64,000 nt of DNA from Chrysoperla carnea. Taxonomy: Eukaryota; Arthropoda; Insecta; Neuroptera; Chrysopidae. Both the position numbers and the translations under genes were made by a program. Where the stretch lies: assembly GCF_905475395.1 (NCBI RefSeq), contig NC_058337.1:100992368-101056367 (forward strand), in the 5' to 3' direction. Shown here in pieces: positions 1 through 64,000 of the stretch. The notes beneath the pieces are model-generated. The model saw only the letters and a list, made by a program, of their open reading frames with translations. It was not told the origin of the DNA and searched no databases. Numbering within the stretch: the stretch's first letter is position 1; the number at the start of each line of letters is the position of its first letter.

Positions 1-650
1 GTATATTAAGTTTCGTCCCAAGTTTGTAACGCTTAAAAATATTGATGCTACGAACAAAATTTTGGTATAGGTGTTCATAGAATCACCTAATTAATCCATT
101 TCCGGTTGTCCGTCCGTCCGTCCGTCTGTGGACACGATAACTCAAAAACGAAAAAAGATATCCATCTGAAATTTTTACAGCGTACTCAGGACGTAAAAAG
201 TCAGGTCAAGTTCGTAAATGAGCATCATAGGTCAATTGGGTCTTGGGTCCGTAGGACCCATCTTGTAAACCGTTAGAGATAGAACAAAAGTTTAAATGTA
301 AAACATGTTGCTTATAAAAAAATAAAAAACTTTGGTTTGAAACATTTTTTTGTAAACATCACTGTTTACCCACGAGGGCGTTAATTAGGTGCAAATTTTA
401 TAGTATGTATTAATATAGGAATATCAAAGTGAATATCTTTTGTTATTTACGTGACGTCAAAAAAACAAACGATTGCGCATCAACACTTGCGCATTATATG
501 AGAATATCAGTTAAATATGTCAGACATGTATGTATGTGAAATGTGACAGAGTTATCAACACTGCCTATACATGGTATTTCAACAATTAACTCAGTCAAAT
601 GTTTGTTTTCACTTGTTTCTTTTATATCTTCTAACTTATAAAAAATAATG
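1..650 (+). repeat. Interspersed repeat family R1, longest copy
   Basis: Non-coding repeat in the canoe intron upstream of 890. It runs from TTTGTAACGCTTAAAAATAT through AAAATTTTGGTATAGGTGTT, a short CCGT tandem at about 108-126, the motif GTCAATTGGGTCTTGGGTCC, and ends near CAACAATTAACTCAGTCAAA and TTTGTTTTCACTTG. Other copies in the window: about 42125-43147 (-, interrupted at about 42245-42800), 44368-44600 (+), 47635-47830 (+, distal half), 54005-54400 (-) and 61233-61490 (+). No clear terminal inverted repeats or ORF were seen, so the class is unassigned. Confidence 0.75.
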
Positions 651-889
651 TCATTTGTTTTTTTTCACTTGTTATAAAAAGTTTTTGAATTAAAACTGTA
701 ATCTCTCGCTTAGAGATTAGAAAGAGGTACGAGTCACTTTTAATTTAATCGTAATTAATGACAAAAATTCAATTCAAATTTAATGAAAGGGTTCTCTATG
801 CTTGAAGTTATTATAATAGGATTTTTTTATTTAACTAATATATTGAACTTCGAGTATATTAAACTAATTTTTTTTAAATTTGTCTACAG

Positions 890-3521
890 CCAATGTCCTC
901 AGTCAATTCAAAATCTGAATACGAGGATGATCCACCACCAGTTCCACCAACGACAACACATCCGTTATACACAGCCAGTTTAACAGAACCACCAAAAGGT
1001 GCATTCTATCCTACAAACACAAATCAAAGAGAAACGAAAGGAACGCCTGCTACTAATCCATGGGAAAGGGAAGAACGAGAAAAAGTAATTTTATTTTATA
1101 CTTTCACAACCAATTTCTTAAACATCATCTTTAAATACAATTAATGTTTTAGGAACAGGAAGCCCGAAGAGAAGCTGCGCGACAATGGCGTGATAGACAA
1201 ATAGCAGAATTGAGTGCAATACCATCACGAACACCCCAACAAGATGAACAATTACGTGCATTAAAATTGGAACGTGATTTCCAAAAACGTGCAGAAGAAG
1301 CTGCAGCTATAAATGACGAAGAGGTATGTTTTTAGAAAAATTTGTATTTTTGTTGTCTTTTCATGTAAATATATTTTTTCTTTTAAATAGGAAAGTACAG
1401 TTTCAACGTCATATTCACCACAACCTGTTAGTTCAGCAATGATTACAAGTGTTACGCCTGTTTCAATTGTTTCTACACGAACGCAAATGAATAGTACTAA
1501 CCCACCAACAAATTCATCTACAGACAACTCAAAGTAAGTTTTAATAAATGTACTCTTCAAACTAACAATTAGCAAATTAAACACACATTTCGAAATTTTT
1601 TAAAAGATTATCATATACGTTACCGGTAAAGTAATTAAGTTACAGGTAATCTATAAAATCCCTAGCCAACTTAGGAGATCCTATTATGCCCATACCTTTT
1701 AAAGACCTTTTAAAGCATCCTATATAAGCATTTTTTTCAAAAACAGTGAAAATTGAATACCATTACAGCCAGATAGATTACTAATCCTTCTACCCCGAAC
1801 ATTTAATAAGTTATCCTTTAATGCTACACAGAACCTAAACGGTAAAAGATAGTAATCGACGTCTTTTGTTTGGTCCAGTAAGTTTAGAACATCCTGTATA
1901 TTTCATAGCGATTTTATAGAGTACCTTATTAACCATATACATTTCCGGAAATATATACACTAGAATTTGTGTGGGAGCAGTTTATATTTATGTGTTTGAA
2001 AATAAATGTATTTGAATAAATTACATTATTATTTTAGTGATTCAAGTCAACACACCCCACTCGGTCCAACATCAATACTAAAGACATCATCAGGTCCAAA
2101 TAGCCCATCAAAACGTGATACAAATAACTCAATACAAAATACAACAAATATTTCCAATCAACAAAGCAACTTAAGTCAACTTTCTAGCAGTATGTCAACG
2201 TTAACTTTATCATCCGATAGGTAATAAACGAAGTTTTCGCCGTTTTCCGTTATAAATATATTGAGACTTAATCATATTATTTGTTACAGTAATGCACCAC
2301 CACCTCCAGAACGGGGCTCAAGCTATCTAGCAATGTCATTACGTACAGGAGTCGGTTCTAGTATTGGTGGCTTGAAGAGTGAATCATCAACAATCAAACG
2401 AGTGTCATTTAATGATAATCGTAGTGCGTTATCATCACAAAATAATGGAGGAAATGGGGGACCTTTGTCACCATCACAAATGAATAATGATTTGATCAAT
2501 AATACATCCGATATTTCAACACCACAATTAGAAATGATTCGAGAAGATCCTAATGTAAGTTTTTTATAAAGTTTATTTTATAACTTTTGGCCGTAGCTTC
2601 ACTCAAGATGATGATTTATTTCCAATCATTATAACTAAATGCAATGATTCATTTCTAGAATCATTGATTAATATAGAGAACGTACCTTGACCTCACTTAT
2701 CTCCTCTATATACCACTCGCATGAAAGACAAGGCGAACTTTTCCGTGATAATCTTTTAGTATTAATAAGGCATTTTTCATTTCAAAATTACAATGACTAT
2801 AAAATCATAATTTATTAATTTCAGCAATTCATATCAGCTGCTGAAAGTATGTTAGCGTCACCTACAACGCCTACTGACACATTAATAGCAGGAGCGACAC
2901 CGGGAGTGATTGGTGCTCAAGAAGTTTACAGGTAAGAATTAACAAATATACAAAGATAATATATTTTATTTATATATAGACTAGGAATTTCCAAGCATTA
3001 TTCGTGCCGTGATAATATTTTCTAAATAATGTTAATAAATGCCACTTAGTATCGGCCACGCACCCATAATTTTTACATTGAAAAAGATGAAAAATTTAAT
3101 TTAAATAGGCTTATTTAGTAGATCCTTACGAGACTAGAACCTTCTTCAATTTAATTTGTAGAATGACATCTAATTTTCAATATATCCGCCTGATACGACG
3201 ATTGTTTTGACTTTGCTAGTCTATAATTCTATATATTGTTTCTTAATTGAAATTAAAATGAATTTAATAATTTTTTTTATCATTAATAAACGTAGGGATC
3301 CTCGAACTCGTCGATTAGCTGAACAACAAGCAAAACAGGCGAGTGATCGACCGTGCATTCCTGAAAAACTATCATTTAAAGAAAAAATGAAAATGTTTGC
3401 AATGGAAACTGGTGAACAGGGTACACCAAAAGACCGTAGTAAAATATCACGTGCACAACGTGACATAGACAATATTGGTGGTAATACACCTCCATCTTCA
3501 TCGCAAGGAATGGTCCATTAG
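890..3521 (+). CDS. cno: Canoe/afadin, C-terminal exons (5' partial)
   Basis: Actin-binding scaffold of adherens junctions that links nectin/cadherin complexes and Ras/Rap1 to F-actin. Only the C-terminal 429 residues are here. Exons: 890-1084, 1153-1323, 1391-1533, 2038-2220, 2290-2554, 2825-2931, 3296-3521; all introns are GT-AG and phases join. Visible order: proline-rich stretch (EDDPPPVPP), an Arg/Glu-rich coiled-coil segment containing REAARQWRDRQIAEL, a Ser/Thr/Asn-rich low-complexity linker, then the conserved tail with GVIGAQEVYR, RDPRTRRLAEQ and EKLSFKEKMKMFAMETGE followed by ISRAQRDID. That tail is the hallmark of afadin family ends. The first exon starts in phase 0 after a good acceptor, so the FHA, RA, DIL and PDZ exons must lie upstream of base 1. 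Stop is TAG at 3519. The family call is from memory of the tail motif and is firm. Confidence 0.9.
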
Positions 3522-6500
3522 CAATTTAATTAAAAAAAAAAAAAAAAAAAGAGAGACAAAGAGCTTTATATATGTATAAATTCGTGAAATTTACCAAAGA
3601 CCAATATTATATTATTTTTTTTCTTCAAAAAAAGTAAAAAAAGGTTAACAGTTTTTTAACACAGCATATATATTTAGAAACAAATTTAAATAAAAATGAT
3701 GGGTCCACCTGTTTTTGCAACGTACGCGCCTTAATGTATATGGAACATAAGATTTAATTTAATATAAATACGACGACAGCATATCTCATAGATTTTTGTT
3801 TGATCTTGTAAAATATTTTATTCAAAATGTAGATTTATCGCTCCCTTATTGTTTTCTATTTTGTAATTATCCGTTTATTATATAGAGTGCCTTCATATTT
3901 CAATAAATTATCGAGATCAAGCAAAATTCTTATAAAATCATTATTTAACCAAACTGTTTCTAAGTTTGAATACGTGATTTTATTTTTGACGAATCAAGAA
4001 GCAGTTAAAATTTATTTGTACTTATGAAATACCAATAATTATTATTGTTTTTTGTAAAAAAAATAATTCGAATAGCGATAATGCTATTGTGAATTGGTGA
4101 TTCGATCATGATCATCCGAATCATAACAAAGTTGTACAGAACACACAAAGGAATTATTAGTATGAATTAGTCAATCGTAATAAACTTTCTCGAAGATAGC
4201 GGGTTACGCTATTTGGTGGATATAATATATGCGAGTTATACCATCTAATAATATTACCAATTAACATTTCAAAAAAACTGGACAATTGATCAATCGTACA
4301 CAAATTATGTGATTAATAATAGATTAATATATTTGCTAAATGTTCGCCTCGAAAGTTGTTATAAGATTTTCACACGATTGTAATTTCATTTGATGCATTT
4401 CCACTTCAATATTCGCTTTTAGCTTTTCAGTTATTACTGAGGCATTGAATTATAATTTATGTAACCATTTCATAAATTCAACAATCAGAAAACCCGTTAT
4501 AATCTGACCATATGTAAGACATGTTACACTATTGTGTTTACAAAATAGTTTATTCGCCCGTAAAACATTCATTTCAATCCAAAAAACAAGTCTTCGAATG
4601 GACAAATGTAGATCTTTAACAATATTTTCTGTCATGGAAGGAATATTTTCTTTCCTTTACCTTCAAAACTTGATCGATCTTTTAATGTTTAAATTTACAA
4701 TTGTTGTACAAGAAGGCGTTTCATTCAATCGAAAGCAATTTGAATTTTGTAAAGTGTCGTCACGGATTTCTCACCATTTTTGTAGTGAATTTTTACTATT
4801 TGTGTTATACTAGTGTAAATTTTCAAAACGTTTACTGTTTGAATTCAAAAAAATAGCAGCTGTAATTTTTTACATGAAAAATAGAACGTAAATTAAAGTA
4901 GAAACTAAAAAACAAAACAAAAATCGACGTTATTTATATTACGGATTGACCGTAGATCATATAATTATGTCCGATTTATTTGCAACATAATAATTATTGG
5001 TAAATATTCATAAATTATTTTTATACAGTTTGTATTTTGGATAATGACGTGAAAATTGAAAACATTATTTTCTTTTGTATTAAAATATTCGGACTTAAAG
5101 GTTAATTTCTAAGTAAAAAGAATATTAGAATTGCGTTGAATACAGAGTGCGCAAATCTGGGTGTACAACTATGTCCAGAAATACTGAAATACATAGAATG
5201 TATATTCCTCAGATTCGAAGAAAGTTATATTCAAAATAACAAACTGTAAAAATTTTAATTTTAAAAAAAAAAGAAAAGAAATAAAAGAAACAATCACGCA
5301 TCTTAATTCAATAATTTTTCTTAATATATTTTGTAAATTATTTTTTAATATTTTTTTAAATCAATTATATTTTGAATTTTAAATAAAAATTTATAAATTT
5401 TTTTCTCTCAAAAATGAGATAATTCACAATACTTTATTATTTATTTATAGTAGAATCTAAAAAAAAAGATATTTTTGTATTTAAAAAAAAATGTAAATTT
5501 CGTATGAAGCCAAAACAAAATTATATATTTCATCGAATGTCAAATAAATTATTTTAAAGAAAAAATTAATTGATTGCCAATATTTAACTTAACTGGCAGA
5601 AGTTAATATTTCAAATTAAAAAAAAAAGTTTTCTATAACTGATATTAAAATAAAGAAAATCTTTTGTAGGTAATAAAATACTCCTATCATATCGTTTAGT
5701 ATAAACAACTCACTAAAAAGGAGACTTTCTACCAAAAAATTATTTTACATGCTATAATTTACGTGAATATCCACCTTTTGATTACTATCCAAATCTTTAC
5801 AAACTTAAAATTTCGTTTTTGATTTTGAATGTTCATTATAGCATATTTTCCGTGACGTGATTTACTCGGTAAGTCAATACGAACTTGTCAACCTATAATA
5901 TAACCATCGATGGAGTTAAAAAGAGGACAAAAGACAGTGTTTTATAAATTTTACGACAGTCATTTTTCTTAAAAATACTTGTCGAAAAACAAATATTATC
6001 ATTCATTCAGAATTTTAATCAAATTACGGGGTATTCAATAATTAATACTAAACAAAAATCATCAAAAATATTTTATCCATAGAATAATCCCAATAGAGCT
6101 TTTTCATGAAAAACAGAAATGCTTTTTGATAATTTTTTATGAAAATATAGGTCTGTAGCTCAAAAATTACGCATTTTTAACAATAAAATAATAATTTATT
6201 TAAGAGCTTTCCATATCACTCTTCAAGATTCTAGAATAAGCCAGAACATCCTAACTTACAAATATAATTTAGAGCTTTCCAAATCGTTTCCAAGAATGAT
6301 TTTTTGTAAAAAAAAAAAAAAACAACTTTTGTTGTCTTGTTACCTCCATCGATCGACACATAGTAAATATAAATACATAGACATTTAAATATGATTTTTT
6401 GTAGTCAGTTAAAAAATATAGCATGTACTAAATTAAAAAACTTGAAACGTGATCGAATTTAAAAAATAAAATGTCCCTAAAATGGACCAAAATGAAAACA

Positions 6501-6780
6501 TATCTGTATTTTAGTATGCCGTCCACATGCATTGTAAAACTCTAAAAAAAATAAACTCTTCATATAATTTTCTGGAAGAAAAATGATGACGACCAATTTT
6601 TTGCTACTAACTTTTATTTCATACCCAATAATAATATTATATAAATATGTATATATTAAATGTAATCTAAAATTTTTTTATTTTATTTTTGTTTTTAAAT
6701 CATTTTAGAATAAAACTTTTAATAGTCATTAATATTTTTTTAATTCAAAAATTTATTATAATATTTCTAATGTTTTCTTA
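3522..6780. other. Canoe 3' UTR and AT-rich flank
   Basis: No convincing coding sequence. An A-run follows the canoe stop at 3534-3551 and AATAAA-like signals occur near 3690, so the canoe 3' end probably lies here. The open frames near 4450-4813 lack splice context and codon bias and look like chance. Positions 6097-6190 carry a partial copy of the 450-bp MITE family also at 21308-21770 and 32587-33036. Confidence 0.5.
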
Positions 6781-6786
6781 AAATAG

Positions 6787-6968
6787 GAATCAATTTATGA
6801 TTTAATAAGTTCATTCTTATTTTATGAAAGTATATACATACCAAGATCATTCATAAGACATGCGGCATTTAGTTCAGTAAATGGATCTTCAAAAGGGGCT
6901 GCAGCTAGGAATGTGGGAACGTTCAATTTATTTCAAAGACTAGCTATTTCAAATACTATTTCAAATAG
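6787..6968 (+). other. Exon-like open frame, origin unknown
   Basis: A 60-codon stretch is open between an AAATAG acceptor-like site and a G|GTAAAT donor-like site. It encodes a peptide with RSFIRHAAFSSVNGSSKG in the middle and NLFQRLAIS near the end. The central part is richer in G and C than its surroundings. I found no start codon exon or following exon whose phase fits with confidence. It could be an exon of a gene whose other parts I missed, a transposon remnant, or chance. Confidence 0.25.
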
Positions 6969-7189
6969 GTAAATACGCGTGACTTCCAGAGCATGCGAGT
7001 AATATACAGAATTGCTTTTCATGAAATTTCTTTTAAGAATGGCTGTAATATTTCTTTCGTATCTGTTATTGTATTAAAATTATATTCTTGAAAAATTGTT
7101 GAAGGAACGAGATGAAATTGTGTTTGAGAAGCATATTTTCAGAGAAGAAATTACAGGTAATTAAAATTTCCTATAAATTGAGTAAATTA

Positions 7190-7820
7190 GTCAATATCTT
7201 CAACTTAAAAAATGACTAGAAAGTCAAAATTTTGCATTGCAGAAAGTCCAAATTTTGTTAGCAACTTTTTGTGTCTTGTCATTTTTCACCTTACATGATC
7301 CTTTTCGAGACGTAAGCGTTAAAATTAAAAGCGTAAAGCGCTTAAATCTCGAAAATGTTTAGGTAAGGCAAAAAAAGACAAGACACAAAAAGTGCTTAGA
7401 TCAGTCCAAAACATAAATTTTAATCGTTTTTAAATCAAATATTTGATTACCATCATACAATAAACGTCAATTTTGTTGATAAGAAAATTTTAGCCTAAAA
7501 ATGCGAAATCTTTTTTATAACGCTTACATCTCAAAAAACCGTGAAGTGAGGGGAAAGGTCAAGAAACAAAAATTACTTAAAATAAATCAAAATATGAGTT
7601 CCAATAAGTTTAAAATCAAATATTTCATCGAAACCACATAAATAATAGATAATTTCGACAAAATCAAATTTTCATCAAAATTAATTTTTTTTCAATCACT
7701 TGTATCTCAAAAACGGTGTGTTTTATGAAAAAAAATGCCACGAGACAAGAAACGGTTAGAATAGCCCAAAATATACGTTCCAATGGATTTTTTCTCAAAT
7801 TTCATGATTTCTCAGCAGAA
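7190..7820. repeat. Degenerate tandem repeat, about 165-190 bp unit, ~3 copies
   Basis: Three diverged units are recognisable by a shared order of motifs: (A)TCTCAAAAA or ATCTCGAAAA, then CAAGACACAAAAAGT / CAAGAAACAAAAAT / CAAGAAACGGTTAG, then CCAAAACATAAATT / CAAAATATGAGTTCCAAT / CCAAAATATACGTTCCAAT, then TTTAAATCAAATATTTGATT-like. Approximate units 7310-7450, 7480-7640 and 7680-7815. It has no coding capacity. Confidence 0.55.
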
Positions 7821-8599
7821 TTAGCTTGGACAAACTTACTACGCGTGGTAAAAACATATTTCTAATCAATATGAATTTGTTCTACGCACTCAAATGAACA
7901 TTTTGAGCCAGGTCACAAAAAAAAACTATTGTTTGAAAGAGATGCAATCATTCATGCTTCATTTCCTACAGCATGCACCGATTAGTATAACTTAAAATTG
8001 GCAGTAATTATATTTAGTAAATTTAATATACTTGATGCATTATTTTAAAATGTGGTCGCGACAAGGGCTTTATATAACAAAGGATTATATTTTCGCATGT
8101 TTTATGAAAATTCAGGTATATTATTGCCTCTTATATTTATGATATTGAACGATAAGCAATACACAATACTAAAAGAAATTTATTAGTTAAACAAAAAGTG
8201 ATATAAACAAATTTCAATATGTAGTAATTTTAATGATGTAATTAAAAATTAAATAAAAAAGAAAGAAAAATTAATAGAGACAAAAATATTATGTAATATA
8301 TTATATTATAAATTTAAAAATAAATAAAAAACAAAACAAAAAAATAAAGAAATTAAAAGTAAATTCTCTATTTCTGTGGTATAGGTAGGCCTTAGTTCGA
8401 ATCTATACTTTCGTTCAGTATTGTTATTTTTGCAAATGTTATTTGAAAAATATATAAATGAATATATATATAAATATTATATATATCTTAATAAAATATC
8501 TATATAAAAATAAAAAATGTTGTATTTTTTATTTAAACGAATTCTAAATTAGTTTAAAAGTAGGGACAGTTAAAATAATTGACGTTACCCTAATAAAAC

Positions 8600-9063
8600 T
8601 CTATCAATGAAGACCTTTTTTAGTTCTTTACCAAGTTTCTCTTTCTCTAAAATTGCGTTGGTTGTTCGGGGTAGTCCTCTGGTTCAAAGCACTTTTCTAA
8701 ATCACGAGAATACATTGTTACTAACATACTTGTTTAATTTTGAACTTCTTCAGTGCTCAAATTGATCAAATTTGTTAAAGACGAAAATTTACTGTATAAA
8801 TTGTTGTACATTTCTCTCCTCTTTTGAAGTTCAATCACAAGTCTATCTATAATTACTAGATATACTGTCACTCTGCATGTTTACGAACCAAATAATGAAG
8901 AAGTAATATCTTCGACAGATTCATCTCCTGTGAGCTTTCTCTTTCGTATCCTCTTTGTGCTCTTTTCATATTCTTTGATTATTGAGAGTTCCAAGGCTTG
9001 CTCTTCATTTTTATTAAAATTTTCCTTTTCTGCAGAAATTATATGAATTAGACTGTCATACAT
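8600..9063 (-). pseudogene. hAT (ZMYM1/DUF4371-type) transposase remnant
   Basis: Read on the minus strand, frames broken by stops give: KRIRKRKLTGDESVED near 8930, then LVIIDRLVIELQKRREMY and FSSLTNLINLSTEEVQ (about 8760-8870), then YSRDLEKCFEPEDYP (about 8680-8720). The order (Lys-rich segment, DxLIxEL-x-RR, FxxLxxLxxLS, YxxDL) is that of insect ZMYM1-like hAT transposases. At least two in-frame stops show it is dead. The longest intact piece is 8881-9063 (60 codons). Confidence 0.6.
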
Positions 9064-9475
9064 TTGAATAACTGTAAAAATGTCAATGAACTGTAATTTT
9101 TTTCATTGCGCCCATTTGTAACCTCACGCCGGTAGACACGTGCTTATTTTACCTTATGGATAATTCGCCCCTCTCTAAAAGCCAGTGGTCAAGAGACTTA
9201 CGGTATTTTAACAAACTCTATATCTTCATCAATTATTTATTCTCTTATACCTCCCGTGCATGAAATAACTAATTTTTAGAAAGCTTAAAACTTCGATCAA
9301 GTACAACATTACAGTTTTAGTAAAAAGGTTGTAATCTGAATATTTCATGATATTATACTAAGATTATTGAAAAATGACAATGAAAATACCTGTGGACTTT
9401 GACACGGATTAAAACACAAATCTTTTTTTTAACACGGGGTTTTCCGATTTGAATATGAATATTGTTATTGGCCTT

Positions 9476-9615
9476 TAAGAATGGTAAGTACAAGTTTTTC
9501 CATCTGGTAGTCTAAATTGGAACTACTGAAAATGGGTCTACTTACCACTTTCTGTTTTAGCAAGTACGAATTATTATCGTCAGTGGGCGGGATAACAACT
9601 CCCACTTATCAATAG
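9476..9615 (+). repeat. Repeat family R2, copy 1
   Basis: Shares with about 35018-35150 the blocks ATGGTAAGTA, GTCTAAATTGGAACTAC, CTGTTTTA, AGTACGAA, TATTATCG and CAGT(G/T)GGCGGG. Each copy is about 130-140 bp. No coding potential. Confidence 0.65.
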
Positions 9616-10020
9616 TACAAAAACCTTTGTCATTTATAGTAAAGAAAATTGGATTAAGTAATGATTTTAAGAAACCATAGAAACTTAATACATCTTTAAT
9701 TCAATTTCCCATACATGTTTATTTCATAAACGAAAAAATAAAATTTATTTAATTAATTAGAAAATAATATATAAATTTGATTAAAAGCCGAAAAATCATT
9801 GCATTGGTAAGTTTTGGAAATTTGCTATTACTTTTGATATTGATTCTCCTTATGTAAATTTTTTTTGACAATTATTAGGAATATAGACACATTTACCAAT
9901 TGTTTTTAGATAAAGTGTCAAAATTTACAAATTAAAATGTCTTGAATTTAAAATAATTAAACATGTTCCTATTTTCATCATATATAAACTTAATTATTCT
10001 TTTCTATATCATTTTATATA

Positions 10021-11341
10021 ATGGAAAATTCTAAGAAAGGTATATCAGAAACAAACAAATTAAATGACTTAAATAAGTCTGAAAATGGAGATGACGATCC
10101 AAGCAACTCTGCATCTGGAGAACAAAAATTTATCCCATTAGCTGCAAAAGATTCTGAATGGGCTGACACAACATATCATAAACCAAAAAGGCGAATAAAA
10201 TTACCCGATAATAATGAAGAGGAGGATGATGTAGAAGAAGAAGAGGAAGAAATGTTCCTGGTGAATCCACCTGACGAAATTGAAACAGAAAATTTACCTA
10301 TTTATGCATTATTTCCAAGTTTACGCGTACATTATCCAGAATCCTCATCATTTTTAAATCGTGAAGTATCTACAACTGATATTGCTAAGTCGTTAGTTGG
10401 TGAAAAACCAAATTTTTCTGTGTTAAAAACATCTGCTAAACTATTGCCATCAAAGGTAATATAATCAAAACAAACTTACTAGGATTAAGGAACAATGGCT
10501 GCACTTTTGATATTGTGTTTAATCCTAATTACTGATAGGCCAGAATGTAGCGAACAAGCAAGTTATGCAACTAGACTTAAGCAGCACTCTTGTGTCGAAA
10601 CTGGAAAAATACTAAAATTATATTAATAGAATAAAAATACTTCTTTCACTCTTTTTAATATGAATATTTACGGTGTCTGAGGCTTTTCGTGCCTCCATAG
10701 CCTCTCTAAATTTTTGTCAAGGAAGTACCTTTTGGGAGTCTCAACTTTCTAGCTTCCTTCTATTCATTTTTATGTCGAAAAATCATGGTTTCGGGTTTCT
10801 TTCGGTGACTTAGCGCACCTCAAAAACTCCCAAATTGAGCTAGAGGGTTGAAAAATTTTATCTGAGGATTCAGTTATGGTAAGGAAGTGCTTTATGGTAT
10901 TGTAAATATTTTTATAATCAAAAACATGAACAGATAAAAATCCAATTACAATAGAAAATATTAAATGATAAGAAGCATATTATAAGGTAGAAAATATGAC
11001 CTAAATGACTGAGCTCTGCTGCTCACGAGTTTTTTGTTTAGATTATGTTAGAATCCATTCAAGAACTCCCGGTAGATCCATCGGATGATGATGATGATAA
11101 TGAAACGAATATAGAATATTATAAAGTAATGGCTGATTCAATCTCGAAGGAAATTGGTGATGCAAGTAAGAAAGCCATTGAAAATCAATGTTCAGTACAC
11201 AGAAGCTCTAAAACAGAAATTGTTCAACATACATTCCCATGTACATATCCACCAGAGAATCAAATAAAAGGTAAATATGGGGTATATGGTAAACGTATTC
11301 CACGTCAAACCCCCTTATCTTTGTTCAAATTCTACTTTTAA
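10021..11341 (+). CDS. Unrecognised acidic protein, two exons seen
   Basis: Exon 1 is 10021-10455 (ATG start, 145 codons, ends AAG|GTAATA). Exon 2 starts at 11042 after TTTAG and continues in phase 0. Without further splicing it ends with TAA at 11339-11341 and gives about 244 aa; a good donor at 11271 (AAAAG|GTAAAT, phase 1) means it may instead continue into exons I cannot find. The product is hydrophilic, with EEEDDVEEEEEE near residue 70, DDDDD near residue 160 and a basic HKPKRRIK motif near residue 55. No transmembrane segment or known catalytic motif is visible. The length of the frame in AT-rich DNA and the phase-compatible intron support a real gene. The intron (10456-11041) contains unrelated repeat DNA. 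Just downstream lies a hAT fragment whose frame does not join exon 2 at the best donor. Confidence 0.6.
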
Positions 11342-11455
11342 TGTTCGTCAAAAATTTGAATCAGCTTAAAAATAACATTAGTAATACTTTTCCGTTAGCT
11401 CAATTTTTGTATAGCCTTGCTGTCTTTCTACAATACTCCACGTTAAGACTAATGA

Positions 11456-11704
11456 AGTAACGAACTCATTTCCGGACAGGACGTCAAAAATTTGATCCAA
11501 GCCCTCGATATTTGCAATGAAGATGCGTTTCCAAATGGCTACCAATTCAACAACAGCGACGAATTCAAGTTTTTATGTGTTCTCAAAACATACCTCAAAT
11601 CGAAAATGCCTAAAGATCGGCTAAACGGTTTAGCCTCGCTCAATATACATCGCGATGTAGAGGTCGATGTGCACAGAGTTTTGGAAAATTTTTATTCTGA
11701 CTGA
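11456..11704 (+). pseudogene. hAT transposase C-terminal fragment
   Basis: Open frame with ISGQDVKNLIQALDICNED, then FKFLCVLKTYLKSKMPKDRL and NGLASLNIHRDVEVD before the stop. LKTxLKSxMxxxRLNGLAxLxIHRD is the C-terminal dimerisation region of ZMYM1-like hAT transposases. There is no start codon and the upstream catalytic part is absent, so this is a 3' remnant. A splice-acceptor-like CGGACAG|G lies at 11479, but the phase does not match the exon 2 donor at 11271. Confidence 0.6.
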
Positions 11705-14508
11705 ATATCATATTTTGACATAATAAAATGTTCTCTTACTCGAAAAAAGAGTTTCGTGTTTTTATATTGACTTTATGACCTAACATAATAAAAAAAGGTT
11801 TGACAAACGGTGAATATGTAATAAAAAATTTTGAAAACACCTTGTGATTTTATGCGTGTTTTCCAAGCCATAGCAAGAATTTATACAAATATTGAGATAA
11901 CTACCGATATTTTACCGAAGTTTTTTTCGATATTACTAAAGCGAAACTAAATTTAGTAAGGACTTTTATATCATTTATATTTCAACTTGATGAGTTTAAT
12001 AGTGAGAAATCGGCATTTTAGGTAAATCGAAAGTTAAAGATAAAACAAAAGAAAATAAATAAAAAATAATTTCACAAATATATATAAGTAAATTAAAACA
12101 CATAATAATTATGGTCGTAATTATTAGGCTTATGGTACGAATCAAATTCAGAAAATAATTTTATACATACGACAGAGCGCATCAAGAAAAATATAACTAA
12201 AACTGAAAAAAATCCAGAAATATAGAAAGAATATCGCTGATTGAAAAAATAATTCTCATTTTTGAAATGAAATAAAAGTTGAAAGGTAATGATAGTGCAA
12301 CTTTTCGAAGATTTTAAACCATTTCGTGTACATATAATTTAAAAATAAAACTGAAAAATATAATTTTGTAATAATTTATATAGAAAAAAGACATATTTTT
12401 AAGCTTATTTATTTATTTACGAGCTTGATATCCGCCCGCTCCGCTGGACTTAAAAGTAAAGACCACCGCGTTATAGCCTCCACCTATCTTGCTCTTGCTT
12501 ATCCCTCTTCCATAGCAATCAAATAGAAACAAACAAATGTAAAAGTTTAAAAAATGTTTAAAATGCTTTGAAAAAATTCTTTCTAAAAGAATTCATCAAA
12601 ACCCCCCTGAAAAATCGGAAAAACTACCCTTTTTCTTCTACATATACTAAATAAATGCGGTTTTTTGCATTTGAAGGGAATTTTTTACTTACATGCCTAT
12701 CCTTGAATGTAATTTTCTGCGAAGGCCGCCACAGAGGTCAGGTGACGAATCCCCTTACGAGCAAAACGACAGTTTTTAAGGTTTTGCAGCGGTTTTACAA
12801 CATAATGGAAATCTCAAAATTAATTAATAATAATGATTTTTAAGAAGAACCGTCAACAATAAGGCCACTTCCTTCTCCGATTCTCCTTCAAGTATTTGAT
12901 AAAAAAAAAGTCAACCAGATTCTGGGCCGCAGCCTGGTCCATCAAAAAGACTGAGGACAGAGTAATTAAGCGAGGTTTTTCTAAACAAAATTATTGAAGT
13001 GAACAGCGTTTATGACTGGAGTCAACCGCAGGAGGCGTGGAAACTCGTATACTATTTTTTAACATTGCCAGTAGTGGGAGCCTTCTCCACTTATATAAGA
13101 GCCATCTTATGCTCTTATGCATCAACAATATTGTTGCTTGTCGACGCCTTAGGTAAGTAGTTAAACGTTATCAATCCAAATAATTTGTCTAGCTGCGAAT
13201 CCAAGTAATTGGTCAAGCTGTTTGATTGAATGGCTGAATATCTTTCAGGCCACTAATTGCTTAGCGCCGTTTAGTAAAAAGGCTAGAATGTTAATTGAAC
13301 GGCAAATTAAACTATTTGGCTGCGACATATCTACCTTAAAATAAAAATACATTCATTATTTAAATGCCTTTTTAAAATTTAATAATCAACATGGAATAAT
13401 AATTTATTTGAAAAATCGTGTTTACATATAAGTATAAAATTATTTTTACTACATTTCATTTTTTGCCATTTAATATTTATTATAATTTTTTTTTTTGTAA
13501 TAATTTTTGTTTTGTTTGCTTTTTTTATTTTTTATTTATAAATACTAAATTAATTAACCCATCTGTGTGTGATTTTCAAAACAAGTGAAAAAACGACTAG
13601 GAAAATAGTGAGGAGTAATATATTTTCTTTATTTTATTTATAGTTTAATTTTTCTTTTTAAATATATTAAAAAATTTTCAGAATTAAAACATTTGGCTAT
13701 CGGGATTAACTATCTATAGTATGGGATGCCAGATTATATACAATTTAGTTGTACAATATAATTAATTTTTTTTGTCTTTTTATTGTCGTTAACATTTTGA
13801 TTGTTTAATGACTTACCGTCTTTTTTAATTAAAAACTGAAATTAATTCAAAAGAATTAACAATAAACCATAGAATTTATAATAAAGAGAAATAGCTACCT
13901 AGAGTGGCTAATAAAAAATTTTTAATTAAAGTATCAGGCACCAAGCTAATTTGGGAAAATGCCACTTTGCTAAGATCCTTTTTTAATATAATAGCTCTTT
14001 CAATTTGCATTTTTAATAACTATTTCTTAATATATAAGTTAGTTCTTTATAAATGTAGCTTTTTTAATTTGTCTTATTATTGCACTTTATTTTGCTGAAA
14101 CGTCCTAAGGTTACTTTTAAGAAATGATGCCACAACTTAATCATACATCAAATGGTTAATTTTAAGAAAGCGTGCCATGATTCCTAATTTTTCCTCCTAA
14201 TTTTAGCGTGCCTCCTAATTTTATTAGTATGTCTTAATTTTACTATAGTTTTGCTTTAGGTCGGGAGTAGAAAAAATGTGGTCTAAAAGGAGTAGTGGCA
14301 GTGATATATTTTCAAATATCAGAATTCCAAATCATGCCTCAAAATTAACTTAAGGCATCTATTTTAAATATTCGAATTTCTCTCAGTAACAGTTTTAACA
14401 ATCTTTTGCCATAACTGTTCATTTGATCGTTTTTTGAGAGGGAACTTGATTCGAAAACAGGTTTAGCACACACATTATTTTAAAAAAATAATTTAAAAAA
14501 AACAAATA
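11705..14508. other. Gene-less repeat-rich stretch
   Basis: Contains: a copy of repeat family R3 (GAGCTTGATATCCGCCCGCT at 12420 to about 12545); a segment at about 12655-12760 distantly like 59915-60040; GC-richer DNA at about 12900-13140 with short open frames I cannot assign; and a small element at about 13180-13330 sharing GCGCCGTTTAGTAAAAAGGC and TTAATTGAACGG with the element at 18957-19750. The rest is AT-rich DNA with no supported gene. Confidence 0.5.
13180..13335. mobile_element. Short derivative of the 18957-19750 element
   Basis: Carries CAAGCTGTTTGATTGAATGG, which is the reverse complement of a block at about 18990-19035, and GCGCCGTTTAGTAAAAAGGC followed by TTAATTGAACGG, matching about 19693-19730. 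It has the ends of the larger element with the middle deleted. Confidence 0.5.
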
Positions 14509-14738
14509 CAGTAGAACGTCGATTATTCGAATTAATTGGGACCGGGGTCGATTCGGATAATCGAAAATTCGGATAATCGGACATAGACTGGTAATAAAGA
14601 AAAACGAACCCTAGCTTTCAACCATACCAATTGAAATATATCTGGACTCCAACGAGTTCCAATTTGTTTCAACAAAACAAAACAAAAATTGCGTATACAT
14701 ACTTGGTTTTAATTTTTCGGTTAATCGGCGTTCTACTG
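14509..14738. mobile_element. pogo/Tigger-like MITE
   Basis: A 230-bp element flanked by TA on both sides. Left end CAGTAGAACGTCGATTATTC and right end GGTTAATCGGCGTTCTACTG form a terminal inverted repeat. CAGTAGA-type termini with TA target duplications are typical of the pogo/Tigger branch of Tc1/mariner. There is no coding capacity. Confidence 0.75.
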
Positions 14739-16921
14739 TATTAACATTTTCTTTTCATTAAGCTTCTCAAATTTTGTTTCGGATGGACTAAAAATTTATT
14801 AGTTTCCTCGAATAAAACTTGAATATTTTATTCAACAGAAAACGAAGCTTCTATAAACAAAATATACAAATTTCCATTAAAAAAAAATGAAGTTGTACAT
14901 TGTCTACACTTTTCTTTGCTAATATAATTTCGCGCCATAAATTTTTTTTAGTATATACGTCTTGTGGTATTGCTTAGTTTCCATTAGTATTGAGTCATTG
15001 AGTATTAGAAAAGTGTTTATAAGTACTCGACCAATGTAAACTAAGCATACAAATATATAAAAGTTCTATTCGCACAAATCACTGAAATTTCAATGTCTTA
15101 TTACGGCCACCGATGACCCTTTCGACAATTTCGGCGATTTATCTATTGTAATGAACGAAGCAATAAAAATAATTGGTTGTGCTTGTGTAGGTTTTCTATA
15201 GTTTTCCTAAACTAATGTTTTGGCATGTTCTTTTTACATATACTCGATGTAAATATATTTTTACACTCAGTGTAAGTAAAAAAGGATAGTGCTCTCCTTC
15301 AGTGCTTTCCATCGAGTGTAAAAACTGTATGAAAAGAGAACATCCGTAATTTTTAGAGTCGGCTCTACCATATAAGCGAATTTGGCGCCTGTATAGTGCG
15401 GCAATATTGGGCCCCGATCAATAATTTAAAAAAGTCTTTTAATTTTACTAATATACGTTTTACATAAAATTTGCGTCACTGAATGTAGTCGAAAGAAATA
15501 TTGATGGTATTGACACCAATTTATGTGGGGATATTTGGGGATTCATTTCTCGAAACTCAAAAATGTATTGTTTACACTTATACAAACTTATTGTTTACAC
15601 TTAAGTACTAGAACGGAATATTTAGTAATGATGCTTCACTGATGTGTACGAAAAGACTTTTACTTTATATTTTCATAAAAATACATTTATTTAAACACAA
15701 AAACACTATTTCGAAGCCAATGTTTAATTTAAAGTATGCATTTTAAAAAATAAAGCCTAATTCTGCAAACTAATTAATATACTATTGTCTTTTTTCAAAA
15801 AAGTAATTATTTATAAATAAATACATTGATATTGAATATATAAAAATATTCAATTTTTCAACTTAAAAAAATTTGTTTGAAACAATATAATTTACAATAA
15901 AAACTGGCACCACCCATACTTTTTAATATAAAAAATCTGTGTATCTAGAATTATCACACAATTAAAATGAAACTTCTGTAATTTATTCACTTAATCATAG
16001 GAATATATCGTGTAACAGTCTTTGAAATCGCGGCCATAAAACGTCATATTGTCGAAGCAAATAAAAAAATTGTTTGTCCATACTTTAAAATATGAGTATC
16101 AAAGATCCCGAAAATATATGTAAAGTTAAAATGAATAAAATTTTATTAATATGAACTGATTATTCACTTTTACCATAACATAGACACTATTTTGTTTTAA
16201 ACTAAAACGTAATTTTTTAGTTTTTAATTTAGGTTTGATTGAGTATCATAATCAATTAGTATCTTAATCAATTTTCTTTTGCTAATTATCCGAGTTAAAT
16301 ATTAAATATTTATTTTATATAGCATAATCGATTGCTTTTAATATTTAAATAAATCCAAGTCAACATAATTTAAAATAAAAAATTAAATTTATAATAATAT
16401 TAATTAAATAATTAATAAAATCGTTATGTGGTACAAGAATTAAAGACATCATTTTCTATAATTTACGTAAATCAGTTTTTCGATATCGTAAACTAGTATT
16501 ATCAATTTTAATAAAAATATAAAAATACAATTACAGAAGTTTCAATAAAAAAAAAAAACATATGCAATTACAATGTTTATAACAATTTTGTTTACATGGA
16601 CCATAAAAATATGATCTATTGCTCAAAAAATTTATAAATAATATCTTAAAATCTTTCTTAAATTGTTTTTGTAAACATTATGTGGATTGAATTCGTATCA
16701 ATATTTTTTATTCCATCTTACAATTATTTAAATACAAATTACATACATTGTTTGTAACATGGTAAAGCCAATATATAATAACTGATAGTCGAGGAAATTT
16801 AGACATTTAACCTAAGAAAAAACTCCACGCCAGAATATTTTTATGTCTGTCCCATAAAGTGGGATAGAAGTACCCTACTTCCGAACACCACATTCTCTTT
16901 ATTTAACATTTAAAGAATCTA
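14739..16921. other. AT-rich intergenic DNA
   Basis: No supported gene. A weak hairpin element is possible at about 15227-15360, where GTTCTTTTTACAT...ACTCGATG is answered by CATCGAGTGTAAAA...GAGAAC. The remainder is AT-rich simple sequence. Confidence 0.4.
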
Positions 16922-17188
16922 CAGTGGATCCTCGATAATCCGGCGCCCTATTATTTGCGGTATTATTCTGTTTTTGTATTGAAGTATAATTTGTACTTAA
17001 GAGTATAACATATAGAACCTTATTCTTGAATTTGTGATTTGTCGGACTACAAGGTACTTTTTTGTAAAAAATTCCGGACTATAGGGGGTCTTAAACACTA
17101 CTCTAGGAGGTCTTAAACAGAATCCGACAAATTCGATAATCCGACACTGCCCTGCAAAACGTTTTTTCGAATTACCAGGGGTCTACTG
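16922..17188. mobile_element. Second pogo/Tigger-like MITE
   Basis: A 267-bp element between TA dinucleotides. Left end CAGTGGATCCTCGATAATCC pairs imperfectly with the right end, whose reverse complement starts CAGTAGACCCCTGGTAATTC. Internal sequence repeats the terminal theme (GATAATCCGACACTG). Non-autonomous. Confidence 0.65.
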
Positions 17189-18956
17189 TATTGGATTTTA
17201 TATATTGAACGATTTTAAACACTTTTAGACTCTCCGGAGTATGGTACGTGTCCGGAAGTATGGTATATTTCTGTCTCAATTTATGGACGTAAATAAAAAA
17301 AAAGTTCGCATAAACATGATTTTGTTGAGTACACTCAGACAAACATTGTGCACCTGCTCCCATAAAAAACTACTGGCGAGGAGTTTTTTTCCTGGGTCAG
17401 ACTGTTTTTTCGATTTTATTTCGTCGATTATTACATGGTAAGATCATTAGACGTACGAATTTTGAACCAGTTTGCGCAATCAAATAGATGACGACATTTA
17501 AAATTTGAAATATGATATCAATATCAACATGGTAGAATCTGATAGGAAATATCATAAAGTATGAGAATAAAAGTATTTTAGGGTAGACACCTACCTACGC
17601 AAGATCATATCGTATTAATTCTCTCTACCATGGTTTGTAATAGTATTTAAATAATAGTAAAACCGAATATAAAATAAATGTTTAAAAAAGCAATTTAAGA
17701 AATATTTACGTCAAAACGTTTCTTTCAAGGAAAGTATGTTTTATAAATATACATTTGAATTATATATATTATTCGTTATACAAAAGAAAACAAAATGTTT
17801 TTGGAATTTATTGTTTTAGGGGACTTGCGACTATTGCACTTAGGACTTAAAATTCTATTACAATAATTGTAATTCTAACTTTCTATGTATGTACAGTACA
17901 ACACATTACATTTTTAACACTGCATGGGTTTTTTTTAAAACTTTTGGTTTTCATTTCTTGAAAAGCGTATTTTTTGTAAACACATACGTGGCGTGAATAA
18001 ATTATTAATATCGATCGATTTGTATATAATAAACTATCCGAAACTGTCCAAGGCTTCGCACTAAGGAATGCGGACGACAGTGGCTGGTATTTAGTTAAAA
18101 AAAACTAATTTTAGAAATATTAAAATGCTATGTATTTATTCATGTGGGATTTATTATTTTACCTATGTTATAAACATTTTTAATTCTTAGACTGTGAATC
18201 TAACAAACCCAAAATCACTGTGAAGCCAATTTTCTTTAAGTAATTAGCAAAACATTACGCAGCTTCTAGAAGCTTTGGCTAATCAAATAACACAGTCTGA
18301 TAATTAACAACTGGAATCGAATATTGAAGAATCGAGTAAACTAAAGATCCTAAATCAGTAAAAATTATTAATTACTTAAAAAACGGTGATTAAAATGTTA
18401 TTAATAATTTTTTGCTTGAAATATAGTGATTGTCTGGTGTTATCTATTTGACTGTTATTACGCGCCTATTGAATGTCCTAAACAATTTCTATACTTTTAG
18501 TATTATTTTTCTGCAAAACTAATTTTTTTCTAAGGAATCTAATATTTACTACTATTTATTTTGTTTAAATTTTTTTTCTAGACATGTTTAATTAAAATTA
18601 TATTGTTTTCATTAATCGCCAAAGACAAAAAGAAGCGACGTAGATAAGAAAATAGTTCATATGAATATTCGTATAGCAAAGATTTATTTTCGATATATAG
18701 CACTAAAAAAATAGTAGTAATATTCAAATGAGGCTTTTTTCTCATTACTATGAGTTCTATAATCATAAGTTATGAATCATAATTTTGCAATCCTTTATAA
18801 AAAAAAAAGCTCTATTTTCCAATGTTTATCTAAATGATACTTTTTGATTAACTTTTGCAAGGTTGGATAGGAGCCAGGAAAAATGCTAATGTACTTAGCA
18901 CCATATTTTAGTTTATCTGTTAAAAAATGCATTAATTGTCTTTTAAATGCATATGT
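17189..18956. other. AT-rich intergenic DNA
   Basis: No supported gene, RNA or repeat with clear ends. The short open frames at 17172-17441 and 18578-18766 look like chance. Confidence 0.4.
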
Positions 18957-19750
18957 CGGAGCCAACTAGCTTAATTAACCGTTCAATTAAAGGCTACTTA
19001 AATACATTCAGCCATTCAATCAAACAGCTGGATCGATAACATTTACATAACACAAGTCATTTAAATTTAGTTCCATTTCCTGTCACCTCGCGCTGAAGCC
19101 CACACACTAACAATATGGAGTCGGCAAGCAAGAATATTGTTGAACGTAGTCACAAAAATAATGTGAATTTAACTGAGGTTAACTCGAGTAATTTAAATTT
19201 CGATCGAAAATTTGTTGAATATGACGAACAACATCAAGGTAGGTTTGATTTGTTTCCATAACTTAAATTTATTTGGCATATTCCCGCAGACATTAATTAT
19301 GTATTCCATAGGCATACATTAATTATAGAGCGTTGTTTTGCCATTTTACCAGGCTAATATCCTTAACCAGGGAATGTAATTGTATTCCTGCTGTGAATCA
19401 GTGACGCAATAATGAATGTGCTTGTTTTAAAAACAAAGTTATTTGTGGATCCAAATGCCATGGAAGTTTAACTTGCGTTAGCAAATAATATTTTAATTAT
19501 TTACATGTATACTTTATTACTAAGTTACACTACTTTATCTCATGATTACCGAAAATTTCCAATGTAAGATATTTTCTTTTTGTAATATGGTCACCCTTTT
19601 ATTGCATGAATTGCCTAAACATCAGTCAGTCAATTCATTAAATGTTATATTCGACGTTACGGATGATTATTATTCAGGCAGCTAATTGAACGGCGCCGTT
19701 TAGTAAAAAGGCTAGGCTATTAATTGAACGGTTAATTAAGAGCTAGTTGG
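18957..19750 (+). mobile_element. DNA element with inverted ends and a coding first exon
   Basis: Left end GCCAACTAGCTTAATTAACC GTTCAATTAA and right end TTAATTGAACGGTTAATTAA GAGCTAGTTGGC are inverted repeats of about 30 bp. A subterminal block (GCGCCGTTTAGTAAAAAGGC) is shared with the short derivative at 13180-13335. Inside, ATG at 19102 opens a 41-codon frame (starts MESASKNIVERS, ends FVEYDEQHQ) that stops at a consensus donor CAAG|GTAGGT at 19225-19231. I read this as the first exon of the parent transposase, with the later exons deleted. The superfamily is not assigned. Confidence 0.5.
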
Positions 19751-20787
19751 CCACTGCACATATACGAATGTAAATTTTAGTTTTTGCTATCGAAAAGAAC
19801 TTTTATTACAAGTGTTACTTTATGAATTCGATAATGAGTTTTATAAGTGTTTTTTCGTTTTAATTTTCTTAAGTTTTATTTTATTCTAATTATAATTTCT
19901 TTTAGGCGTTCTTATGAAAGCTTAGATCTATTACGATTTTATATTATCTCTGTTGTTACAATTAATAAATATATTATATAAATATTTATTTATAATAAAT
20001 AAATATGTATTTATCAATATAGTGATTGTTTTTATAATTTATTATTATTATTATTAATAATGTAATGGGCGATAAATAAAAATAAAATAATAAGCATTTA
20101 TTTTAGTATTAAATAATACGTTTTCAGGCGACGCGGTTTTGAAATATTTGTACAGAGATAGATAGCCTTCTAACCGATTAGGCTATAATATTCATATTTA
20201 CATTAAAATAATAGTTTTCGAATATTTTTTGTCGCAGATATTTTAACTGCGGATCTTTATTTACAAAGTCTCAACATCCTCGCGTGTTCAGCCATGGACA
20301 TAAGAACATTAATAATAAAATTTTCGTTTTTATAACAACACAGTCACGTAAAATTACTTCAATTACACCACATACATGCATTCATCCACGTCACATGTTT
20401 TCATTTAAATTTAAACAATACGTCACTATTTAAGAATAAACACACGAACAATGTTAAATGTGTTACGAAAAATCGTGCCCCTATTAATACAAAAATCGAA
20501 AATACATTAGCTACCAGTTTAAAAACAAAATCGATTTAACAACGGAAAACATTTTTCACAGAGAAAAACACTTACAAAAAGTCAATTGTTCAATGACGAC
20601 GATACATCAAAAATATCTCACACAACATTTTCACAATCAGAAAAAATGACATGACAATGAAACAGATTGTATATAGCTGATATATATATATAGTTCATCG
20701 TTTTTTTGGCCAATACATAATTGAACAAAGGCCAGTAAATAATGCTTTTGGCTCAATTAAACTCCATAATTCAGCAATAATTAGTTG
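19751..20787. other. AT-rich spacer downstream of DOLPP1
   Basis: No supported gene. It contains an (ATT)n-like tract at about 20040-20060 and presumably the DOLPP1 3' UTR (minus strand) next to 20787. Confidence 0.4.
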
Positions 20788-23700
20788 TCATTGTGACTTC
20801 ATACTTACTAGCTTTCGACTACGTGCTCGTACCTCTTGACGTGTATTCGTATATTCAAACCATAAAACATTTGGTATTAATGTTGTGTCACGTAATAATA
20901 AAAACTCAGATATTTTCCACGATACTATTTGTGGATATAATGGTGTAAATATTAAACATGTTAATGTGAACCATATTGTTGCAAATATGATACCAACAAT
21001 TGCACCACACAATACTTGTGATATTGTATGGTATTGTAAGTATATGCGACTAAAGCATACAACTAATGCTGATATTACACAACTGGATATTATTATTATT
21101 TTTGAAATATTCTCCATTATTGTGTTATTGTTCATATGATGTAATCTGAAATTATAGAAATATAATGATTTAGTCAAATTAGATATATCTGATAATTGTA
21201 GTAAAAGGTGTAGAATTTTGTTTAAATTTGTATGCACCCTGTATCATTTTTTATGTCGGTATGTAAACATTGAATAACTTTGACATATGCCATCTGATTG
21301 AGTTAATAGACCTTAATCATGAAAAACAGAAATGCTTTATGATAATTTTTTATGAAAATATAGGTCGAGTAGAGCCTGTAACTCAAAAATTACGCATTTT
21401 TAGCAATAAAAACACTATGAAAAAAAATTGTTAAAAAGTCACAATATTTGAAATATTTTAAAACTATTTTTTTTGGCTCCACCGCACACGTGATCTGTGA
21501 TGTCAATCCGACAAGCAATGACAATAAAACAGTGTCAACAGTTGTATTAATATATCACTATTATCAACTTTAAATGACGTCAAACCAACCTTCGTGTAAC
21601 ATCGAGTGTTTTCGGATCGTTTTCGCCAATTTGAATTTTAATGATTTGCAATGTCTGTTTTCTCGGTCATATGGCTTCAAATAAATCGGGGAAAAAAATT
21701 AGCCCATTTATCAAGACATTTACTTTCATTTAAAAAAAAAGAAAAAAAAAATGTGAAAAAGGTCTATTAGATTCTATTACATTGAAAGATAATTGCTTCT
21801 ATTACATTGAAAATAGTCATTCAATTGTGTAAAGTCAACGTGCAGATCATCGAAAATATCGTGGCTAACAGGCTAATTCGTCGTTTGGTATCAAATTTTG
21901 TTGAGCACGGGACAGTGGAAAATCCTCAATATATGCCGTTCATCAATGATCAAAGCGTTCCGATGAACTGACTGAAGCGGTCAGAGAGAACCCAAAAATC
22001 ACGTTGCTCAGAGCCCAAAAGTGTCGTACCGTTACCGCGCTCAGCATTTTGACGTCAGTGGAACCACTTTGTAGTGTATTTTGAAGGTTGATTTGCATTT
22101 TTTTTTCGTATCAAGGCAACCATTCGTGCCGAAATAATCGTCCAAGATAACGCAGCAAAAAGGGCACATTTTGTTTTGATCAAAAGAGGCGGCGGCCACT
22201 TGTTTGATGTTGCTTTCAAAAACTAATTCAAATAAATTGCAAAGGACCCAATTGAATGACCTCACAAATAGAAATTGGTTGTTTTTTTTCAAAGTTATTC
22301 AATGTTTACATACCGACATAAAAGATGGCGCAACTGTTATAGAATGTTTATAAATTCAATATAAAGGTTGGAAGAGGTTATACCAGAATTTATTTTAAAT
22401 ATTTTTTACCAATAAATCTTGCTCACAATACTAGCTCACATGACGTTTCCTAACACTAAACACTGTTCTGTTTGAAATTATAGAGCATAAAGTTATCTTA
22501 AGTTACAATTTTTATGTGTCTAGTCTTTTTACTTAAGATATTTCTATCGAAAAAGGAGAGAATGCTATATCTTAGAAAGAGAAAAAATATAGTTTTCTAG
22601 ATAGTAGTTGTATTACTTCAGTAAATCTGTCACGGCTACAACAAATACTTTCATATATTGCTCACCTCTATGTTCACAGTTAGAGCACACAGAGTAAATT
22701 TAACAGCGTTGCCGTTGTACAATTCACTTCTAGATTAGATTAAATATTCGTCAAAAATTAATCTTTGTTTTTTCGTTAACTAAGCGGCTTCTACCTATTT
22801 TCAAAAATATACTTTTCATGGACAGGAAACGATTTAAAAACAGGTAATTTATTTTACCTATATTTAGTTTGACATGAATAAAAAGAAAATTACCTAATAA
22901 TAACAAAATATACGACATAAGTCGCAAAAAACCACATGAATTGGGAATGTGATGATGGCATACCATACTCGTTATAAACAGTTTCTCTGGCTACTGGACG
23001 TGGCTCTCGTATGGTGTGTTTCAAGGCAGAGTTTAATATTTCACATAAAAGTGATCCAATAAAAAATGTTATCTAAAAAATACCAATTAAAAAAATATTA
23101 ATAATTTACTAAAATTAAAAAAATGAAATTTATTGTTCTATTTTTTTTTTTTTTTTAAGTATTTTACTCGACGGCCAATTTTTTCAAAAAAAAATTCCCA
23201 ATTTCTTTTTATTGAATACGAAAGTTAATTAATAAGTGATTAATGAAATTCTAATGAAAAATTTCAAAAAACACATTTTTTTTTCAATTTTAAAATCTCT
23301 GCTTCCAATGTAAAGTAAAGTCCTAAATGCGCCACTAAGCCTGACGGGTTGGTGATAAAGTATCCTGCATAGAGCCTAGAAAAACGTCCTATAGAAATAG
23401 ACGTTTGTCGCTCTAAACGTAAAGACTGTGTCGCTATATGTGATGAGAAAATCACAAGGATAATAAATTTAAAGGATGCTATTTTAGGCAAGTGAAGCTA
23501 TAGGATTCTGCAGGGACCAGACCCCACCCAAAAAGCCCCTACAACATTCTAAGCCTGACGTCCTGCAGATTGCTGCAGGAACAAATAATATGTATGGAAG
23601 TTTCATCGATCTCCATACAGACCCTACAAGTGAGATCATCATATATCCCCGTGTTACAAAACAGAAGGTGGTAGTTCAATTGCCAGTGTCCTTTCGAGAG

Positions 23701-25080
23701 TCCCACCACTCTTCTCAACTGTGCTCTAATGAAGGCGAGCACAGTCGAATGGCCTAGCTGTTGTTATTCACAGTTTGGCCTATCGCATGCTCTGCGCAAA
23801 GTCCCCGTAATCAAGTTGGGCTTCTCGTAGCCATTCCTTGATTCGGAACTGTTACATGAAAACTAAAACACAATAAATGAAAGATTATTAAATTTTAAAT
23901 TTGATTTGAAATGCTTAAAGTTTCCCCCGAAAATCTACAGATATTTAGCTATAAAGAATTGCTGTTGGTAACTCTTTACAAATGTTACATTTATTGACGA
24001 CAAAACGAGGTGTCGTCCAGAGTCTTCACCAGTCAAGGGTCTCCACTAATTCGAAAGAAATCAGAAAATTTTCTTATATTTTTGTCGATTCACTTTTTAA
24101 TCCGACAGAAACAAATAAATTTTTTTAACGAAAGATTCCATAGCGTGGCCGTTGGAAGTTTTATAGAATTTTTGTGCGAATAATTTTGCAAAATAGTGTC
24201 TAATCTACTTTTTGTAATGCAGAAATGGCACTGTGCATGTATTTATCGACGATGGTGAAGAATAGTAGTGGCGTTGAGAGATGTTTCTTGAAACTTAAGA
24301 TCATTAAAATATATTGCGAACATCAATAAGTCAAGAACGCTAAGAATAAACGTTTGAAATGTATCATGCATGTTGCCCAGCTTGAGTTTACGTATACAAA
24401 TAATATCTAAAAAGTTTAAGGGGTCTCATCCAAATGTTGGCTCCAGAGCCTTCGAATTTAAAAGCCGATCCTGTTTATAATACTTGTTTCATAAGGCTTT
24501 TTTAAGGATATAAAACTGGATCACATTTTATTTTCATAGCATATTCAAATTATTATCCAGCAAATTATTCAATAAACAAGCTTCTATTTAGGGAAAACAT
24601 TTACTAAAATTTTAAATACAATCATACCGTATGCATATCTCTTCGAAATATAATAAGTGTAATAAATCCAACGACGATAACTAACGGTGCCAAGCTAATA
24701 AAAGCCAAAATTTTACCAAATAAATCATCTGAAACATTAAAAATCATTTCCATTATTGATGCAGAATGTTTTTAATTAATCGTATAATCGACATACGTTT
24801 AATACATTTATCTTATTTATTTATATCTCGAAATATACATTCAAACATTAAACGTAAGTCGTAACTTTATATGTTAAACGTATGTTTTGAACTTGTGTCA
24901 AACAATGTATTTAATAGCAACAAAATTTTACGTAGATTTTGCCAGATAGAAATAATTACTGATTGTAAATTTACCTTTTGGATATTCGACAAGAGTTAAA
25001 GATATTGGAACCCATTCTATTCTGTTAACATTATTAAATAATTTTGAAGTTGAATCTGGAGGATCTTCATACGTTGCCAT
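20788..25080 (-). CDS. DOLPP1: Dolichyldiphosphatase 1 (four exons, complete)
   Basis: ER membrane phosphatase of the PAP2 superfamily that converts dolichyl pyrophosphate, released by oligosaccharyltransferase, to dolichyl phosphate for reuse in N-glycosylation. Exons on the minus strand: 25080-24975, 24728-24628, 23072-22894, 21145-20788; phases join and give 247 aa (human about 238). The phosphatase signature is intact: K87-x6-R94-P95, PSSH at 108-111, and SR at 161-162 with H168 (SRIYLQYHT). Hydrophobic segments include LAFISLAPLVIVVGFITLII (about 42-61), two around 112-160, and one in IVGIIFATIWFTLTCL. The C-terminal RDTTLIPNVLWFEYT is characteristic of this subfamily. Introns 2 and 3 hold transposon debris. 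The start Met is the first codon of exon 1 and is followed by the family N-terminus (WVPISLTLVEYP). Confidence 0.95.
21249..22323. mobile_element. Mariner-like element, decayed, in DOLPP1 intron 3
   Basis: Bounded by a 35-bp inverted repeat that looks perfect: 21249-21283 (TTTTATGTCGGTATGTAAAC ...) and 22289-22323. On the plus strand, broken frames resemble the helix-turn-helix part of an insect mariner/Tc transposase (RRLVSNFVEHGTVENP near 21885; SDELTEAVRENPKITLLRAQ near 21965), and the extreme C-terminus GGGHLFDVAFKN lies near 22190-22220. The DDE core is missing. A 450-bp MITE is inserted inside (21308-21770). Confidence 0.7.
21308..21770 (-). mobile_element. 450-bp MITE family M1, copy nested in the mariner-like element
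   Basis: Nearly the same sequence occurs inverted at 32587-33036. Termini TAGACCTT... and ...TGAAAAAGGTCTA form a short inverted repeat, and TA at the ends suggests Tc1/mariner mobilisation. Conserved internal blocks include GGCTCCACCGCACACGTGAT, TCAACTTTAAATGACGTCAA and TTCTCGGTCATATGGCTTCA. No ORF. Confidence 0.75.
23470..23870 (-). pseudogene. Jockey-like LINE 3' fragment (end of RT ORF)
   Basis: Minus-strand frame 23742-23539 reads MLAFIRAQLRRVVGLSKGHW, then LNYHLLFCNTGIYDD and CRVCMEIDETSIHIICSCSN. Insect Jockey/RNase H-bearing LINEs end this way (LTGHxxLNYHL...CRLC...ETxxHILCxC). The upstream segment (CGAATCAAGGAATGGCTACG) is shared with the plus-strand copy at 34590-34985. Truncated and interrupted; lies in DOLPP1 intron 2. 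Confidence 0.65.
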
Positions 25081-25488
25081 TTTTGTAAACTCACTGAACT
25101 CTATATTTACAGAGACTATATCAGTACACAGATGAATAAGTTAAATGCGTAAGTTTAAGGCGATTTTTATTTCTAACGGGCGATGATAGATGGTGTAACA
25201 AGCTAGTAAATTATAAATAAAAACAAAAAAATTTTTAGTTTATAGGTAGTACTGAAATATTTTAGTTGACAAATATTTTAAGTTTAAGTTTGTAACAACT
25301 GATAAATTTGTCATATTTGTTAATAACTGAAAACTTAATCAAGTATCATATATTAATTTTGAATTCTTTTGTAAACAATGACACATTAAATTTAATATAT
25401 TTGGTATAAAATTAAAATATGGCATTGTGTTCAATTCGTTCAAATTAATTTCGTTAAGTGTTGAGAACGATCACAAAACCAAAAACAA
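25081..25488. promoter_or_regulatory. Putative shared promoter, DOLPP1 (-) and 93-aa gene (+)
   Basis: The 408 bp between the two divergent start codons must contain both 5' ends if the 93-aa gene is real. No unambiguous TATA box was singled out in this AT-rich DNA. The call rests on the head-to-head arrangement only. Confidence 0.4.
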
Positions 25489-26747
25489 ATGTTATTTAGA
25501 ACAGACAAAAACATGTTATTTACACATTTCATTTCTAAGTAAGTTTTTAGATGATATATATCAATCAGTATCTTATCCAAATAATCTAGAAATAATAATT
25601 TTGAAGATGAGGTAGTCGTCGAGACGAAGATGAGGTTATTATAAGTCACCCACATTTGGCCTCATGCACATCATTACTAATTGTTAATCCACAGGACTTA
25701 GTAACGTTTTGTAGTAAAAAATTAAAGGTACTTGGAAACTATTATCTTTTTATTAAGAATAATGAAGGTTAATGAACAACGATATCGCAAATTTTTTTAA
25801 AAGCTGTTGGTTAGACTTTAAAATTAATAAATTTCATTCTTTTGATTCGAATCGAAATTTTTATATTCAGGCATCCAGGGCCGGATTTAAATTTCTGCCG
25901 CCCTGGGGCACTGAAGAAAATGCCGCCCTATGACTGAAATTTTATTTAATAGTTTTGATATCTTATTTTTTAAGAATTAGAATAGCTAATTAATTGCAGA
26001 AAAAAGAACCGGTTCATAACGAGCTGACCATCTGGTTGCAGATAAAGTTTTTAACGCAATTCTTTTTTCAGTATGAGACTGTAAGACTTCCCAGCGATGC
26101 GTCGATGCAGTAAAAAAGTTGTATAAAGTTTGTACTGTATGAAAGAATGAAATCCCTGATACATTATTCGCGTTATCATATGACTGACTTCGACAATCTG
26201 AGAGATCAAGATCAAAAAACTGAAGAACAGATAATACAGCAACTAGCAAATCTTCAGCTTTATGTCCAGAGTTCTCAATAAACATGAGGAAAAAAAATTT
26301 TTGTAATTCTTCAAAAAAAACTATATTAATTTATCAATTTCAGAAAAAAAAGTATCAAATTTTATTTGTTCAAACCTTTATGGAAATAAATTAATTTTAT
26401 TTTCATAGTTTTCACTTAAATTTAATATATTATAATATACAAAATTTTAATTTGATACATAATGCATAAATTATATTTCTTGAAAGATAAAATCTTTATT
26501 TAAAAGAATTAGTTAATTATATATTGTATAGAAAATGTTTTCTCACTTTCAAAATTTTTCCGCCCTAGAAAATTTGCCGCCCTGGGCACTAGCCCCGAAA
26601 GCCCCTAGTGTAAATCCAGCACTGCAGGCATCTAATAAATCTTTATTAAAAGTCATCCGTTCTAGAGATGAAAATTTTCTAGATCGTGAACTTGTTTACG
26701 AACAATATGCATTTGCTATTGAAGAAAGTAATAAGATTATAAATTAA
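25489..26747 (+). CDS. Unrecognised 93-aa protein, three exons, hAT in last intron
   Basis: Exon 1 is 25489-25538 (ATG; ends AA|GTAAGT, phase 2), exon 2 is 25616-25727 (after GGTAG; ends AAG|GTACTT, phase 0), exon 3 is 26628-26747 (after CTGCAG; stops TAA). The phases join exactly into 93 residues. Exon 2 encodes RRDEDEVIISHPHLASC and LLIVNPQDLVTFCSKKLK; exon 3 encodes SLLKVIRSRDENFLDRELVY and ends EESNKIIN. It looks like a soluble globular protein without a signal peptide or membrane segment. I do not recognise the family. The exon 1 and exon 2 boundaries are less certain, because the exon 2 acceptor has a poor pyrimidine tract. The gene is head-to-head with DOLPP1. A hAT element occupies the end of intron 2, and the exon 3 acceptor lies in its target duplication. 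Confidence 0.5.
25868..26632. mobile_element. Internally deleted hAT element with 8-bp TSD
   Basis: The element is 25876-26624 (749 bp), flanked by the perfect 8-bp direct repeat CAGGCATC at 25868-25875 and 26625-26632. Termini CAGGGCCGGATTTA and TAAATCCAGCACTG are imperfect inverted repeats of hAT type. The minus strand 26285-25986 keeps 99 codons of a ZMYM1-like transposase: EDLLVAVLSVLQFFDLDLSD, CRSQSYDNANNVSG, then a jump to FFHTVQTLYNFFTASTHRWE and TLSATRWSARYEP. The expected part between NNVSG and FFHTVQ is deleted, so it cannot make an active transposase. The intact TSD indicates a fairly young insertion. Confidence 0.85.
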
Positions 26748-28140
26748 ATAGCGAATATAATCTTTCCCTTAAAAATAGACTTCTATATTTTTAGTCTATT
26801 CTAGGTCTTTTAGAGTCTATTACTAACCTAAATTATTTTTTAGGTTTGATGTATCAACAATATCAACATGCCACTGGACGAACATCAATTTTTAAATATC
26901 ATCAAATCGACCTGGAATCGTTCTTCATTCTTCTCAATTTTAGTGAGGGTTTTAGTTACTCAACTTCAATGAGTGTTTTAGTGACTCAATTTAAGTGAAT
27001 GGTTTAGTGATCTTTAAGCCAGTTATTGTTATTATTGTTGTTATTGTATTTTATTTATATATTAAGGAAAGTATATCAAATTGATTTAAAAATTCTAGAT
27101 ATTTTCATATCAATATTTATTTTCTAGATATAAATTTTTCATATTTTTCGTTCTTTTTGTTTGTTTACGTTTCGTTTTCAATTATTTTCATTTTCTATAT
27201 GATTGAAGTTTTTTTACGTGGTTTTCCTCTAACTACGAGTAATCATTATTTCATTAATCTTGGTTGGTTTCTACTATTTTTTATTCGACCGCGAAGTATA
27301 TTCCATAATAAGGAAATAAATTATTTAAAAAGAGTCTCTTTGTTTCAATTTATTATTTTCAGGTTCATCACAAAATAAAATTATATTTAATTTTATATGT
27401 ATTTCTATACAAATTTGAGCAGAGACTGCAAAAGACTATATAATTTGAGTTATTGAAAATTGAACACACAAAATAAAAAATAAAAATTTAATATTTATGA
27501 AATATATATGAGCTTGTATGAAAATGGTACTCATCCTATTTGCATGACGGTAGAAAACAGAAACTTATAATATTTAATATTATAAGTTTTCTAATGTTAA
27601 TGCATATAGGATAAATACCATTTTTATGCAAGAAAATAAGCTTACTATTCAAGATAAGAACCTTATTATTTAAGATAATAATGAGATCTATTTTGACGAT
27701 TATACTAATTTAGTTTGCGCTGACACTCCGAGATGGCATTAGATGGCCTGCAAAAAAAATTAGCATTGACTTTCGCTTCTGTTTTACCGATATATATATT
27801 TATTTTATCAACTTCAAAAAATCAAAAGCGTGTTCAAATTTTATAAGTAGGAAAATCTACAATCAAACCCGATTTAAAATTTTTTAAAGACCTACAAAAA
27901 TTTTTAAGAAAAAAAAAAAATGCATATAAAATTTTTGAATTTTACCTGAAAACAAAAAAATTGGGTAAAAGAAAATGTGAATTTTTATAAAATTCAAAAT
28001 TTACATCTTTAGGTTTCATAATACAATTTTTTATTTATTTTTTTTAGCTTAACGTGTAAAAATACAAGGGAGATACAAAAATTAATTTAAATTTCGAACA
28101 ATAATTTTTGTAGTTTAATTTTTTTTTAAATATAACAATA
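26748..28140. other. Spacer between the 93-aa gene and QTRT1
   Basis: AT-rich, with no supported gene. It contains a hairpin MITE at about 27520-27627. The QTRT1 5' UTR and promoter should lie close to 28140. Confidence 0.4.
27520..27627. mobile_element. Hairpin MITE (about 108 bp)
   Basis: Left arm GGTACTCATCCTATTTGCAT ... GAAAACAGAAACTTATAATA is answered by TATTATAAGTTTTCT ... ATGCATATAGGATAAATACC. The arms are about 48 bp with few mismatches and almost no loop. The transcript would fold into a long hairpin. Confidence 0.6.
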
Positions 28141-31100
28141 ATGACCACGTGCGAATCCTCAAGTATAGAAAAATCACCCTTGACATTTAAAATTTTGGCG
28201 GAATGTAGCAAATCGAAAGCTCGAACAAGTATTATGACTTTACCCCATGGTGATGTCGAAACTCCTGTATTTATGCCAGTTGGAACACAGGTTTATGTTT
28301 TTTAATTGAATGTTTCTCAATGATGTGTTTTTTTAACCGCATTCTTTTTTTTTAGGGTACTTTAAAAGGACTTTTACCAGATCAATTAGAACAATTAAAT
28401 TGCCAAATTATGCTTTCAAATACATATCATTTAGGCACACGACCGGTAAGACAAAATCCTAATTGTTTAATTGATAATGTTCAAACATTTGCAATAAAAA
28501 TCGTTTTAACGGCATCAAACAAATCCGAAATTATTCGGACCGAACTATGTTTAATACATTTATTGAACTGTTCTTCAAGTTAATATACACAATAAAGTAA
28601 TACTAAATAACACAGGTCTGCGACCAAAAAACTGCATAGGATTTTTTTACATTTTCTCATAGATTTTGACCTCCCAAAAACACTAAAAATATTCAAAACA
28701 TTCTATCAAGTAGATTTTTATAGATATTAGTAACAACATAAACTAGTCTTTAAGTAGTACTATATAGTATTTTATAGTAATATTATATAAAACTAGTTTT
28801 AAAGTATTATTATTGCACCAAGTGCAATAAATTAAGTGAAAATAAATTAATTTCGCTTCCAATGGGGTATTCTGTGCATATGGAAAAAAACTAACTGTAA
28901 TAATTTGGCCATTATCCTGGAAAGAATCAAATATCAGGACCATTAATGGATGGTTTGTGGGGACTTCAAAATACTCACGATGCTTTTGGGTAAGCAAGCA
29001 GGCTATTCTAAATACCCTTGCTGCTTATGCTTATGGGATAATAGAGCCAGAGAACAGCATTGGACTAAAAGTGATTGACCACCCTGAGAAACTTTAAAAC
29101 CTGGAGAGGAAAATGTTATCAATACTACTTTGGTGCCGCCAGAAAAAAGTTTTGTTGCCACCTCTCCATATCAAACTGGGGTTGATGAAACAATTTGTAA
29201 AATCACTGCAAGAGGGTGAAGACTGTTTTAAATATTTATGTACAAAATTCCCGAAGCTGTCGGAAGCAAAGTTGAAAGAGGGAGTTTTTACTGGCCCCGA
29301 CATAAGATGGCTTTTAATCGACACCCTCTTTGTGGAAAGTTTGAATGAGAAGGAAAAAGAAGCTTGGATATCGTTCAAGGATGTAGTGCGAAATATTTCG
29401 GGAAATACTAAGGATCCTGACTACAAAACCATTGTTCAACTAGCAGCATACGAAGCTCAAGGCTGCAAGATAAGCCTGAAGGTCCATTTTTTACACTCCC
29501 ACATAGACTATTTTCCTGAAAATCTGGGAGCTTACAGTTAAAAATAGGGGGAGCGGTTTCACCAGGGTGTCCGCGATATCGAGAGACGGTACCAAGGAAG
29601 ATGGGATGTCACTATGTTTGCAGGCTACTGTATAATTTTTATTAAACGAGTGCTTTTACCAATTTTTTGTTTTTAAATTTGCAAAAAACCTTACGTGATT
29701 GAAAAAAATGGCCATCACTTCTGAAATCAGCGCATTCTAAAACATATAATTTAGTAAAAATATCTCATGCAGATGACAAAAAATTTTTTTTTGCAGGCCT
29801 GTGTAATCTATTAAAACCAGCTCAAGAGATTTAATTATAGATTTCAGTTTATAAAACAAAATTTTCATAGATCGGGTACTCCCACGGCATTTAGTCATCG
29901 TTATGCGCTATATATCCTTCAAAACTATTTTCTGTTTATTTTAAACAGATTTAAGATATTATAATTTGTTAAAGGGGACGGAAATAATCGAAAAAGCTGG
30001 TGGTTTACATAAATTTATGGGATGGAATCATAATTTACTAACTGATTCTGGTGGATTTCAAATGGTTTCATTGTTATCATTAGCGGAAATCACCGAAGAA
30101 GGAGTACGATTTCAATCACCGTATTCTAATGGCAAAGAAGTAATGCTTACACCTGAACATTCCATAGAAATACAAAATGTAATTGGTGCTGATATCATAA
30201 TGCAATTAGATGATGTTGTTGAGACAATAAAAACTGGTCCGCGTGTAGAAGAAGGAATGTATAGAACTAGTAGATGGTTAAAACGTTGTTTAAGCGCCCA
30301 TCAAAAGCCAGATACACAAAATATTTTTCCAATTGTTCAGGGTAATTTAAATCCCGATTTACGTAAAATAAGTGCATCGTTACATATACAATGTGATGTA
30401 CGAGGATTTGCTGTTGGAGGATTAAGGTATTTTAAAATTGTTGGAAAAATATCCCCTTATTATTTTATTTTCAAAAAACAGGCGTCTAATTTATTAAATA
30501 TTTCATTAACTCGAAATTGAAAAAACCCGTAGGCAATGAACTGCGGAAACTACGCGAATTTTCTTTTAAGCATATTGAAAAAATTTATGAGCCCCTGCGA
30601 TTTGAAACAAAGGTCGGGATTGGAAATTAGTGCCAATCATCTTTTACAATAACTAAATTCCTGCCTATATGTGTTACCTTTATCTGCAAGTGTAGCAGGA
30701 TTGATGAATATTTTATATTTACAGAAATTTTTGCAAAATACTTACATTTATTTAAAAAGAATCGCCCTAACAAGTTTCAGAAACAAAATAATTCGATTTT
30801 TTCAATCTTTACCAATTTTTATCTCGATAACTGGTAGCAGTAACTTGAATTGTAATTTAATATTTTTTTCAGTGGTGGAGAAAGTAAAAACGATTTTTGG
30901 CCCGTAGTTCATTTATGTACAGATATTTTACCAAAGGATAAACCCCGATATTTAATGGGAGTAGGATTTTCTGTGGATCTCGTCGTTTGTGTTGCATTAG
31001 GAATTGATATGTTTGATTGTGTATTTCCTACACGAACCGCTGTAAGTACAATGATTATGATCCCACATAGAACGAAATTTGTTCATAAATTAGAGCCGTT

Positions 31101-32404
31101 TCCTAAAAATAAAGCTTTTTTGAATCGCATATCATTCTGCACAACAAAAGCACAAATAACAAAGCTAAATGTTTGAATATTCTGCATTTTCTGAATTAAG
31201 ATTTTTAACATGTAGAGCATGTGTATTATGGAAGAATTTGCTGTACTTCTGGTCACACACATAGTTGTATTATGAACTAAGTATAAATTAGACTTAGCGC
31301 TTAAATTGTTGCCAATTTATAGAGTATACGGAAACAATTTTCAAATAAAAGGTTTTTTTTTTTTTTTAATTTTGTTCTATGCCCTACGATTAAAAAAATG
31401 TTCTATGCCCTACGATATGTGCGCGGTAGCATAGCAACATTACGTAAACTTATGAGATCAATTTTTTTTTAAATTTAAATTTCTCACTTGTGGTATGTTG
31501 GGACTAATTTCTACAGAACTTCCTTGTTGACATGATTTGAGAGCCTCACAACATTCTTTATAAATAAAGAACGTCATTAATATTCTAGAAAAATATTTCG
31601 AATATATTTTTTTAAATAATAATAGTTTTAAATATTAAATAAAATAATTTAAATTATTAGCTGTTTGCCCGAACCCAAATTCACATTTTAGGTATACCAA
31701 TCAAAGACGTATTAAAAGAAAGACGAGCGAATTGGGGTATCTTTGAAAATGAGCTATTAAAGTAAATATATAAAATCTGTTCTAAATAATGGTTTCTACG
31801 ATAAATATTTCTAAGAGTTATAAACTTTAGACTAAACTTTATATACCCCTCGTGTATTGCGTGTACACAGACTGGCAAAATAATGAAAGACTATAAATAA
31901 AATTGGTTATTAAAAAGTTAAATATCAAATTTTGTGAATACGATCATTTTCTACAGCAAAATTTAGACTCAAAAATAATATAAAAATTTTCTACATTTTC
32001 TACAGTAAAATTTAGACTCAAAAATAATATAAAAATTTTGTAATTTTTTTCTACAGAGATTTGGCTGTGCCTTAGTTCGAACTGGTCAATTAAGTTTAAA
32101 ACAAAAAAAATACGAAAATGATTTTCGTCCAATTGAGGAAGATTGTGATTGTACAACTTGTCAACGGTATACCCGTGCCTATTTACATGCAATTGTTACA
32201 TCATTACCAGTTGCCTGTCATTTGTTAACTGTGCATAATGTTGCACATCATTTACGATTGATGCGAAATATTCGTGAGAGTATTAAACGGGACAAATTTT
32301 CAGAATTTGTACAAAAATTTATGTTGGACGTATATCCAGATAAGGAATATCCTAAATGGGTAGTAGATGCCTTAAAAGCAGTTAATATAGAATTAATTAG
32401 TTAG
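28141..32404 (+). CDS. QTRT1: Queuine tRNA-ribosyltransferase catalytic subunit (five exons, complete)
   Basis: Exchanges guanine 34 for queuine in the GUN anticodons of tRNA Tyr, His, Asn and Asp; works as a heterodimer with QTRT2. Exons: 28141-28290, 28356-28445, 29975-30426, 30873-31041, 32057-32404; phases join to 402 aa (human 403). Landmarks: [31 protein letters not shown] with Asp104, [21 protein letters not shown] across the exon 3/4 junction (the AG|T codon is Ser), [10 protein letters not shown], and [11 protein letters not shown] with the presumed nucleophile Asp279. The zinc site is complete: C317-x-C319-x2-C322 and H347 (LTVHN). One variation is IVQGN, where most homologues have QGG. 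Intron 2 holds a transposon remnant, and intron 4 has duplicated acceptor-like sequence. Start Met is the first codon of a 50-codon exon; no upstream in-frame alternative was seen. Confidence 0.95.
28920..29640 (+). pseudogene. Transposon-derived ORF fragment in QTRT1 intron 2
   Basis: Broken frames encode, in order, [20 protein letters not shown] and [13 protein letters not shown] (about 28958-29055), then (frameshift) [17 protein letters not shown] (from about 29154) through [33 protein letters not shown] (to 29538), a stop, and, in another frame, [20 protein letters not shown] (to about 29610). This motif order occurs in many insect and cnidarian predicted proteins that I take to be of transposon origin. 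Two frameshifts and three stops mark it as dead. It is on the same strand as the host gene. Confidence 0.65.
31945..32056 (+). repeat. Tandem duplication of acceptor-like sequence before QTRT1 exon 5
   Basis: The motif TTTTCTACAG ends at 31956, 32005 and 32056; only the last is used in the predicted reading frame. The 49-bp unit (ATTTAGACTCAAAAATAATA and flanks) is repeated twice almost exactly, and the third TTTTTTCTACAG is the true site. The two upstream copies would add stops if used. Confidence 0.75.
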
Positions 32405-32586
32405 TTTTAATTGTAAATATGTATACATACCAAAAATTTTTTGTATGTAATTTTTTTAATTTCTGTTTTAATATTATTCTACAATTAAATGCAAATCGTA
32501 GTCGGAAGTATTTGGCAAAAAAGTATAAATGGTAATCATTCGTACCATGACTTTGTATCCAATACAATATAAAGCTAAAATAGACC

Positions 32587-33036
32587 TTTTTCACATTTTT
32601 TTTTCTTTTTTTTTTTAAATGAAAGTAAATGTCTTGATAAATGGGCTAATTTTTTCGCCGATTTTTTTGAAGCCATATGACCGAGAAAACAGACAATGAA
32701 AATCATTAAAATTCAAATTGGCGAAAACGATCCGGAAACACACGATGTTACACGAAGGTTGGTTTGACGTCATTTAAAGTTGATAATAGTGATATATTAA
32801 TACAACTGTTGCCACTGTTTTATTGTCATTGCTTGATTTACATCACAGATCACGTGTGCGGTGGAGCCAAAAAAAATAGTTTTAAAATATTTCAAATATT
32901 GTGACTTTTTAACAATTTTTTTTCATAGTGTTTTTATTGCTAAAAATGCGTAATTTTTGAGTTACAGGCTCTACTCGACCTATATTTTCATAAAAAATTA
33001 TCATAAAGCATTTCTGTTTTTCATGAAAAAGGTCTA
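32587..33036 (+). mobile_element. 450-bp MITE family M1, second copy
   Basis: Begins TAGACCTTTTTCA and ends TGAAAAAGGTCTA, with TA at both ends. It is the inverted counterpart of 21308-21770, with only scattered substitutions. It lies 180 bp downstream of the QTRT1 stop, so it may be part of that 3' UTR or its flank. Confidence 0.8.
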
Positions 33037-34560
33037 TAGGACCAAAAAGTATAATTAGCTTTAGTATAACTATAAAAGGTAAAATATTTTGACTAGTGGT
33101 CAAAATTATACAGTCTAGTCATGACTAAAACATGGATATGATTATTCCAGTAGCAGAAATAAGTTAATTTTTAAGTTTTTTTAAAATAAAGTTTGTACCT
33201 CAAATGAGTACTTAAATTTGCTGGACAAAAATATTAGTTTTTAAAACGTGGAAATGGCTAGATTTTATTTCGCCAATTTTATTTCGACGACGATTTACGT
33301 TTAATTGCAGACTATGCATCAAGAGCATCGTCAGCCAATGAACTCGGAGGTGGCAGGACGATTGAGAGATAAAATTTATAGTTGGTAAAATGTAGAATAT
33401 ACGTATTTTACAATCAAATCAAAGCTAAGGGATTCGCGAATGCGAAAAATGATGCGGAATCCTGAAGATTTACGATTTTCGATCTTTTGATCGAGAATTT
33501 TAAATCTGACAATTAATTTACTGGCGACGTCCTTGATATGCATAAAACTAATCAGGTAGTTACTATAAATTCAGTGATAATTCTAGACCAATTATTCCTT
33601 AAATAATTATAATATTTATTTAGAAAATGGTGGTAAATGTGAATTTTTGGTATACTTATTTAATATTTTTACTACGCACACTTCAAAAGTTTGCGTAAAA
33701 AATCTTTATTGGATTTTCGTTATTATACATGTTAAATATACAAAATATTTTTCTTATTTTATATTGCTGAGAAATTAACTTTCACCATGTTTTACATAGC
33801 TATACCAAGAATTCAAATTTTTATAAGACCACTGACAGTATTTTTCCCAAAAAAATTATTAAAATTTCATTCCTACATTTAATGTATATTTATATAATAT
33901 TTTTTGGCTGTTCATTTTGTTACCCTTGTTTTTAATCATAAAAAAATTGTATGGTTTTTATTATTTGCGTTGTAAATTTAATTTATTAATAAATTAATAT
34001 ATTTTCCCCTTACATTCATTTCTAATTATTTATTATTAACGAGCTTATATCTAAGTTTATCTCTTCTATGTTCTGAATTTCTATATATATAAAAGGAAAT
34101 CGTGATTGACGGATTTATCAACACATAGTTCAAACCACTAAACGGATTGGGCTATAATTTGGCCCAGATTCAGTTATTATGACGTAAACATACGTTGAAA
34201 ACGGATTTTTGAAAATTCAATCGCTAAAGAGATGTTAAGGGGTTCAAAATTTGTATGAAAAAACCATGTAAGACAGATGTATCAATTAGATAATTCGCAC
34301 GATTATTAGTCCTGTCAACAAATAAAATAAGGAGGTGTTTAGTGCTTTTTCAAAAACAATTCCTTAAGGGCGTGAAATAGTCTGAAACATGGTGTCATTT
34401 ACAAGGCTTGTCAGGACATTGATCACATAAATATCATAAATTTAGAAATTTATTACATTTGAACGACAAAAAAGTTCTAGTTTATTATTATTTTGCATTG
34501 ATCTAAATAATCAATTTAGTTTCTGCTAGTTTTTTATATATCTGAAACCATCTCCGGTCA
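33037..34560. other. Intergenic DNA, no gene seen
   Basis: AT-rich. At about 34030-34260 a repeat resembling 62230-62575 in style (GTATATAAAA..., then a query-like AAACGGATTGGGCTATAATT) is visible but its ends are unclear. The short coding-like text near 33290-33360 is not sustained. Confidence 0.35.
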
Positions 34561-34589
34561 AAAACTCTGAAGTAACTTAGAATTTCAAA

Positions 34590-34985
34590 TTGATTTGGTA
34601 TCAATGGTATCTGCCACAGTCATGACTTATCTGGCTACCGGGCCACTCTGGCGTTAAGCTGAATGAAGCAGCGGACTCTTTGGTACGACAGGGGTCATCT
34701 CAAACGCACCTTTCCGCTCCGAATTTACCGAATCAAGGAATGGCTACGACAAGCCTATTTTGATTACTGGAACTTTGCACAGGACATGCGACAGGTCAAA
34801 CTGTGTAACACCACAGCTAGTGTGTGGTCGCCTAGAACTCACTCACTAGAACACAGAATCCCATAGCTTCATCTGCTTAAAATAATATCACTTACCCGTA
34901 GACGTCTCATCTTCGGCCAACAGGTTGTTCTTAAGGAGGGCACAGAGGACTACTTAGCTCAAGAGCTAGGGACTCATTTGCGGTA
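34590..34985 (+). pseudogene. Jockey-like LINE fragment (RNase H region)
   Basis: Contains GHSGVKLNEAADSLVRQGSS (about 34631-34690), the RNase H motif of Jockey-group LINEs (W-x-P-GHSG-x4-NE-x-AD). The block CGAATCAAGGAATGGCTACG and what follows matches the minus-strand fragment 23470-23870, so both come from one family. Stops and frame changes show it is dead. Confidence 0.65.
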
Positions 34986-35017
34986 CCCCGCTGATGTATA
35001 ATTATTAATATTGATAA

Positions 35018-35150
35018 ATGGTAAGTAAACTGGCAGTCTAAATTGGAACTACCGAAAAAGGATTCATTTCCTGTTTTAATTAGTACGAAATATTATCGCC
35101 AGTTGGCGGGTTGCAACTTCCAGTTATGAATTATTAATGGTATCGGTAAT
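35018..35150 (+). repeat. Repeat family R2, copy 2
   Basis: Second copy of the repeat at 9476-9615, on the same strand, with shared blocks GTCTAAATTGGAACTAC and AGTACGAA. It lies between LINE debris and the CCDC25 3' end. Confidence 0.65.
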
Positions 35151-35599
35151 AATATTAAAAGTATAACTAATTTTAATGCTTTGTTGGATACCTTCTTACA
35201 TAAAAAAATTCAAGTTTAAGAAGCTTTATTCACTCACAAAATGATAGTAAGCAAACATAACGACACTCGATTTCATTGAAAATAAGATTAAATGATTTTT
35301 CCATTTGTTAATCGATAATCTTCCTATTTTACAAATAAAAAACGAATATCCATCAATTTAAAGCTTATGTGCGCAATCGCTGGTATCGAGAACTTTCTTA
35401 TGCAAGAAGTTGTCCAACAGAAAATCGAAAATACTTTTACGAAGTCTCAACGGTGAGGTAACCACAAAGTTTGAACGTGAGTCTGTTTTCAAATAGATTT
35501 GAAAAAATATTTTTATTTCAAAAAGCCATTCAAAACATATCCTACTGAAAAATAAAAAAAAGAACGGATTTTTTTCAAATTTTTATTTAACTTTTAACA

Positions 35600-38500
35600 T
35601 CACATAAATTCATCTGAATCATTTCCATCACCACCCATTAAATTGGAGCTCATGTTTTCGGTTTTCATTAACGTAAGATAACTTCTCAATTCAGCCTCTT
35701 CTTTTTTTCGTCGTTCTTCTTCTTTTTCCAGTTCTTTTTGTAAACGTTGTGATGTTTTCTTACTTTCACGTTCATTTCGATCTCGAGTTTCCCTTTCTAA
35801 TCTGAAATCTACATCACAATACTAAATAGTTTTGAGCTAAAGATCATTTATTTGGTAGTAGTAGGTAATATTAAAATAATTTCGTTTTCGAATTTTTGAG
35901 TGCTCAGCATCGTCTTTGGTCTGGATAGTTCTGAAATATTATTTGGTTCTTATAAAGGTTGTCACAAGAAGAAAATCCTGTTTTTAACCGACTTCTAACA
36001 AAAAAAAAGGAGGTTCTCAATTCGACTGTATTTTTTTTTTTTAATGTTTGTTACCTCAGAACTTTCGACTACGTGAACCAATTTTGATGATTCTTTATCT
36101 ATTTGAAAGCTAATGCTTCCCATGTGGTCCCATTTCATTTTGGTCTAGTTCTGACAACGGCATCCATGGGAAAACCATAAAAGTCTTAAATTTGCATTAA
36201 GTTTGCAAGACAAGAGGGCGAATAACTCAATATCACGCCAATCGATTTCGATGATTCTTGTTTTAGTGACAAATTAGACTGACTTCAAAAAAAAAACTTT
36301 TCCAAAACAAATTAATTTGCACTAAAAAGTAAAAAAATAACGATAATATCATGTAGTTAAAATTATTGTTATTTTTGGAGTCGGTGTCAGCTAAGCTAAT
36401 GTAGCAAACTTTTCTGTCTTAGTTGTTTCCTTGACTAAAACCGACTCCAAAAATAACAATAATTTTGAGTACATTATATTATCGTTATTTTTTTTTCCTT
36501 TTTGGGGCATATTAATTTGTTTTGGAAAAGTTTTTCTTTTGAAGTCGGTTTTCTTTTTGTTAAAAGTTTTTTTTTTATCATAAGACAAATTGCACTACAG
36601 GAAAGTACTTCTAAATGTTAGGGTGTTGGTTGCGGTTTCTTTTTAACGTTTGTTCAAAACCTTTTAAGTCAATGTAAACAGTTTAGTATAATAATAATAC
36701 AATTATAATTACCTGGATGACTTTCTGTTTTAGTTTTATTCAATCTATTTATGATATCATTACTACGTTTGGCAACACGAATTTTTCGTACTTCTTTTTC
36801 TTTATGAAAACTGACTTGTCCTACTTCCATACTAGGTGTTTTTTTAAGGTTTGCCCACATTGTATATACAACATCCACATCATTCATTTTGTTACCAGTA
36901 ATACTGTTTGCCTTAACTAATTGAGCAGCATCTTCCAATACTAGAGATGGAATGTCATCTAAAGTCTGTCCCTAAAAATAACCAATTTCATAAATTATTA
37001 ACATTAAAAAACAAATTTACTACTCAGCAGAACTAGGCGCAGAATTTATTACAATTTATGAGAGTCGCAGAAAATAAATCGATTAGCTGAATAGGGAATA
37101 TTCATGTATTTTTTTATATTTTTAATTCATTGTTTTACACCGTTATAACAAAGTAAAAAATATAAATACTGCTTAAAAATGCGTTAATTAAGTGTAAAAA
37201 AATATTTAAAATACATAGTTTTTTGGCGCTCTCTGTTGATGACGTATAAGTACGTGATCTGTCAATTGGTGACAGTTCAATTTATAATTTACACTTTAAA
37301 AAAATAAATTTGCAATACAGAATTTTCACTCGTTATTATTAAGTTTTCTAATAAAAAGCCGTAGAATAGTATAATTTAATGAAATACCATATAAAATGTA
37401 AGTAATTAATATCATACAGTATATCAACAAATTTGACAATCCCGTACAATGATGTCACGTCCGTATAAAAATTTGAATTTCCGTTTTAGAAATTTTTATT
37501 AATTAATTTTAAGTAATTAAAAAGGTATTAATTACTAAAATAATGGTTTAGTTGAAATGTCCAGTCATTAAAGTTACGGAAGAAAAATTTTTGAACCAAA
37601 TTTAAATTTCATGAATATTTCCTATTGCCCTATGCTATATATAAATAAAATATTTGTATGTGGTCGCTTATTTTTGCTGAACAAGCCCTTGAAAATAATG
37701 ATGCCGTCTGGATATCAACCTATTGAAGTGGTTGTCCTCGGTTTCGACAGTCCAATCAGGAAACTAATTCTGTAGTATACGATGTATATACAGGGCCTGT
37801 CGACCACAGCCCCAAAATCAATTTTCTAAAATATTTGCGAATGCAGCGAGTCATTCAGAATGCACATTTGTTATCTCTGAGCTATCGTGATGAGGAGTAG
37901 GTAGGGAGATTACTCTGCGTCGCTTCTTTAATTCCTAATTATTGTTATCAAGTGGTCATAGTGTCCGACAAAATCATTCTTGTGTTTTTTCAGACCGATA
38001 GCTTAAATATGACGTTATCATGCTCATTTGAAAACCCTTTCGACTCGCCAAATGGATGTCACTCACGAAATTTCAAACAAAAAGACAGTGTTGTCCCGCG
38101 GACTGTTATACTCGTTACGTATGAAAAACGATATGTATCGAATTTATTTGACCAAGATACGGTCAAATAAATCCGATAGAGTGATAAAAATTGGGTTTTC
38201 TAAGCAACCATCCACTACTTTTCCCCTCTACCCTTTGGTTAAATTCTCGAGTGCAAGGAAAATTTGTTTATTAAAAAACAGAACTTAACGATTTTTGCCT
38301 AATAAATCTTGGACGTGCATGTATTATCTAAAACCATTACTAAACTTATTTTTGTTTTCTAATGTAAGTGTTTATCTTGCATAAAACATTTCCTACGTGG
38401 AGTTATCTACAAAAAGTATGAAATTTTCTTGAAAACCAACTTCTCGAAGTGGCAAAATTTCAAATTATGACGTTTATTTTATGCCATTACTACTTTTGAA

Positions 38501-38783
38501 ACAGTAAAATTATCTTAAGGTTATTAAGTGAATATTAATTACCGGTTTTAATCTAAGGTAAACATGAGCTGAGGATACTTTATCAACATGAAACCATACA
38601 TCTTCAGGCCATCCCCATTTAATTAAATCTTCATCTAAAAAAATAATTGGTTAAATTGATAAATATCAATATTTCGAATAAAAAAACATTAAAAATTGAC
38701 ATAACCTTACTTTCATATTTATCTAAACCCATGAAAAGTGTGACAGGGGGTTGAACTACATTACTAGTAAAGTAAAAGACCAT
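35600..38783 (-). CDS. CCDC25: CCDC25, NFACT-R domain protein (four exons, complete)
   Basis: Small NFACT-R (DUF814) domain protein with a C-terminal coiled coil; the human protein has been described as a membrane sensor of extracellular DNA, and its function in insects is not something the sequence shows. Minus-strand exons: 38783-38711, 38634-38543, 36971-36713, 35808-35600; 210 aa (human 208). The N-terminus MVFYFTS, then [51 protein letters not shown] and [15 protein letters not shown] align with the family without gaps. The tail is Lys/Glu/Arg-rich and ends DGNDSDEFM like the vertebrate protein. Exon 4 uses the acceptor at 35809-35810 (TGTAG|ATTTC); a second CAG seven bases further in would shift the frame onto a stop. 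An AATAAA lies within about 20 bp after the stop. Confidence 0.95.
35985..36575. mobile_element. Foldback element in CCDC25 intron 3
   Basis: Long inverted repeat: left arm about 36281-36385, right arm about 36443-36550, spacer about 57 bp. Shared blocks are CTTTTCCAAAACAAATTAAT, ATAACGATAATAT and AATTATTGTTATTTTTGGAG followed by TCGGT. The sequence to the left (ACCGACTTCTAACAAAAAAA, AGGAGGTTCTCAATTCGACT, from 35991) carries the same ACCGACTTC end and probably belongs to the same element. Confidence 0.7.
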
Positions 38784-39175
38784 TTTTATCAAAAACTTTA
38801 GAAAATTTATGTTATTTAAAATTTCTACAAAAAAAAAAAATTATTATTAACTCTAACGTCAACGATACAACCATATGCAGAAAATCTTTTTTGGAAAAAG
38901 AGAAAGACATATACCTTACTTAAGTATTAAAAAAAGAACAGAATATTATTTCACTTGGAATATTGGAATCCAATCGCATAAAGATTTCATGAAATTATTT
39001 AACCAATAGTTGCCTTACATTACAAATTCTTTTGAAAAACATATTTTGAATCGTAGATTTTGAGTTAACGGTTTTTAGTTAGTTTGTTTTGTGTCATCTT
39101 TTTAAAATAGTGTTTTAAAGTTTATTTTTTTAATCAATGCGATTTTAAAAGTTTTTTTTTTTTAATTATATAAAA
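38784..39175. promoter_or_regulatory. Putative shared promoter, CCDC25 (-) and 47-aa ORF (+)
   Basis: 392 bp separate the CCDC25 start codon from the ATG at 39176. The head-to-head layout suggests a bidirectional promoter. No specific element was identified. Confidence 0.35.
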
Positions 39176-40749
39176 ATGGCAGATAATGTGCCAAACGATA
39201 AAAATAATGGACCTGCAGAGGACTTGGAAAATCAAACGCAAAATATGTAAGTTTAATACTTTTTAGTTAACCTCAAAAAATTGATTACAGTTTTGAGATA
39301 CAATAATTATGTTTACAGTAAAATTTTATATATTTAATTAATTCCTAGTGTTTCTAATTCCTAAACATTGTAAAGTAGTTTTTTTTTTTTGAAAAATTAT
39401 TAAATAAATATTCGACAAATCAATTTTTCTGAGTAACACTTTACTGAAACAAAATAGCTGTTATATTAAAATTCCTAATCCAAAAATTAATTCAAAAAAA
39501 GTATTTGTTTTCTGACATGTTTATTCAATTACTTCCATACAAAATTAAAGAGCTAAAATCATATTATTTGGAATATAATGGCAACAAACATCATAATAAT
39601 GGAAGACATGTCAGAACCATTTTTTCTTATGAAAAATCAGGTCAAAATTTATTTTTTGTCCAAAAGTAAAGGTCTTTTATACGCTGAGTTAAATTTTTAC
39701 TAAAGCTGAAGTGCTAAAGACAAAAACTTGAAAAAAAACGAAACTAACATGAACTACTTGTTATTTTTTTCGAATTATCCCAGAGAAAGGATATTTTAAA
39801 TTTAGAGACTGTAGATTGTGTGAAAATTAGCTTCTTTAGTTAATACTTCTGCACCCTATTTTTAAGTTTAAAAGTTACCCAAATAAAAAACTAATAACTT
39901 AGTGTAGACGCTTCTTCTAAAGCTTTGAGAGTTTGATTTAGTGTGCATATTTTAATACTCCAACCTAATCCGATAATATTAAACAGTGGCGTAGCTCGCC
40001 TTGGAGGGGCCCCATTGAGCTGCGGACCCCCTTCGGTTTAAAATAAGTTATTTAACAATAGGATCATAATTAGATATAAATCTCTCCAAACTGAAATTTT
40101 ACTGTTGATTTCACTTTGCAATAAAATATCGATGGTATTTTCTTAACCAAATATTATAAGATAGAGATGCATTAATATGCTGCTGTGAGCCCGGGGGTCC
40201 CGTATCATTGATACGGCTGATACGGCGGTAGTAACGCCCTTGATATTAAAAGAATTCTGAAATGGAGGGGGAAATGATCTCATTTCAACAACTCAAAGTG
40301 CTAGAACAAATCAAGAAAATATAAATTATAAACAGATAAAAATATGATCATGTTGGTATCATCCCCAAGTACTATCCAAATATTAATTCACTCAGCTCTT
40401 ACAATTTCCGAGAAAATCATTTAAAAGAGCCGCTTTTAATATTTTGGAGTTTTATAAAGGGATTTTCTGTGAAACTATTCAAGATAGAATGTTCGCAATG
40501 TTTAAGTAACTTCGAGCAGTTACTTTATTGCGCCTTGTTTCACGTCAAGGCAATTAAATAATAGTCGCTTCAATTAATGTTTTTACTCAGAAGTCCTCAA
40601 TAACAGCTCCGATTTTTGTTACTTAAAAAAAAAAATGTTTCTTTTTGTATATTATTTAAAATCAAAAACCTTTCAGAGAAAGGAAACGATCTGGAAGAGG
40701 AAAAGGCAATGTCCCGACTGATATATCGGCGCTCAGTCTAAATCGCTAA
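39176..40749 (+). CDS. Candidate 47-aa protein in two exons
   Basis: Exon 1 is 39176-39246 (ATG in a TAAAA-ATGG context; ends AAATAT|GTAAGT, a consensus donor, phase 2). Exon 2 is 40677-40749 (after CCTTTCAG; stop TAA). Joining gives MADNVPNDKNNGPAEDLE, then NQTQNI, then ERKRSGRGKGNVPTD and ISALSLNR. The product is hydrophilic, acidic at the front and with a basic RKRSGRGKG patch, so a nucleic-acid or nuclear role is conceivable but unproved. I do not recognise a family. Exon 2 is GC-richer than its flanks, which favours coding. The intron contains a hAT MITE (39984-40242). If exon 2 is not the true partner, exon 1 would belong to a longer gene. Confidence 0.4.
39976..40250. mobile_element. 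hAT MITE with perfect 8-bp TSD
   Basis: The element 39984-40242 (259 bp) is flanked by ATATTAAA at 39976-39983 and 40243-40250. Ends CAGTGGCGTAGC and GTAACGCCCTTG are imperfect inverted repeats. It is GC-rich internally (GGAGGGGCCCC, GCCCGGGGGTCCCG) against an AT-rich background. No ORF. Confidence 0.8.
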
Positions 40750-43694
40750 TTATAGAAGTTTGAAATTTCGAAAGGTTATTGATTTTATACTGTAGGTGTC
40801 ATTTTAGAAAGAATTTTTTCAAATTCATCTCTTAAAGGGGTGAAATAGGAGATAAAAGTTTGCACAGTTTTCAATTTTTTTAAGTGTAAAATAGTTATAA
40901 TTCATTGAGTATATCCGAAAAGATGACCATGAATTATTTTACATTTACTATTTTAAATTTTTACATAAATCTTTAATTTATAGTTCAAAATTATGATCAT
41001 AGATGGAGCAGTAAACTGTTAGCTTGCTATCCTAGAAATCCTCTTATGAGCCTGATACCCACTAATAATTAAGCTGCAAGAGGTTAATCTTTAAAGCTTT
41101 GGTTGCTTAATAATTACCTTGGCATTTGGAACATGTAAGTAATCTTTTGAACACTCCTAAGTCCTAAGTTGTAATTAAGTCGTAAGTGGTGAATTTTTTA
41201 AGTTATTGTCTCATTTTTGACTATAGCTTGAAAAGTTCACCACATACAACTTAATTATGGATATCAGAATGTTTGAGGAGTTTCTGGCCAACTGATTTAT
41301 CACTTACCAGACGAGCATGTTACTCAGGTCAAGTACAGGATCGAATTTAGAATTCGGAAGCCTTGGGAGAACATTTGGTATAGCCTTATCCTTGGGACTT
41401 GACTCCACTGATTTCGTCCTAAATCGGACCCTGGGTCAAGCACAAACATTTGGGTCCAGGTGTATCCCTAAACTCGAAAAACACTCCCTGTACCCAAGTC
41501 CTATTATAACATCTCTATAGGGTTATAATAACGCTTGAAGTTTCGTGACATAACTTTCAGTTTTTAGTAAATTTCCGCAGGAAATGGAGTTATTGCTTTT
41601 GTACTGATGGTGGAATTTTGAAAAAAATTTTCAAATGTTAATCGATTCTACCTAATGTCAAAAATGACCAACGTCCTGAAAAATGACCACCTCTCGAGCG
41701 GTCGTAATTTAAGTCCGTTTTTAATAAAATTTGGCATCAAGAAGGCTTTTGGTATTTGAAAGGTTAAGTTTGTTAATGAGAAAAATCGACAGATAAACAA
41801 GAAGTGGGAGGGTGCGCAAAATACAAAATTTTTTGGTCAGTTTCTGCTGTGATTTTTTCTCTAGGCTTTGAGTTTTCGAAATAAAAATTCTTGGGGAACT
41901 AAAACTGCAATATTCGATTTTAAGAAAAATGTTTTTTTTGTTTTGTTTTTTTTTCTTTTATCTCTGAATGAATTTGCTTAACTAACGCAGCTCCTGCGCT
42001 ACGAATTTTTATTTTTTTAATAATAGAAGTTATTGGATGTATGCATACCCTCTTTCTTAATAATTATAAACAAAGACAAACTATACAACGATAATTCTAT
42101 TTAGATATAAATATCTCATTCTTTGAAAAAAACAAGTGAAAACAAACAATTGACTAAGTTAATTGTTGAAATACCCTGTATAGACAGTGTTGATTAATTG
42201 ATCACATTACACATATACCTATACATGCCACACGTTTGAAAATTCACTACTGGAATTGCCAACAGAGTGAGAACCACGTCTCAAAGTAGATTGACAAGGA
42301 TAGTAAATGTCGAGGCCTGGTCATAATACGCATGTCTTAATATACAACATAATATCCTGGCGCGTATTTAAAATAAGATTATACCACTTTTAAATAAAGT
42401 TAAAACAGTATCTTTTGAACAAATTACCATTTTACCATTTTTATAATTTTTTTTCATAGAATTAACACAAAATTATCTAACAATATTACTCGTTTGAACG
42501 TTAAATCAAAATAAAATTTTATTTATTTATTTTAAGCACATGTGAATTTGAAATATAAACACATCATTGAAGCAGCTGATTCCGGTTATACGATCATGCG
42601 CATTGAATACCAGGCCTCCAAAATGGTGTTTCTCCGTCAGCTGTTTGAATATTGTATTTTCATCTTTGTTAATTAATCTACTCTTGTGACGCCAAAATAT
42701 ATATACATACTTGGTATACACTGGGCTTATCTATTTAAAATATATGATCTAAGGGTCACACATACATAACTGATAATCCCATATTAATATCCAAATCTAG
42801 TGTTGTGTCCACGTGAGTAAACAGTGATGCTTACAAAAAAATATTTCAAACAAAAGTTGTTTATTTTTTGATAAGGAACATTTTTTACATTTAAACTTTT
42901 GTTATATCTCTTACGGTTTACAAGACCCTACGGGTCCAAGACCCAATTGACCTATGTTGCTCATTTACGAACTTGTACGTCCTGAGTGCGCTGTAAAAAT
43001 TTCAGCTTGATATCTTCTAGCGGACGGACGGACGGACAACCGGAAATGAATTAATTAGGTGATTTTATGAACACCTATACCAAAATTTTGTTAGTAGCAT
43101 CAATATTTTTAAGCGTTACAAACTTGGGACTAAACTTAATATACTATGTATATATTTCATATATACATGGTATAAAAATATACACTGTTAATAAATTAAT
43201 ATCATTCCAGCTTCCATAGCGCACGTGCAGTTTACTTTATAATGTTTATCAATAATAGAAATTATTAAAAAAAGATAAATATATATATTACATATAATAT
43301 AAAAAAGAGACGTGTATATTAGTTCATAATATTATGAATATTTGAAATAGTGTCTGTTAAGGATTTTAGGGAGCAATAAATTCAGTTTACAATAGACAAC
43401 ACAGCTATTACAATTGTACCTAAATAAGGGTTGTGTTTTCATCAAATTTTTTAAGATAAACAATTAATTTTCTCCAAGTGTTAACTGTTCAGAGTGAGGA
43501 CAAGAATAATAATTTTTATGAAAGTGTTGTTTTCTGATATTAAAATGTAATATTTCCTTTTTTATTTGAAATGAGTGCAGTTTTTTTTTCTTCTTTGTTG
43601 TAAATTAAAATATTAAAATTTAATAACAATGTAAAAAAAACATTCTTGTGATTAGTTTTTTTGGTATTTTGTGTTTTTTAATTTTAATTGTTAT
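40750..43694. other. Gene-less stretch with one large R1 copy
   Basis: Holds the inverted R1 repeat at about 42125-43147, itself interrupted by unrelated DNA at about 42245-42800. A GC-richer segment at 41310-41520 has a chance 67-codon frame but no splice or homology support. No gene seen. Confidence 0.45.
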
Positions 43695-43820
43695 ATGGGA
43701 CTAAGTTTAATTTTAATATATTTGATTGTTGTCATGTCATTTTTAAATTATACGGGGGTAAGAAGTCCTCCAAGACGTATATGGTCACCACCAGCCCCGG
43801 ATGTTTTTCCATTTTGGTAA
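43695..43820 (+). CDS. Candidate signal-peptide micro-ORF or first exon
   Basis: ATG at 43695 opens 41 codons: a hydrophobic start MGLSLILIYLIVVMSFLNY followed by a Pro-rich segment RSPPRRIWSPPAPDVFPFW, then TAA at 43818-43820. The last bases also read TTG|GTAAGA, a consensus donor at 43817, so this could be the first exon of a secreted or membrane protein whose later exons lie beyond long introns. A hydrophobic N-terminus followed by a compact Pro/Arg-rich tail is what a secretory leader would look like. No homology is claimed. Confidence 0.3.
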   Translation: MGLSLILIYLIVVMSFLNYTGVRSPPRRIWSPPAPDVFPFW

Positions 43821-44079
43821 GAAAATTAAAAATTTTACTTAAAATATAATTCAATTTTTTTTTATAAATATGTCGAAAGAGTTGCCAATTGTTGTAGATA
43901 ATTTTAAAAATAATAATTTGAACAAGAATTTGTTCACCATTCGGAAATTCGATATTTTTTTTAAAGGGGGTGAATATAGAAAGAAAATAATTTTTGAGCA
44001 GTTAATTAAAGGTCCCGGATTTAACTCCCGATTCATTGGATTAATTAATTTTAAATTTATTTAATTTTTGTTTGTTTCT

Positions 44080-44360
44080 TTACATTTTTTAAGTGGAAGC
44101 GTGAATGCTATGCTTTTCAATGAAGCAAGTGTGATGTCGTTTTGATTCAAGCTAGCAGGCAGGTACTGGGCTACATTTGGCTTTACTTTGCCTTCTTGTT
44201 CGCCGTGTTGAACATAAAGCCCGTAAGATCCTTTTTTCAGATATATTTCTACCCCGTCTCTTGATCCTTCAAGTTTACTGACTAGTTTAGTAAAAGACTT
44301 AACCCAAATTGCTGAAGGATGTGTGGAGTTTACCCAATTTTTATATCCTGTTTTATATTA
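44080..44360 (-). pseudogene. Bacterial-like DNA topoisomerase I C-terminal fragment
   Basis: On the minus strand a frame open for about 90 codons (about 44354 down to a TAA near 44066) has no host-like start codon. It reads HPSAIWVKSFTKLVSKLEGS, then VEIYLKKGSYGLYVQHGEQE and LNQNDITLASLKSIAFTLP. The pattern G..(V/I)xLKxGxYGxYVQxG ... LPxxLxxxxITLxxxL is that of the C-terminal repeats of bacterial topoisomerase I (Toprim_C_rpt type), which occur in alphaproteobacteria such as Rickettsiales. GC content is visibly higher than in the flanks. The rest of topA is absent. The upstream side is bounded by an R1 repeat from about 44368. I infer a small insertion of endosymbiont DNA; a search is needed to fix the donor. 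Confidence 0.5.
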
Positions 44361-44790
44361 TCTATTTTAGTCTCAAGTTTGTAACGCTTAGAAATATTGA
44401 TGAAACGAACAAAATTTTGGTATAAGTAAACACGGTAACTCAAAAACGAAGAGAAATGAAGATAAATAAGCGACATAGGTCAATTGGGTCTTACGCACTC
44501 ATCTTGTAAATCAATAAAACAAAAGTTTAAAAGCAAAAAGAAGGTTCCTTATAAAAATATAAACAACTTTTGTTTGAAACATTTTTTCTCAAACATCGTG
44601 GTTAAACTATAAAAGATAGGGAGTTGAAATTTTACGTGATATTGTGAAAAATTTCGAAAAACGAAGAAAAATTCTATAAAAACTTTCGGAATTTTCGAAA
44701 ACAGAACAAATGGCAGCCAAAAGACCGACATAAGCGCATTCGTTTTTTAAACTCTTCTAATTTGTTAAAAATAATGCAAGTACTGAATTG

Positions 44791-44972
44791 TACTAAAAAG
44801 TAGAAAATAATTTTTCTATGAGTCACTCATACACGATTTTGTGTAAAAGTTGGAGGCTCTCAATATAAAATATCAGGAATGAATAAATGAACGAATGAAT
44901 GAGCGCCTCAAGCTTTTACATATTGTCGTATGAGTGATTCATAGAAAAAGTTATTTTCTACTTTTTAGTACA
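44791..44972. mobile_element. Hairpin MITE (family with 52130-52462)
   Basis: Left end TACTAAAAAGTAGAAAATAA followed by TTTTTCTATGAGT pairs with ACTCATAGAAAAA-like sequence and TTATTTTCTACTTTTTAGTA at the right end. Arms are about 45 bp, the total about 182 bp. The terminal motif ACTAAAAAGTAGAAAATAA is shared with the element at 52130-52462. Confidence 0.7.
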
Positions 44973-45221
44973 ATAAAACACTGTCCCATTTTTATTAAAA
45001 TTTTAAATTTAAAACTAATAAAAATATATTTATGTCAAATATGGTAGAAGCGATGGGAAAATCAGGTGAATCGGTTAAATACTTTTGTAAAATTATTAGC
45101 AACATTTTTTAGTTCCAAATTCTGAGTATCCTTTAAAATCGATTTTATTGTCAGAGAGTTCGCACCGCTTTCGCTTTGGCTAATTAAAATCTAAATTAAT
45201 TATCCTGAAGTTAAAAGTTTT

Positions 45222-45434
45222 GTCTAGTTATTGAAATAAATACAACGATACTCGAAATAAAATTGTATATTAAGAAATGCTATTAATGTCGCTCAATATC
45301 GATATATCGATTTCGATCGATATTTAGCGACATGTAAGTTTATTGAATGTTTTTTATTTGTATTTTGTTAAATAGAATTTCTTAAAATACAATTTTATTT
45401 CGAGTATCGTGGTATTTATTTCAATAACTATGTC
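45222..45434. mobile_element. Nested-palindrome MITE
   Basis: Outer arms about 45223-45283 and 45373-45434 share TAGTTATTGAAATAAATAC, CGATACTCGAAATAAAATTG and TA(T/A)TTTAAGAAAT-type sequence. Inside them is a second palindrome, TGTCGCT...ATATCGAT...ATCGATAT...AGCGACA. The whole is about 212 bp. Confidence 0.7.
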
Positions 45435-46528
45435 TCAACTCGAAGTCAACAAAAATTCATCCTTATATTAGAAGTTTTAATTTTATGTTCAAATGCTTCG
45501 AGAAATTTTAATACCAAGTAATATGATTGCCTTTATTAATAGAAGCGAATAAATCTGTGTAGAAAACCGATACGATGTATGCGGTAAAATTTTTCTTGTT
45601 CAATTTTCCTTTTTTTTTCATAGGGAATTCTTGTAGTTGTTTTGGTACACACTTGACGGCAGCCGTTTTATTGTTATTGGAAATAATAAATCTTTCTATG
45701 TTAATTTAAAAAATATAATTGAATGTGGCTTTGAAATATCATCCCACGAGCTTAATTTAGATTCATGGTTTTAAAACAAAAATTGGTAATGATTTCTTTT
45801 TAAGTCCTCCCTAATTAAATTAAAATCTATTTATTTTTAAACCTACACGATCAGCTAGACGAACTGAAGTTACATATATTCAAGGGAAGCTGTTTTCTTA
45901 AATGTAATAATGCTTAAAAGTCGGGTGTGTAGAGCCATAAAACTTCTAAAAAACTTTGTTAAATTTCAATTGGAAATTGAAATTGAAAAATAATTTACTA
46001 AATCATAAAATTATTCGGTTTAGATCAGGCATGGTTAAACTCACAGAAGTACCTCGGACTCCTAACTTAAAATACGAGTAAGACAGCGACAACCTAAAAT
46101 ACGACTAAGACACAGAGACAACATTTTTTAACCTATTTTAGACCAGGTATGGGTGAGACTACTTATTAAAGGTTTTATAAACTTGATTCCAAATTGTTCA
46201 TTTTAATAGTTCTTATAACAGAGTTTATAATAATAAATAACTAATCTTTTTGTGATAATGCAAGAAAAAAGGATTTGAAATGTAATATAGTTAAAGTACA
46301 GTTTTTAATAAAGTATTAAAATTATTCTTCTTATTTAGTACAATAGAATATTTATACTGGGATAGGGCATTCAAAAAGTATGGGTCAAGAACTTGAGACA
46401 CTTTGTTTTTATAATGAAATTAAAATGCATCCCTCTCCTCTTCTTCATGAATCCCCTAGGCTGGGATAGGGGTCAACTTTAAAATCTTAAAAGGAAACAT
46501 CCATTTTTATACCCTGTATATAGTGATA

Positions 46529-46831
46529 GTGTGTCCTCGGGTAGACTAGGTTAGGTCTCAAGTAGGTCCGCGGTATGCTTAGGGTAGCGGGTTCGATTCC
46601 CGCCGTCGCAACAAAATTAATTTAATTAATACTTGTGATGGGATGGTGTAGTGCATGGTATATGCATGAAGGAGGTGCACTCAGCCTCTGAAATTGAGGA
46701 GCTGATAAATGAAATTATCAGCGGAAAGGTTGGTAAAACACATGGTATCACAATGGGCTGTATAGCCTAAGTGTGTCCTTCGTGGACAGCCAATATAACC
46801 TAACCTACCTCTATCCGGGGACACACTATAT
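46529..46831. mobile_element. TIR element with an internal tRNA-like box B
   Basis: Left end TAGTGTGTCCTCGG followed by GTAGACTAGGTTAGG and right end CCTAACCTACCTCTATCC followed by GGGGACACACTA are inverted repeats of about 31 bp. Internally, GCGGGTTCGATTCCCGC (46588-46604) is a textbook tRNA T-arm/box B. A block TGGTGTAGTGCATGGTATATGCAT (about 46645) recurs at 49196-49220. So the element may be a DNA-type MITE that captured, or evolved with, a SINE-like unit. Confidence 0.55.
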
Positions 46832-47145
46832 AATCGTATATGAAGGCAGTTGAGAGTAGTATTTATGGTAATTAAATGTGCGGCATATTTAAAAATAATT
46901 ATAATTAGGCCTGTTGTCAAACAATTGATACAAATTAAAATAATTTCGTAATTTAAAGTTTTTTTTTCCTATGCCTACAATAGCACCCACACGTATCCAT
47001 TCCATTATGGTGGATTGCCATAAAATAGATTGTATTGTGATAAAACACAGCTGCTCATTCTTAAATATTTTCAGTAATGATATTTTGTGTTTATTTTAAT
47101 AAAAAATAACAAATATGTTGATAAATCTAATATTATTGTCTACTA

Positions 47146-47515
47146 GCTTGATACCCGCCCGCGTTTCACTTGACTTAAAAGTAAAAAACATCGCTTTATA
47201 GCAGGCATGGGCAAACGTGTCTTAGAGAAGGCACTCAGACTTCTGGAACTAACATACGGGTAAGAGAGTGATACCCTGACCAGTGATAACCAAAAATACG
47301 AAGACAGGGAGACAACAAGATAGGTCGTATACCCGTGTCGCTTCCTCCTTTATGAGCAATGCGGGCTTACATAAAGAGACACACAATAAAGTTTATGACA
47401 CGCAATAAAGTTATAACACTGATTGACGGTGACTTCGAATTAAAATAACTCGCCCATACTTGCTTTATAGCCTCCACCTCTCTTGATGTGCACAGTTTTC
47501 AGTTTAGTTAAATGT
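47146..47515 (+). repeat. Repeat family R3 copy, split by a hAT MITE
   Basis: AGCTTGATACCCGCCCGCGT ... CTTAAAAGTAAA ... CTTTATAG, then (after the insert) CCTCCACCTCTCTTG. Related copies: 12418-12545, 50905-51340 (+), 57930-58370 (-), 63870-63950 (-). The longest, 50905-51340, ends in (CAAA)n at about 51318-51342, suggesting a retroposon-like 3' end. Class unassigned. Confidence 0.6.
47194..47470. mobile_element. hAT MITE with perfect 8-bp TSD inside R3
   Basis: The element 47202-47462 (261 bp) is flanked by CTTTATAG at 47194-47201 and 47463-47470. Termini CAGGCATGGGC and GCCCATACTTG are inverted. A related end (CAGGCATGGTTAAAC) occurs at about 46029. Non-coding. Confidence 0.8.
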
Positions 47516-47822
47516 AAAATAGTCATAATTCATTGAGTATATCAGAAAAGTTAGCCATGAATGGTTTGACATTTACTATTTTAAATTTTTACAGAATACT
47601 TTAATTTATGATTCAAAATGATGATGTTCCTTCTATTTTTTCGTAAACATCACTGTTTACCCGTGAAGGCGCAAATTAGGCGTAAATTGCATAGTATTAT
47701 ATGGGAATATCAGTTATATTAGTTATGTATGTGTGACATGTATGAATGTGTAATGTGATATAGTAATCAACACTGTTTATGTGTGGTATTTCAACAATTA
47801 ACTCAGTCAATTGTTTGTTTTC

Positions 47823-48116
47823 ACTTGTTTATTATTAAATTTTTGATATTTTTTTCTAATTTGTGTGTACTTTATATAAGTCAAAGTCTTTCATACATGA
47901 TACCTTTAATAGCTTTTTCTATCTCAACATATTATACCACTAACATAATTATAATATAACTATGTATGTTATAACTTGTTTATTATTAAATTTTTGATAT
48001 TTTTTTCTAATTTGTGTGTACTTTATATAAGTCAAAGTCTTTCATACATGATACCTTTAATAGCTTTTTCTATCTCAACATATTATACCACTAACATAAT
48101 TATAATATAACTATGT
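47823..48116. repeat. Exact tandem duplication, 151-bp period
   Basis: Unit 1 is 47823-47973 and unit 2 starts at 47974. About 143 consecutive bases are identical by eye; divergence begins only at CTATGT(AT/TA). The complete identity points to a recent event or an assembly artefact. Confidence 0.85.
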
Positions 48117-51100
48117 TAGTTAATATCTTTAAATTGTAAATCAATGGTCTAATTATTTTTTATAATATAATTCATAAGGTTTCTTTTACTTCATTATACA
48201 TGCAGATGTAACTGTTCTAACATTCGAATGTGGAAATATTTTTTATTTTTTGCTTAAATTGCACATTTTATGTATTACATAAATTTACGGAGGGGACAAG
48301 GGGGTTGGTGAATCTTAAATATTATTAATATAGTTATAATAAATGTATTATACTACAATATTGATTTTCTCACATCACATTTCTTTACCATGTGCTTGGG
48401 AAAATAGTATGACGTCATTGTCAAATCCCTTTTGAGTAAGATGAATAAGATTTTCACCCTTATTACTGTTATGACTCATCCAACTTTTTTTTTTATGACA
48501 CTCATCAAATTTTAATGAGATTTTTAACTTTTAATACTTATCTGGGTTTCTTTATTGAAAATTTTCTACGTAGTTCATTAACATTAATAAATTATATTTC
48601 ATCGAAATGTAAGCGTTTTTTTAGAATTATTTACCATATGCCAATAATAGTTAATATTATTTTGAGTTTAGTTAGTAGAACATTAAAATCTCAAAGTTTT
48701 GTATAAATACTTATTTTACTAAAAAAATAAATAAGCTTTAAAGAGTGTAGGTATTCTATAATGAATTTTAAGTTGAAGCCTTTAAAACTTAAAAGTAAAT
48801 ACGTCTAGTATGTCGTGGCTGATATACCAAATACCAATTGAACTCAGAAATTCTTAAGAGAGATGCGTATTTATTTTTTTAGAAGCCAAAATATTTGCTG
48901 AAATAACTGAACAAGACGACATTTTGAACAAAACTAAACTTAACTTTTATGCTTATAATATACCTACAAATCGAAACAATGGATAATTTTTCGAAAAAAA
49001 TGTTAATAAGGACGATTTTTCAATACTACTTTTATTCGAAAGAAAATGGACCATTTAGTCACAATGTGAATTGTTTCCTCAAATTTAACTAGCTTCGAAT
49101 TTTTACCCCGGCGACGTTTTTTATCTTAGAGGTCTCTCACTTGGGTAGTGGCTTTGATTCTTCCACCACAAAAAGAATTAATGGTTGTGATGGGCTGGTG
49201 TAGTGCATGGTATATGCATCAAGGAGAGTACTAGCCTAACCTAGAGGTCCCCCGATTGTAATAACGAATTTACTTATCATATCAAGTTTAGATGAAAATA
49301 TTTTTTTCTTTCATACTTTTTAGAGCGTGATTTGCAGTCGTTGGAGTTTTAGTTTTTAAACTTTATTTTATAAAATAAAGATATGGCTAAATCCGGCGTC
49401 ACATTTTAATTCTTCCATTTTCTCATACTTGTTTATGTATAGATAAGGTAACTGTTTCAAGAATTTTTGTAATATTGAAAATTCGTCATAGTGAAGCCAT
49501 ACATGAAATTTAAGAACGATAATCAATAAAACTGTAGGTACTGTCGACTATTACTTAAATAAAAATTTTCCTTTCAATCTACAATTTTCTTTACTAATTA
49601 GTCATTTACAGAAAAACTTCGTAGTCAAAACTTACTTATCATTATTTCACAAAGGAAAATAGAAAATACAACGCTCTATAAGTACTTGATTAAAAAATAT
49701 GCTTACTTTAACGCCCTTAGTTTAACGTATAAAGAGTGATTTTTTATATAGTGATTTTTAACCCCCCGAACTTAAAAAAGAGATGTTTTAAATTTGACCG
49801 CTATGTGTCTGTGTGTTTGTCTGTTTGTGGCATCGTAGCGCCTGAAAGGATGAACCGATTTTAATTTTTTGGGTTGTGAACTTAGGTTACCGTACCTGAA
49901 AAAACTAAAAAATTGGCGATGATTTTCAAAATCGATTTAGTTTGGAAAAGGCATGACATATAATTTTAACATATAAATAATTACTGTGGAAATGAATGGT
50001 CAAATAAACCTGGCTCAATTCATTTCGGAAAGTGAATAATTAGATAATTCAAAATAATAATTCAAAAGAACAATTAAAATATTTCCACAAATTTGTCCCA
50101 AAAAATGATAGCTATCTAAGTATCCTTTTCATCTCATCTGATGTCCTTGACCATCATTTTGATATTGATTTAAGCAGGAGTGTTATAAGTTTAAAGTCTC
50201 TATCTGTGCGTCTGTTTGTTTCTCAGTGGCATCGTAAGCCCCTCATCGGTCGAACCGACTTCCAACTTACATTTTGTCGTGAGATTTTTTTTTTGAAACT
50301 ATAAAAGGTAGAAGACTGGAAATTTGTGCGAAGGTTCTTTATGAATATCGAGTACTCAAATTTGATGTTAATATCATATCAACCCCATCTGCAGATAGTT
50401 TTAAAACTCAGCAATCAATAATTTTTGATACGAAACAGTTTCATTTGTAGATAATACATATGTTTTTTTTGGAAAGTACGTGCTGTGAAATGAACTTAAG
50501 CGTTAAACATCAAAACCGAAATTGGACCGAATTTGTTTTTACTAATTCGAAATTTTAGGGTGTAAAACCGAAATGAAGAGTCGTTGTTATAGTTTAAAAA
50601 ATGTATATTTTATAAATTATTTTTGGTAATTTAATGTTTTAAAACGAATTTTTATATATATTTTGGTCGAAAAACGAAAAGGCTGAATTCCGACAGTAAA
50701 ACGATGCAAAATAGATATAGAATCTTCTGTGGAATCATGAGTGTTTATTGGGAGTGTACACAGTTATATATAAACATATGACAGAGATAACCTCTTGATT
50801 TAACGCCACAATTGTCACCGTAAACATTTTATTTCCTATATATTGCATATAATAATAATAAACGTATGTAAATTGTTTATAAATGAATTATTATATAAAA
50901 TTACTAGAGTGATACTCACCCGCTTCGCTGAATTTAAAAGTAAAGATTGATAAAAATTGCTCTCGCTTATCCCCTTTCTTTAAGAATCGAAATAATGGTA
51001 AGGATTGTTTTACCCAGGTAAAATATATGTATGGTTTTCTATTTTTTTTTAAATGTATAGTAGTCGTAATTGTTCATTGAGTATATCAGAAAAGATGGCC

Positions 51101-52125
51101 TTGAAATATTTTATATTGACTATTTTTACAGAAATCTGTAATTTATAGTAATGTCAAATGACTACTTTTACAGAAATCTGTAAAATCTTTTTTAATATTT
51201 TTTTTTAAAATTAATATATCTTTATAAATTATATCTCATGTGTTATTCTGAAGTATGAGCTATATTGCTGTACAGTTTCATTAAAAACCATTCGCTAGTT
51301 TTAGATTGAAAGCGTAACAAACAAACAAACAAACAAACAAACATGCTTACTTTCGCATTTATAATATATAGAGATAGATCGTTGAACAATATGTTACCAT
51401 TGTTTGTTAATAATAAATTGTATTTATTTATTTATACCGATAAATTATTACTCGCGTCATATTATTTAAATAAATATACCAATTACATTTCAAGTAGTCA
51501 GATGTATATATTACCAAGTCAAAAGGTTAATATTTATTAAATTAAAATTAGATTAACGTATACAAAATATACAAAAATATGATTTTAATATCTTTTATCT
51601 TGAGGTAATATTATTTTCGTGATTAATTTCATATCAAAGAAGATCATTTTGTTGTCCAGAGTAAGTTGCTTGATTATTAAAATATTAAATTTTTTAGATT
51701 TTGCTGTTTTATTGTATCTAGTCATTCCTTTAATACTACTAGAAATACAGATTTTGAGTTAAAAAATTTGAGAAACAAGCTTAAAATTTCGAAATAGATA
51801 TTTGAAAGAATGTAGTCAAAGTTCCTGTCGCGTGGACATATTAGAAAATGAAAATTACAGTTGAAAAGTTTTGCTCTAACAACCTAAAAGTTTTACATTA
51901 GCTGAAAAAAGTTAAATGTAAAATTTGTAACTGACTTAATTCTTCATTTTTTTAACACGTTTTTGTTATTCACCCACTTCGAAACTTCGAATTGAATTGA
52001 AACTTCGCACACTTATCAAGGATCTATGACAATAAAATAGTTAAGTAAGTACGTCCGATTATCCTGATCGGGATCTTAACGATTGAAGTTTATTTCCATA
52101 TCTGAAAACACTGCCAACACGCTTT
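48117..52125. other. Gene-less repeat-rich stretch
   Basis: Contains a family marked by GTGGCATCGTAG and an invertebrate-type 'phase' GT-rich stretch (about 49757-49990, again at 50195-50290 and 63285-63610), the SINE-like block at 49188-49235, and the long R3 copy at 50905-51340. No gene seen. Confidence 0.45.
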
Positions 52126-52129
52126 TGTA

Positions 52130-52462
52130 GCTACATGAACTAAAAAGTAGAAAATAAATAATAGTTTAAAAAAACTAAAAAAATTAGCTTTTGTAACTAA
52201 CTGAACTAAAAAGTAAAAAAAAAAAAAAGGGTGATTAAGAAAAAAATCATTTGATCGTAAAAAAGCGTGGAGTGCTTTTTAAGATATTTTACGACTTTGC
52301 TTTTATCAATATCTGTCAATAAAATATTTAGAATAATTGAAATCTAACACCTCACGCCTTTTTACGAGAAAATGGTTTTTTGTCCTTAATCAATCTTAAT
52401 TTTTTTTTAACTTATAGAAAATTATTTTCTACTTTTTAGTTCAGCTAGTTACAAAAGCGTGC
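52130..52462. mobile_element. Foldback MITE
   Basis: GCTTTTGTAACTAACTGAAC then TAAAAAGTA at 52182-52213 pairs with TTTTCTACTTTTTAGTTCAG then CTAGTTACAAAAGC at 52425-52460. A second inner pair is TCGTAAAAAAGCGTGGAGTG (52256) against its inverted form at about 52345-52375. A partial extra end lies at 52130-52165. Same terminal motif as 44791-44972. Confidence 0.65.
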
Positions 52463-55400
52463 TTTTTAAGTTATTTAAACTATTATTTATCATGTTTTAT
52501 GCGACTTTCTATAATCAAAATTGGCTGATACATGCTAAATGTTAAATACTTTTATCATGTTATTTATAAGCTGAATGGGCGAAATTTTTCGCTTCAAATT
52601 ATTCGAAAACCGTACATTCCGTCGAAAAAGTGTAATATCACTAGAAAACTCATAAAGAACAAAGAGATTCAAATTTCTCTGAAAAAGGGTAAACTCCTTT
52701 ACATTTAACACAATGTTATTGCCAAAACGCAATTTAAAACTTTCGTTTCTATGACTAATTAATATGAAAATATGACCTGTGCCGTAACAATAATGGTTTT
52801 CCATGCATTTTTTACAAAACTTTGTTTGGTCACGAACAACCCACTTCGATCATATATCAAATAGATAAAATATCTTACACATAAAATTAATTGATATTTC
52901 TCAGAATTAGTGGTGCCTTTATCCTCCTTCTTGTCGGACCTTGGTATTAAATGTATCTTGCCATCACTCATAATTTCTAAGTAATTTGTATATAAAAATA
53001 TCATTATCTATGCGGTATGTGTACTTGCAGCTTGAATAAATCCAAATTGATTTATTTAATTACTTACGCGCTACTCAACTTAAAAACTTTGAATGAATTA
53101 TTTCCAATTTATAAAACACAGGGTGTGAATATTTATGTTATCCAGATGTTTTTAAAAATTGTTTTAGGTGATAGACTAAATGGAATCATAATAGTTGAAA
53201 TCCAAATACAGTGAAAACTATTTATATAGTTAATTAAAGAGATGGCTTTTATCCGTCTGAATATAAGAATAGCCATGCTACTGTTTCTTTAGACTCCAAG
53301 CATCCAAACATTTAACGACAAAAACCAGTGATTTCCGGAAATAGATTCCTAAACTTTTTTTTTAATTGAATTTTTTACGCCAAAAATGAATTGCAACTAA
53401 TCCATCAGCGAGTTAGGATCGGCTGGTTAATTTTGTAGGGTCGTGTTACTTCAACCCCATCTATTTAATATTGTTAAATTCATCATGTAATCTATCTTAA
53501 CCAATCGATGGATTTCATTTTTTTAATCACGGTTGAAGAGCAAATTGTATGCCCTTTCAAATGAAATATTACAAGGCAGTAGTGTGATTTGAAATTTCAA
53601 AGTTGGGGTGGCGTGGAGATGAAGTGATGAAGCCTAAACTTTTGTCACCATTTTTGAACTTCACTCAAAACAATAAACAACCAGGTTAAGAGCTATTAAA
53701 GATGGATAGATTCCATCTTCTGTGTAGTCTATCTTGAGAACCAATCGATGGATTTCATTTATTTTATCATAGTTAAATAGAGAATATCATGCCATTTCAA
53801 ATAAAGTATAGCAAGGTAAGGGGTGCCTTTTGAAATTTCAAAGTTAGGGTGACTATGAGGGGTGAATCCTATAATTCTCTAGGTACCATTTTTAAAGTTC
53901 TCCCTCGATATCTAAATCGACGTGTTTTCAGTCAAAACAATATTCACAGCAGGCCAAGAGTTATTAAGAGTGGATCCTTTTGTATAATGTTTTTAACCTA
54001 ATTTGCGCCCTCAAACAGTGGTGTTTACGAAAAAATGTTTCAAACAAAAGCTGTTTTCTTTTTTATAAGAAACATTTTTTAAAACTTGGTTCTATCTTTA
54101 ACGGGTTACAAGATCTTGACCTATGTTGCTCATATACGATTCTATATCACTTTACGTCCTGAACACGGTATAAAAATGTCAGCTTCATATATCTTTTCGT
54201 TTTTAAGTTATCATAAAAAAAATAGACAGACAGACCACCGAAAATGGACTAATTCGACGGTCAGGCGGACAGCTGGCAATGGATTAATTAAATGATTTTA
54301 TGGACACCCATGCCAAAATTTTGTCTGTAGTCTCAACATTTTTAAGCGTTATCAATTTAGGACTAAATTTAGTATACCTTGATATATTTCATATATACAT
54401 GGTATAAAAAGGAATGATAGATAAAAAAAACGATTTATATTCATTTATTGTCTAATGTTTGAAACGTCATGATTATAAACAGTTTTTACTGTAAAAGATA
54501 GATGCTCATTATATACCCTTTTACTTGAATCCTATTTATAAATAAATGTATTATCGAAAAAAGTTAGGGAATTCACTTTGAACTTAGTAAATGGGATACG
54601 TATGACTGACAACAAACTCATCATTATTATTATTATAAGCGAGAATAATAATATTTATCTCGACGAATATCGAACGAGAATTACATTAACTGTATTCGAA
54701 CATATCGTTACAAATGTTATACCAGTGTGTATAGAACTGCGTAACAACCGGAAATGCTTGTTTTAATTGAATTTTATGTTATTAATTGTAATATTAATGG
54801 TACAGAATTCAATGGCGTTTAGAGTTGAAAGATTGAGGACTCATGTCCATTTTTATCATCTCTACAGAAGGGAGGATATTATCCTACTGCATTACTAAAC
54901 TTTGGATTATATGTCGAAGAATCTCCTGTAATATTTTTAATTTAATAGAAATCCTTAATCGAATAAATTCAAATCTGTATAGATTATGTGCTTTTTAAAA
55001 TTCTTTATTGGAAATGAACGATTCTCAGCTATTTAATTTGTAAACTTTATAGATGGGGAGTTTTCTGTTTTGGGAGCAAAAAAATTTATTTATGAAAATT
55101 TATAATTGATTTCGACACGGATTTCAACCTTTAAAGCGCATCTTAACTTCCAGAAAATCCCGGTATTGGCTTTATATCCTGTATATACACTGAAAAAAAA
55201 AAAATTAAAAAATGACAACCTCATCTTGAAGTTGGCCGTTTCATATTGAAATGAAGTAAAAATACTTTCCAACAATTTCCTAACGATTGGAACAAGTACA
55301 GCTAAATATTTTTATTTTCAGTACAATGAGATTGAATTTAAAATATGAATTTATTGATACAAAATCACTGAAGTTAAATAAACAAAATCATTACTTCTAT

Positions 55401-55580
55401 GAAAGAGATTGATTTTACTTTTAAGTCATGCTTTTTATTGATGGAAAATAAAATTGTACTTAGTTGAAATTTACATGAAATTTCTATTTCTTTGTTTGTT
55501 ATTAACTTACAAAGAATTTGAATAATAATTTGAATTGATCATTTTCATAATATGTAACATATTTTTATACATTTATAACA
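52463..55580. other. Gene-less stretch with an R1 copy
   Basis: R1 (-) occupies about 54005-54400. Two diverged direct copies of about 200 bp sharing CCAATCGATGGATTTCATTT lie at about 53497-53640 and 53735-53880. No supported gene. Confidence 0.45.
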
Positions 55581-55582
55581 AA

Positions 55583-55665
55583 TTTCTGTAGCTCAGTTGA
55601 TACAGTGGTGGACTTAAGAACCTTTACTAATTCAATAGTCGCTGGTTCAAGTCCGACTCGAAGAA
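55583..55665 (+). tRNA. Degenerate tRNA-Tyr copy (pseudo-tRNA)
   Basis: Box A TAGCTCAGTTGATACAGTGG and box B GGTTCAAGTCC are in the right order and spacing. The surrounding GTGGACT...ATAGTCGCTGGTTC...CCGACTCGAAGA follows eukaryotic tRNA-Tyr, including an intron-like insert after the anticodon position. Where GTA should be, TTAA is read, the acceptor stem pairs poorly, and T-stem mismatches occur. An AT-rich tail follows. It is a pseudogene or the head of a tRNA-Tyr-derived SINE, not a working tRNA. Confidence 0.6.
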
Positions 55666-56697
55666 TTTTTATTTTATTTTTTTATTTTAAATAAACATAA
55701 CTTTTGAAGGGTCATAGCCCCGATGGGAAGGGCTTTTTACAGTTGAGCCCATAAGAACTTTGATCAGCATGATCAAAAGTACCTTAATTCATAGTTTTCA
55801 AAAAATATTATAATCGCAATAAAAATGTATTGCGTGCGGGGTTCTTTACTATATGAATAACGAAACGACTAAAATTTTAAGTTCGGCCAAAATTTGTTAG
55901 TATTTATTGTTTCTCTAAAATCCTATTCTTGATAGCTGCTTCTATCTGTGTACGCATAATAATTTTATTTACAAGAGAGCGAAGGGAAATAATAGGCAGT
56001 TATATGGAACTCATGATCAAAAACTATATAAATTAATTAAATAAATATTGTGAAGTACAGTTTATTGTTTCAATGTTAAACAAATTAACAAATGATTTTG
56101 CATACATTAATACATTTAACCCTCCATTTCCAATGTAAATAAAACACTTTAATTTGATTGACTTATATTTTAATAAGACGGAAAATTCGTTCTGGTTTCT
56201 AAATCAAATTGAAAATGTAAGTCGTTGAAGTCAGGGTACTAATTTTTTACCGTAAGCTTTGAAGTTTCTTATACTTTGTCATTTTTTTTATTTGTAGAAT
56301 TCATTTTCCTCTACCGAAATTGATTAAAATTTAGGCTCGAATTATTTAACTTGTATATAAAGAGTTAATTATTTTTTATGAAATAAATAATTTATATAAC
56401 AATTATAAATTAGCGTTTTATTTCTAATCAATTGTTGATATTATTGCTATTTTATTTAATATGTTTAAAGCTATTTACAAATCATGAATAAAAATGAAAT
56501 TATTTATTGGTATAAAAATGAAATTATTTATTGGTTATTGGGAGAACTTCATACATAAGTGGATAGTAAGGTAAGATTTTAATATGGGAGAGTGCTGTAA
56601 GGGATAATCCTGATCTCAAATTGGCCATATAACCCATAAAAATGTAAAACTAGATTTGAAATCATGACAAAATTTGTAAGTGAAATTAAAATTGATT
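55666..56697. other. AT-rich spacer
   Basis: No gene seen. A short tandem duplication (ATAAAAATGAAATTATTTAT twice) lies at about 56488-56536. Confidence 0.4.
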
Positions 56698-57026
56698 GAG
56701 GATGTTCCCTCGCCATTAATAGAAAAAAATAAATTAGTAGATAAGGATCCGAATTTTTAGTATGTTGTAGTTAACTGTATAAAAATTTGGGTATCTTATC
56801 GATCAATTAAGAGAGTAATTAATTAATTAAAAATACACTAAATAACATAGCATGATATGAGGATGATTTAGTGTATTTTTAATTAATTAATTACTCTCTT
56901 AATTGATCGATAAGATACCCAAATTTTTTTTTATTCAATAATATGTTTCGTTAACTACAACATACTAAAAATTTTGATCATTTTCTACTAATTTATTTTT
57001 TTCTATTACTGGTGAGGGAACTTCCT
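56698..57026. mobile_element. Large foldback element, arms about 150 bp
   Basis: Left arm 56698-56845 and right arm about 56868-57026 are near-perfect inverted copies: ATTAATAGAAAAAAATAAAT, TTTAGTATGTTGTAGTTAAC, ATTTGGGTATCTTATCGATC and AATACACTAAAT all recur in reverse. The loop is only about 22 bp. The right arm has a short extra insert (TTTATTCAATAATATG). No ORF. Confidence 0.8.
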
Positions 57027-57929
57027 TAAAATACGAAGAAGTTATAAGTAATCAAAGGTTTCATTCAAAGGTTGTCCATCTTCTCTAAAGATACCTACGT
57101 ATGATGTCACTAGTGATTTTTTTTCTCTCTGTTTCATTAAAAATTTTAAACGTTCATATTTTGCATACTAGTAAATATTTTTAAAAACCAACTTCACTTC
57201 TCTATTCGTGAAGTGAGAATTCTTCATCTGAAGTGATAAAAACTTTAGTCCAATCCCCTATTATTATTGGTCGGAGCGTTATTGAAGTAAGATTACCTCA
57301 AAAAGAAAGACCATCGCAAAAACGAAGATGGTGGTAGAATTCTAAATTTTCGATTATTTTCAATGTTATATTTATTATATTTTTATATTTATACAAATGT
57401 TATTTATAAAAATACAGGATGTTATATTTTATTTGAGTGTAATTCATTCATTGACTAATAACAGATTCACAATATCAATAATTATTTATATCATTTGTAT
57501 TATCAATAAACAAACAATAAATATTAATAATAATTGAAAATTTTGGTCTCATATATAGCCGACCGTATTCAAGTTGATATATAAAACCATTTTTTTTTAC
57601 AAAATTTATCATTGTTTGTTTATATTAATTATTGAATATATTCCGATAAGAGCTCTTAAAAGCCCCACGGCTAACAATAAAAGAATTCAAAATGTAGCTA
57701 TTTGTTAGATGCGTAACAAATACTAACTCTGGAGAGTTAGTAAAAATAAGAAAATCTGTTTTTTCATGGTAGATGAATATTGGACATATAACCATAGTTT
57801 TCAATTAGAATTAACTTTTCTTAATAAAGAGATTGTCGATATTGAAAAAAATAAAATAAAATTGCACTCTGTATCACAAAAGCGCACGAATTTTCATCTC
57901 TCTTTATCTTATAATGTGAAAGTAAGGTT

Positions 57930-58370
57930 GTTTGTTTGTTACGCTTTCACCTAAAAGCTACTGAATGGATTTAAATGAAACTGTACAGTAATATAGTTCA
58001 TACATCAGACTTAACATACGAGCTATAATTTATAAAGATATATAAAAAAAATTAAATTAAGTCTATGACATTTCACTACATCATTTATGAGCGTCATTTT
58101 GAACTATATGTTAACAGATTTCTGTAAAAATGATGAACAAGATATAATTCATGACCACCTGTTCTGTTATACTCAATGATTCCAGACTATATAACATTTA
58201 AAAAAATTGAAATTTGTACATATAGTTTACCTGTGTTAAACAATCCTTACCCCTATTTTGAGTGTTATGGAAGGGAAATAAGCGAGGGCAAGAGGGGTGG
58301 AGGCTATAACGGGGTGGTCTTTACTTTTAAGCTCAGCGAAACGGGTAGGTATCAAGTTAGTAGAGTATAT
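57930..58370 (-). repeat. Repeat family R3 copy
   Basis: Inverted relative to 50905-51340: TTTGTTACGCTTTCA at one end and GGAGGCTATAACGGGGTGGT ... CTTTTAAGCTCAGCG ... TAGGTATCAAGTTAGTAGAG at the other. Non-coding; the short frame across it is chance. Confidence 0.6.
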
Positions 58371-58384
58371 ATACTAAAATGTGC

Positions 58385-58550
58385 TTTTTTTGTGACACAT
58401 TTTTTACACATGACCAAGAACGCAATTTGAAATTATCAGGTATAAATTTTTTTCATTCGTAAACGAGGTTTGCCCAAAAATGTAAAAAATTGATACCTGA
58501 TAATTTCATATTGTGTTCTTGGCGATGTATAACTTTTTTCGTAAAACAAA
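58385..58550. mobile_element. Hairpin MITE
   Basis: CCAAGAACGCAATTTGAAATT then ATCAGGTATAAATTTTT pairs with AAAAATTGATACCTGAT then AATTTCATATTGTGTTCTTGG. Arms are at least 40 bp around a spacer of about 35 bp. Confidence 0.65.
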
Positions 58551-61232
58551 TAAAAAAAAGCGTTTTCCATATGATGCCGACTTATTTGGACACACTGTAT
58601 ATCACAGACAGACATCGTGAAATTTATAAGGGCTCCCTTTTCTTAAAAAAGAACATTATACACAATTTAAAAAAAAGTTGAATAATCTTTTAATGAAATC
58701 CTTGACTTCAAAATCTAATCATATTTTTATATAAAATAGGCCGTGGTTTATCTCAATGATTGAGATAATGGTGACGACAATGAATAGGGTGTGTGTGTGT
58801 GTATTAATATTAAAATTTATGAAGGAAATTAATGATCCAGAAATATTTTAAAAAAAGATATCAAATTACTATTTTATAGAACAATGATAAGGATGAATTT
58901 TGATTCAACTCAATTTTTGTTTTATTCAATCACTAACTTCCGTTTCCACCTACATGCATATTCTTTTGTTTTTATATTTTAAATATTCCCGCAGTATTTT
59001 TTGAAAGCTATATCGATTATGGCCATTATTTAATATTATTACATATTTATTGAAGCTATTACTAAGAAATTGTTGAAATATAATGTAGTTTATTTTGAAT
59101 TTTGTTATCATAAAAGAACAACTAAAGTGCAGTGACTCAACCTAAACATTAGATAACGTTTTGATGATTTTATTACTGACGTGGATGCATTTAAAATTAC
59201 TTAAGTCGTTTTGAGTCACGTTTTATTTGTAACAAAGATATTTTAATTGCAGTTTATACGACGCTATGCTCGGTAAAGACCTCTCGCAATAATTATTCGC
59301 AGTTGATTGTGTAATAATTCAAAGCACAACAATAATCGAACATTTCAAAAAAGTTTGTGGTTTTTTTAAGAATGAACTCAAAGCCATGTAGTATGGTTAC
59401 CGTAGCTTCAACTAGGTATAAAGGCTTGATTTTGCTTAAAAATTATGTATACTCGCTTTGCTTGGCGGCCTTCGGCCTTTTCTCTACGTCACAGAAAAAA
59501 TCATTTCATGAAAAAAAAAAACCAAAAACTCAGCTTTCTAGCTTCTAAAAAAGAAATGGGATAAAAATGTGAAGGGTTGCGAAGAGCAAATTTACGTTTT
59601 CTTTTTATATAATCCTGTTATTTTGAACCCGTTCCACGTCAAATAGAAAAAACCCGATCTTTCTGTGAATAGAAGTGAAAAGCACAGTTTTAAGGGTGTT
59701 TTCCCATTTTTGGTTGGTTAATTTTTTGAAATATTCTGTAAATTTGACTTTTTTTGGGTCGATAGGTGAAAATCCCATCTTTTTAGCATGTATACAACAA
59801 AAAAACGTAATTTGTAGAGCTGAGAGTATGTTTTTTCGATTTTCCGAGGGGAGGCAATTAAAAATTGAAGTTTACCGGGGTTATTTTTTTTGTGGGCTTT
59901 AAACAATTTCCCTTCTAATGCAAAAAACCTCATCAGTCAGCTTCAATTGGGGGTATAAATTATTTAAGACTTGCTTGCTCGCAACCCCCTTGATCTCGCG
60001 TCACGGAAAATAACATTAATGTTTACACAAGCTGAGAGTAATTGCGCCTTGTTAACTATTGTTTTATAAAACCGGTTCAATGGCAGAGCGATAAAGGCGC
60101 AATCACTTTTAATCTTTTGATTACCTAGACTAGGTATGAATTCAGACAGAGGCAGTTTGATCAATTATAATTAATGGGGCGGTAAATTGACCACACTGTC
60201 GTCGCTTGAATAAGAACGAAGTAATCGCTCCACCCACATCATAAATTTAATTGTATGAGTATATTCGAATGTACTTTAAAAATAAATAAAGATTAAACAT
60301 AATGATGTGGATGGCCTCTTTTATATACTTGTATGACTAAAAACGGAGGTTAAACTCCATTATTATTATTATTGTTTTAGAAAACATGCATATATCAAAG
60401 TGAAAAATATTAGATTTGCATTATTATAATTTTTATCTGTATCTTTTTTAAATATTGCGTGATCCAGAAGCTTTCTTTGATGCTGAGATCATTCCTCATT
60501 AACAACAGTATTAAATTACAAATATTTCTGCGAAATGGCACTCGTTTTGTTTTTACACTAAGCGAATAATAATTAATGTTTAAGAATTGGTTATTAATTC
60601 TGTTTTACTTTTTTACAGAATAACATAATTCTGCCTAGAATTGAACTATTTTCAAACAATTTCCGGATAAATAACACATTAAAAGTAATCACTTTTTTTA
60701 AAAAGAAGCAATTCAAAATGAAATTTCTGTCAAAATATTTCCTGTATCAATATTATGTTGTCACATTATTAGAAAAATTCTGAAAAATAATTAGTGTTTT
60801 CGTTTATATTATAGAAGATAAAGATAGAAGCGCTCTACACTTTATACTCGTGTGTAAAATAATTGACAGAAGAGTATGCTCATTAACAAAGAATTTAAAA
60901 TACAACATATGTTTAATTTTTTTTCTTTTCGTTTTTTGTTTATCGAAAACAATCACACTAAACAAAAATAACAAAAAATAATAGGGTTTTTTCTATTCTA
61001 GGATATAATTTTAACGATATTTGTTTTATGTTTCATAATATTATTTGTAAAAGAAGAAGTTATACAATATGCCTCTCATTTTAATTCCCTCAATATCAGT
61101 CCAATTTCTCGAGAACTAACCTCGATAGTGAAAAATGTTGTATCCACCAAATATTCCAGGGGGTATAATAATTGAGTTTGAATCGGAAGATCATTACACC
61201 ATGTATATGAAATATATCCAGGTATACCTAGT
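58551..61232. other. Gene-less stretch
   Basis: AT-rich DNA with a (GT)n microsatellite at about 58790-58802. A segment at about 59400-60170 has GC-richer blocks related to 12655-12760 (TGCAAAAAACC / GGTTTTTTGCA) and short frames on both strands, none sustained. No gene seen. Confidence 0.4.
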
Positions 61233-61494
61233 TTAGTTCCAAGTTTGTAACGCTTAAAAATATTGATGCTATGATCAAAATTTTGGTATAGGTGTTCATA
61301 AAACCACCTAATTAGTCCATTTCCCCTTGCCTGTCTGTCTGTCCGTCTTACATCACGGTTACGCAAAAACGATAATGTTAAAATTTTTACAGCTTGCCCA
61401 AGACGTAAAAATTGAGATCGAGTTCGTAAATGGGCAACATAGGTCAATTGAGTCTTGGGTCCGTCGGACGTATCTTAGTGTTCTGAGTAAAAAG

Positions 61495-61900
61495 GCTAAT
61501 TAAAGCATTATATTTTTTAAATAATACTAATAAAATTTTTTAACTAACTACATAAGACAAATTATAAACATCATATTATAATGTTCCACAATGACAAAAC
61601 ATAACCTCCAATTTCATGTCGTTTTGATATTTTACAGATAGTTGTTAAGCAATAGTGATACTAGTCGACTATAGAAATAAGCAATGTTAACAAGTAGAGC
61701 TTGAAAATGACCCAAACGTGGTCGAAACGTCGCTTAATTTGAATAAATAACTGGTTTTTCTAATAGAACCTTCGTTGGTTTAAGGCGAAATTAGATTCAT
61801 TTTCCTATTTTGAATTTTTATATACCAACGCAATTAGAGTCCTTTTACATCTAATTCATTATCATATTATCATTAAATCAGGACATACAATAATTAATAA
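61495..61900. other. Probable retroelement end with hammerhead-like motif
   Basis: At 61699-61733 the text GCTTGAAAATGACCCAAACG TGGTCGAAACGTCGC followed by AATAAATAA resembles ends of Penelope-like and related elements. GACC...GGTC can pair and is followed by GAAACGTC, but the CUGAUGA core of a hammerhead is not intact. Confidence 0.3.
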
Positions 61901-61904
61901 TTCC

Positions 61905-62024
61905 AGGCCTTTTTCCTCTGAAGATTAATAAAAGATCCGCTAGATGCCAACACTAGGGGGGAGGGGGTACAAATATATCCTGCCATCTAGAGGATCTTTT
62001 TTTAATCTTCAGAGGAAAAAGGCT
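61905..62024. mobile_element. Short hairpin MITE (about 120 bp)
   Basis: AGGCCTTTTTCCTCTGAAGA then TTAATAAAAGATCCGCTAGATG is answered by CCATCTAGAGGATCTTTTTT then TAATCTTCAGAGGAAAAAGGCT. Arms are about 44 bp; the centre contains a G-run (GGGGGGAGGGGG). Confidence 0.75.
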
Positions 62025-64000
62025 AATTAATTAGTGTTTTTCAATAATTTTTATTTGACATTTTCTATAAGATTAACAACATGTAAAGAAATGCAAATTA
62101 GTCATAACAGCCTCCTTTATCGCCAAAATTTTTCATCGGAAACGCTGGCATCGATTTTATTGTCCCTACCATGACTACGCACACAACGAATGGGAAACAA
62201 TGACATCCAAAATCTATTGATTTTTATCTTTTGTATATAAAAAGTACACTGACTGATTGATCAACGCACAGCTGAAACCGAAGGGTCTAAAAGCATGAAA
62301 TTTTGTACACGTCAATTAATCGTTATTATTTCTTCTCTACATTTCAGCATTTAAATGTAAGAGCAACGTCTTACAATATAAACAAGAATTTTTTCACAGT
62401 TTTTTGGAGTAAACACAATAAAAAGATTTTCTTACAAAATCAAATATCATATGTTTTTAGACTTTTTCAGACAATTACGTACTTCAAGGAATATTATCAA
62501 AAAAGAATTAGCGAAATCGGTTCAGCTGCTCTGAAGATTTGCGCTTAGCAACACAGCGATGCATTTTTATATTATAGATTATTAAATTTTTTTTGTAATG
62601 GTAGATGGATAATATTGGATGTATCCCGCAGTTCTCAACTAGAAACAACTTTTCTGAATAAATATTGTCGATATATCAAAAAATAAAGATACTTTACTCT
62701 TAAAAATATGTCTGAATTGGAGACATATTTCTGTATACATTTTCATCTTTGATAACGGAACTCTATAACGGATAGCTTCTGAAAATAAATAGCATTGATC
62801 CGCTGTTTTTTCAACGGGTAATTATTTGGTACAATAATAAAAGCCAACATATTAGCACGATCGTTATAAAAGTTTGATTTTACAGTTCATAAATTATTAA
62901 ATGTGTCTAGGAAAGAAGGAGGAATATAGTTTATCAATCCTCCAATATGATATTAATTACGTCGTAAATTATTAATTTACTAGAAGTGAATTGCATTTTA
63001 GAAACAAATAATTTGCATACTTGAATAAACATAACCATCAAAAACAACAGTATGTTCATGTTAAATACTTTGGCGACATTTCAAAAGAGAAAAAAACCAA
63101 ATTTAACAACATTCTTTTTCAAGCAGAAATTATCATATTGGCGCCATTAATTTTAACGATATTTTACGGAAATGTTTAGGGAACAAGAGTTACATACTAC
63201 TTAGTTTTTTTTTTTTTGCTAAAAATTACCTTTTAAAACATGAATAAAGAATTTCTAACTTTCTAGATAGATTTCTCAATGTCGATGATTTTTAACCCTT
63301 GGCGCAAGAAGAAGAATGTGATAAGTTTGACCGATATGTGTGTCTGTCTGTGGCATCGTAGCACTATTTTTTTCGAGGGTTATTAGTTTCACGAAAATCG
63401 GGTCAGTTTCTAGAGAGCTATAAGGAAAAAATCACATTTCTGGAAGGTTTTTTAAATTTTGTAAATTTTTTTGTAGTGATGAAATGTTTACTTGCATTTT
63501 GAAATATCAACTTAAATTTTTTTCGAACTTAAAATCAAAGCCATATATCAAATTTCAAATCTTTTATAATTTCGGAGAAAAGCTCTGAAAACTTTTTTGC
63601 GTAAGGCGGACAGTCATTTTTTTTTAAATGTACTTACTCTGAAACGTTTATCCTCAAATTTTGATGAAAGTTTGTATGAAAGTCCGGCATTTTTGAATCC
63701 ACTACTTAGCTGATTTAAAAGATACTTTCGCCTATAGAATTACTATCTATAGAACAATACATTATCAGCAAGTTACATGGACTGATTTTCTTTTGAAAAA
63801 AAAAAAAAAAATTAAGGTTTTGCACCAAAAAATTAAAACTCATGAAATTATGAGCAAATGGAGAAATAAATAAGGGTAAGGGAAGGGGAGGCTATAACGC
63901 GGTAATCTTAGTTTTTAAAAATGAAATTGCCCGGCGAGCAGGCGGTTAAACATTGTGGACATATCTTGACTACATACCTATTTTAAGAAATCAATCATCT
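62025..64000. other. Gene-less end of window
   Basis: Contains a repeat at about 62230-62575 (GTATATAAAAAGTACACTGA ... CGAAATCGGTTCAGCTGCTC), the GTGGCATCGTAG family at 63285-63610, and an R3 fragment (-) at about 63870-63950. No gene seen. Confidence 0.4.

Follow-up and report, generated by a model that had tools for sequence, protein, structure and literature searches.

The locus considered here raises the question of whether a 749-bp transposon struck the intron/exon junction of a working gene and, by duplicating 8 bp of its target, copied the splice acceptor on which that gene would depend. A first-pass annotation had read it in this way: the final exon of a gene encoding 93 aa was taken to begin at a CAG|G inside the duplicated 8 bp, the copy distal to the element was taken to restore the reading frame, and it was suggested that the insertion may be tolerated for that reason. 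Our analysis of the window (the whole 64-kb stretch of Chrysoperla carnea DNA, with 29% G+C) and of related copies in the same genome leads to a different reading. The locus is very probably an ordinary nested insertion of a young hAT element within an older, decaying transposon, rather than a gene rescued by a duplicated splice site.

The inserted hAT element and its relatives

The insertion itself was described correctly in the first-pass annotation. The 749-bp element occupies positions 25876 to 26624 (no strand assigned) and lies between two exact copies of CAGGCATC on the + strand, one at 25868 to 25875 and the other at 26625 to 26632. These are the only two occurrences of the octamer on the + strand of the window, from which GATGCCTG is absent, and the left copy retains the original upstream sequence TTTTTATATT. 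The ends of the element, CAGGGCCGGATTTA and CAGTGCTGGATTTA, are alike at 12 of 14 positions and form imperfect inverted ends. Members of the hAT superfamily have short terminal inverted repeats starting with CAG, and the 749-bp element has such repeats. It is also related to hAT transposases through an antisense fragment, an open stretch of 114 codons at 25989 to 26330 on the minus strand, which represents a transposase remnant. Five of nine candidate relatives of this fragment were found at E ≤ 0.001, the best being a sequence from the butterfly Pararge aegeria with 62% identity, and three of these five carry PF14291, which we take to be a domain associated with hAT transposases. The fragment itself gave no match above the curated cut-off in Pfam.

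A search of the insect's own genome (559 Mb in 337 contigs) with the 749-bp element returned at least 73 matches, with 40 of 459 candidates scored, and 40 copies were read. Exact 8-bp duplications flank 36 of these 40 copies, the window copy included, while L032 has an 8-bp duplication with one mismatch and no 8-bp duplication was found at L009, L026, and L033. Of the forms read, one of about 880 bp is the commoner, and the window copy lacks about 130 bp of it. Four copies of odd length (L027, L028, L036, and L038) were omitted from the alignment, and the 36 of 40 that were used differ from their majority consensus by 0.3 to 1.8%. Because the aligned copies are so close to the consensus, the family is young. 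The 749-bp element is a young non-autonomous hAT derivative, and the type proposed in the first-pass annotation is confirmed by the duplications, the inverted ends, and the PF14291-related fragment. In these features and in its CAG...CTG ends it resembles other non-autonomous hAT elements, from which it shows no notable difference, the 749-bp form simply occurring alongside the longer one.

A preference of this hAT family for splice acceptors was considered and rejected, since CAG lies within 2 of the 36 exact duplications and 1.5 would be expected from the flanking 8-mers. At one copy elsewhere, L004 (L004:1470-2290), the duplication TCTTTTAG stands behind a T-rich run and resembles a 3' splice site; inspection by eye of the joined flanks of this copy revealed no convincing coding stretch.

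The older transposon at the target site

The true target of the hAT insertion is an older, dispersed repeat transposon. This copy of an inverted-repeat DNA transposon extends from 25110 to 27795 on the + strand, measures 1929 bp once the hAT element and one copy of the 8-bp duplication are subtracted, and is flanked by its own 7-bp target-site duplications, ATATTTA, at 25103 to 25109 on the left and at 27796 to 27802 on the right (both + strand). Copies of this element, whose termini read CAGAGACTATATCAG..., have the ends CAGAGACTATATCAGTAAACAG and, inverted, CAGAGAATATATCGGTAAAACAG; at the right end of the window's copy, the last six bases (TCTCTG) are missing.

Both boundaries are reproduced by other places in the genome. 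On the left, 19 other places start matching at 25101 to 25118, ten of them at 25108 to 25110 (40 scored of 70 candidates), and on the right, 35 of the 39 other scored places stop at 27793 to 27795 (40 scored of 63 candidates, the window's own among the 40). When the window was taken without the hAT insert, L049 could be aligned with it in a single alignment from 25109 to 27795, at 81%, and L050, L051, and L053 were aligned with the older element in pieces, at 76 to 93%. Eleven loci of the older element have paired ends. Exact 7-bp duplications are present at three of them (ACTGCAA at L049, GTTATGA at L050, and ATATCAG at L053), and no exact duplication was found at the other eight (L052, L054, L057, L062, L064, L068, L069, and L075).

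The older element sits between two genes in opposite orientation. On the minus strand, the exons of a PAP2-domain protein (E 1.3e-17), presumably DOLPP1, start at 25080, and an open frame on the plus strand, which we take to be that of queuine tRNA-ribosyltransferase, starts at 28141. Only 29 bp separate the start codon of the PAP2 gene from the older element, which therefore probably lies in the 5' leader or promoter region of that gene.

The probable order of events is as follows. A DNA transposon of about 1.9 kb with inverted repeats, perhaps of the P superfamily, inserted 29 bp from the PAP2-phosphatase start codon, and this copy then underwent decay. The hAT element, short and internally deleted and presumably mobilised in trans by a transposase made elsewhere, entered the older copy at a later time, and an 8-bp staggered cut followed by repair left the two copies of CAGGCATC. 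The CAG|G inside these 8 bp is a coincidence, and no use of the duplicated site in splicing is needed; functional splicing is probably absent from the locus.

The 93-codon frame and the duplicated CAG

The exon bounds used here are those of one model that fits the numbers of the first-pass annotation, which gave no full exon list. Hypothetical exon 1 (25489 to 25538, + strand) lies within the older transposon and is judged not to be a gene; it is followed on the + strand by hypothetical exon 2 (25616 to 25727, 112 nt) and hypothetical exon 3 (26628 to 26747, 39 codons and a stop). The reconstructed model thus joins 50 + 112 + 120 nt into 93 codons plus a stop and has canonical sites, with donors GTAAGT (25539) and GTACTT (25728), a first acceptor TAG (25613 to 25615), and a second acceptor CAG at either 25868 to 25870 or 26625 to 26627. 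Both readings made in the first pass could be reproduced from the sequence: use of the distal CAG yields the frame of 93 aa, while the proximal CAG leads into the transposon, where a stop follows after 20 more residues encoded by the duplication and the element.

At 16 other loci of the older element (L042 to L048 are the same places as L049 to L055 and were counted once), the junction is uninterrupted. The empty site, which the first-pass annotation had proposed to look for in other individuals or related species, was thus seen, but at other copies of the target repeat and not in other individuals. Of these 16 empty-site loci, 10 have kept the AG that precedes exon 3 and six have lost it (L055, L059, L060, L061, L066, and L067).

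Exon 2, read in the phase of the model, is interrupted by a stop in each of the five other copies in which it is readable (L049, L050, L051, L053, and L062), so that among the six copies read it is open solely in the window. Its length also varies: the 112 nt of the window compare with 141 nt in L050 and with 140 nt in both L051 and L062. In L049, L051, and L062, the exon 2 region reads RRDEDEVI(K/E)SHPHLPFTVADAE(V/L)RPHAHHY, followed by a stop.

The changes among the alleles of exon 3 fit no selection on a protein. In 12 of the 17 aligned rows (L056, L061, L062, L066, and L067 were omitted, being broken or deleted in this part), 51 variant alleles were counted, of which 10 are synonymous, 38 are replacements, and 3 are stops, compared to 11.5, 35.9, and 3.6 expected without selection. 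Change rates at codon positions 1, 2, and 3 were 0.050, 0.081, and 0.035 in the same 12 rows, with no excess at third positions, and within group B they were about equal (0.040, 0.032, and 0.040). Furthermore, a 7-bp difference between two groups of older-element copies shifts the frame. Neither the exon 3 alleles nor the exon 2 stops thus give a sign of purifying selection or of a conserved frame across the 93-aa model. Pfam searches with the exon 2/3 peptide, a 67-aa trial peptide, and the 93-aa protein yielded no match above the curated cut-off, and a comparison of the exon 2/3 peptide with PDB sequences yielded no relative of solved structure.

The reading that comes closest to the nested insertion, although unlikely, is that the older transposon carries or once carried a spliced gene of its own, in which case the hAT element would have hit a real intron/exon junction and copied a real acceptor that is useless to the host. 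Because the donor AAAG|GT, the acceptor CAG, and TATATTCAG are kept in several older-element copies, the element may indeed once have been spliced. Besides the window, three copies (L049, L050, and L051) have exon 3 open, in its own phase, as far as its stop; in L053 it is not open, and the L062 sequence breaks off. Exon 3 also changes less than its surroundings: over 12 rows its rate is 0.055, that of the supposed intron 0.094, and that of the sequence following the stop 0.093; without the poorly aligned L052, L058, and L059, the rates are 0.059 for exon 3, 0.069 for the 3' part of the intron, and 0.086 after the stop (9 rows). In addition, the exon 2/3 peptide has 14 genome matches at E ≤ 10, the window's own included and most of them to the exon 3 part, and the 45-aa predicted protein P0001 is 68% identical to the exon 3 peptide over 44 residues. 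However, a gene under selection is not what the codons of exon 3 suggest, lacking as they do both a third-position and a synonymous excess, and the loss of the acceptor AG in 6 of 16 copies, the 7-bp frame difference, and the stops in exon 2 likewise argue against it, with the reservation that the true upstream exon may differ from that of the model.

Which of the two CAGs would serve as the acceptor can be considered independently of whether either one is used. The 20 bases before the proximal CAG contain 11 pyrimidines and those before the distal CAG contain 10 (T, 9 versus 5); being alike on the two sides, pyrimidine content alone does not decide between them. The AG dinucleotides differ more. 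Before the proximal CAG, which retains the original intron end, the nearest AG starts at -58 and is the only one within 60 bases, whereas before the distal CAG four AGs start within 37 bases, at -10, -21, -28, and -37. Of the AGs beyond the branch point, the first that is suitable is generally favoured in splicing. By this rule, and given the scarcity of AGs before it, the proximal CAG would more probably serve as the acceptor than the distal one, provided that either is used. Its use would end the frame early, the reverse of what the first-pass annotation expected.

This weighs on the reading from which we started, namely, that a host gene of 93 aa is functional here, that the hAT insertion copied its final acceptor, and that the distal copy restores the frame, possibly giving two forms of transcript. 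An open frame with canonical donors and acceptors and an exact duplication speak for it. However, the entire region is a dispersed repeat, exon 2 is open in the window copy only, exon 3 is without protein-level constraint, the nearest of the four AGs before the distal CAG would add 8 bases and break the frame, and neither the domain nor the structure searches found a relative. From the sequence, the 93-aa frame is unlikely to be a living host gene, and the full reading, with its duplicated and rescued acceptor, is highly improbable. The claims that a gene was the target, that the CAG serves as an acceptor, and that transcripts of two forms arise thus find no support, and the same is true of the proposal that the duplication explains the insertion's tolerance: because the target is an older repeat with a stopped exon 2 and an unconstrained exon 3, the insertion needs no special explanation. 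We give even less credence to a variant in which the older copy would be transcribed from the PAP2-side promoter region and would contain a real intron with two competing acceptors, yielding transposon-tailed and 93-aa products. Finally, assemblers can misplace repeats and both elements are repeats, but each insertion has its own exact target-site duplication and gene sequence continues on both sides, so that an assembly artefact at this locus is hardly credible.

That target-site duplications can supply splice sites is already a known idea, for which the present locus is no evidence. Introners obtain splice sites from target-site duplications, according to passages of PMC9860276. The likeness to our locus, as far as those passages go, is that the duplication of a DNA transposon contains a splice-like motif and that splicing could in principle remove the element, whereas Introners create introns in genes (PMC9860276) and the present locus lies in a repeat. 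A second parallel, described in parts of PMC12277486, is the Outlaw element in AUX/IAA16 of Bassia scoparia, an insertion at the start of an exon that changes the acceptor used. As at our locus, the element sits where an intron meets an exon and has a target-site duplication; unlike our locus, it involves a retrotransposon, a real gene, and sequenced transcripts, and the exon's first bases give way to the final 19 bases of the inserted sequence (PMC12277486). In the portions of four sources covering duplicated acceptors at transposon insertions (PMC9860276, PMC12277486, PMC2613891, and PMC3014980), no hAT duplication that copies an acceptor is described.

The significance of the nested insertion is small beyond annotation. 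What looks like a gene with a duplicated splice site can arise when a recent transposon lies within an older one, and short multi-exon models need to be checked against repeat copies before they are trusted. If 25727 were found joined to 26628 in transcripts, the locus would become a clear-cut example from nature of a splice acceptor preserved by a target-site duplication.

Family of the older transposon

The older transposon perhaps belongs to the P superfamily. We propose this because its 7-bp duplication fits, as in Galileo: of the 7- or 8-bp target-site duplications that mark the superfamily, exact 7-bp ones are found in the window and at L049, L050, and L053. At 8 of the 11 loci with paired ends no exact duplication was found, which counts against the assignment. 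Members such as Galileo and 1360 have 7-bp target-site duplications and terminal inverted repeats, according to sections of PMC4168063, and the older element shares both. It differs from Galileo, whose inverted ends are long (PMC4168063), in having short ones, and no transposase or THAP domain was confirmed among the older-element copies read.

In L054 (L054:4204-4581) and L057, both of them copies with similar ends, an open stretch, CVVCNATEENVRTFHFPRNENRQ, resembles by eye the start of a THAP domain; these stretches gave no Pfam match above the cut-off and no PDB match. A homologue search with a 78-aa open stretch of L049 returned no candidate.

Two further features of the family were observed. 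At L053:4257-6905, a copy of the older element with ATATCAG as its 7-bp duplication is inserted in an end of a second member of the family. Near the right end of the window's copy, an inverted repeat of about 60 bp lies at 27513 to 27632, and this segment, which matches itself in reverse, is present in many of the copies read.
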